Shown in pieces: positions 1-37,468 of a stretch of 37,468 nt of DNA. The stretch spans positions 1-37,468 of the forward strand of contig PBEP01000016.1 of NCBI GenBank assembly GCA_002719775.1, in the 5' to 3' direction. Position numbers and translations under genes: made by a program. This DNA comes from Chloroflexota bacterium (GTDB lineage: Bacteria; Chloroflexota; Dehalococcoidia; Lucifugimonadales; Australimonadaceae). Each line of letters starts with the position of its first letter. Positions within the stretch are counted from its first letter, which is position 1. The notes under the pieces were generated by a model, which saw only the letters and a program-made list of their open reading frames with translations, was not told the DNA's origin and searched no databases.

Positions 1-390
1 AGCGATCACTACAACTCCGAAAACATCTATAAATACATCCATTGAATCGTTGATGCAGTCAAGTTTTGGATTAGGGTGACGATCTAGAATTTGAAAATAA
101 GTAGCCTGCAGTGTATTGGGCATAACTGAAGTGTCTGTGGCGGTGGTTGCTGGTGTGGGGGTCGGCTCGCTTGGAACAGCCTGAACTTGTTCAAGTTCTT
201 GAAGTCTCGCATCATTATCATTCGAATTGGGCATAACTGAAGCGTCTGTGGCGGTGGTTGTTGGTGTGGCGGTCGGCACGCTTGGGACAGCCTGAACTTG
301 TTCAAGTTCTTGAACTCTCGCATCATTATCATTCGAACAACCGATGATACTCAGCATGCCTATAGCTAGGACAACAATTAGTACTTTCAT
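1..390 (-). CDS. Putative lipoprotein with 37-residue tandem repeat (3' end outside window)
   Basis: An open frame of 130 codons runs from an ATG at 390 to the window edge with no stop, so the gene is truncated. The product starts with a short hydrophobic stretch ending in a lipobox-like I-I-G-C (Cys18), which suggests a lipid-anchored exported protein. Residues 19-92 are two copies of a 37-residue unit: a charged, helix-prone part (NDNDAR.QELEQVQ) followed by a Pro/Thr-rich linker. The last 38 visible residues (TLQATYFQILD...) are not repeated and may begin the functional domain. I do not recognise the family. The Thr/Pro-rich spacer after the anchor suggests a tether holding a domain away from the membrane. 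No clear Shine-Dalgarno precedes the ATG. It lies downstream of tRNA-Val on the same strand. Confidence 0.6.
   Translation of the reverse strand, partial: MKVLIVVLAIGMLSIIGCSNDNDARVQELEQVQAVPSVPTATPTTTATDASVMPNSNDNDARLQELEQVQAVPSEPTPTPATTATDTSVMPNTLQATYFQILDRHPNPKLDCINDSMDVFIDVFGVVVIA
115..336 (-). repeat. Tandem duplication, 2 x 111 bp, in frame
   Basis: Positions 115-225 and 226-336 are two adjacent copies of a 111-bp unit that differ at only about six or seven positions. The period is exactly 37 codons, so the lipoprotein reading frame is preserved. The near-identity points to a recent duplication or ongoing copy-number variation in the spacer. Confidence 0.9.
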
Positions 391-442
391 AATAATTTAA
401 TCGCACGAGCCTCTGTCGCCGACTGATTCGTATCTAAAAGAG

Positions 443-519
443 TGGTGGGCGATAATGGACTCGAACCATTGACCTCCTGCGTGTAAAGCAGGCGCTCTAA
501 CCAACTGAGCTAATCGCCC
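443..519 (-). tRNA. tRNA-Val (anticodon TAC)
   Basis: The minus strand folds as a complete cloverleaf. The acceptor stem GGGCGAT (519-513) pairs with ATCGCCC, the D arm is AGCTCAGTTGGTTAGAGC, and the anticodon stem CCTGC/GCAGG carries the loop TTTACAC with anticodon TAC. The T arm contains GGTTCGAGTCC. Discriminator A and an encoded CCA occupy 446-443. It lies 42 bp downstream of the last gene of the polysaccharide locus on the same strand and may be processed from that transcript, since I see no separate promoter in the gap. Confidence 0.95.
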
Positions 520-561
520 TAAGCATAAGATGATAGTACTAAACGAGGTAATAAAACAGAG

Positions 562-1212
562 CTAGGAACTGCGGATACTTTTCGCGGGGATTCCTACTAC
601 TGTGTCTTCTAGTGCAACATCTTCCAACACTACAGCCCCCGCCCCAACAATTGCATCAGTCCCCAGAGTCAGTCCTTCCTTTATTACTGCTCCCGCGCCT
701 ACCCAAACCCTATCTGAAACAACAGAATCTCCCGCAACTACTGCTCTGGGGCTAATATGTGCACAAACACCTACCTTTACATTGTGCTCTATTACGGATG
801 ATGAATTTACAATTACCCCTTGTGCTATTTCCACTCCTGTATTAACTACAGCGAGAGGCATGATGACTGTACCCAACCCAATTAGAGTATTAGGAGCCAC
901 TACAGCAGACGGGTGAATTACTGTAGTAAGTTCTAGATTTGCATTAAGCAGCGAAAAAAGTTTTAAGTGGCGTTTCTGGTTATCACCAATTGCTACAATC
1001 AAACTCGCATCATTTTGGCTAAGTAGATCTGGTGCATCATTTGAATCCCCCAAGATATAAAACCCTTCAACTGTTTGTCCTAATTTTTCTTTATCATCGT
1101 CCAAGAATCCCAAAACACTTCTCCCAGAAGCCAAAACGGCTTGCGCTACTACTTGGCCATGTCCACCAGCGCCTAAAATCAGTACCGGTTTAGAATGAGT
1201 AGTGTCTGTCAT
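562..1212 (-). CDS. PglD/NeuD-family sugar O/N-acetyltransferase
   Basis: The product (216 aa) has an N-terminal Rossmann-like domain with LILGAGGHGQV (residues 11-21), which binds the nucleotide sugar in this family. A left-handed beta-helix of hexapeptide repeats follows from about residue 100 and binds acetyl-CoA. His143 in IEHN matches the catalytic base of PglD; a second His (152) follows. Length is typical. The family acetylates the 4-amino group of UDP-4-amino sugars (PglD) or sialic acids (NeuD). Its ATG overlaps the TGA of the upstream phosphoglycosyl transferase by 4 bp (ATGA), the same pairing as PglC/PglD in bacillosamine loci. Here it could serve that route, acetylate GDP-perosamine, or modify the product of the NeuA/NeuB-like genes. 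Exact substrate is not decidable from sequence. Confidence 0.85.
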   Translation of the reverse strand: MTDTTHSKPVLILGAGGHGQVVAQAVLASGRSVLGFLDDDKEKLGQTVEGFYILGDSNDAPDLLSQNDASLIVAIGDNQKRHLKLFSLLNANLELTTVIHPSAVVAPNTLIGLGTVIMPLAVVNTGVEIAQGVIVNSSSVIEHNVKVGVCAHISPRAVVAGDSVVSDRVWVGAGAVIKEGLTLGTDAIVGAGAVVLEDVALEDTVVGIPAKSIRSS

Positions 1213-1838
1213 TTAGTTTTCTTTTCTTCAGTATTACCTTCAAAAATAGGCATAGAAATATGCCCTTCTGCACTGATTCCTTTTCGACTAATAACCGCCC
1301 AGAAAGTTTTAAAGAAAATCTTGGCATCAAGCAGCAAAGACCAATTATCCACATAATCTAAGTCCAGTATGAACTTCTGATTCCAATTGACGCTATTTCT
1401 CCCATTTGCCAATCCCGGGCCAGCCATTCCAGGTGGCATTTCGTGTCTTCGCCATTGAGATTCGTCGTACCGATCTCTATATTGAGTTAATAAAGGGCGG
1501 GGCCCCACAATGCTCATTTGCCCTATTAGTACGTTAAACAACTCCGGAAGTTCATCAAAAGTCGTCTTGCGCAAAAATGAACCAACTTTAGTGATCCTTT
1601 TGTCATCTGAAAGTAGTTGGCCATCTGAATCATAACTTTCAGTCATTGTTCTAAATTTGAAAATTCTGAATTCGGAGCCCTGAAGTCCAATACGGGGTTG
1701 GCGGAAGAAAACAGGGCTGCCCATTGATTTCTTTACCAATATTGCGGAGAAGATCAACAAAGGCGACAGGAATATCAATAAGAACAATGAAAGTCCAATA
1801 TCACAAACTCTCTTAATTATTAGTCCGGATTTTTTCAC
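1209..1838 (-). CDS. Initiating sugar-phosphate transferase (PglC/WcaJ-type bacterial sugar transferase)
   Basis: A 209-residue monotopic phosphoglycosyl transferase of the short PglC size class. It has an N-terminal hydrophobic re-entrant helix (about 12-35), KFRTM (61-65), the catalytic Asp-Glu in DELPEL (95-100), GPRPL (112-116) and a variant of the PGITG..NGRN signature (PGMAGPGLANGRN). The family transfers a sugar 1-phosphate from a UDP-sugar to undecaprenyl phosphate at the inner membrane, the first step of glycan assembly. The start is GTG at 1838, 7 bp after the upstream glycosyltransferase; its stop overlaps the acetyltransferase start. With the acetyltransferase downstream, a UDP-diNAcBac-like first sugar is plausible but not proven. 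Confidence 0.88.
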   Translation of the reverse strand: MKKSGLIIKRVCDIGLSLFLLIFLSPLLIFSAILVKKSMGSPVFFRQPRIGLQGSEFRIFKFRTMTESYDSDGQLLSDDKRITKVGSFLRKTTFDELPELFNVLIGQMSIVGPRPLLTQYRDRYDESQWRRHEMPPGMAGPGLANGRNSVNWNQKFILDLDYVDNWSLLLDAKIFFKTFWAVISRKGISAEGHISMPIFEGNTEEKKTK

Positions 1839-1845
1839 TTGAAGC

Positions 1846-3054
1846 TCATTCCAAAACTTCGATTAGCTGGTTTGCCAATTTTTCTCTATCAAAGTTGCTA
1901 GTCGCTAGGCGCCTAGCATTACGTCCCATTTCTTTCACTATATCTGGATTGTCTCGAAGAAACTCAATTCTCTCAACGAGGTCATTGGGGTTTTCGGGGT
2001 CAACATAAAATCCAATTTTGTAATCTTCCACCAGTGATTGTAACCATCCAGGAGTATTAACAATTGCTGCTCGGCCGGCTGCAAACGTATCAAATAGTTT
2101 ATTCGGGGAACACGTATGCAAGACAGGTAGGTTTTTGTAAATAGTCATACCAACATCTGATGCTGCTAGCAAATCAGCAACTGCAGATTTATCAGGCACT
2201 TGGGAAGAGAAAATAACATTGGAAAGTTTATTTTCTCTAGCTTTTTCCTCGAATTCAATTCGTCTCTTTCCCGCACCATGAAGCACGAAAATTATATTAT
2301 TTTCATTCTTATTTTTTAATAATAAAGCCGCTTCTAGCACTATTCCTAAATCGTTAGCTTCCCCCATAGAACCAAAGTAGGAACAAACAAACCTATCTTC
2401 TATTTTCAACGCTTTTCTTGCTTTTCCTGGATCCAAATCAGGCGAAAATAAATCAAGATCGGCTGCATTCGGGATCATGCTAATCTTTGACTCTTGAATA
2501 CCTCTTTTGATAATGCCCTCTTTCATTCCTGGCGAAAGTGCAACAATATGTTTTGCTTTTTTGTAAAGAAATAATTCTAAGCTTTTTGCTGCAGCTCTCA
2601 AAAACGGATTCCTAAGTGCTCCCATTTGAATTGGCGCCTCTGGCCATAAATCACGAACCTCAAACACCATTGGAACCCTAAATCTTGCGCTAGCTATTAT
2701 TCCGGGTATACCTATTGTCAGGGGTGTAGATGTAGCAAAAATTACATCAGGCTTCTTTACGGTCAGAGTTATAATAGAGCTAATAGCAGCGAAAGCTAAG
2801 AACTTAGTAACACGGGAAAAATACCCTAGTCCAGTGCCTTTTACATAGTCGCTATACCCGCCTCGCACTTCAATAACATCAATACCAGCCACTTTGGATT
2901 TTCTCGTGATTTTCCAACCCAGATCAGATGATGATGAAGTCATTATTGTGACTCGATGGCCAGCCCTCACCATTCTTTTTGCAAATTCGAAAGATCGTGT
3001 ACCTCCTATATCGGAACGTGTCCTGAAATATTGATGGAGGTATAAAATATTCAA
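1846..3054 (-). CDS. Glycosyltransferase family 4, WbuB-like
   Basis: A 402-residue GT-B glycosyltransferase that begins MNILYLHQYFRTRSDIGGTR, the start typical of WbuB-type GT4 enzymes. The Gly-rich acceptor loop and the C-terminal donor-binding region (VGMTIYK...SPNKLFDTFAAGRA.., then N..GW) are present. It should add a sugar to the lipid-linked acceptor on the cytoplasmic face of the membrane. The start is TTG at 3054, overlapping the TGA of the heparinase-like gene by 4 bp, so translation is likely coupled. WbuB-type enzymes are often found directly beside an initiating transferase in O-antigen loci, as here. Donor sugar unknown. Confidence 0.85.
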   Translation of the reverse strand: MNILYLHQYFRTRSDIGGTRSFEFAKRMVRAGHRVTIMTSSSSDLGWKITRKSKVAGIDVIEVRGGYSDYVKGTGLGYFSRVTKFLAFAAISSIITLTVKKPDVIFATSTPLTIGIPGIIASARFRVPMVFEVRDLWPEAPIQMGALRNPFLRAAAKSLELFLYKKAKHIVALSPGMKEGIIKRGIQESKISMIPNAADLDLFSPDLDPGKARKALKIEDRFVCSYFGSMGEANDLGIVLEAALLLKNKNENNIIFVLHGAGKRRIEFEEKARENKLSNVIFSSQVPDKSAVADLLAASDVGMTIYKNLPVLHTCSPNKLFDTFAAGRAAIVNTPGWLQSLVEDYKIGFYVDPENPNDLVERIEFLRDNPDIVKEMGRNARRLATSNFDREKLANQLIEVLE

Positions 3055-5252
3055 TTCAGATCCCCAAAAGTTAGCTTAGATTCAGTCTGATCAGCTCTAG
3101 AAATTATTACTTTTATAGGCGTATTTATTGCTGATGGCTGTAAGTAGTCAATAGTGATATCGGTACGGTCTTTGAGTTGGATTTTTGTCTTATTTTGATG
3201 TATTTCAACAGAATCACTTTTTGAAAAGGTAAATGCAGTGGCAAATCGCGTTAATCCCTTTGCCGTTCCTGTCATTTCAAATGAAAAGGCAGGTTCTAAA
3301 ATTCCATATGTTGGTGACCACCAACCTTGAGTGTCCTGATTGGCTGCATTACTTTTCAAACTCAACTTGGTGTCATCCATACCCCAACAGTTAGTATGCA
3401 ATTTTGCACCAAGCGCTAAATTGAGCAATGAACCCTCACCAGCGCTCTGAATTTCTCCATCCACAGAATTCAAAAGCCAATGTAAAGTCGCTTCATATTT
3501 ACTCGAGCCAATCAAATCATCAACAATAAGCCACGTATGGTTTTCAATCCTGATGATTGTTCTTCGATGAGTGGTTTTAGATTTGGTTGCCCCATATCCG
3601 TAATGTTCACCCTGAAAAACTTCGATACTCTTATTCTCATCATTCCTAAATGTTATTTCTTTCGACTCTGTCCAGTTAAACCACATAAACCTTGGTCCGC
3701 GTTCCATTTGGTTTAATTTGTTGACAGAAATTGTGTTATGGGCAGTTGTGTCCGACAGGCCTATGTTCCAAGGAGGCTCAGCATAGTAACGATATGTTCC
3801 TGGATCTAATGCAATATTTAAACCTTTATGCCACAAATCCATATGAAGCATATCAGCTTGACCAGGGCGATGCTGATGAGAATGGCACCTTACCATTGCA
3901 AAACTTGGTTCAGATCTCATAGCGTAGTAGCCACCTTCTGTTGCGGCAAAGCTTCTTTGCTCTTTTTGTTGCTCTGTTGCGGCTAAAATTTCAATACCAG
4001 TCAACCAAATAGCGTGTTCTTCCCATGCACCTTTCCCGTAGATACGGGCCTGATCCAACAACCAAAAAGCACTAGCTATGGAAGGTCGATAATCTAAATA
4101 ACCGCAGGTAGAAATAGGTAAAACCAGCGCACCATCGTTATTGCCATAATTCGGCACATGCCCAGATTCTTTATCCTGGAAGTGGTAAATAAATTCTGCC
4201 GCTCTTTGGACTTTCGATTTCAATTTTTCAGGGATATTACGGTTGAAAGCTTTAGCTAAACTTAAAACCCACAGATAATTATCCAGCATAACCCTGTGAT
4301 AATTCATTGAATTTTGAATATATGAACCGTCATCAGCGATCTGTGCGTCTGCAGCTTTAGATAAGATTTTAATCCCTCGGTCATACCACCGCTTAGAATC
4401 TGATAGTTCAGGGAATAGCAAACCAACTGTCCAAAGTCCTACTCCTTCACTGATGACATGGTTATTCCTTTGAAGTTCTGCGTACTTATGACCCCGGTCT
4501 ATCCTTGATGCCTGTGTGGCTATCGCTCCTACTAATTTGAAAATACGTTCTGGGGTGGACGCAGGTGAGTATTTGAACGCATTCAATGCAAAACACCATG
4601 CCATAATGCGCAAGGAAATTTCCTGCCCATCTTTCCAATTAGGGCCAGAATTTGGATGATTTTCAATAATCCAATTTTCAGCGATTTCCCAGAATTTCTC
4701 AGGTAACTTTTCATTTCCTGATACGTAATATGCTCGTGCAAGTTTGTAGGCGAAAGAAAACCTGGCGGGTTCCCAAATATATTTAATATCACCTGTTTTG
4801 GTTGAATATACTGGAATTGAACTCCAATGATCTGAGCGTTCGACAAATTGGCCAGTGAACGGATTTTTATGCCAACCGTAATCAGGAAAAACTTTGACTG
4901 TATCACCTGAAAAATATTCAATTTTCCCATCCAGGATTTCTTCAGCTTCACCTATCAGTTTAGCCAATGAATCTTCCCCTAAAGTACTTGTAATAGCCAA
5001 GGCTATTGCTTTCCTGTCTTCTGAAGGAAAAGACCAGTCATGAATTGAAGATCTCTCATAATAGCCTAAGGCATCTTGCGGGTAGTCAGGTTTTATCCAT
5101 TTTGATAATTCTTGTTCTGACCAATTCGTTTGTGGGAATTTTATTTTCAACAGACCAATACGTAAGGTGACCTCGTATAAAATACGTTGAACAGTCCAAA
5201 GCATGCCAAAATCAGCAATTGAATTCCGCAAAATTTTAATTATTCTAAACAC
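3051..5252 (-). CDS. Heparinase II/III-family protein
   Basis: A 733-residue protein with an N-terminal alpha-helical toroid, including RNNHVISEG (about 262-270) and MNYHR (316-320), followed by a beta-sandwich heparinase II/III C-terminal region with HMDLWHKGLNIALDPGTYRY and the TTAHNTI motif. Characterised relatives are eliminases that cut uronic-acid-containing polysaccharides. The N-terminus (MFRIIKILRNS) has no signal peptide, so a cytoplasmic role is more likely than secretion. Starts at GTG 5252, 89 bp after the aminotransferase gene, one of the few real gaps in the operon. Its place beside a WbuB-type transferase is a known arrangement whose function is unsettled: chain trimming, quality control or a non-lytic role are all possible. 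The two UDP-sugar dehydrogenases in the locus would provide uronic acid residues. Confidence 0.85.
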   Translation of the reverse strand: MFRIIKILRNSIADFGMLWTVQRILYEVTLRIGLLKIKFPQTNWSEQELSKWIKPDYPQDALGYYERSSIHDWSFPSEDRKAIALAITSTLGEDSLAKLIGEAEEILDGKIEYFSGDTVKVFPDYGWHKNPFTGQFVERSDHWSSIPVYSTKTGDIKYIWEPARFSFAYKLARAYYVSGNEKLPEKFWEIAENWIIENHPNSGPNWKDGQEISLRIMAWCFALNAFKYSPASTPERIFKLVGAIATQASRIDRGHKYAELQRNNHVISEGVGLWTVGLLFPELSDSKRWYDRGIKILSKAADAQIADDGSYIQNSMNYHRVMLDNYLWVLSLAKAFNRNIPEKLKSKVQRAAEFIYHFQDKESGHVPNYGNNDGALVLPISTCGYLDYRPSIASAFWLLDQARIYGKGAWEEHAIWLTGIEILAATEQQKEQRSFAATEGGYYAMRSEPSFAMVRCHSHQHRPGQADMLHMDLWHKGLNIALDPGTYRYYAEPPWNIGLSDTTAHNTISVNKLNQMERGPRFMWFNWTESKEITFRNDENKSIEVFQGEHYGYGATKSKTTHRRTIIRIENHTWLIVDDLIGSSKYEATLHWLLNSVDGEIQSAGEGSLLNLALGAKLHTNCWGMDDTKLSLKSNAANQDTQGWWSPTYGILEPAFSFEMTGTAKGLTRFATAFTFSKSDSVEIHQNKTKIQLKDRTDITIDYLQPSAINTPIKVIISRADQTESKLTFGDLN

Positions 5253-5341
5253 ACTTTCAGAATACGAAGCTAACGTTTTAGAGTCACTGGGATTTACTCA
5301 CAAGTTCACTAAATAGAAAAGGTAGAATAAAAGGAGCAGCC

Positions 5342-6595
5342 CTATACTTTTATATAGCGTTCAGCCAATTTGAGCACATGGTCTAAATCAGATCCACTAA
5401 TAGAAGTTGGCAAGTTAATGCAAAGTTTGGCTATGTTTTCAGCATTTGGGCAAGATCCCCATCTATAGCCTGCAGCATCAAAGTCGCTGCTTTCAGGATG
5501 AAGCGGAGCTTGGAACCACTGACCAAGTTCGATTTGTTGCTTAGCAAATTGAACTACAAGCTTTTGCTTATCTCTGGTAAGAATTGGGAATCTCAATAAA
5601 GGAATATCGGGATTCTCAAGACCAAAAAGCTCTGAATAAGCATTAACCGCTTTACGACGCCTCGACTCTATCTCACCTATTCTGTCTATTTGCCGAAGCA
5701 GCAAATACGCTTGAGGGTTTGAAAGACGCCTGATTGGGTTTTTAGGTTCAAAGCCCTTCTCGTCACTCTCAGAAATCGAATGATTAAGAATGCCCAGTCT
5801 TAACAGGATTGCAAAAATATATCTACCTAAACCAACTATATTTGGATGATACAAAATACTAGCTAAGAGAACATGATTTGCGATGAGTATTTCAGCAAAT
5901 AGTGAATGTGTAGGCGTTTGTTTCTTAATTTGATTAACAGAATTTGCTATTTCAGGATTGTTTGTAGCGACAGCGCCTCCCCAGAAACTTGTAAGCGGCT
6001 TGCTATTTTCAAATGAAAAAAAAGCAGCATCTGAATTTAAACCAGGTGCGCTGCCATCAGGCCATTTACCTATGGCATGAGCTGAATCTTCTATTACACG
6101 AATACCTCTAGTTCTTGCTATGCTGATGATTTCATCCACGCGATCCTGATATCCATATGTATGCTGCGTCACAATTACTTTAGTATTGTTATTAATCGCA
6201 GCCTTCAATTCTTCAATATCGATCAAATAATCAGCACCTACATCTACATAAACTGGCTTTGCTCCAAGATGAATTACGGCATATGGGACAACTACACAGG
6301 TGTAACCAGGCACAATCACTTCGTCTCCCGGGCCAACGTTCATTGCCTGCAAAATTGCCCTAAAGGCAACTCTGCCCCCAGAGAAAGAAACTACATTTTC
6401 AACACCTAACACTTGCGAAATTTTCGTCTCGAATTTTACGACTTGGTCATCTCTACTCAAACCGATCATTCGGAATAATATCCATTTAGCTAACCCAAAA
6501 TAATCGGAAAGTTTTAGAGTGATAAAAGACCATCGAATTTCACGAAATCTCTTTCTGACTATCAAAAGCCTTAAATGCCAGAATAATTTCTTCAT
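5342..6595 (-). CDS. DegT/DnrJ/EryC1/StrS-family aminotransferase (second of two)
   Basis: A PLP-dependent sugar aminotransferase homologue of 417 aa from the ATG at 6595. That ATG overlaps the TGA of the preceding aminotransferase gene by 4 bp (ATGA), so I prefer it to an upstream in-frame start at 6625. The fold-type-I hallmarks are GDEVIVPGYTCVVVP, the PLP-ring Asp in VIEDSAHAIG, and the Schiff-base Lys in SFENSKPLTSFWGG (about K199). The usual motif is S-x-x-x-x-K-x-x-x-x-G-E-G-G; here the tail reads SFWGG, as in a divergent subfamily. A basic, hydrophobic N-terminal extension of about 45 residues precedes the core and may bind the membrane. It could be the PglE-like partner of the dehydratase at 27430-29283; substrate uncertain. 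Confidence 0.82.
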   Translation of the reverse strand: MKKLFWHLRLLIVRKRFREIRWSFITLKLSDYFGLAKWILFRMIGLSRDDQVVKFETKISQVLGVENVVSFSGGRVAFRAILQAMNVGPGDEVIVPGYTCVVVPYAVIHLGAKPVYVDVGADYLIDIEELKAAINNNTKVIVTQHTYGYQDRVDEIISIARTRGIRVIEDSAHAIGKWPDGSAPGLNSDAAFFSFENSKPLTSFWGGAVATNNPEIANSVNQIKKQTPTHSLFAEILIANHVLLASILYHPNIVGLGRYIFAILLRLGILNHSISESDEKGFEPKNPIRRLSNPQAYLLLRQIDRIGEIESRRRKAVNAYSELFGLENPDIPLLRFPILTRDKQKLVVQFAKQQIELGQWFQAPLHPESSDFDAAGYRWGSCPNAENIAKLCINLPTSISGSDLDHVLKLAERYIKV

Positions 6596-7686
6596 TGATT
6601 CAAAATGCTCAAAGTTGCATCGCAAATATATTTAATATCACTATCTTTTAATGAAATAGCGCTGGGCAAATTAATTCCGTTCTTAGATAACTCTTCAGCG
6701 ACTGGAAATGATTCTTTGCTCAAATAGGGAGGTAATTCATGCATAGGTATAAAAAATGGACGAGTTTCTATTTCCATTTCAGAGAGCAGCACCATTAATC
6801 TGCTAGCTGAAATTGGAGCGCTACTGGTAAGCACAACGCTTGTTAACCAGTTAACAGGCTTTGCCCAGGGTTGACTGACTTGAAATTTGAGTGGGGCTTT
6901 TACGAGGTATTTTTTGTATTTTTGCAAAATCACCTCCTTTTTTTCAACAATCTCATCTATTCTTTCAAGTTGGGCCAATCCAACAGCAGCTGATAAATTT
7001 GTCATGCGATAGTTATATCCAATCACAGGGTGCCAATAACGGCGGTCTTGGTGAGTGCCTTGATCTCTATATTGTTTTACCAAATATGCTAAATCATCAG
7101 AATTAGTAGTCACCATACCCCCTTCCCCAGTAGTCAGAATTTTATTTCCATAAAAGCTGAAACAGTTTATGTCACCCAGTGAACCCACCCTCTCATCTAA
7201 ACAAAATGCACCATGTGCTTCAGCAGCATCTTCTATCAAGTAAAGATTATTAAGTGTACATATGCTTCTCAGCTCTTGAACATTTGCTGGATGGCCATAC
7301 AGATGTACTGCAATTATCGCTTTAGTCTTCGATGTAATTTTTTTATTGACTTGTTCTGGATCCATTGCCCAATAATCAGGGTCAACATCTACAAACACGG
7401 GAGTAGCACCACAATACACTACGGCATTAGCTGTAGCCACAAATGTAAGGTCTGGAACAATCACTTCGTCACCTGGGCTGATTCCAAGGGCTATTAGTGC
7501 TAAATGAAGAGCTGTTGTTCCGTTGGATGTAGCAAGGGCATGTTTTACACCACAGTGATCAGCGTAGTGTGATTCAAAATCTCGGACGTAAGAACCCATT
7601 GATGAAACTTCAGAATTATCCAGAGCATCATTCACATATCGCTTCTCTTGATCGCCAATTGAAGCTTCTGTAACTCTATATTTCAT
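6592..7686 (-). CDS. Sugar aminotransferase, GDP-perosamine synthase-like
   Basis: A 364-residue DegT/DnrJ/EryC1/StrS aminotransferase. SNGTTALHLAL, GDEVIVPDLTFVATANAV, IEDAAEAHGA and FSFYGNKILTTGEGG (Schiff-base Lys182) closely follow RfbE/Per proteins that convert GDP-4-keto-6-deoxymannose plus glutamate to GDP-perosamine. The GDP-mannose 4,6-dehydratase that makes that substrate lies directly upstream with a 4-bp ATGA overlap, which strongly supports this role. The downstream aminotransferase also overlaps by 4 bp. Full length, with no missing catalytic residue seen. Confidence 0.85.
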   Translation of the reverse strand: MKYRVTEASIGDQEKRYVNDALDNSEVSSMGSYVRDFESHYADHCGVKHALATSNGTTALHLALIALGISPGDEVIVPDLTFVATANAVVYCGATPVFVDVDPDYWAMDPEQVNKKITSKTKAIIAVHLYGHPANVQELRSICTLNNLYLIEDAAEAHGAFCLDERVGSLGDINCFSFYGNKILTTGEGGMVTTNSDDLAYLVKQYRDQGTHQDRRYWHPVIGYNYRMTNLSAAVGLAQLERIDEIVEKKEVILQKYKKYLVKAPLKFQVSQPWAKPVNWLTSVVLTSSAPISASRLMVLLSEMEIETRPFFIPMHELPPYLSKESFPVAEELSKNGINLPSAISLKDSDIKYICDATLSILNQ

Positions 7687-8738
7687 TTTTGAGGTCCGCG
7701 GGTTAAGAAAACAGACTCACTAGGATAACTTGGCGCATCCCAAGGGAAAACTTCTCCATCAATCCTTCTGCGCCATCTGTCGTAATCAGCAGCTGTCATT
7801 GATTCAATCAATTCCTTAAATGACGTAGCTGGATTCCAATCGAAATCTGCTTTAGCTTTACTTGAATCACCTACAAGATTATGAACATCTAAAGGCCTCA
7901 TTTGCCTTTTATCAACTGTTACATACTTTTGCCAGTCAATTCCCAATGACTCAAATGCTGTGACCAAAACGTCCTGAACGGAATAAGATAAACCAGTAGC
8001 AATCACATAATCACTAGGCTTATCAAGCTGTAACATTTTCCACATTGCCTGCACGTATTCAGCTGCAAAACCCCAATCTCTGCGTGCTTCTAGGTTCCCT
8101 AGTTCTAGTTTATTTCGTAAGCCGAGGGAAATCTGTGCAGCTGCGTTTGTAATTTTCCTAGTAACGAATTCTAAACCTCGCAATGGGGATTCATGGTTAA
8201 ACAAAATGCCATTTGCAGCAAATAACCCATACCCTTCTCTGTATATCCTGACTAAATTGTAAGCATAGAGCTTCCCAGCTGCGTACGGTGAAACTGGCAG
8301 CATTGGTGTTTCCTCTGTGAGCCCTCTTTCAACATTTGCAACATTGCCATAAATTTCAGAAGAAGAGGCCTGATATATACGTATCTTAGGATTAATACTG
8401 CGCACTACTTCTAGTACTCTTGCGGCCCCTAACCCATCTACATCCCCTGTAAGTAAAGGAGCTTCAAAGGACGCACCCACAAAGGATTGCGCACCTAGGT
8501 TATAAATTTCATCAGGCTCTGAAACCGTGACCGCTTCTAGCAGGCTCGCCATATCATTTAGATCGGCGTGAAGGAAATTTATTTTGTCTATTACAGCAAG
8601 TGCATCAAGGCGCCAGAAATTAGGAGTAGAAGAGCGTCTATAGGTTCCAAAAACCTCATACTCTTGGTCCAGCAAAAATTTTGCTAAGTAAGCGCCATCC
8701 TGGCCGGTAACTCCTGTAATTAAAGCACGTTTAGTCAT
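7683..8738 (-). CDS. gmd: GDP-mannose 4,6-dehydratase
   Basis: A 351-residue extended short-chain dehydrogenase with GVTGQDGAYLA (9-19) for NADP, the GMD-typical YRRSS, YNLGAQSFVG and QASSSEIYG segments, and the Tyr152-x3-Lys156 pair in SPYAAGK. Ser126 stands where many GMDs have the catalytic Thr, a conservative change. NHESPLRG, EFVTRKI and LGNLEARRDWG fix the family. The enzyme makes GDP-4-keto-6-deoxy-D-mannose, the precursor of perosamine, fucose and rhamnose. Its stop overlaps the perosamine-synthase start by 4 bp. No GDP-fucose synthase or GDP-4-keto-6-deoxymannose reductase is seen, which favours the perosamine branch. Confidence 0.93.
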   Translation of the reverse strand: MTKRALITGVTGQDGAYLAKFLLDQEYEVFGTYRRSSTPNFWRLDALAVIDKINFLHADLNDMASLLEAVTVSEPDEIYNLGAQSFVGASFEAPLLTGDVDGLGAARVLEVVRSINPKIRIYQASSSEIYGNVANVERGLTEETPMLPVSPYAAGKLYAYNLVRIYREGYGLFAANGILFNHESPLRGLEFVTRKITNAAAQISLGLRNKLELGNLEARRDWGFAAEYVQAMWKMLQLDKPSDYVIATGLSYSVQDVLVTAFESLGIDWQKYVTVDKRQMRPLDVHNLVGDSSKAKADFDWNPATSFKELIESMTAADYDRWRRRIDGEVFPWDAPSYPSESVFLTRGPQK

Positions 8739-8740
8739 TT

Positions 8741-10087
8741 TTACTTCTGCCCGTCTCCTACTCTGAAAACTTCTATATTTTCGCTTTTCTCAAATGAGTC
8801 CAAACCCTTAATACTATGCCATGCATCAATCACCAATAAGGGGCGTTTGGATATCTGGGCTATGTGGCCTATAGGGATATTTCTCAACAATTTGTGATCA
8901 TTCATGACCACAACAATATTCGCATCTCTAATCGAATCGTCAACATTTATCTCTGTGTTTAGGCCCTGAAAGTTAGTCACAATCGGATCAAAAAGTTGGA
9001 AGGTCACTTTTGTTGAGTCAAAGTAATTTTGAATAGATTCGATAACTGCAATAGCAGGTGACCCTCTTACGTCATCTGTTTCAGGGCTCCCTTTAAATGC
9101 TAAGCCGAGTAATGAAATAATAGGGTTATTGATTTTATGTTTTTCAATAAACCCAATAATCTCCAGTGCAATTCGGTCAGTTGCATTTTTATTTACGTCA
9201 ACAACCGCATCAAGGATCTTAGTCTCAACTCCTTTTGTTTGAGCAAAATGTCTTAAAATTAACGGGTCTTTTGATAAACAAGGGCCTTCGGCACCGAGTG
9301 CAGGTCGAAAAACGCTCGTACGCTCATAAGATTTGTTAACAGCGCTAACTACCTCATAAGCATCAATTCCCGCTCCTTCAGCAATAAGACCTAATTCATT
9401 AGCGAAACCAATGTTGAGTGTCCTGTACATGTTGTCCACAAGCTTCGCCACCTCAGCAATTTCAGGACTAGACGTAGTGATAACGATGCTCTTCGACAGT
9501 AGTTTCATTATATGAACACTTCTTTTAGTACTCTCATCGTCCATTCCTCCTACTATCGCGGGAAGAGTTTTTAATTCCTGTACTGCATTTCCAGAAACAG
9601 TTCTTTCAGGAGAAAAGGCAACGAAAAAATCTGTTCCCGGCTGAAGTCCTGTTCGTTTTTGTATTTGATCAGCCAGCCACCGCGTAGTTCCAGGTACGAC
9701 CGTAGAGCGAAGAATGATAAGTTGCCCATTTTTAACACGAGGAGCAATCTCTGAAACGCAAGCCTCAATCGATTTACTATCAGGTTCTCCTTTAGAGTTC
9801 AACGGTGTTCCAACACTTAGGAAAATAGCGTCAGATTTTTGCATCATTACTTCATAATTCGAGGTGAATGAAATGTTAGCTTGATGAACTTTGAAAATTT
9901 CCTTTAACCCAGGCTCATAGACAGTTGGTTCGTAATCTTCAGACAGTTTATTAATTAAATTTTGATCTATGTCCAGCCCAACTACGTTGAAACCCGCTTC
10001 TGCCATAGCACCCACAAATGGCTGTCCCACATAACCTAGCCCTACGGCACCAACTGTAATTTCAGAGGAATTTTTTTTCACAGCCAC
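8741..10087 (-). CDS. UDP-sugar 6-dehydrogenase, WecC (UDP-ManNAc dehydrogenase)-like
   Basis: A 448-residue nucleotide-sugar dehydrogenase with an N-terminal NAD fold (GAVGLGYVGQPF, about 13-24), SVGTPL, STVVPGTT, the WecC-type SPERT (159-163) followed by ELKTLPAIVGG, and the catalytic Cys270 in GPCLSKDP. It oxidises C6 of a UDP-hexosamine (ManNAc or GlcNAc) in two NAD-dependent steps to the uronic acid. SPERT rather than NPEFLREG separates it from the second dehydrogenase at 20312-21682. GTG start at 10087 abuts the stop of the upstream glycosyltransferase. No WecB-type 2-epimerase lies in the window, so the substrate may be UDP-GlcNAc or be supplied elsewhere. Confidence 0.88.
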   Translation of the reverse strand: MAVKKNSSEITVGAVGLGYVGQPFVGAMAEAGFNVVGLDIDQNLINKLSEDYEPTVYEPGLKEIFKVHQANISFTSNYEVMMQKSDAIFLSVGTPLNSKGEPDSKSIEACVSEIAPRVKNGQLIILRSTVVPGTTRWLADQIQKRTGLQPGTDFFVAFSPERTVSGNAVQELKTLPAIVGGMDDESTKRSVHIMKLLSKSIVITTSSPEIAEVAKLVDNMYRTLNIGFANELGLIAEGAGIDAYEVVSAVNKSYERTSVFRPALGAEGPCLSKDPLILRHFAQTKGVETKILDAVVDVNKNATDRIALEIIGFIEKHKINNPIISLLGLAFKGSPETDDVRGSPAIAVIESIQNYFDSTKVTFQLFDPIVTNFQGLNTEINVDDSIRDANIVVVMNDHKLLRNIPIGHIAQISKRPLLVIDAWHSIKGLDSFEKSENIEVFRVGDGQK

Positions 10088-11272
10088 TCAATTTCCTAGT
10101 ACATTACTGAATATAGATTCTAATCTCTGGTTTGTTTTTTCAACGCTGAACAAATCTGCTGCCCTTAATCTGCCATTTTGCCCCATTAGTTGACGCTGCT
10201 TAGGATCTTCTAAAAGCTCACTTACTGATAACGCTAAAGAGTCTGCATTTTCAGTAGGGATTAACAATCCCGTGACACCATGATCAACAGCTTCAGGAAT
10301 TCCGCCTATATCACAAGCTATAACAGGCTTACCGCATGCCATCGCTTCTTTGATTGCTAGGCCCATACAAGGTCTATTATCTGGTGATGGGGCTACAACT
10401 ACATCAGAAGCACCATAAAATCCTGAAAGGTCCTCAAATGGAAAGTCTGGTGCCACGAAAACTTGATCAGGAAAGGATCTAGCTAGTTCATTAGCGGCGC
10501 CAGTCAATTCACCACTTGCACCAGCGATAATAGTCTTCGCTTTCCCTGAGAATTTGGGTATTGCTTCCAGCACAGTATGTAATCCTAAATTCTTATGCAT
10601 TCTACCTAGGTACAACACAACCTGATCTGTAGGTTTGATCCCATAACGGTTTCGAATTTCTTCTCGCTCTATAGACGGATTTAACGATTCTAAATCAACT
10701 CCCATTGGAACGACCTTGACGTCATATTCAATACCTAGGTTACCTAAGCTTCTAGCGCAGTGCTGGCTTGCAGCTACTACCTCAGAGGCTCTATCTGCAA
10801 TGAATTTTACCTGCCTGATATTTTTCCTATAGTACGGTTCGGAGGCATAAACTTCCCCAAAATGTACTAAACATAGTGGTTTCTTGTATTTTTCTGCCAG
10901 CATCGCCCCAGCAAACCCCCAAGGAAAAATATGATAAGCACAAATTAGGTCAGCATTAGCAATCAAAGGTTCTGCAGCAGCAGCAATCACTTGTGCTTTC
11001 AAAAAGTCATCTGAGAAAAATCTGGTTTTCACAAAATCATTTACTAATGTTGGGATTCTTCCGGCAATTTTTTTTACACTCGCAACTCTGTCGTGGGTCA
11101 AGCGATGTACATCGAAACCCTCATGGCTTTCTAGTCCTGAGTGAGTCCCAGCACTAACAATTTGAACGCCATAACCGTGTTCTAATAAATAAGGCACAAA
11201 AGAACGAATATGAATAGCAACGCCACCAAATGGCGGTGGATACTCACCAAGTATCAATACTGAAGTAGACAT
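10088..11272 (-). CDS. Glycosyltransferase family 4
   Basis: A 394-residue GT-B enzyme. It opens with LILGEYPPPFGGVAIHIR (acceptor-side Gly loop) and carries VVLYLGRMHKNLGLHTVLEA and the donor-binding E-x7-E motif region in MGLAIKEAMACGKPVIACDIGGIPEAV, typical of retaining GT4 transferases. It probably acts at the cytoplasmic face of the membrane on the lipid-linked intermediate. It has an ATG start at 11272 and follows a 151-bp gap, so it may begin a transcription or translation unit with the downstream genes. The sugar donor cannot be deduced; GDP-perosamine from the neighbouring pathway is one candidate. Confidence 0.88.
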   Translation of the reverse strand: MSTSVLILGEYPPPFGGVAIHIRSFVPYLLEHGYGVQIVSAGTHSGLESHEGFDVHRLTHDRVASVKKIAGRIPTLVNDFVKTRFFSDDFLKAQVIAAAAEPLIANADLICAYHIFPWGFAGAMLAEKYKKPLCLVHFGEVYASEPYYRKNIRQVKFIADRASEVVAASQHCARSLGNLGIEYDVKVVPMGVDLESLNPSIEREEIRNRYGIKPTDQVVLYLGRMHKNLGLHTVLEAIPKFSGKAKTIIAGASGELTGAANELARSFPDQVFVAPDFPFEDLSGFYGASDVVVAPSPDNRPCMGLAIKEAMACGKPVIACDIGGIPEAVDHGVTGLLIPTENADSLALSVSELLEDPKQRQLMGQNGRLRAADLFSVEKTNQRLESIFSNVLGN

Positions 11273-11423
11273 ATTGTTAAGTTAGACCAAAAATGATGAG
11301 CTTGGAAGGTTTCCCTTTGGGAATCTTTAACAGTCTTAAAGCATTTGGCACATTATGCCTGAAACTAAGGCTTAATATAAAAAGTACACTGGCGAAAGTA
11401 ACAATATTTAGCCAAACTCATAC

Positions 11424-13313
11424 CTAAACTAAATTTGTTTGCTCTAGCACTAATTCCACAAATCTTTCTGTGACCTTTCCGTCACAATGCGACAATTCTT
11501 GATCAATATACTTTTTTGCAGACGCTGTTTGCCTGTGAACAAATGACGGATCTTCGATAATTTTAATTACGGTGCTTAATAGTTCATCTGAACTTACTAC
11601 ACCCAAAGAAGCTCCAGCCCTAGCATAAGGGATTACGTCAGGCATACCTGTAAGATTTACAGTAACAACTGGCTTGCTTGCGACCATGGCCTCTATAGCT
11701 ACTGTAGAATAAGAAGTTATTAAAAAATCACATGCTTTAATTGCTTGTGTAATGTCAAAATTTGAAGGAAGTACTGTTACTTTTACACCCAATATGTGTG
11801 CTAGGTTTTTAATATAGGATGCCGGTTCAACAGGATGGGGCTTAACCATAATCTGTAAATCATCGATATTTTTAAGTGTATTTAAAATTACTTCAAAAAA
11901 AGCATCTTTATTCCCTGCAATTTTAAATGTCTGGGACGCAATTAAGGCACTTTTCTTATCAGGGTTAAGTTCAAAAGCTTCGAGGAAAGATGACTTTTCT
12001 TCATTCGTGAAGTTGTTCATTAATTGATCAAAGCGAGGCTGACCAATTTTTTTCAGACGCTCATTGTACGCATAGCCAATTTCATTAGTCATAACGCTGT
12101 AAGATTCGGGGCCAAATAAACAGGTTATTTGAGGGTAGAGGTTTAATCTGGAGGGACTAACATCAAAGTCACTTTTTATATGAGAATAGTCACAGAGGTA
12201 ATCATCTTCAGGAAGAATTGTTCCATGTTGAAGGCTAATAACAGGGATATTCAGGCGATTTGACTGTACTAAAATAGCCTTATTATCTAAGCTGGTATCA
12301 GATGCCATGACAACAATATCGGGTTTTGTTTTTCCCAGAATTTCTTTAGCCAGCAGTAAATATTCCGCCGCAGCATTACCATTTGTGAACCACAAATCTC
12401 TCAAAACATCTGAAATGATTTCCCAGAGCGGGACTCCCTGATAGTTCCATAAGTTTCTGAACTCGTAATTTTCTGATAAACGCAGCCATTCTTTTTTAAT
12501 GACTGATTTTTGCTTTTTGTAAGACGAATGTATTCGGCTATCTCTAAAAGAATCCCATGTTACGGCTTGCTTGGCCCTAAAAGTATTTGCAGGAACTCTT
12601 ACACGATTCCCATACGGGTATTTGTAAAGTTGTATTACGGTGCATTCTCTTGTAGCTAACTCGTTCATTACTGAAGATAAAATCAAATCTTCGGGTTCTT
12701 GTTTTTTTGTATGTTTATTTACAGAGACTTGTTCCCGAGCCATAGAAGTTACAAGTATCCGAGGAAACTTACTTTCAGAATATTCAAATTTAGGGGCAAA
12801 AACACTCCTAAGGATATTCCTGAATTTTAAGGCTGCTGGTCTCCAAAGAGCCTTTCGATTGTTTGTTTCCTTATAGGAAGTTTCTACTTGATTAAAGCAC
12901 AAATTTCTATACTCGCAGTACTTTTTTACGGTCTTATAAACAACTGAATTATCATTAACTATGCTTATTGATAATGGCTTTTCAGCGACGAATATAGCGT
13001 CAAGAACTGCAATGCATCTCGATATTTCTTTAAATATTTCACGGTAAAGCGAGCTTTCAAAAAACCACCAAAGCGTGCTGGCTTCAAATAATAGGCTTTG
13101 GTGTAAGCTTTTATCATTTAAGAAAGGCTCATGGCTAATTTTTTTGAGCCATTGCACTGCATTTAAATCAATCTGACGAAATCCTTTTGGTACGTAACTA
13201 CGTACATCTTTATCAGAATTTTCAGAGTTGTTCCATGAAATTCTAACTTCGGACCCCGAATACCCCAAAAGCCGAAAATCACCTGACTTGAGACCAATTA
13301 GTACACTACTCAC
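11424..13313 (-). CDS. Large GT-B glycosyl/glycerophosphotransferase-like protein (possible CMP-sugar user)
   Basis: A 629-residue protein. The first 300 residues are of unknown type. The C-terminal half has a GT-B pattern with LQHGT (361-365), GQPRFD (424-429), VKPHP (490-494) and TSYSTVAIEA (533-542). QHG, K-P-HP and S-x-S motifs occur in CDP-glycerol glycerophosphotransferase-like, UDP-GlcNAc-epimerase-like and polysialyltransferase-like proteins; in bacterial sialyltransferases the HP and S-S/T motifs contact CMP. Its position directly after the NeuB/NeuA-like genes and the methyltransferase makes it a candidate for transferring the product of that module, but this is inference. GTG start at 13313, overlapping the methyltransferase stop by 8 bp, with a GGAG nearby. 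No membrane segment or signal peptide. Confidence 0.65.
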   Translation of the reverse strand: MSSVLIGLKSGDFRLLGYSGSEVRISWNNSENSDKDVRSYVPKGFRQIDLNAVQWLKKISHEPFLNDKSLHQSLLFEASTLWWFFESSLYREIFKEISRCIAVLDAIFVAEKPLSISIVNDNSVVYKTVKKYCEYRNLCFNQVETSYKETNNRKALWRPAALKFRNILRSVFAPKFEYSESKFPRILVTSMAREQVSVNKHTKKQEPEDLILSSVMNELATRECTVIQLYKYPYGNRVRVPANTFRAKQAVTWDSFRDSRIHSSYKKQKSVIKKEWLRLSENYEFRNLWNYQGVPLWEIISDVLRDLWFTNGNAAAEYLLLAKEILGKTKPDIVVMASDTSLDNKAILVQSNRLNIPVISLQHGTILPEDDYLCDYSHIKSDFDVSPSRLNLYPQITCLFGPESYSVMTNEIGYAYNERLKKIGQPRFDQLMNNFTNEEKSSFLEAFELNPDKKSALIASQTFKIAGNKDAFFEVILNTLKNIDDLQIMVKPHPVEPASYIKNLAHILGVKVTVLPSNFDITQAIKACDFLITSYSTVAIEAMVASKPVVTVNLTGMPDVIPYARAGASLGVVSSDELLSTVIKIIEDPSFVHRQTASAKKYIDQELSHCDGKVTERFVELVLEQTNLV

Positions 13314-14109
13314 CTAAGGGTCTCCTCAAGAGAAAGATATTGTATGGTGCTAGAGCTAAAGGTGTCGATTTCTTAAGGACACGATCCAATGGAAAGCAGG
13401 TCATTAAAACTACCCTCGTAACTATTTTTCTCAGAGTAGATGGTTTTGCTCTTAAATTTCCGAATGCTCCTGACTTTTGTTTTGGTCTTACTGATCTTGC
13501 TAGGTTAGAAAGAATCGTTATAGCCCATTGTGGATAACTACTGGTTTTTATTAGTTCAAATCCAAAGTTGCCAAATTCCCTTAACCAGTCGTCATGGCCA
13601 CGTGGAATTGGTGATGTATTATCGTCAAAATTCTTTGCACCTCTAACCATTTCCAGAACCAACAAATACGAACCAGGTGAGGTAACTTCATAAATTTGCC
13701 CTAAAGTTTTCTTCAATTCAAAATCATCCAAATGTTGCATGACAGTTATCGACATAACAATGTCAAACATTTCTGGATTTTTGATGAAGAATGAATCGGA
13801 TGAAATTTCGAAAGTTATATTGTCTTTATTACCGTAAACCTGCTGGGCCTTCCCTATAACAACATCGCTTATATCTATTCCCGTAACTTTTGCTCCTAAT
13901 TTGGCTAGAGCAGAAGAAAAGTCACCAGTTCCACAGCCAAAGTCCAAAATTGAAAATCCATTTATCGGAAAAGGCAACGAATCTATTATCTTCAATATCG
14001 AATGAATTCTCGATGGCTGATCATAGTTATAAATGGATGAATTTCCCCAACCCGTATGTCCTTGGGAAAGTGCACGTTTATTCCAGTTTTTAGCTTTAGA
14101 ATTATCCAT
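13306..14109 (-). CDS. Class I SAM-dependent methyltransferase
   Basis: A 267-residue protein with the Rossmann-type SAM motif I ILDFGCGTGDFSSAL (about 51-65), an acidic end of strand 2 (VTGIDIS), and motif IV-like MFDIVMSITVMQHLDD. A basic C-terminal tail (SVRPKQKSGAFGNLRAKPS) and a final hydrophobic stretch could touch the membrane. GTG at 14112 precedes the ATG by one codon; I use the ATG at 14109. It overlaps both neighbours by a few bases. The position between the cytidylyltransferase-like gene and the large GT-B gene suggests O-methylation of the sugar product or capping of the glycan chain. Substrate unknown. Confidence 0.8.
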   Translation of the reverse strand: MDNSKAKNWNKRALSQGHTGWGNSSIYNYDQPSRIHSILKIIDSLPFPINGFSILDFGCGTGDFSSALAKLGAKVTGIDISDVVIGKAQQVYGNKDNITFEISSDSFFIKNPEMFDIVMSITVMQHLDDFELKKTLGQIYEVTSPGSYLLVLEMVRGAKNFDDNTSPIPRGHDDWLREFGNFGFELIKTSSYPQWAITILSNLARSVRPKQKSGAFGNLRAKPSTLRKIVTRVVLMTCFPLDRVLKKSTPLALAPYNIFLLRRPLGE

Positions 14110-14809
14110 CACCTGGCCGGGCCATATTTAAGTAAGATTCAGCAATTAACAAGCCGTCTGGATCTTGAGTATCGATTATGGCAGAAAAATCTTGAAGCGG
14201 AACGAGTCCTATCAGTTGCCCAAATCTACCTTCAGTTTTAAGTACATCTAACTTTGTGGCAATTCCTAGTCCTGCCATCTCTCTGTAAAGGGGCTGTGCT
14301 TTTTCCCTAGTGGTAGTTCCTTGAACCCCTACACGCGTTATTGCACCATATTCATCCGGTTTCCAATAGACATGTTTTTCCTGAAATGCGGCAAAAACAG
14401 TGTCCAAATCCTGTTCAATCAGTGAGTTAATTATTTGCTCTAATAATCCATTTGGCCTAAACGGATGAGCAATTTCTAGTGTAAGTACAAATTCAGGCAA
14501 AGAGACTTCTGGGTCAGCAATCTGTATTAAAGTATGCTGTAACACTCTATCTAGAGTCACACCTTTTTCACTCAAATCTTTTGGGCGCAAAAACGGGGCT
14601 TCTGCACCCATTTCAATGGCAAGTCTTTGAACTGACTCACTGTCAGTAGACACTATAACTCTTTGTGCTGATGAGCATGATAAAGCGGCATCAATGGTGT
14701 ATGAAATTAACGGTTTTTTACCCAACATTAAAGGGCCATGTTGATCCTCCGCATCCGTGCCACGAACGGGTATTACAACTAATACTTTTTCGTCTTTTGG
14801 GTCAGCCAT
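14102..14809 (-). CDS. NeuA-like cytidylyltransferase homologue with degenerate nucleotide-binding motif
   Basis: A 235-residue GT-A-like nucleotidyltransferase related to acylneuraminate cytidylyltransferases: VLVVIPVRG, LGKKPLISYTIDAAL, VIVSTDSE.., GAEAPFLRPKDLS and IIDTQDPDGLLIAE fit the family. The signature that binds CTP phosphate in NeuA (ARGGSKG..KN) is replaced by VRGTDAEDQHGPL, losing the Lys residues, and LQPTSPLR reads LEIAHPFR. It may use another nucleotide or acid, or be an inactive partner. I chose the ATG at 14809 because it overlaps the upstream TGA by 8 bp and has GGGGC 7 nt upstream; the longer frame to 14857 would add 16 residues with no family match. Confidence 0.75.
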   Translation of the reverse strand: MADPKDEKVLVVIPVRGTDAEDQHGPLMLGKKPLISYTIDAALSCSSAQRVIVSTDSESVQRLAIEMGAEAPFLRPKDLSEKGVTLDRVLQHTLIQIADPEVSLPEFVLTLEIAHPFRPNGLLEQIINSLIEQDLDTVFAAFQEKHVYWKPDEYGAITRVGVQGTTTREKAQPLYREMAGLGIATKLDVLKTEGRFGQLIGLVPLQDFSAIIDTQDPDGLLIAESYLNMARPGDG

Positions 14810-15557
14810 TATTTGCCCCATTAGAAGCGTCAAGGGCTGCATGCCCATGGTCATCATTTGGCATACGCCCCCATTCTTCTATTACTTTATTGGCAAGCCA
14901 CAAGTCAAACGGGTACTGGATATCGATGCTTGGAATGTAATCATCTTCTTCAATTATTTTAACTCTATCGCCGATCCTATTACCGGCTTTAATAACTGAT
15001 CCTCTTGTTGCACATGCCAAGCCAGTATCTTCTCTAAGGATCACTGATTTCGATTGCCGAGGGCCATAACCCCTCCAGCTGAGGTGAGAGTATTTACCTG
15101 ATTTAACATGCCAGAAATTTTTGTACGTTGCATATGCAACAAAACAAGACTCGAGATCTTTGTCGTCGATTAATGAGTTCACACACTCAGACAACCATCG
15201 CTGTCGTCGAAAAATATCGGTGGGTTGTAAAAATACCAGAATATCAGTCCTATATCCTTCATTCTCTTCCAACCAATCAACCGCGTGTTTTAATGCAGAC
15301 TCAGTAGTTGCATGATCTACAGCAAATTCAGTGGGTCTAATAAATGGCACTTCTGCACCGAGCTTTAACCCTACTTCCGCTATTTCTTCGTCATCAGTGG
15401 AGAGAATAGTTCTGTCGATTAAGGGACAATTAATAGAAGCCTCGATTGACCATGCGATCAATGGTTTCCCGCCAACTATTTGGATATTTTTTCTCGGGAT
15501 ACCTTTGGAACCTCCACGGGCAGGTATAACTGCAATTACATTGTTTCCCTCAGGCAT
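14802..15557 (-). CDS. NeuA-like CMP-ulosonic acid synthetase (cytidylyltransferase)
   Basis: A 251-residue homologue of CMP-sialic acid / CMP-pseudaminic / CMP-legionaminic acid synthetases. The intact signature IPARGGSKGIPRKNI (11-25) binds CTP. GKPLIAWSIEAS, TDDEEIAEVG, GAEVPFIRPTEFA, LVFLQPTD and the metal-binding IDIQ..FDLWLA follow in order. Motif changes from textbook NeuA are LQPTDIFR for LQPTSPLR. The family couples CTP with a 2-keto-3-deoxy sugar acid. AGGAG lies 8 nt before the ATG. It sits between a GT2 gene (TAAATG junction) and a second, degenerate NeuA homologue. It is the best evidence that a CMP-activated keto-acid is made here. Confidence 0.85.
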   Translation of the reverse strand: MPEGNNVIAVIPARGGSKGIPRKNIQIVGGKPLIAWSIEASINCPLIDRTILSTDDEEIAEVGLKLGAEVPFIRPTEFAVDHATTESALKHAVDWLEENEGYRTDILVFLQPTDIFRRQRWLSECVNSLIDDKDLESCFVAYATYKNFWHVKSGKYSHLSWRGYGPRQSKSVILREDTGLACATRGSVIKAGNRIGDRVKIIEEDDYIPSIDIQYPFDLWLANKVIEEWGRMPNDDHGHAALDASNGANNG

Positions 15558-16229
15558 TTATGTACTCCTGTTTCCAATCCACTCAATTACTTTAGCAACT
15601 CTTGCTGAACGTTCTTCATTGCGTCCATGGTGAATACCGTGCCAGTGAAATACACTTGCAGATGGCTCATAGGCAACCTTATAACCCTTTGCTTGGACCT
15701 TACGAGCCCAATCGCGATCTTCCACGCCAGATATTTCTTCATCAAATGGAATTTGACTCCAAATTTCCTTCTTGATCATTGAATTAGCATTGTGAAAGAA
15801 AAAATCTTGTGCTTGTACCTTGGGTTCTGTCCCAAAAGTTGTCCAAAGATCACGTTTATCATAGGAACTAGTATCAGGAAGCGGTTCCTGTCTACCATAG
15901 GTTCCGGCAATCTTGGGGTCTCCAAATCCAGATAACAAACCGACCAACCATTGGTCATCAGAAGGAATGCAGTGACCAGAAGTAATTGCAACAAAGTCTG
16001 ACTTTGCTGCATAAATTCCCCAATTTAATGATCGCCCAAACGTAAAATCTTTGTCAGAAATGGTTATAAGTGTGCAATCAAAGTCCGAAACTATATCCAA
16101 AGTCCGGTCACTGGACTCATTATCTACAATTACGACATCAAGATTCTTGTAACTTTGAGCAAAGACTGCTGACAGGCAACGACCTATCCAACGCTCTTCA
16201 TTTTTTGTCCTAATAACTACCGAAATCAA
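15558..16229 (-). CDS. Glycosyltransferase family 2
   Basis: A 223-residue GT-A inverting glycosyltransferase with MISVVIRTKNEERWIGRCL, VDNESSDRT, GRSLNWGI and SGHCIPSDDQWL; the last replaces the usual DxD, as in a GT2 subfamily with an SxH-x-x-P motif. GVEDRDWARKV gives the catalytic-base ED pair. TTG start at 16229, 2 bp after the NeuB-like gene. Short for a GT2, with no C-terminal membrane helix. Placed between the NeuB and NeuA homologues, it may add the sugar next to, or the sugar made by, that module. Donor unknown. Confidence 0.85.
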   Translation of the reverse strand: MISVVIRTKNEERWIGRCLSAVFAQSYKNLDVVIVDNESSDRTLDIVSDFDCTLITISDKDFTFGRSLNWGIYAAKSDFVAITSGHCIPSDDQWLVGLLSGFGDPKIAGTYGRQEPLPDTSSYDKRDLWTTFGTEPKVQAQDFFFHNANSMIKKEIWSQIPFDEEISGVEDRDWARKVQAKGYKVAYEPSASVFHWHGIHHGRNEERSARVAKVIEWIGNRST

Positions 16230-16231
16230 TA

Positions 16232-17233
16232 CTAATCTCCCAGCATTCCAAACGTTAAAGGCTCACCCGCCAAAGTGTCGTAGGCAAGGGGCTTACCAAC
16301 AATTTTGTCTATCTTGGACGGGCTAATTCCTTTGTCAGTCAATTTAACCGTAAGCATATCCTGGTCCAATATTTCTCCTGCCATAAGATCGCGTACTGGA
16401 ACCAATGCAACTCTTCCTGATCCTGCAGCAACTACCTCAAAGCTCATTGGAACCCTTGGGCCATTAAAATTTAGTGAATCAAAAATATCATCCAAGTGAA
16501 TTCGAAGTGATCTTATCTCGTCTCTATCCAAGCTTTTAGCATGCCCTAGGCCTGGTAATCTATGGTCTGTAGTAAATGGTTTCTGAATGCATCTTGCGCC
16601 TAAAGTATAAGCTGCAATAGCTGACTCAATTCCTGGGTCAGTTCCATAATACCCGACAGGTATATCAAATCGCTGTGACAAGTATGAAATAATTCCTATT
16701 GCGCTTTTCTGGACACTGATTGTTTCAGTATTAACAGAGTGCAACAAAGTCAAATTTTTACTATCCACAAGATTTAGCGCATATTGAATTTCATCATCAG
16801 TGCACCTAGATGCTACTAGGAAAATATGCTTCCCAGTTTTTGCCGCGGCACTTAGCAATTCATTATGAGTGAGTAGTCCGTGTTCAATTTGGATGAAATC
16901 AGCATCCAAATCACACAATTCTCCAAGTGAAACAAGGTCGTATGGAGCACCAATGAAAGAAATGTTTAAAGAAGAACACAGCTGACGCAAATCGCCCAGA
17001 GCCTTGATATCAATCTCAATTTCACTATACATCTCTGAGCGAGTAACGCCTAAATATGGCTTTTTTAAGTACTCTTGTGTGAATGCTTCATTTTTTGACC
17101 ACCTTCGTACTGAAATGGCATCCATGCCAGCGCTTCCAGCTAAAGAAATCAAATCTTTGGCTAAACCAGAATCCCCGCCATGGTTATCCTCAAGTGCGCC
17201 GATCAGATAAGGTTTTTCCCAGTTATTTTTCAT
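16232..17233 (-). CDS. Divergent NeuB-family (sialic acid synthase-like) protein with SAF domain
   Basis: A 333-residue protein that aligns along NeuB: an N-terminal TIM barrel (LIGALEDNHGGDSGLAKDL) and a C-terminal SAF/antifreeze-like domain (about 263-333; VPVRDLMAGEIL..., GISPSKIDKIVGKPL). NeuB condenses PEP with ManNAc or similar amino sugars using Mn. Here the usual GYSDHT is GYYGTD (194-199) and IEKHFT is IQKPFT (216-221), so both metal-binding His are gone. VKFQ reads SVRR (41-44, with K and Q replaced) and the STGM segment reads ASRC. NH in the first loop and the downstream GLGHAKSL remain. It is therefore either a condensing enzyme with altered chemistry or non-catalytic. The SAF domain usually closes the partner active site of the dimer, and its retention argues for function. 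Confidence 0.78.
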   Translation of the reverse strand: MKNNWEKPYLIGALEDNHGGDSGLAKDLISLAGSAGMDAISVRRWSKNEAFTQEYLKKPYLGVTRSEMYSEIEIDIKALGDLRQLCSSLNISFIGAPYDLVSLGELCDLDADFIQIEHGLLTHNELLSAAAKTGKHIFLVASRCTDDEIQYALNLVDSKNLTLLHSVNTETISVQKSAIGIISYLSQRFDIPVGYYGTDPGIESAIAAYTLGARCIQKPFTTDHRLPGLGHAKSLDRDEIRSLRIHLDDIFDSLNFNGPRVPMSFEVVAAGSGRVALVPVRDLMAGEILDQDMLTVKLTDKGISPSKIDKIVGKPLAYDTLAGEPLTFGMLGD

Positions 17234-17239
17234 CAGCGC

Positions 17240-18364
17240 TCACCATACTTTGAGCATTGCATCGAAAACTTTCGCATAAACAGCTTTTGTGTCATATTTT
17301 CTTTGTTCAAAGTAAGATGCTAAAACCCTAGGAACAAATGCTTCAACCGCCTGAATAATGTTCATACCTTTACCATTCAGCACCTTATGTCCACTTAACC
17401 TTGCTTGTCGCAAAAATGCTGTCTCTAAGGGGCTATAAATTAAATCAAAATATGCTGCTCGAGCTCCATTTTTACGTACAGTACCAAGTGCAGCAACGTG
17501 GTTTTCTGAAATACCTGGGCGGGCAGACCAAAACCATTTATCATAGAAATCACCTTCTACAATATCCCCTTGGATTTCGATTCCTATTTCTCGAACTTCT
17601 GCGAGTGGGTTGTATGGTTCCAAGGATGTTAGGCTTCCGTCACTTATTTTCCTAATACCTGATTGACCAATAACAGAAGCGTTAATTATCAAGTCAATAT
17701 CACCAATAATGTCATTGATTTGATTTATTTCTATGAAATCTGATTCTGGGTGGATTTCTGAAATTGCAGCTACTAAATCTTTACCCTTTTCTATGGATCT
17801 ATTGGAGATCCATAGTCGACCTAGATTTTTCTGGGAAGCTAAAATAAAAGCAGTAGCCCTAGCCGCACCACCTGCTCCCAAAATCAAAACGTTAAATCCA
17901 TCAAGGCCATCTAAAAAAGGCGCTGAATTCCAAGGTAGCTTTTGAACCATTGAAGCCAATGCTCCTTCGGCATCGGTGTTATACCCAATTAATCTACCTT
18001 CGTTATCTTTTACAATTGTATTAACCGCACCTATTCTAGATGCCAAGGGGTCCAACTCATCCAAATAGTCCATCACCGAAACTTTATAAGGGACAGTAAC
18101 GTTACCTCCGATATAACTAGCCGTGCCCTTAAGTGCGCCCACTAAAGACTCTAAGTTTTCTACCTTTACGTCAAAGGGGAGGTATTTTGCATTGATACCC
18201 AGTTCCTTAAAGGCTGAGGTCCAAATTATTGGACTCTTAGCGTATTTAGACGGCTGGTCACCAATAATTCCACAAATAAAATCTAGCTCATCCAGACCTT
18301 GCTCGAACTGGTTACTAATACATTCTTGTATTAAATGAGTGCTCTTAGATTCCATTGAAGCCAT
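17240..18364 (-). CDS. Shikimate dehydrogenase-like (AroE family) oxidoreductase with insertion
   Basis: A 374-residue AroE homologue, about 90 residues longer than usual. Substrate-domain residues are mostly kept: NVTVPYK with catalytic Lys94, GAVNT (Asn115), GYNTD (Asp131) and GKGMNIIQA (Gln338). NADP-fold GAGGAARA spans 163-170. The pair of carboxylate-binding serines (HS-x-SP) reads YAKSP, so the first Ser is Ala42. An insert of roughly 50-60 residues (about 245-300) lies before FDLIYSPLETAFL, and there is an N-terminal extension of about 25. The start ATG overlaps the upstream TAA by 1 bp (TAATG). No aroB, aroD or aroA is nearby. Alternatively it could be the cell's only AroE; the extensions and context make a specialised role more likely. 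Confidence 0.82.
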   Translation of the reverse strand: MASMESKSTHLIQECISNQFEQGLDELDFICGIIGDQPSKYAKSPIIWTSAFKELGINAKYLPFDVKVENLESLVGALKGTASYIGGNVTVPYKVSVMDYLDELDPLASRIGAVNTIVKDNEGRLIGYNTDAEGALASMVQKLPWNSAPFLDGLDGFNVLILGAGGAARATAFILASQKNLGRLWISNRSIEKGKDLVAAISEIHPESDFIEINQINDIIGDIDLIINASVIGQSGIRKISDGSLTSLEPYNPLAEVREIGIEIQGDIVEGDFYDKWFWSARPGISENHVAALGTVRKNGARAAYFDLIYSPLETAFLRQARLSGHKVLNGKGMNIIQAVEAFVPRVLASYFEQRKYDTKAVYAKVFDAMLKVW

Positions 18365-19233
18365 TACATCTCTATTTCCATTACTGAAGCAATGTTTCTT
18401 AATTGTTTCATTAAATTATCGAAATCTTCAAAGCCTAGTGCTTGTAATGGATCAACAGCTGCCTGCTCTGGCACTGGATGTACATCCAGGATAATCCCAT
18501 CTGCACCAATAGCTAATGCTGCTCTAGCTACTGGTGCAACGTAAGCACGCTTAAAAGTCGCATGGCTGGGGTCGACAATTACGGGAAGGTGAGTCCATTC
18601 CTTAGCTGCCAGTACGGCTTCCAAGTCGACAATGAATCTTGAGGTAAGTTGATGTGTATGAGGAACTGTGATGCCTCTTTCACACAAAACAACGTTTGGA
18701 TTACCGTGGTACAAGATATATTCGGCAGCGCCCAACCAATCTCTCAATCCACAACCAAAGTGACGTTTTAATAAAACTGGAATTCCGCTTTTACCAAGCT
18801 CCTCGAGAAGAGGAAAGTTTTGCATATTCCTCGCTCCCACTTGCATCATGTCAGTGTACTGTGCAACCAATTCTATATCCCGTACGTCCAGAATCTCTGT
18901 AACTACAGGGAGTCCAGTTTTCTGTTTTGACTCAGCAAGGTACTTCAATCCTTCTTCTTCTAATTGGAACATTTTGTCATTGCGGTAAGGAAAAGTAAGG
19001 GGTTTAAAAGCCCCACCTCTAATCATGGAAGCTCCAGCTTCCTTTACTGAAGTGCCTGTTTCAAGCATCATTTCCCGACCTTCAATCGTGCAAGGTCCTG
19101 CAATAACTACAAATTTTCCTTCTGACAATTCAACGTCCCCAACATTGACAGTAGTGCTGATTTGATCGGGCTTTCTACCCACCAAAGGAATATTTGACTG
19201 AATATCTGCTTCTGTTACGTCTTTACTAGTCAT
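18364..19233 (-). CDS. DAHP synthase-like PEP aldolase with altered acceptor site
   Basis: A 289-residue protein of the AroF/KdsA-type DAHP synthase family: AGPCTIEG (Cys48 metal ligand), RGGAFKP, VVTEILD, QVGARNMQNF, LLKR, NPNVVLCERGI, DPSHAT (His224) and DVHP..EQA..D (Asp250, Asp261). PEP-binding motifs are intact. Acceptor motifs are not: KPRTS is KPLTF (77-81), KRG-x-S-x-T is KRHFGCG (156-162), RTFE is TVPH, and TRNTLD is TSRFIVD (197-203). The metal-ligand Glu of EVHP is Asp250. The family joins PEP to erythrose 4-phosphate; the changes predict another aldehyde. No ACT regulatory or chorismate mutase domain. It sits 1 bp from the AroE homologue and near NeuB/NeuA homologues, not with aromatic amino acid genes. 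Confidence 0.83.
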   Translation of the reverse strand: MTSKDVTEADIQSNIPLVGRKPDQISTTVNVGDVELSEGKFVVIAGPCTIEGREMMLETGTSVKEAGASMIRGGAFKPLTFPYRNDKMFQLEEEGLKYLAESKQKTGLPVVTEILDVRDIELVAQYTDMMQVGARNMQNFPLLEELGKSGIPVLLKRHFGCGLRDWLGAAEYILYHGNPNVVLCERGITVPHTHQLTSRFIVDLEAVLAAKEWTHLPVIVDPSHATFKRAYVAPVARAALAIGADGIILDVHPVPEQAAVDPLQALGFEDFDNLMKQLRNIASVMEIEM

Positions 19234-19238
19234 CTAAG

Positions 19239-20315
19239 TTAATCCGTTATTGGCGTCTGGTATAAGGACTCTTTTTCTTCATCTGTCCAGTTCATTTCTA
19301 TTGTCTTCCCTTCTAAAGCAGAGGCATAAATAGCCTCAATGATCTTAGCAAGTACTACTCCACTGCTTAATGAATCTGCACTTGTTCTTTTTCTATCCTT
19401 AACACAAGCTAGAAAGTGGTTAAGTTCAGAAGAGATCATTTGAACAGGATCAGCAGTTTTGTTGAGCGGAACTTCACTATCACCAAAGATAGGTTTCCAT
19501 GTATTGTCTATAAATTCCTGATGAACTCCATGGACTTTCATTTGGTCTATTTCAAAATCAAGTTCTACAGTTGCTTGTGAGCCACAAACAAAAATCTCCT
19601 TGGAAGTAAAAGCGTCAGGCACTACCTTGTCTCGCCACTTACCAGGTTGGATATAACCTGATTCTATCTTTGCAACTGTACCATCAGGGTATTGCAGCAT
19701 CACAACTGAAAAATCTTCTAATCCTCTTGAGAAATGATCCCTGGTGATTGCGAAAATTTTGTCTGGAACAGAACTCAAAAGCCAATTAAACAAATCAATG
19801 AAATGTATACCATCCGTATGGGTGACACCCACGTCGGTTCTGGCTCTTTTAAATCCCATGAAATTACCAGAAAGGTAGCGAATCTCTCCTAAGTTTCCAT
19901 TTTTAATCAGCGATCTTAATCTTGTAGCACCAGGGTGAAACCTATAGTAGTAGCCTACTTGAAGTATTTTCCCAGATTCTTGAAGAATTTTGGTAAGTTG
20001 AATCGCCTCATCTGAAGTCATGGTCATAGGTTTTTCTACGAAAACATCCTTACCTTTTGATATAGCCATTTCACATAACTCAAAATGATTGTGGGAGGGA
20101 GTGACTATATCTACTACGTCTACTAGGTCGATAAAATCATTAATGTCTGTAGCAATACGTTCTTTAGGGAAATTAAAATTTTTTGTTTCTGCATGGAGTA
20201 TAGGGTTTAAATCAGCTAGGTATAAATAATCACCCATACCCATCTGGTGCCATGCTTTGAGATGGTTTCTACCAAAGCCTCCTAAACCTACCTGGAGTAT
20301 TTTTGGAAGGCTCAT
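19239..20315 (-). CDS. Gfo/Idh/MocA-family sugar oxidoreductase
   Basis: A 358-residue NAD(P)-dependent oxidoreductase. The Rossmann motif GLGGFGRNH (10-18) and the family hallmark EKP (94-96, in VFVEKPMTM) are clear, followed by LQVGYYYRFHPG and THTDGIHFIDLFNWL in the C-terminal alpha/beta domain. Members oxidise or reduce hydroxyls of sugars, inositols or UDP-sugars. Its ATG overlaps the UDP-glucose-dehydrogenase-like stop by 4 bp, so it may act on the UDP-uronic acid, as the UDP-GlcNAcA 3-dehydrogenases WbpB/WlbA do. It also lies 5 bp before the DAHP-synthase-like gene and may feed that pathway instead. Substrate uncertain. Confidence 0.85.
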   Translation of the reverse strand: MSLPKILQVGLGGFGRNHLKAWHQMGMGDYLYLADLNPILHAETKNFNFPKERIATDINDFIDLVDVVDIVTPSHNHFELCEMAISKGKDVFVEKPMTMTSDEAIQLTKILQESGKILQVGYYYRFHPGATRLRSLIKNGNLGEIRYLSGNFMGFKRARTDVGVTHTDGIHFIDLFNWLLSSVPDKIFAITRDHFSRGLEDFSVVMLQYPDGTVAKIESGYIQPGKWRDKVVPDAFTSKEIFVCGSQATVELDFEIDQMKVHGVHQEFIDNTWKPIFGDSEVPLNKTADPVQMISSELNHFLACVKDRKRTSADSLSSGVVLAKIIEAIYASALEGKTIEMNWTDEEKESLYQTPITD

Positions 20316-21682
20316 AAACTTCCCTCATGTTTCTCTAAAATTGGATATCCCACTCCTGAATAACGAAACCCTAGTTGGTTCATCAATCTTGGGTCAAGAA
20401 GGTTACGCCCATCAACCATACATTTTTGTTTCATCACTCTTCCTATAGCTTCCCAGTCCAAATCAGAATATTGAGGCCAGTCAGTTAAAACCATCACTAA
20501 GTCTGCCCCAGAAGCAGCATCCGATTCATTCTCGTAGTATCTAAGATGTGGGATTATTTGTCGTGCATTTTCAATAGCAATAGGGTCATGTGCTGATAAA
20601 TCTGCACCCAGATCTAGCAGTTGCTGAATGATTCGAATTGATAGTGATGTCCGCACGTCATTGGTGCCTGGTTTGAAGGCCAAACCTAAAATTGCTATAG
20701 ATTTTCCTGCGATGGATCCATCAAGAGATTGAGCAACCCGAGCAACCATTTGTTGAATTTGGAAGTCATTTCTGTCTATTACTGCTCTCATGAAGCTTGG
20801 CTGGTAGCCTCGTTGAGCAGAAAAATGGATCAAGCCTCGTATATCTTTTTCAAGACATGGTCCACCAAACCCGATGCCAGGTTGAAAGTAATCCCATCCA
20901 ATTCTTTTGTCATACCCAAGGCCTTTTACCACTTCCTTGACATCTGCATCGACAATTTCGCAAATTCCTGCTATCTCATTGATGAAAGAGATCCTCGTAG
21001 CCAAATATGCGTTGGATGCATACTTAATCATCTGTGCAGCAGGAATCGAAGTTTCTATATAAGGTACTTCATGTGCTATATCTAGAATATTGTTGCCCTT
21101 TGATTCAACATCAATGAAGTCTGAATATAGAGTCCGCATAACCTCTCTTGCCTTTTCCGAATCAGTTCCAACCACAATTCGGTTAGGGAACATAAAATCT
21201 GCCAAACCCTGTCCTTCTCTCAAAAATTCAGGGTTCGCAACCACATCTGCGTGCAATCCCTGAGAGCTATGCTCTTCAATAATTTGATTGACCATTTCGA
21301 TTGTTCCAGCTGGAACTGTAGATTTAATAGCTATTACCGAGTATTGGTCTAAAGCTTCCGCTAGCAACCTAGCAGCTACTTTGACTTGTGACATATCAGT
21401 TCCGCCATCAAATAAGGATGGGCTACCAACAGCAACAAAAACAACCTCGGCGCCTTTTGCAGCGCTTTCAATATCGGTTGTGAAAGTTAGATTTCCCTCA
21501 CGTAAAGAATGACTTAAAGCTTCATCTAATCCATCTTCATGAACTGGACTTATGCCTTTAGAAAGGCTCAGCACCTTGGATTCATCAATATCAACTGCAT
21601 AGACCTGATGTCCCATCAGTGCGAACCCAACACTGGTAATGAGTCCAACATAACCACAACCACCGACGACTGCCAGTTTCAT
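20312..21682 (-). CDS. UDP-glucose 6-dehydrogenase family protein
   Basis: A 456-residue nucleotide-sugar dehydrogenase. It has the N-terminal VGGCGYVGL NAD motif, AVGSPS, STVPAGT, NPEFLREG (150-157, typical of UDP-glucose dehydrogenases) and catalytic Cys276 in GIGFGGPCLEKD. The usual GGSCFPKD is modified at three positions, and SIPAAQMIKYASNAYLA is the central helix. It should oxidise UDP-glucose or a relative to the UDP-uronic acid in the cytosol. A good RBS (AGGAG 8 nt before the ATG) and a TATAAT upstream suggest that this gene starts a transcript reading towards the left end of the window. The relaxed Cys motif leaves room for a different UDP-sugar. Confidence 0.88.
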   Translation of the reverse strand: MKLAVVGGCGYVGLITSVGFALMGHQVYAVDIDESKVLSLSKGISPVHEDGLDEALSHSLREGNLTFTTDIESAAKGAEVVFVAVGSPSLFDGGTDMSQVKVAARLLAEALDQYSVIAIKSTVPAGTIEMVNQIIEEHSSQGLHADVVANPEFLREGQGLADFMFPNRIVVGTDSEKAREVMRTLYSDFIDVESKGNNILDIAHEVPYIETSIPAAQMIKYASNAYLATRISFINEIAGICEIVDADVKEVVKGLGYDKRIGWDYFQPGIGFGGPCLEKDIRGLIHFSAQRGYQPSFMRAVIDRNDFQIQQMVARVAQSLDGSIAGKSIAILGLAFKPGTNDVRTSLSIRIIQQLLDLGADLSAHDPIAIENARQIIPHLRYYENESDAASGADLVMVLTDWPQYSDLDWEAIGRVMKQKCMVDGRNLLDPRLMNQLGFRYSGVGYPILEKHEGSL

Positions 21683-21728
21683 TAAAAACTCCTAATTCAA
21701 GAGCTGATACGAGTATCTATATATGTTC

Positions 21729-21734
21729 ATTATA
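21729..21734 (-). promoter_or_regulatory. Putative -10 box (TATAAT) upstream of UDP-glucose dehydrogenase-like gene
   Basis: A perfect TATAAT on the minus strand lies in the short gap between the O-antigen ligase gene and the dehydrogenase gene, about 46 nt from the ATG. No good -35 hexamer is seen at 16-18 nt, so the promoter would be weak or activator-dependent. It could drive the long downstream polysaccharide operon. Confidence 0.35.
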
Positions 21735-21758
21735 CCGATAACTGTTAGCACGGACTTG

Positions 21759-24041
21759 CTATTCTTTAGTGCCTTGAGTATTAGTGTGTCCAGGGGAAAC
21801 CACATTCCCTAGAATACTGATGGCGTACTCCCGGTTGCTTTTCTCTGATTGTGGTACTTGATCTGTTTTAAGCATCTCTGATATGGCTTGATCCATCATC
21901 CCTAAATCCCTGTATGCTATCGCTTTCATAAAGTGAATTGAACTAGGATTGTGCTTTTCCTTATAAGCAACGGCCTCGGCTTCTTCTAATGTTTCCAATG
22001 CAAGTTGGGGCTGATTGGCCAATACTTGTGTCCAAGCCAACGATCCCAATGCTTGCCACTGACCCGGCAAAAGTTCAACTAGGATATTAGCAATATGCGT
22101 GGCTTTTAAAACAGATGCTAAATTGTTTTCTGATCTGATTATTTCTCTAGAATACTCGGCATAGCGAGACCAAGCTCCTCTGTCTAAGGAGTTGTAGGCC
22201 AGAGCAATTTGTATTTCATTCTCAGCAGACTGTAATAAAGTTAATCTATTCTGGACATTAGCTTTACCTTGTGCTGCCATTCCTAGTTGAATGGCCTTCA
22301 TTGATCTAATGAGCACTACTTCGGGTTGCCAGGCTAAAGCACGATCGCTCAATGCAAACCCTTCTGCAATTTGTCCAGAGTCAAAGGCTTGTCGTGATTT
22401 CACGTCATAATGAAAGCCCATGACTGGTGAAAGTGTTGTTTGCCACCAGAAAACTATGAGGACCAAAGATGATAATGATGCCAGACCAGCTTTTGTCGCG
22501 AAATTGAAATTAATCTTGAGGGTTTTCGCTTGATCAAGCCTTCTTGATTTTTCTGCATCTGGAAATTGAATTATTCGAGCATGGTAATACATTCGCGAAA
22601 TTGCGACTAATAAACCCAATAAAACCCACATGAGCATAAAATCTGAAATCTGTCCCTTTCCAGTTAATTGCTCAGCAAATCTTGCCATTAAGCTTGCTGC
22701 TAGAGAAATCAAAATCAAATTAGACAAAGGGCCATCGGCAGATCCATTCAACAATTCACGCAAAGCCAAGATCGTGCCAAATAAAATCAGAGCATAAGCA
22801 ATGACTCCTAATAGGCCAATTTCAACTGCGGTATGCAACCAAAGATTATGACCATGTGCAACAAGGCTGCTTGTTGCTTTAGTTTCACCTATTAATGAGT
22901 AAGCGTAAGCAAAAACATCTGGCCCATAACCAATTAATGGTCTTATAAAACTCAAAGAAAGATCAGGCAATTCAGGGAATTCTCGCGTATCCACCCAAGG
23001 TGTTGAGGCAATAACTTTTAATGAAGTATTCCAAATCACGAACCTACTGCTCAAACCACCGCTTACAGTCTCTTCCACAATTCCAGACACTCGACCAGCT
23101 ACAGATGCACTATCCCCGTGTACTCCTTTAGCTGGCAACAAAGAACTGAGGAACGCTAATAATGTGGCCACAGCTAACACTACACACACCTGAGTGATTG
23201 CTTTTCGCGGTAAATATCGCAGTGCAAGTAAGATGAATATAAGCAAACCTAAGCCCAGCCCTACCCAAGGGCCCCTACTTAAAGTGAAAAGAAGTGCGGC
23301 AATTTGCGAAGTTAGGGCAAGTAATGTCACATAAAACGATGAGCCTACTCCGTTTTGCCTAAAGGAATGGAAGCAAAGACCTAAGGTCAAAGGAATACAC
23401 ATCACCAAAAATGCACCTGCGAAAATAGGATTCCCAAATGTGATTCTTACGCGCGTGTAATCAACTACAACTTGAGTGTTTGGGTCGTAATCAAAAGGGT
23501 TATATCCAAAATGTTCTCCAATTCCGTAGATTGAAACAATCGTTGCAACTCCACAGATTGCATAAAGAAGCCGCTTAATCTGGTCAAGTGTTTTTACGTA
23601 TATTGCTATTACAAAGAACAAAGTTATGTAACAAGCAGTTTGATAAAGAGCAAATGTATCCCAACCAGAGTCAACTCCCCAAACACTAACTTTTGGCACA
23701 GGTGACAGCGAGGCACTAATCACGTACGCAACAAAAAGTAGAAGAGTCCCTAAAATCACAATCTTTGCCGGTGAGGAGACCAAGTTACTAAATGAAGGGA
23801 TTTGAAACACATTATGTGGATTCTTATGCTTAATTAAGGCCCAATCCCATACCACTAAAGTTAGTAGAATCAAAACAATAGTTCGGAAAATAAATACTTT
23901 AGGTACCTGAATAAAACCCGTCACAATTGAATTTGGGGGGACAATTGTCAACGGAACTAGAACAATAGCTAAAAGCCATAACCATTCCATTGACGCTCTA
24001 ACTTTTAAGTTAGCTGCTAACGTATTCGTCGCCTTTTTCAT
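21759..24041 (-). CDS. O-antigen ligase/polymerase (Wzy_C family) with C-terminal helical-repeat domain
   Basis: A 760-residue polytopic membrane protein. About a dozen hydrophobic segments fill residues 15-490 and one more lies near 515-535. The Wzy_C core is marked by LFTLSRGPWVGLGLG and, in a large extracytoplasmic loop, VAHGHNLWLHTAVEIGLLG, which holds the conserved His-Asn of WaaL-type ligases. Residues from about 545 form a soluble region of TPR-like helical pairs (ALSDRALAWQPE, NSLDRGAWSRYAEY, ALETLEEAEAVAYKE). This architecture occurs in O-antigen ligases, polymerases and pilin glycosylases alike, so ligation or polymerisation cannot be separated here. ATG start 85 bp downstream of tRNA-Met on the same strand; they may share a transcript. 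Confidence 0.85.
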   Translation of the reverse strand: MKKATNTLAANLKVRASMEWLWLLAIVLVPLTIVPPNSIVTGFIQVPKVFIFRTIVLILLTLVVWDWALIKHKNPHNVFQIPSFSNLVSSPAKIVILGTLLLFVAYVISASLSPVPKVSVWGVDSGWDTFALYQTACYITLFFVIAIYVKTLDQIKRLLYAICGVATIVSIYGIGEHFGYNPFDYDPNTQVVVDYTRVRITFGNPIFAGAFLVMCIPLTLGLCFHSFRQNGVGSSFYVTLLALTSQIAALLFTLSRGPWVGLGLGLLIFILLALRYLPRKAITQVCVVLAVATLLAFLSSLLPAKGVHGDSASVAGRVSGIVEETVSGGLSSRFVIWNTSLKVIASTPWVDTREFPELPDLSLSFIRPLIGYGPDVFAYAYSLIGETKATSSLVAHGHNLWLHTAVEIGLLGVIAYALILFGTILALRELLNGSADGPLSNLILISLAASLMARFAEQLTGKGQISDFMLMWVLLGLLVAISRMYYHARIIQFPDAEKSRRLDQAKTLKINFNFATKAGLASLSSLVLIVFWWQTTLSPVMGFHYDVKSRQAFDSGQIAEGFALSDRALAWQPEVVLIRSMKAIQLGMAAQGKANVQNRLTLLQSAENEIQIALAYNSLDRGAWSRYAEYSREIIRSENNLASVLKATHIANILVELLPGQWQALGSLAWTQVLANQPQLALETLEEAEAVAYKEKHNPSSIHFMKAIAYRDLGMMDQAISEMLKTDQVPQSEKSNREYAISILGNVVSPGHTNTQGTKE

Positions 24042-24126
24042 TGATTACGGCGATCCTCTAAAGTTTTCTTATCGGCAATTAATTTCAAAATTGAAGTAAT
24101 TTGCTCCAAAATCATCAAGTCAACAA

Positions 24127-24201
24127 TGGTGGCAACGACAGGATTCGAACCTGTGACCTAGGCCTTATGAAGACCCCGCTCTGCCGCTGAGCTACGTTGC
24201 C
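24127..24201 (-). tRNA. tRNA-Met (anticodon CAT, elongator type)
   Basis: The minus strand gives a full cloverleaf. The acceptor GGCAACG (24201-24195) pairs with CGTTGCC, the D arm is GCTCAGCGGCAGAGC, and the anticodon arm GGGTC-TTCATAA-GGCCT carries CAT. The T arm is ACAGG-TTCGAAT-CCTGT. Discriminator A plus an encoded CCA follow. The paired G1-C72 end excludes the bacterial initiator (unpaired position 1-72). The body resembles elongator tRNA-Met more than the CAT-containing tRNA-Ile2. Confidence 0.93.
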
Positions 24202-24219
24202 CAAATATTAAACTCTTTA

Positions 24220-24248
24220 AGCATAGGGATCAGGTTCTATGGGGTCAA
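24220..24248 (-). promoter_or_regulatory. Sigma70-type promoter for tRNA-Met (and possibly the glycan locus)
   Basis: The minus strand reads TTGACC (24248-24243), a 17-nt spacer and TATGCT (24225-24220). Transcription would start about 10-15 nt before the 5' end of the tRNA. The same hexamers with the same spacing occur upstream of the amidase unit at 25766-25794. Confidence 0.65.
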
Positions 24249-24299
24249 CGATATCTCGATTAGATCTAGTGCAATCAATAAAACCTCTCAACCCAATAT

Positions 24300-25724
24300 T
24301 CACCCACTAATCGCAGGGCGCACACCAGCCCAGGGCTTTGCTTTTTCAAAAGCGGAACAGACGCCCAATACTTTAGATTCTTCCCACCGATGTCCAATTA
24401 CCTGCAAACCCACAGGCATTCCGTCACTATTAAAGCCGCAAGGAATGCTTGCTGCTGGATGTCCGCTCATATTAAATGGATAGCTAAACGGCGTAAAACC
24501 AAACCATGGGGGAACTTCAATGCCGCCAATAATTGATGGACGCTCTCCCACTTTAAATGCTGTAGTTGCCGTAGTAGGAGTAATAAGCACATCAAAAGTT
24601 GTCACAATTTTATCTATACGGTGCTTATGCCACTCTAATTCCCTTAATGCTAATGCCAATTGCGATGCAGTCCATCCAGTACCTCGTTTCAATTCACGCA
24701 GGAATGACGCACTCATTACTTCGGCATGAGACTCAATATACTTACTAAAATTTGCGAGCTGATCACTAATCCAAATAGTATCAAAAGTTTGAAGTATTAA
24801 TTCATGGTCTAGGTCTAAATCAATTTCGTGTACTTCTGCACCAAGATCCCTGAAAACCTTCATGGAAGAAGCTGTAATTTCCTGAACTTCTTTTTCCATT
24901 GGAGCTCCACCAAAATCAGGACTCCATCCCACCTTCAAGCCTTCAATGCCGGTTTCCAACTCTGATGAAAAATTTGGTACATTTTCTTTAATCGTTAGAG
25001 GATCTGATTCGTCAGGGCCAGCCATAACTTCTAATAAAATAGCTGAATCTCTAACGTTATTCGACAACGGACCATTTTGAGAAAACATTCGCCAACCACC
25101 AGGAGGGTAATAATTTCGAGCAACACGACTTTGAGTAGGCTTAATTCCAAAAACTCCGCAAAAACTTGCAGGAATCCTTATTGAACCGCCACCGTCGCTA
25201 CCAGAAGCAATCGGGTGCAATCCTGCTGCAAGTCCTGCTGTAGCTCCACCTGAAGAACCCCCTGATGTTTTGGAAATATCCCATGGGTTTCTACAAGCAT
25301 CTCCTAGGACATTCTCTGTAGTCGCAGAATGACCGAATTCTGGGGTGTTAGTTTTACCCAAAATGATAGCACCTGAGCTACGAATCCTAGATGCAGTTAG
25401 ATCGTCCACTTTTGGAATGTAATCTTCATGAATTTTAGACCCGAAAGTTGTTCTTAAACCTGCTGTTTCAGTTAAATCCTTAATCCCAATAGGAATACCG
25501 TGGAGAGGGCCAATATCACTTTTTTGTTGAATGTCTTGATCTGCCTTCAAAGCCTGATCTAATGCTTGATCACCATCCACTGTTAGGTAAGCGTTAATAG
25601 AGGGGTTGATTTGCTCAATCCTTCTTAGGAAAAACTCTGTCAGTTCAACGGATGAAATTTTTCGATCCGCGATTAGGCGTGTTAGTTGATGAGCTGGTGT
25701 GAAGGTTAATGCTTGATTATCCAT
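24300..25724 (-). CDS. Amidase (amidase-signature family)
   Basis: A 474-residue amidase-signature hydrolase with the Ser-cisSer-Lys triad: Lys82 in IPIGIKD, cis-Ser about 158 in TSGGSSGG, and nucleophile Ser181 in GSDGGGSIRIP. DACRNPWD and the C-terminal NMSGHPAASIPCGF are family-typical. It hydrolyses a carboxamide; the substrate cannot be read from sequence. It is not clearly GatA: no gatB is nearby and the tail differs. RBS AAGGAAG lies before the ATG. It is transcribed away from the second amidase unit across a gap of about 90 bp that contains the promoter of the latter. Confidence 0.88.
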   Translation of the reverse strand: MDNQALTFTPAHQLTRLIADRKISSVELTEFFLRRIEQINPSINAYLTVDGDQALDQALKADQDIQQKSDIGPLHGIPIGIKDLTETAGLRTTFGSKIHEDYIPKVDDLTASRIRSSGAIILGKTNTPEFGHSATTENVLGDACRNPWDISKTSGGSSGGATAGLAAGLHPIASGSDGGGSIRIPASFCGVFGIKPTQSRVARNYYPPGGWRMFSQNGPLSNNVRDSAILLEVMAGPDESDPLTIKENVPNFSSELETGIEGLKVGWSPDFGGAPMEKEVQEITASSMKVFRDLGAEVHEIDLDLDHELILQTFDTIWISDQLANFSKYIESHAEVMSASFLRELKRGTGWTASQLALALRELEWHKHRIDKIVTTFDVLITPTTATTAFKVGERPSIIGGIEVPPWFGFTPFSYPFNMSGHPAASIPCGFNSDGMPVGLQVIGHRWEESKVLGVCSAFEKAKPWAGVRPAISG

Positions 25725-25765
25725 AAAAACTTCCTTATAGAAGACATCTACTATTTGAACTATCG

Positions 25766-25794
25766 TTGACCTGTTTCATTGTTAGGCCTATGCT
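25766..25794 (+). promoter_or_regulatory. Sigma70-type promoter of the GatC-like/amidase unit
   Basis: TTGACC (25766-25771), a 17-nt spacer and TATGCT (25789-25794) lie 21 bp before the small ORF start codon. Hexamers and spacer length match those upstream of tRNA-Met. Confidence 0.65.
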
Positions 25795-25815
25795 CAACAA
25801 ATACTGGAGGCCTTT

Positions 25816-25986
25816 ATGAGCGAATCTTTCGAAACTATTCTCAAACATGCGGGATTAAATCTGCCCATTGATGAAATCAATCGACTTTCTCCTTACTTTG
25901 AGCTTTACAGCGAAACTTTAAAGCAACTTTATGAAGCAGACCTAACAGCTCATGAGCCTGCTAATCAATTTATAGCAGATAATTAG
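25816..25986 (+). CDS. Small GatC/AtzG-like amidase companion protein
   Basis: A 56-residue ORF with GGAGG 5 nt before its ATG and a strong promoter upstream. The sequence (FETILKHAGLNLPIDEINRL..., ending in EPANQF) has the layout of small helical partners of amidases, such as GatC-like and AtzG-like proteins: an AGL..P.DE start, an amphipathic helix, and a final 'EPA..F' that docks into the amidase. The amidase gene follows after 47 bp. By analogy with AtzG-AtzE it may stabilise or complete the active site of that amidase. The family assignment rests on pattern and context only. Confidence 0.7.
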   Translation: MSESFETILKHAGLNLPIDEINRLSPYFELYSETLKQLYEADLTAHEPANQFIADN

Positions 25987-26033
25987 CCATCAACGTAAGT
26001 TTTTTTTAATTAATGAATCAATGAGGAATATAG

Positions 26034-27425
26034 ATGCCCAATTCTTTACATTTTATGACAATTGCTGAAGCAAGTAAGCTGATCGCGAACAAAGAACTAT
26101 CGCCTGTTACTCTCACTGAGTCCTTCCTTGAACGAATAGAAGCTCTGGATGGCAGTCTAAAGTCTTATGTTACTTTGTTAAAAGATGAAGCTATGCACGA
26201 AGCCTTAGTAGCTGAAAAAGATATAAATAATGGGGACTACAAGGGCCCGATGCACGGTATCCCTATTGGGGTGAAAGACCTATACGATACAAAAGGGATA
26301 AGAACTACTGGGCAGTCTAAGGTTCTTGAAAATAGGGTTCCTCTGGAAGATTCGACTGTTGTAGCAAAATTGAAAAGTGCTGGCGCTATTACCTTGGGTA
26401 AACTTTCAATGTGGGAATTCGCTCTGGGAGGTCCAGACACAAGTATTTTTGAAATTTCACGAAACCCATGGAACCTTGATAGACAACCTGGCGGATCTTC
26501 TAGCGGCTCGGGAACGGCAGTAGCAGCGGGTTTATGTATGGGAGCTCTGGGTTCTGATACTGGTGGTTCTATAAGGATTCCCGCAGCTTTCTGCGGAATT
26601 GTCGGATTAAAACCTACTTATGGTCGAGTCAGCCGCCGTGGTGTCCTGCCTCTAGCTTGGTCTCTGGATCATTGTGGTCCTATGGCATGGACAGTGGAAG
26701 ATACTGCTTTAATGCTTCAAGCGTTTGCCGGCCATGATCACTTAGACAAAACTTCTGTGAACATTGATGTGCCAGATTACACGTTTAACCTTGCAAAAAG
26801 TCTAAAAGGTTTGAAAGTTGGTATTCCCAGGCATTATATTAACTCACCATTAGTGGGAACTGACTCAGATGTCATTGATTCGTTTGATTCTGGTTTAGCC
26901 TTACTTGCAGATCTCGGTGCTGAAATTGTTGAAATTGAGATACCTAGTCTTGCATACGCTACAACTGCAAACACTTTGATTATGATCGCGGAAGCATTTT
27001 CATACCACAGGGAAAATTTAATTAGCCAGCCAGAAAATTATGGGGATAGCGTTCGAGGAAGCTTTATCCTAGGAGGCACATATACCTCTGGCGATTACCA
27101 ACGTGCGCTAAGGGCTAGATCAATAATTAGGGATGAGTTTAAAGCCATTTTAAAGGAAGTAGACATTATAGCTACGCCTTCACAATCCGCACCTGCAGGC
27201 CCCTTTAACTTCGACCTGCTTGCTTTGCTCATGACCCCCAATTATTGGGCACCCTACAATGAAACAGGGATGCCAGCTATTTCTGTGCCTTCGGGTTTCA
27301 GCAGTGATGGAATGCCAATCGGCATTCAATTTGCAGGCAGACCTTTTGAAGAAACTACCGTTTTAAACGTTGGACATGTTTTTCAAACATCTAGAGGACT
27401 CTTGGATAATAGGCCAATACTATGA
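26034..27425 (+). CDS. Amidase (amidase-signature family), partner of the GatC-like protein
   Basis: A 463-residue amidase-signature enzyme. Lys81 (IPIGVKD), the cis-Ser region PGGSSSGSG (152-160) and nucleophile Ser179 in GSDTGGSIRIP make the Ser-cisSer-Lys triad; ALGGPDTSIFEISRNPWN and GLKPTYGRVS are GatA/AtzE-like. AGGAA precedes the ATG at 26034. It is cotranscribed with the small companion. Without gatB in view, a Glu-tRNA amidotransferase role is unlikely; catabolic hydrolysis of an amide or carboxybiuret-like compound is more plausible. It shares only family motifs with the divergent amidase at 24300-25724, so the two are not a recent duplication. Confidence 0.88.
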   Translation: MPNSLHFMTIAEASKLIANKELSPVTLTESFLERIEALDGSLKSYVTLLKDEAMHEALVAEKDINNGDYKGPMHGIPIGVKDLYDTKGIRTTGQSKVLENRVPLEDSTVVAKLKSAGAITLGKLSMWEFALGGPDTSIFEISRNPWNLDRQPGGSSSGSGTAVAAGLCMGALGSDTGGSIRIPAAFCGIVGLKPTYGRVSRRGVLPLAWSLDHCGPMAWTVEDTALMLQAFAGHDHLDKTSVNIDVPDYTFNLAKSLKGLKVGIPRHYINSPLVGTDSDVIDSFDSGLALLADLGAEIVEIEIPSLAYATTANTLIMIAEAFSYHRENLISQPENYGDSVRGSFILGGTYTSGDYQRALRARSIIRDEFKAILKEVDIIATPSQSAPAGPFNFDLLALLMTPNYWAPYNETGMPAISVPSGFSSDGMPIGIQFAGRPFEETTVLNVGHVFQTSRGLLDNRPIL

Positions 27426-27429
27426 CGTA

Positions 27430-27464
27430 CTAAAAAGATGAGTTTGTAAGTCTTTTTAGCAATT
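27430..27464. terminator. Possible bidirectional terminator between convergent genes
   Basis: CTAAAAAGA (27430-27438) and TCTTTTTAG (27451-27459) form a perfect 9-bp inverted repeat with a 12-nt loop, followed on the plus strand by a T-rich stretch. It lies between the amidase stop and the convergent dehydratase stop, which are only 4 bp apart, so the hairpin is inside the dehydratase 3' coding end. The stem is AT-rich and weak, so this is tentative. Confidence 0.4.
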
Positions 27465-29283
27465 TTAAGGAGAGTTCTTGGTCGTATTCTTTAAGCGAAC
27501 TCAATAGGGATTTTAGTTCGCCTTTTGCGATTTTCGTATTAACAGTATTAACGCGAAATACAGATGCGTGAGAAGTGTTGGTAAATTGCTCTGTTTCACC
27601 AATTAGTTTTTCATAAATTTTCTCACCAGGCCTCTTCCCGACGTATTCAATACTAATATCTACCCCAGGCCTTAATCCTCTTAGACGAATCAGTCGATGG
27701 GCTAATTGATCAATACTAATGGGTTCACCCATATCCAACATGAATAATTCTCCAGTATTCGCGTTTGCTGCAGCTTGAATCATCAACTTCACTGCTTCTG
27801 AAATACTCATAAAATATCTCTTCATGTCTTTATGGGTAACGGTCACGGGACCTCCATTGTCAATTTGCTGTTCAAAGGTGGGCACTACGCTACCCCTCGA
27901 TCTCAATACATTTCCAAATCGGACTGCAGAAAATACGGTTCTTTGTTGCCGGGTTTGATTATTTTGAAGGATGATCATTTCAGCGAGTCTTTTGGTTGCG
28001 CCCATCACGCTAGAGGGTTCCACTGCTTTATCAGTTGATACTAGTACAAACCTTTCTGAGCCGAATTGGCTAGCCGCTTCTGCGATTGTCATTGTTCCTG
28101 AAACGTTGATCTTTATTGCTTCTAAGGGATAGGTTTGCATTAAAGGCACATGCTTATATGCTGCAGCGTGAAATACAACATCAGGTAAATTGTTTTGGAA
28201 CACGGACGTAACTGTACTTTTATCAGTGATGTCTGCGATGACTGGTACTAATTCTCCTTTTCCTTGGAAAGTGTTCTTAAGATCGAACAATCCAGACTCA
28301 TTATTGTCTAGGGCTATAATTTTCTTAGGTTCTAATTCTGCTAATTGTGCACAAAGTTCTGATCCAATTGAACCCGCAGCACCAGTCACTAAAACTACCC
28401 TTCCCTGTATTATTCCCATGCAAGCATTATGGTCAATTATTGCCTGTCCTCTTCCAAGTAAATCTTCTGCTGTTACATCTCTCAAAGGAAGTCCGAGTTG
28501 ATCACCTTCAACGAAAGAGAGAAGGTTTGGAATTGATTTAATTGCTGCATTTGTACTTTCACAGATTTCAAGAATTTTCTGGAAATTGAAATCGTCTATA
28601 TTGATCATCGCTATAGCAATTAAATCCACTGAATATCGGTTGACTACATCGCTGATGTCACTCCTGGTTCCTAGAACTGAAACGCCTCGCACACGCATAT
28701 TTTTTTTACTTAGATCGTCGTCTATATAGCCGACGAGTTGGTATTGCCCTTTCAGGTTTTCTTGGATAGCACCGCCCACCATATTCCCAGCTTGACCTGC
28801 ACCAATAATGAGAACTTTTTTGGATCCCTCAAATGAAGTTCTGGTCAAATTATTCAACAATGGAGGGAAATAGCGTATAAAAAGGAAACCTACAAGAGCA
28901 AAGAATCCTGCAAGAAGAATGGTACCCAAAGGTAATTGTCTTTCACCGGGGTAAATTAAATCAGTTAAGGCCACTGCTGAAGTAGCAACAGCTGCAGATA
29001 AAGATACAGGCACAACTTCTGTTGTAGCCGCGTATTGCCATATTCGATGATATAAACCAAAAACGTAGTTAGTTATTAAAAAGACCAAAATGGCGATGGG
29101 CAGCAATTCGAAAAGACCATCCAGCCATTGCTGTGGTGGTCTTCCAGCAAATCGTGCTGGAAGGGCTAAATAGAAAGATAAGGCGACTATCAGTCCATCT
29201 AGTACCATCAAATAACCAGAACGTTTAAGTACAGAAACGCTAAGTAAAGTGCTAAATGGTTTTCCAGTAAAAATTTTACTCAC
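27430..29283 (-). CDS. Membrane nucleotide-sugar 4,6-dehydratase (PglF/WbpM/CapD family)
   Basis: A 617-residue protein with about four N-terminal membrane helices (25-140), a first Rossmann-like domain (LIIGAGQAGNM, 158-168) and a second, catalytic SDR domain (VTGAAGSIGSEL, 299-310). STDKA (416-420) and Met427-x3-Lys431 replace the usual Tyr-x3-Lys, as is typical of PglF/WbpM. Members convert UDP-GlcNAc to UDP-4-keto-6-deoxy-GlcNAc at the inner face of the membrane. With a sugar aminotransferase, PglD-like and PglC-like proteins in the locus to the left, a bacillosamine-type route is complete on paper. GTG start at 29283, directly after an in-frame TAG; SD is weak. Confidence 0.88.
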   Translation of the reverse strand: MSKIFTGKPFSTLLSVSVLKRSGYLMVLDGLIVALSFYLALPARFAGRPPQQWLDGLFELLPIAILVFLITNYVFGLYHRIWQYAATTEVVPVSLSAAVATSAVALTDLIYPGERQLPLGTILLAGFFALVGFLFIRYFPPLLNNLTRTSFEGSKKVLIIGAGQAGNMVGGAIQENLKGQYQLVGYIDDDLSKKNMRVRGVSVLGTRSDISDVVNRYSVDLIAIAMINIDDFNFQKILEICESTNAAIKSIPNLLSFVEGDQLGLPLRDVTAEDLLGRGQAIIDHNACMGIIQGRVVLVTGAAGSIGSELCAQLAELEPKKIIALDNNESGLFDLKNTFQGKGELVPVIADITDKSTVTSVFQNNLPDVVFHAAAYKHVPLMQTYPLEAIKINVSGTMTIAEAASQFGSERFVLVSTDKAVEPSSVMGATKRLAEMIILQNNQTRQQRTVFSAVRFGNVLRSRGSVVPTFEQQIDNGGPVTVTHKDMKRYFMSISEAVKLMIQAAANANTGELFMLDMGEPISIDQLAHRLIRLRGLRPGVDISIEYVGKRPGEKIYEKLIGETEQFTNTSHASVFRVNTVNTKIAKGELKSLLSSLKEYDQELSLKLLKRLTNSSF

Positions 29284-29351
29284 CTATATAAAAGTTTGTT
29301 TATTCTACTCCTCTAAGATGTTCACTAGCATCGTTTTACAACACAACTAAT

Positions 29352-31034
29352 TTGAGCGATTGGCCTCAGCAACATAAAATAAGCTTAAAAGAGGTGAATG
29401 CTTTGATAAATAGCAATGATCTTAGCCCAGATAGCATATTCCTGAATGCTTCTGGACTCATAACGATGGCTGGAACGCCCTTATTTGACCGTAACCTGAC
29501 GGCTATAGCGGTCCGGAATGGGACTATAGTCGCAATAGGCGATGATGAGTCAATTATGAAAATAGGGGCCCAATCAAAAGTTTTCAATTTCAATCAGTCA
29601 GTTGTAATGCCAGGTTTAGTGGATTCTCATAACCACTTTCTGGGCACTGCACTAGGCTGGGAAAGGTTGCAATTAGAAGAGGCTCGTTCAATTGAAGAAA
29701 TTTTGTCCTTAATTGAATCTCGAATAAATGAAATAAACCCAGGTGATTGGGTTTTATGTTCATCACGATGGCACGAAACCAAATTAAAAGAAGGACGGCT
29801 GCCAACTGCTCAAGAGCTCGATAAAGTATCGCCACACAACCCCATCTACTTACCAAGAGGGGGCCACGTAGTAGTTACTAATAGCAAAGGCTTAAAGCTG
29901 GCAGGTATAAGTGAAGATGCTCTTAATCCTGAAGGAGGAGAGTACGTAAGAGACTCATCTGGGCATTTAACCGGTATGCTTTTAGAGCGCCCAGCATTCA
30001 TCAAACTATCACGACTGCTCCCCAAGCCTACTGACAGGGATCGTGAGCATGCTTTGCGAAAAGGTATAGCAAAATACAACGAATGTGGGATTACCGCTGT
30101 GCGAGACCCAGCACTTACTGAACCCGAGGTTCGTGCCTTTAAATCTGTGATCCCTGATATGGAATCCATGCGGGCAAGTATGCTACTTAGAGTAGACCTA
30201 AGTAAGAATGCTATTGAAAGAAGAAAGTGGATAGATAATCTGGGTGATAGCTTAGATTCTAAAACCAACTGGCTAGACGTTTGGGGACTAAAAGTTGGAA
30301 TTGATGGAGGCGTTGAGGGAGGATTCTTTTTCGAACCTTACGCTAACAATTCCAACTTCAGAGGTTTACCACTCACGGATGAGGAAAACCTTTTCGACAT
30401 TATTAACCAAGCACAAGAAATTGGATGGAAAATAGGTGTTCACGTAGTTGGTGACGCTGCCATGCAGATGGTCCTAGAAGCCTTTGAAAAAGTTGATTCA
30501 AAGTCTGGTGTTGGCGTAGGAGGAAATGCGCTTGAGCATGCATTTTCTCCCGTAGAAGGTTCAATCCAAAGAACCAAAGATTTAGGTTTAGGGGTTACCC
30601 TTCAACATGCTCTTGTTTATGCGTTGGGTGGGAATATGTGTACTTATTGGGGGGAACAACGTGCTTCGGACTGCACACCTTCAAAAGCTTGGATAGACTC
30701 AGGAACTCTAGTAGGAGCTGGAACTGATTCTCCTGTTACTAATTATGATCCTTGGTTGAATATATACGGCTTTGCCACACGCGATACAGAAGTAGCTGGA
30801 GTCCTCGGGCCCCAGCATAGAATTTCTATACCCGAGACACTACAAGCTTATACAATGGGATCTGCAAAGATTCTTAGGATGGATGACTCTATCGGGAGTT
30901 TAGAGGTTAACAAGGCTGCAGATTTCATATGCCTCGATCGTAATCCAATGGAAGTAACCGTCGATGCAGTTAAGTCTACTAAAGTTGCTAAAACTATTGT
31001 TGCTGGCAAGGTGGTATTTGATGGGTCTGGCTAG
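29352..31034 (+). CDS. YtcJ-like metal-dependent amidohydrolase
   Basis: A roughly 560-residue amidohydrolase-superfamily enzyme (Amidohydro_3). Metal-binding HNH in PGLVDSHNHF (His93, His95), IDGGVEGG, HVVGDAAM, LEHAF and GAGTDSPV follow in family order; the C-terminal ADFICLDRNPM and AKTIVAGKVVFDG rebuild the small beta-sandwich. Relatives hydrolyse amides, formamides or cyclic imides, but substrates are mostly unknown. The start is uncertain: TTG at 29352 has no clear SD, and a GTG 15 codons later is an alternative. The N-terminal beta-sandwich needs sequence from about residue 27, so the gene cannot start much further downstream. Divergent from the dehydratase. Confidence 0.86.
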   Translation: MSDWPQQHKISLKEVNALINSNDLSPDSIFLNASGLITMAGTPLFDRNLTAIAVRNGTIVAIGDDESIMKIGAQSKVFNFNQSVVMPGLVDSHNHFLGTALGWERLQLEEARSIEEILSLIESRINEINPGDWVLCSSRWHETKLKEGRLPTAQELDKVSPHNPIYLPRGGHVVVTNSKGLKLAGISEDALNPEGGEYVRDSSGHLTGMLLERPAFIKLSRLLPKPTDRDREHALRKGIAKYNECGITAVRDPALTEPEVRAFKSVIPDMESMRASMLLRVDLSKNAIERRKWIDNLGDSLDSKTNWLDVWGLKVGIDGGVEGGFFFEPYANNSNFRGLPLTDEENLFDIINQAQEIGWKIGVHVVGDAAMQMVLEAFEKVDSKSGVGVGGNALEHAFSPVEGSIQRTKDLGLGVTLQHALVYALGGNMCTYWGEQRASDCTPSKAWIDSGTLVGAGTDSPVTNYDPWLNIYGFATRDTEVAGVLGPQHRISIPETLQAYTMGSAKILRMDDSIGSLEVNKAADFICLDRNPMEVTVDAVKSTKVAKTIVAGKVVFDGSG

Positions 31035-31083
31035 AGTTTAATGAAGTTTATAAAAATCTAATTCCATAGGAAATTTCTGAAAT

Positions 31084-32379
31084 ATGTCTTCTTTTTTAAG
31101 TAAAAGAACCGAATTCCTGTCAGTACTTAAAAACAAAGATTATCGCCTTTATTATTCAGGCTTGTTGATTAGTGTTTCTGGGTATCAAATGCTTTTGTTC
31201 ACGCTTGGGTGGGCTGCATATGAATTAACAAATGACGTTTTTTCCCTCGGTTTAGTTGCAGGATCTCAAGCTATACCTTCATTGATATTAAATCTATTTG
31301 GTGGCGCATTGGCTGACAGATGGAATCAACGGTACTTGATTATTGCAGGAGAGGCAGCAGCAGCAGTTTTAGTCGCAATTCTTGCAATCATTGTGCTTTT
31401 TTTTGCTGTTCAATTCTGGCACATTCTAGTAATTAGCACCCTAATTGCTATAGCTCTCGGATTTGATCAACCTGCACGTAGAGTAATTTGGTCATTCATG
31501 GTACCTAAAGCCCAATACCCTCATGCAATATCACTAAACCAAATGGTTTGGAATTCAACCAGAGTTTATGCTCCAGGTATAGCAGGAGCCCTTATTGCAA
31601 CTATTGATTCGGTATACAAATCGTCAACTTTTGGAATAGCAATAAGCCTTTTCATAACATCAATTAGCTTCCTAGTGATGTCACTTTGTATAGTATATGT
31701 AAAATTAAATGCTTCTAAAAAGTCCGAAGGTGGTACTTTGGTTCAGGAAGTTTTAGAAGGATTTAATTTCGTTTTCAAAAACTCTATTTTTGCTTATTTA
31801 CTTGCCCTATCGCTTGCGGTAGGCTTCCTTGGATTATCATTTGCGATTCTGCTCCCTGCTTTCACGGTAGAGTATTTAGAGGGAGGGCCTGCGGTCGTAG
31901 GCCTTCTAACTACAGTAATCGGTGTAGGGGGAGTATTAGGTGCAATTACAATTGCATCATTTTCGTTCCTGCAATCAAAGGGTGTCTTCCTCATATTGTC
32001 TGCAGTTTTTACAGGCCTATCCATTGCTCTTTTCTCTTTAATCACAGCTGGAACCGGCAGTTTGACACTGAGCCTTCTAATAGCTGGATGTATTGGATTT
32101 ATAGTTTCAGCATTTAGTATCGCCAATGGAACTTCCATCAATATGCTGGTTCCAGATGAGTTCAGAGGAAGGCTAGTAAGCCTTAGAAGTATCACTTACA
32201 GTCTCATACCACTTGGTGGCTTATTCCTTGCTTCTTTGGCTAGTTTCGTAGGTGTCCGAAATTCAGTTCTCATAGCGGGTATTACCCTTATAGTCATCTC
32301 ATTGGGGATTTACTTATTAAGCAAACAAATAAGGATCCTAGATTCTCTTATAAAGCGTTCTAAATTTTCCTCTAACTGA
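31084..32379 (+). CDS. MFS transporter (MFS_3/EntS-like)
   Basis: A 431-residue membrane protein with about 11-12 hydrophobic segments. Motif A appears as GGALADRWNQR between TM2 and TM3, and the second half begins after a cytoplasmic loop (KLNASKKSEGG...). The GFDQPARRVIWSFMVP and NGTSINMLVPDEFRGRLVS segments match MFS_3 exporters. It is a proton-coupled secondary transporter; the direction is probably export by family. It follows the amidohydrolase by 49 bp on the same strand and may form an operon, so it may move that enzyme's substrate or product. The substrate is not inferable. Confidence 0.86.
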   Translation: MSSFLSKRTEFLSVLKNKDYRLYYSGLLISVSGYQMLLFTLGWAAYELTNDVFSLGLVAGSQAIPSLILNLFGGALADRWNQRYLIIAGEAAAAVLVAILAIIVLFFAVQFWHILVISTLIAIALGFDQPARRVIWSFMVPKAQYPHAISLNQMVWNSTRVYAPGIAGALIATIDSVYKSSTFGIAISLFITSISFLVMSLCIVYVKLNASKKSEGGTLVQEVLEGFNFVFKNSIFAYLLALSLAVGFLGLSFAILLPAFTVEYLEGGPAVVGLLTTVIGVGGVLGAITIASFSFLQSKGVFLILSAVFTGLSIALFSLITAGTGSLTLSLLIAGCIGFIVSAFSIANGTSINMLVPDEFRGRLVSLRSITYSLIPLGGLFLASLASFVGVRNSVLIAGITLIVISLGIYLLSKQIRILDSLIKRSKFSSN

Positions 32380-32436
32380 CAAGAGGTCAAATTACTCTAT
32401 CGCATTTGGCCAGAGTTTTTAAAGTTAAGAAAAATA

Positions 32437-32482
32437 TAGCGCCAAAAATCAAAGCCTAAGTCAGCTTCAACTAATGGCGCTA
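32437..32482 (-). terminator. Possible terminator of the zinc-ribbon gene
   Basis: An 8-bp perfect inverted repeat, TAGCGCCA/TGGCGCTA, encloses a 30-nt loop that can form a smaller AAGC/GCTT hairpin. On the minus strand it is followed by the T-rich TATTTTTCTT. It lies 28 bp after the stop of the small zinc-ribbon gene, in the gap to the convergent MFS gene. The long loop lowers confidence. Confidence 0.35.
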
Positions 32483-32509
32483 ATAATCAGCAGTACTGCT
32501 TAATGGTAT

Positions 32510-32659
32510 TTAACGAATGCGAGCGGTCTTAGTTCCACAAGTACCGCATACACCTCGCTCCATAGTTCGACCGTTCTTCGTCGGCTTATCGTCCTTAGAC
32601 ACGCTATTAGGCACTCGCGCAGCCCTGCATTTCACACAATAGTGCTCGTTCGCTTCCAT
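32510..32659 (-). CDS. Small four-cysteine zinc-ribbon protein (DUF5679-like)
   Basis: A 49-residue ORF with a strong SD (GGAGGT, about 8 nt before ATG). It has Y-C8-x2-C11-R and C38-x2-C41, a zinc-ribbon pattern, with a basic middle (DDKPTKNGRTMERG). The layout YCVKCR...NGR....G.C..CGTK matches the short DUF5679 proteins found in Chloroflexota and some other bacteria; function unknown. The size and basic character would suit a ribosome- or nucleic-acid-associated protein. It lies downstream of typA on the same strand with a 171-bp spacer and probably has its own promoter there. Confidence 0.8.
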   Translation of the reverse strand: MEANEHYCVKCRAARVPNSVSKDDKPTKNGRTMERGVCGTCGTKTARIR

Positions 32660-32767
32660 GGCTTTTGACCTCCAAGTTATACTACCCAAGTTATATATCG
32701 GCTTTTACCGTATATTGGGTCTAACGATAGTCACATTAGCCGTACTTGTGAAGTGATTGGAATGAAT

Positions 32768-32794
32768 TTAAATAGCAATTATTTAGCTATTTAA
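32768..32794. other. AT-rich inverted repeat between typA and the zinc-ribbon gene
   Basis: TTAAATAGC and GCTATTTAA form a 9-bp perfect inverted repeat with a 9-nt loop, 37 bp beyond the typA stop. It could end the typA transcript, but no T-tract follows on the minus strand. Alternatively it is a regulator site. The rest of the gap (32660-32830) shows only AT-rich sequence and the SD of the zinc-ribbon gene. Confidence 0.3.
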
Positions 32795-32830
32795 TGATTT
32801 TTACCATTTATTCATCAATTATTTATGAAT

Positions 32831-34687
32831 TTATTTAGATTTTTGCTTACTTTTTAGCCGGGCTCTAGTATTCCTATGCCGCAAATCAGCAGAAAGGATG
32901 CGCTTTCTTAACCTTAGCGACTTTGGAGTAATTTCTAAAAATTCGTCCTCTAAAATTAATTCCAATGCTTCCTCAAGTGTCGGTTTCGAAGCAGGTGAAA
33001 GACGCTGTGTGATTTCAGCTGTGGCTGAGCGCATATTTGTCTGTTTCCGTTCTTTAACTGTATTAAGATTTAAATCGCCCTCTCTGTTTTGAAGGCCGAT
33101 AACCATGCCCTCATAGACCTGAGTCCCCGGATCGATAAATGTAATACCTTTTTCTTGAGCATTTAAAAGGCCGTATGTAACTGCAATTCCTGATTCTGAA
33201 GAAGTAATCGCGCCCATTCTTTTAAATTTGACTTCACCTTTAATAGGACGCATATCAAGAATTTCGCTGTTGATCAACCCATCACCTCTGGCAGCCTTTA
33301 GGAAAAAACTACGAAAACCGATCAAGCCTCTGGTAGGAATTTCAAATTCTAGTATAGCTACGCGAGAATTATCTTGGTCAAGTTTTGTCATTCTTGCCAG
33401 ACGTGATGAAAGCTCTTCAGTCAAAATTCCAACAAATTCGTCACGCGTATTTATAGTTAATCTTTCGTATGGCTCTTTCTTTACGCCATCAATTATCCGA
33501 GTAACTGCTTCGGGTCTTGATACTTGTAGTTCCAAGCCTTCTCTTCGTATATTTTCTATTAAAATTGCGAGGTGCAGCTCCCCTCTTCCCGAAACCAAAA
33601 ATTCGTCTGCTGAGTCCGTGCTCTGCACGGTCAAAGCGACATTAGTTTGTAATTCTTTCTGCAGTCGTTCAAATAACATCCGTGATGTGGCATATCGCCC
33701 ATCTTTACCTGCAAATGGAGATGTATTAACACCAAAGGTCATTTGCACCGTTGGCTCCTCGATAGAAATTCTAGGAAGAGCATCTGGTTTTTCAGGATCA
33801 CTCAGTGTGTCTCCGATCGAAACCAAAGGCATGCCAGTGATAGCAACAATATCTCCCGCATAAACTTCTACAACTTCTTTTCTTGCTAGGTTTTCAAAGG
33901 AGAAAACTGAATTAACCCGTCCTAAGGCAGGCGTATCGTCATCGGAAATGCAGACCAAATCATCACCTTTTTTCACTGAACCTCTAAATACTCTTCCAAT
34001 AGCAATCTGCCCTAGGTGAGGATCATGGTCTAATGCAGCAACAAGCATCTGAAAAGGACCAGCATTATTCATTGACGGGGAAGGGACGTGCTCTAAGATG
34101 GCATCGAAGAGTGGAACCATATCGACCTTTTTGCTGGAGCCACTAGAGCCATTCGTATATGCATAACCTTCTTTTGCAGAAACGTATACCACGGGATATT
34201 CAAGCTGTTCAGCATCAGTTGCGGTGTCTAAAAATAAATCTTGAATCTCTGCTTCAACCTCAGAAATCCGAGCCATAGTCCTATCAACTTTGTTTATTAC
34301 CACTACAGGTTTTAATCCCTGGTTCATTGCGGTTTTTAAAACGTACCTTGTTTGAGGCATGGGGCCTTCAACAGCATCGACGACCAATAGGCACCCGTCA
34401 GCCATATTCATAACTCTCTCAACTTCACCACTAAAATCCACATGCCCAGGTGTATCTATAATATTTATTTTGGTTTCTTTATAAATAATCCCTGTATTTT
34501 TAGCTAAAATAGTTATACCTCTCTCTTTTTCCAAAGGATCCGAATCAAGTATTAGTTCCCCTACTGATTGGTTGTCGCGGAAAATCCTGCTGAATTTCAG
34601 CATGGCATCTACAAGTGACGTTTTCCCATGATCAACATGGGCAATAATCGCAATGTTGCGAATGAAATTGTGAAAGTTAACAGGCAT
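32831..34687 (-). CDS. typA: Translational GTPase TypA/BipA
   Basis: A ribosome-associated GTPase of 618 aa, close to the family norm of 605-615. IRNIAIIAHVDHGKTSLVDAML (G1), RGITI (switch I), DTPGHVDF (G3) and NKVDR (G4) are intact. EF-Tu-like domain II, an EF-G-like domain and the TypA-specific C-terminal domain (RGLIGFRSFFL, NTVKERKQTNMRSAT, TPKSLRLRKR) follow. It acts in ribosome assembly and stress or cold adaptation. I prefer the ATG at 34687 over a TTG 7 codons upstream because the shorter protein begins as other TypA proteins do. SD is poor. A putative promoter lies 41 nt upstream. Confidence 0.95.
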   Translation of the reverse strand: MPVNFHNFIRNIAIIAHVDHGKTSLVDAMLKFSRIFRDNQSVGELILDSDPLEKERGITILAKNTGIIYKETKINIIDTPGHVDFSGEVERVMNMADGCLLVVDAVEGPMPQTRYVLKTAMNQGLKPVVVINKVDRTMARISEVEAEIQDLFLDTATDAEQLEYPVVYVSAKEGYAYTNGSSGSSKKVDMVPLFDAILEHVPSPSMNNAGPFQMLVAALDHDPHLGQIAIGRVFRGSVKKGDDLVCISDDDTPALGRVNSVFSFENLARKEVVEVYAGDIVAITGMPLVSIGDTLSDPEKPDALPRISIEEPTVQMTFGVNTSPFAGKDGRYATSRMLFERLQKELQTNVALTVQSTDSADEFLVSGRGELHLAILIENIRREGLELQVSRPEAVTRIIDGVKKEPYERLTINTRDEFVGILTEELSSRLARMTKLDQDNSRVAILEFEIPTRGLIGFRSFFLKAARGDGLINSEILDMRPIKGEVKFKRMGAITSSESGIAVTYGLLNAQEKGITFIDPGTQVYEGMVIGLQNREGDLNLNTVKERKQTNMRSATAEITQRLSPASKPTLEEALELILEDEFLEITPKSLRLRKRILSADLRHRNTRARLKSKQKSK

Positions 34688-34727
34688 AATGCAAATCGAG
34701 ACCAGCAATTTTAGGCGAATTTATTGA

Positions 34728-34757
34728 AACATAATGTTCTCACACGTAGCTTATCAA
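34728..34757 (-). promoter_or_regulatory. Putative sigma70-type promoter of typA
   Basis: TTGATA (34757-34752), an 18-nt spacer and TATGTT (34733-34728) are found 41 nt upstream of the chosen typA ATG. Both hexamers are imperfect (-35 five of six, -10 four of six). The remainder of the 250-bp divergent gap to gltB has no clear plus-strand promoter. Confidence 0.4.
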
Positions 34758-34937
34758 AGTCACCATTAAGACATATCTAATTAAAGTCCAAGAATTTTAA
34801 AGGATGCACGAACTAGTGCTCTGCATGTAAAATAGAATGCTACTGCCATTCGTTATTGAGTTACGAGTTACTATGATGCCCAATTCCATCAGTTTCTCTC
34901 CATTAGGATGCGATGGCTCTATATTTTGAGGTGACGG

Positions 34938-37468
34938 GTGAAGAATTTATTCCAATCGGGGCAAAAAACGCTCTACCGCGCAGAGTATGAACACGATGCC
35001 TGTGGCGTTGGAGTAGTTGCCAATATCAAAGGTATAGCGTCGCATCAAATTGTTAAAAACGGAATCGAGGTATTAGTTAACCTAGCTCATCGTGGTGCTG
35101 CTGGTAGCGATCCTGAAACAGGAGATGGAGCAGGTCTTTTACTCCAAATTCCAGACACCTTAATGAGAAAAGAAGCTTCACGGTTAGGCTTCAATCTTCC
35201 TGGAAAAGGGCAATATGCAATCGGAGTAATCTTTTTGCCTCAAGACAAAAAGGAATCAGAGCTATGTGTACGAGAGATTGAATCTGCACTTTCTGATCAA
35301 GAGCTTTCAATATTAGGTTGGCGCGACGTTCCTACTAATCCTTCGGCAATAGGTAAAGATGCTAGGAAATCCCAACCCCAGATTAAACACTTATTTGTTA
35401 CAAGTACAAAAAATGTGATTGATGAAGTCCAATTTGAAAGGCAGTTATTTATCAGCCGCAAGATCATGGAAAATCAAATCAATGAATTGGGATTGAAAGA
35501 ACCTGAAGATTTCTATGTGTGCAGTTTGTCATCTAAGCTCATAGTTTATAAGGGATTATTACTATCAAATCAGGTTAGTGATTTCTTCACTGATTTGAGC
35601 AATCCTGAAATGGCCAGTTCTTTTGCGTTAGTCCATTCGCGATTCAGCACAAACACGTTAGGATCTTGGAGACTTGCGCATCCATACAGATATTTAGTTC
35701 ACAACGGTGAAATTAATACCCATAGAGGCAACATTAACTGGATGAATGCAAGAGAGAAGTCTATGTCATCTCCTTATTTTGGCGATGATATTCAAAAGAT
35801 CTTTCCAATAATTCAACCAGGTCAAAGTGATACTGCTTCCCTAGACAATGCTTTTGAATTGATGCTCCAGACAGGCAGGTCAATTCAGCATGTGATGATG
35901 TCACTAGTACCAGAGGCAACGGGGGAAAGGGTATCCATTTCGCAAGAAAAAAGGGACTTTTATGAATACCATGCCTGCATGATGGAGCCATGGGATGGGC
36001 CTGCATTAGTCGCATTTACTGATGGCAATCGTATTGGGGCTGTATTGGATAGAAACGGTCTTAGGCCTTTCAGATATGTTGTGACTAATGATGACAGGCT
36101 AATTATGGCTTCGGAAGTTGGCGTTTTAGATATACCTCCTTCTCAAATAATTCTCAAAGAAAGAATTCGTCCAGGAAGAATGTTTTTGTTAGACCCTGAC
36201 CTAGGGGGCATAGTAGATGACGAGACTATAAAAAGTGATTTGTCTAATTCAAAACCCTATGGGAAGTGGTTACATGAAAACCAGCTTCGTATAGAAGATT
36301 TGCCTAACTCTGGTCCTACAAAATTAAATGTTGGTGATTCATTTACGCGCTTACTTAAGCTTTATGGGTATACAAATGAAGAATTAAAGATGCTAATCGA
36401 ACCTATGCTTTTCACAGGTTCGGAAGCAACAGGTTCAATGGGTAACGACGTACCATTAGCAATACTCTCTGAACAGCCACAACTCCTGTTCAATTATTTC
36501 AAGCAACTATTTGCCCAAGTTAGTAACCCACCTCTAGACGCAATTAGAGAAGAGTTGGTCACTTCATTAGTAATGCGCCTTGGAGCGCATCAAAATATAT
36601 TTACTGAGACCCCCAAGCATGCAGAACAACTAAGGATCAAAACTCCGATTGTAAATAATTCTGAGATGTCACAAATTCAATCGCTTCAATCTGGTGGTGT
36701 TAAAACCAAAACACTGAGTGCAGTATTTGAAATAAACCAAGGAGAAGGTTCGCTTGAAAAAGCGATGGACTCTCTGTGTAAAGCAGCATCTAAAGCAATC
36801 GATGAGGGCTACAGCATTCTTGTTTTGTCTGACAGGCAAGTTGACTCAGCTCATGCACCGATTCCAAGCTTGTTATCTGTTGCTGGTGTACATCATCATC
36901 TGATTAGAGAAGGTACGCGAACTAAAGCATCAATAGTCGTAGAGTCAGGAGAACCAAGGGAAGTTGCGCACCTTGCTTTACTAGTGGGTTATGGGGCTAG
37001 TGCCGTGAACCCTTATCTGATCTACGATCTGATTAATGATCTCGTCTCTTCCGGTGACCTACCAGATAGGCTTGATATGGAAGCCCTAAGTGTAAATTAT
37101 GTCAAAGCCGCAAATAAAGGGTTACTTAAAATAATCTCAAAAATGGGTATTTCGACAACTCAGAGCTATCACGGAGCCCAAATATTTGAAGCGGTCGGCC
37201 TGAGTCAAGAGTTAGTTGATCGTTATTTCACATGGACTGCCTCTCGCATAGGGGGAGTCGGTCTAGATGCTTTGCAGAAAGATATCTTAGATAGGCATAA
37301 AAAAGCGTACCCTCTGTTGGAAATTTCTTCTTCTCAAGATTTAGAAATAGGCGGAGCTTATCAATGGCGGCGAGATGGTGAGTACCATATGTGGAACCCC
37401 AACACCATAGCTAAGCTACAGTACGCCAGTCGAATGAACGATCCAGGAGCCTATGAAGCGTTTGCTAC
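34938..37468 (+). CDS. gltB: Glutamate synthase large subunit (3' part outside window)
   Basis: An open frame of 843 codons runs to the window edge; the full enzyme is about 1500 residues. GTG at 34938 has GAGGTGA just upstream and an in-frame TGA two codons before it, so it is the only reasonable start. A 21-residue propeptide precedes the catalytic Cys22 (HDACGVGVVANI). The class II glutaminase domain follows with HRGAAGSDPETGDGAG, HSRFSTNT and HNGEINTHRGN, then the central domain (FTGSEATGSMGNDVPLAILS, SDRQVD, GYGASAVNPYL) and the start of the FMN synthase domain. It makes two glutamates from glutamine and 2-oxoglutarate. Divergent from typA. Confidence 0.95.
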   Translation, partial: MKNLFQSGQKTLYRAEYEHDACGVGVVANIKGIASHQIVKNGIEVLVNLAHRGAAGSDPETGDGAGLLLQIPDTLMRKEASRLGFNLPGKGQYAIGVIFLPQDKKESELCVREIESALSDQELSILGWRDVPTNPSAIGKDARKSQPQIKHLFVTSTKNVIDEVQFERQLFISRKIMENQINELGLKEPEDFYVCSLSSKLIVYKGLLLSNQVSDFFTDLSNPEMASSFALVHSRFSTNTLGSWRLAHPYRYLVHNGEINTHRGNINWMNAREKSMSSPYFGDDIQKIFPIIQPGQSDTASLDNAFELMLQTGRSIQHVMMSLVPEATGERVSISQEKRDFYEYHACMMEPWDGPALVAFTDGNRIGAVLDRNGLRPFRYVVTNDDRLIMASEVGVLDIPPSQIILKERIRPGRMFLLDPDLGGIVDDETIKSDLSNSKPYGKWLHENQLRIEDLPNSGPTKLNVGDSFTRLLKLYGYTNEELKMLIEPMLFTGSEATGSMGNDVPLAILSEQPQLLFNYFKQLFAQVSNPPLDAIREELVTSLVMRLGAHQNIFTETPKHAEQLRIKTPIVNNSEMSQIQSLQSGGVKTKTLSAVFEINQGEGSLEKAMDSLCKAASKAIDEGYSILVLSDRQVDSAHAPIPSLLSVAGVHHHLIREGTRTKASIVVESGEPREVAHLALLVGYGASAVNPYLIYDLINDLVSSGDLPDRLDMEALSVNYVKAANKGLLKIISKMGISTTQSYHGAQIFEAVGLSQELVDRYFTWTASRIGGVGLDALQKDILDRHKKAYPLLEISSSQDLEIGGAYQWRRDGEYHMWNPNTIAKLQYASRMNDPGAYEAFA

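Follow-up and report, generated by a model that had tools for sequence, protein, structure and literature searches.

Why does a surface-glycan locus carry relatives of two shikimate-pathway enzymes, DAHP synthase (DAHPS) and shikimate dehydrogenase (AroE, SDH), beside relatives of the sialic acid enzymes NeuB and NeuA? This question is raised by a 37,468-nt stretch of DNA from a Chloroflexota bacterium (the window), for which an initial annotation had proposed a dedicated pathway to a keto-acid or carbocyclic acid. Residue roles in the DAHPS', AroE', NeuB' and NeuA proteins (Table 1) are assigned here from family knowledge.

A compact gene module in a surface-glycan locus

ORF calls place six packed genes on the minus strand at 14102-19233, encoding NeuA2, NeuA1, a GT2 glycosyltransferase and NeuB-, AroE- and DAHPS-like proteins. 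Within the module, each gene either overlaps its neighbour or is separated from it by no more than 6 nt. The tight row of six described in the initial annotation agrees with the ORFs and their Pfam and NCBIfam matches, and the methyltransferase and large GT-B protein that it placed after the module are both present. It was also correct that the window holds no aroB, aroD or aroA; AroK-AroB and AroC are encoded on a different contig of this genome (G000:C15). A Gfo/Idh/MocA dehydrogenase (Gfo), which had been overlooked, is a core member of the module. Its gene lies 5 nt upstream of the DAHPS' gene and is conserved with the module: the protein is 50-54% identical to those of syntenic genes in two other loci (L261 and L237), and a Gfo match is found in 39 of the 64 related loci described below, at a median distance of 395 nt from DAHPS'. 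This run of genes begins with a UDP-glucose/GDP-mannose dehydrogenase family gene, which few related loci have and which is a general surface-glycan gene outside the core.

Table 1. Genes of the module and its flanks in the window
Feature	Position	Strand	Evidence
GT-B/CDP-glycerol-transferase-like protein, non-core	11424-13313	-	Pfam; ORF overlaps
Methyltransferase, non-core	13306-14112	-	Pfam; ORF overlaps end of module
NeuA2, NeuA-fold protein	14102..14809	-	PF02348, 36 bits; ORF open from 14857, probable start 14809
NeuA1, CMP-ulosonate synthetase-like	14802..15557	-	PF02348, 75 bits; TIGR03584, 123 bits
GT2 glycosyltransferase, putative ulosonyltransferase	15558..16229	-	PF00535, 73 bits
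NeuB', NeuB/SAF homologue	16232..17233	-	PF03102, 116 bits, plus SAF
AroE', shikimate-dehydrogenase paralogue, 374 aa	17240..18364	-	TIGR00507, 176 bits; clade; residue table
DAHPS', type I-beta DAHP-synthase paralogue	18364..19233	-	TIGR01361, 313 bits; motif alignments
Gfo/Idh/MocA oxidoreductase (Gfo), core	19239..20315	-	PF01408/PF22725
UDP-glucose/GDP-mannose dehydrogenase family enzyme	20312..21682	-	PF03721/PF00984/PF03720

Altered paralogues of two shikimate-pathway enzymes

DAHPS' scores above the curated TIGR01361 threshold (313 against 267.75 bits) and is 44-53% identical to AroF-type I-beta DAHPS. The KPRTS motif of DAHP synthase binds the phosphate of erythrose 4-phosphate (E4P). 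In DAHPS', KPRTSPY has become KPLTFPY (KPLTFPYR), with loss of the Arg, and a second motif has changed from CERGIRTFE to CERGITVPHTH. Across 79 DAHPS selected with a motif pattern, the Arg position holds Leu in 65 and Arg in five. These frequencies are not independent evidence, because the DAHPS' set was effectively chosen for lacking this Arg. All 79 retain the KPxT Lys and Thr, and the PEP-site Lys-Arg, the CERG Arg and the His are kept wherever these are covered. The metal Cys is replaced by Asn in 59 of the 79, the exchange characteristic of metal-independent KDO8P synthase (PMC6650799).

AroE', which carries an insert of ~65 aa, falls below the TIGR00507 equivalog cut-off (176.5 against 200.2 bits). 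Its catalytic pair, K94/D131 (Lys65/Asp102 in E. coli numbering), is kept in 49/49 module AroE'. In AroE, the two Ser of the SxS motif bind the shikimate carboxylate; the first of these, Ser14, is Ala in the window protein (YAKSP), an exchange found in 48/49 module AroE' and in 0/37 housekeeping or control AroE. An AF2 model of AroE' (pLDDT 94) has SDH 1nvt as its top Foldseek match and also matches 5-ketofructose reductase 7col. Together with the changes in NeuB' and NeuA2 described below, these residue comparisons bear out the earlier view that several of the enzymes have altered active sites. The comparison with housekeeping copies in trees, which the initial annotation had suggested, places both proteins in separate clades, with support of 0.994 for the DAHPS' subfamily (64 members) and 1.0 for AroE', which stands apart from all housekeeping AroE.

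Recurrence of the module and its place beside housekeeping enzymes

Co-occurrence of the gene families across genomes had been suggested as a further check. We scanned 84,980 species with a DAHPS' motif pattern that was first tried on viral contigs, and which was used instead of a general DAHPS alignment because ordinary DAHPS would swamp the results. This returned 64 members of DAHPS' subfamily A, 32 of them from SAR11 or Prochlorococcus. Neighbours, which played no part in selection, were counted in slices of at most 8 kb from these 64 loci. AroE' is present in 51 slices (in 50 on the same strand as DAHPS', with a median gap of 71 nt), NeuA1 in 44 and GT2 in 40; in the 13 slices where AroE' was not seen, some are truncated by slice ends and others are not. 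The gene set does recur in these loci, and the core Gfo-DAHPS'-AroE'-GT2-NeuA is found in at least six phyla. GT2s of syntenic loci are 44-59% identical to that of the window.

A second DAHPS subfamily (B), from marine phage contigs, forms its own clade (support 0.993) and adjoins GT2 in 14/14 cases, compared with 0/21 for canonical DAHPS of the same collection. Subfamily B reached the same shift independently of subfamily A. Single-protein scans of the viral contigs with DAHPS' or AroE', and a scan with an AroE' alignment, gave no match. The initial annotation knew of no described pathway with this gene set, and we found none among open-licence papers, which is weak evidence.

Could DAHPS' and AroE' be ordinary shikimate-pathway enzymes that lie in a glycan locus by chance and serve as this genome's DAHPS and AroE? 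Retention of the PEP site and of the catalytic Lys/Asp would fit, as would the AroE of relatives in the same bacterial family: in 12 of 15, the sole AroE found belongs to the module AroE' clade and is located outside glycan loci. We initially read the relatives' AroE as a sign of a housekeeping role; the tree puts the window protein and the relatives' copies inside the module clade. Because the relatives' sole AroE falls in this clade, part of it may do ordinary SDH work. Against a housekeeping role in the window, S14 is Ala in the AroE' of the window and of one other genome (G151), whereas the other eight aligned AroE' of the family keep Ser. DAHPS' is absent from the 15 relatives, all of which carry a different PF00793 enzyme; a type II DAHPS, considered as the missing housekeeping enzyme, was not found in the family. 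The adjacency to GT2 and NeuA repeats across phyla, and in other genomes both proteins are additional copies. The initial annotation had considered that the two might prove to be the genome's only copies, fully active on E4P and dehydroshikimate. Other genomes speak to this: in Prochlorococcus MIT 9302 the housekeeping AroE and DAHPS are separate from the module copies. The present genome (G000) yielded only one PF00793 and one PF08501 match, but its assembly is 75.6% complete. We consider the ordinary-enzyme explanation unlikely; the observations support DAHPS' and AroE' as dedicated, co-inherited, altered paralogues.

Proposed activation, transfer and product

Both proteins that had been read as NeuA homologues match PF02348, but the nucleotide-binding loop is kept in NeuA1 alone (IPARGGSKGIPRKN, GSKxxxxKN). 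Most relatives of NeuA1 retain this loop (P-loop), and it is lost in 27/27 NeuA2-type matches. Both score below the cut-off of the PseF equivalog (TIGR03584, 205.7 bits), NeuA1 at 122.7 and NeuA2 at 59.9 bits. The AF2 model of NeuA2 (pLDDT 87) has CMP-Pse synthetase 9ftc as its top Foldseek match. In 25/47 loci NeuA2 is a domain fused to GT2 (GT2::NeuA2), and in one locus (L078) this fusion adjoins an intact NeuB, which argues that DAHPS' occupies the slot of NeuB.

The gene set, its conservation, the clades, residue changes, fusions and extra copies in other genomes lead us to infer substrates, an order of reactions, a product and roles for NeuB' and NeuA2. We think it fairly probable that the operon is a dedicated pathway to a CMP-activated 3-deoxy-2-ulosonic acid of a surface glycan, with shikimate-pathway paralogues in NeuB and tailoring roles. 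An alternative product is carbocyclic, an acid resembling quinate, shikimate or a cyclitol carboxylate. It would result if DAHPS' made a DAHP-like acid that housekeeping AroB cyclised, AroE' reduced and a NeuA-type enzyme activated. The shikimate-pathway folds of DAHPS and AroE, the AroK-AroB and AroC genes elsewhere in the genome and the position of the module within glycan loci are all compatible with this. However, AroB and AroD homologues do not recur in the conserved core, the E4P-phosphate-binding Arg is gone from DAHPS', and NeuA-family enzymes attach CMP at an anomeric hydroxyl, a group that carbocycles lack. Since the core has no cyclase and the CMP-transferase requires that hydroxyl, a carbocyclic product is improbable; of the earlier proposal, the dedicated pathway with altered paralogues stands and its carbocyclic variant loses ground.

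NeuB' and the proposed PEP-condensing step

NeuB' consists of a NeuB barrel followed by a SAF domain (PF03102, PF08666). Compared with intact NeuBs, it lacks both metal-binding His and the catalytic Glu/Lys (SDH(T) to YGTD, EKHFT to QKPFT, AE to GA, VKFQ to ISVR, YKIAS to IQIEH). As a correction to the initial annotation, these losses and the distribution of the protein speak against a working NeuB homologue, as most modules have no NeuB: a match lies within the slice in 9/64 loci, and several of the nine are intact NeuBs some distance away. NeuB' is confined to a deep sub-branch of modules. Degenerate homologues occur in L237, L252, L257 and L268, in the last of which NeuB' is fused to GT2, and in L261 it is reduced to a SAF fragment. 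It is a poor marker, because searches in the order returned intact NeuBs alone, at 31% identity or less. Judged by its residues, NeuB' cannot function as a metal-dependent NeuB, and it is probably a pseudo-enzyme that acts as a binding or scaffold subunit. It is very doubtful that NeuB' produces a C9 sugar resembling sialic acid while DAHPS' serves as its regulatory partner, since the retained barrel and SAF homology and the intact NeuB genes near some modules are set against the lost residues, the SAF fragment, the GT2 fusion and the rarity of NeuB in the slices.

As NeuB' is inoperative as a metal-dependent NeuB and missing from most modules, DAHPS' probably takes the place of NeuB as the PEP-condensing enzyme of the proposed ulosonic acid pathway. 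DAHPS' would condense PEP with an aldehyde other than E4P, probably one without a phosphate at the position of the E4P phosphate, to form a 3-deoxy-ulosonate. Gfo and AroE' may then act as an oxidoreductase pair that epimerises the sugar or reduces a keto group, by oxidising and re-reducing one position of the ring. In its pyranose form an ulosonic acid resembles shikimate, as both have a carboxylate on a six-membered ring. Subsequently, NeuA1 would join the acid to CMP and GT2 would transfer it, with NeuA2 as a putative non-catalytic donor-binding or partner domain.

Relation to known systems and significance

The module resembles nonulosonate pathways (sialic, pseudaminic and legionaminic acid; NeuB/PseI/LegI and NeuA/PseF) in combining a PEP-condensing TIM-barrel enzyme, a NeuA/PseF-family CMP-transferase and a glycosyltransferase in a surface-glycan locus. 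In contrast to these pathways, a DAHPS paralogue would condense PEP, an AroE-family dehydrogenase and a Gfo/Idh/MocA protein belong to the core, NeuB is absent or a probable pseudo-enzyme, and NeuA2 has no nucleotide-binding loop. The Kdo pathway (KdsA, KdsB) is similar in that KdsA is related to DAHPS, its metal-independent form has the Cys-to-Asn exchange seen in 59 of the 79 pattern-selected DAHPS, and CMP activation precedes transfer. However, DAHPS' is a type I-beta DAHPS without the KANRSS motif of KdsA, and AroE' and Gfo have no Kdo counterpart. With AroF (type I-beta) and AroE of the shikimate pathway, the module copies share folds, most catalytic residues and, for DAHPS, the identity given above, but they differ in the lost E4P-phosphate Arg and carboxylate Ser14, their separate clades, their linkage to glycan genes and their occurrence as extra copies. 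A precedent for an AroE-family fold acting on a sugar ketone is 5-ketofructose reductase. Its identity to AroE' is ~24% when the structures are aligned; it acts on free 5-ketofructose, and we know of no glycan locus for it.

More broadly, we see an even chance that these genes define a new class of CMP-activated 3-deoxy-ulosonic acids that is a widespread surface sugar on SAR11, Prochlorococcus and other marine bacteria, with an independently evolved PEP-condensing step on marine phage contigs. Culturable carriers of the module exist, so the product can be sought directly; examples of carriers are Thalassobaculum litoreum DSM 18839 (L229), Nisaea nitritireducens DSM 19540 (L256), Roseibium sp. 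MMSF_3544 (L260) and Prochlorococcus MIT 9302 (L246). If our reading is right, a central metabolic enzyme would have been turned into a sugar-acid synthase twice, through a change in one phosphate-binding motif. It would also explain the purpose of a recurrent part of surface-glycan loci, with a bearing on phage-host recognition, and a gene set likely annotated as aromatic amino acid synthesis would make an acidic sugar on some of the ocean's most abundant cells.

Module genes and their active sites

All six genes described in the initial annotation are present on the minus strand of a surface-glycan locus, each overlapping its neighbor or sitting at most 6 nt away among the window ORFs. Pfam and NCBIfam place them in the type I-beta DAHP synthase (DAHPS), shikimate dehydrogenase, NeuB plus SAF, GT2 and (twice) CTP_transf_3 families; primes mark the altered module paralogs. 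A Gfo/Idh/MocA dehydrogenase gene lies 5 nt upstream, and beyond the six genes the run extends to a methyltransferase and then a GT-B/CDP-glycerol-transferase-like protein. Surrounding glycan genes encode a sugar transferase, an acetyltransferase, two DegT aminotransferases, a GDP-mannose-dehydratase-like protein, two nucleotide-sugar dehydrogenases, an O-antigen-ligase-like protein and a heparinase-like lyase.

Coordinates of module genes and related features (L numbers are slices from other genomes or viral contigs)
Feature	Sequence	Positions	Strand
Gfo	window	19239-20315	-
DAHPS′	window	18364-19233	-
AroE′	window	17240-18364	-
NeuB′	window	16232-17233	-
GT2	window	15558-16229	-
NeuA1	window	14802-15557	-
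NeuA2	window	14102-14809	-
KDO8P-synthase-like (KANRT) and subfamily-B DAHPS-like genes, adjacent	L126 (phage contig)	9920-11519	
KDO8P-synthase-like (KANRT) and subfamily-B DAHPS-like genes	L112 (phage contig)	5657-10780	
Carbamoyltransferase gene between DAHPS′ and AroE′, and dehydrogenase/aldolase gene block beside the module	L313 (Pelagibacter HTCC9565)	10600-12414 and 16440-19568	
Arginase-family gene immediately after AroE′	L322 (Rhodospirillaceae genome)	11042-11977	

The altered active sites reported earlier are visible in alignments of DAHPS′, AroE′, NeuB′ and NeuA2, where we take residue roles from family knowledge. DAHPS′ retains the LLKR Lys-Arg and CERG Arg (assigned to the PEP site), the Cys and His that bind metal and, within KPxT, the Lys and Thr; KPLTFPY stands in place of KPRTSPY, and CERGIRTFE is replaced by CERGITVPHTH, which includes three additional residues. 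The Arg missing from KPRTS is the one holding the phosphate of erythrose 4-phosphate. AroE′ retains the catalytic Lys and Asp, but its HSxSP motif reads YAKSP, with Ala at the first of the carboxylate-binding Ser positions. In NeuB′, the two metal-binding His are gone, together with the catalytic Glu and the two active-site Lys. The GSKGIPRKN loop is intact in NeuA1 and absent from NeuA2, whose predicted fold is that of a CMP-Pse/CMP-Neu synthetase (pLDDT 87; top structural match 9ftc).

Recurrence in other genomes

A scan of viral contigs with a DAHPS alignment revealed marine contigs with a DAHPS-like gene adjoining a GT2 homolog and NeuA; these proteins likewise lack KPRTS and have KPCT[YF]P instead. 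The pattern R[GA]GA[FY]KPxT[FY]P gave 15 matches on viral contigs and 79 in one genome per species (84,980 species), 64 of the latter reading KPLTFPY as in the window (subfamily A). As the selection criterion, this motif cannot count as its own evidence, and the sample is limited to pattern-matching sequences; because it alone was selected on, the neighbors are independent evidence. The co-occurrence that the initial annotation proposed to search for is seen around the 64 genes in slices of up to 8 kb, short enough to miss neighbors: AroE (51), NeuA1 (44), NeuA2 (44), GT2 (40), Gfo (39) and NeuB (9). The median distance from DAHPS′ to the AroE′ gene that follows is 71 nt, and the two share a strand in 50/51 cases; gene calls in GC-rich loci are simple ORFs. 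Asn replaces the metal Cys, retained in the window, in 59 of the 79 matches; the same substitution sets metal-independent KDO8P synthase apart (PMC6650799).

Among the carriers are 25 Pelagibacteraceae and 7 Prochlorococcus, along with Thalassobaculaceae, other Rhodospirillales, Acidobacteriota, Omnitrophota, SAR324 and further groups. An Acidobacteria genome, L237, comes closest to the window (Gfo 54%, DAHPS′ 62%, AroE′ 42%, NeuB′ 29%, GT2 58% identity), with Vicinamibacterales L216 and two Omnitrophota, L261 and L268, only slightly less similar. Three KPLTFPY genes (L265, Azospirillum halopraeferens; L280; L220) have no recognized module neighbor in their slice, reflecting either a split module or too short a slice. 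In L313 and L327, a carbamoyltransferase gene separates DAHPS′ from AroE′, and the flanking genes for a 2-hydroxyacid dehydrogenase, NagB-like and KdsB-like proteins and an HpcH/HpaI aldolase suggest an additional ulosonate route.

GT2 and NeuA2 are fused in 25/47 loci, and in a relative (L078) the fusion protein follows an intact NeuB, so DAHPS′ occupies the position that NeuB has in other loci. NeuB′ is probably non-catalytic: most modules lack it, L261 retains only a SAF fragment, and in L268 it is joined to GT2 as a fusion.

Subfamily B (KPCT[YF]P) forms a separate clade (support 0.993), pointing to two recruitments of DAHPS; GT2 adjoins it in 14/14 viral-collection loci, versus 0/21 canonical DAHPS loci of that collection. 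On phage contigs, a D-2-hydroxyacid dehydrogenase (Pfam assignment in L112) precedes NeuA and DAHPS, and this type also sits beside the module in SAR11 HTCC9565. In further viral DAHPS-like families, KPRTS is replaced by xAGTYP or YGTYP (L127, L137, L141, L144-L164, L168-L174); many are near-identical across contigs, and GT2 is near only 1/28, suggesting a different role.

Separation from housekeeping enzymes

Compared with housekeeping AroF and AroE, as the initial annotation proposed, DAHPS′ and AroE′ form their own clades (FastTree local support 0.994 and 1.0), the latter apart from every housekeeping AroE tested; within it, the window protein groups with another genome, G151 (0.77), and family relatives (0.92). 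Ser-to-Ala at position 14 occurs in 48/49 module AroE′ versus 0/37 housekeeping or control AroE.

The window carries its genome's sole PF00793, PF08501 and PF03102 matches (1.28 Mb, 75.6% complete). A second, better-scoring AroE is usual in other module-bearing genomes, and Prochlorococcus MIT 9302 has an additional long DAHPS (304 bits). In SAR11 genomes, the second PF00793 match is a short one that may represent KdsA rather than a redundant DAHPS. All 15 family relatives have a different PF00793 enzyme, undetected by window DAHPS′, and none yielded the window type, so window DAHPS′ looks accessory; type II DAHPS was not found in any of the 15 either. AroK-AroB and AroC lie elsewhere in the window genome, and the housekeeping DAHPS is probably in the missing part of the assembly.

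The distinction is less clean for AroE, since the sole AroE of 12/15 relatives is ~40% identical to AroE′, with the same insert, outside glycan loci. Across most of the family (L005-L016, L034-L045), the only AroE falls in the AroE′ clade and keeps the 65-aa insert, with Ser at position 14 again (YSRSP) and its gene away from glycan loci. This AroE may derive from a module enzyme that took on the housekeeping dehydrogenase role, or the other way round.

Proposed pathway

Of the keto-acid or carbocyclic acid initially proposed to arise from PEP and a non-standard aldehyde, we favor the former, as an ulosonate; a carbocycle is less likely because the module core has no cyclase. Reduction of a sugar ketone is known in the AroE family, from 5-ketofructose reductase (PMC7954740), itself (7col) a structural match to predicted AroE′. 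Substrate, product and step order are inferred here, as are the parts played by NeuA2 and NeuB′. On the best reading of an ulosonate route, DAHPS′ would condense PEP with an unusual aldehyde to a 3-deoxy-2-ulosonate, Gfo and AroE′ would remodel it by redox steps, NeuA1 would activate the acid with CMP, and GT2, with NeuA2 as partner, would transfer the activated sugar.
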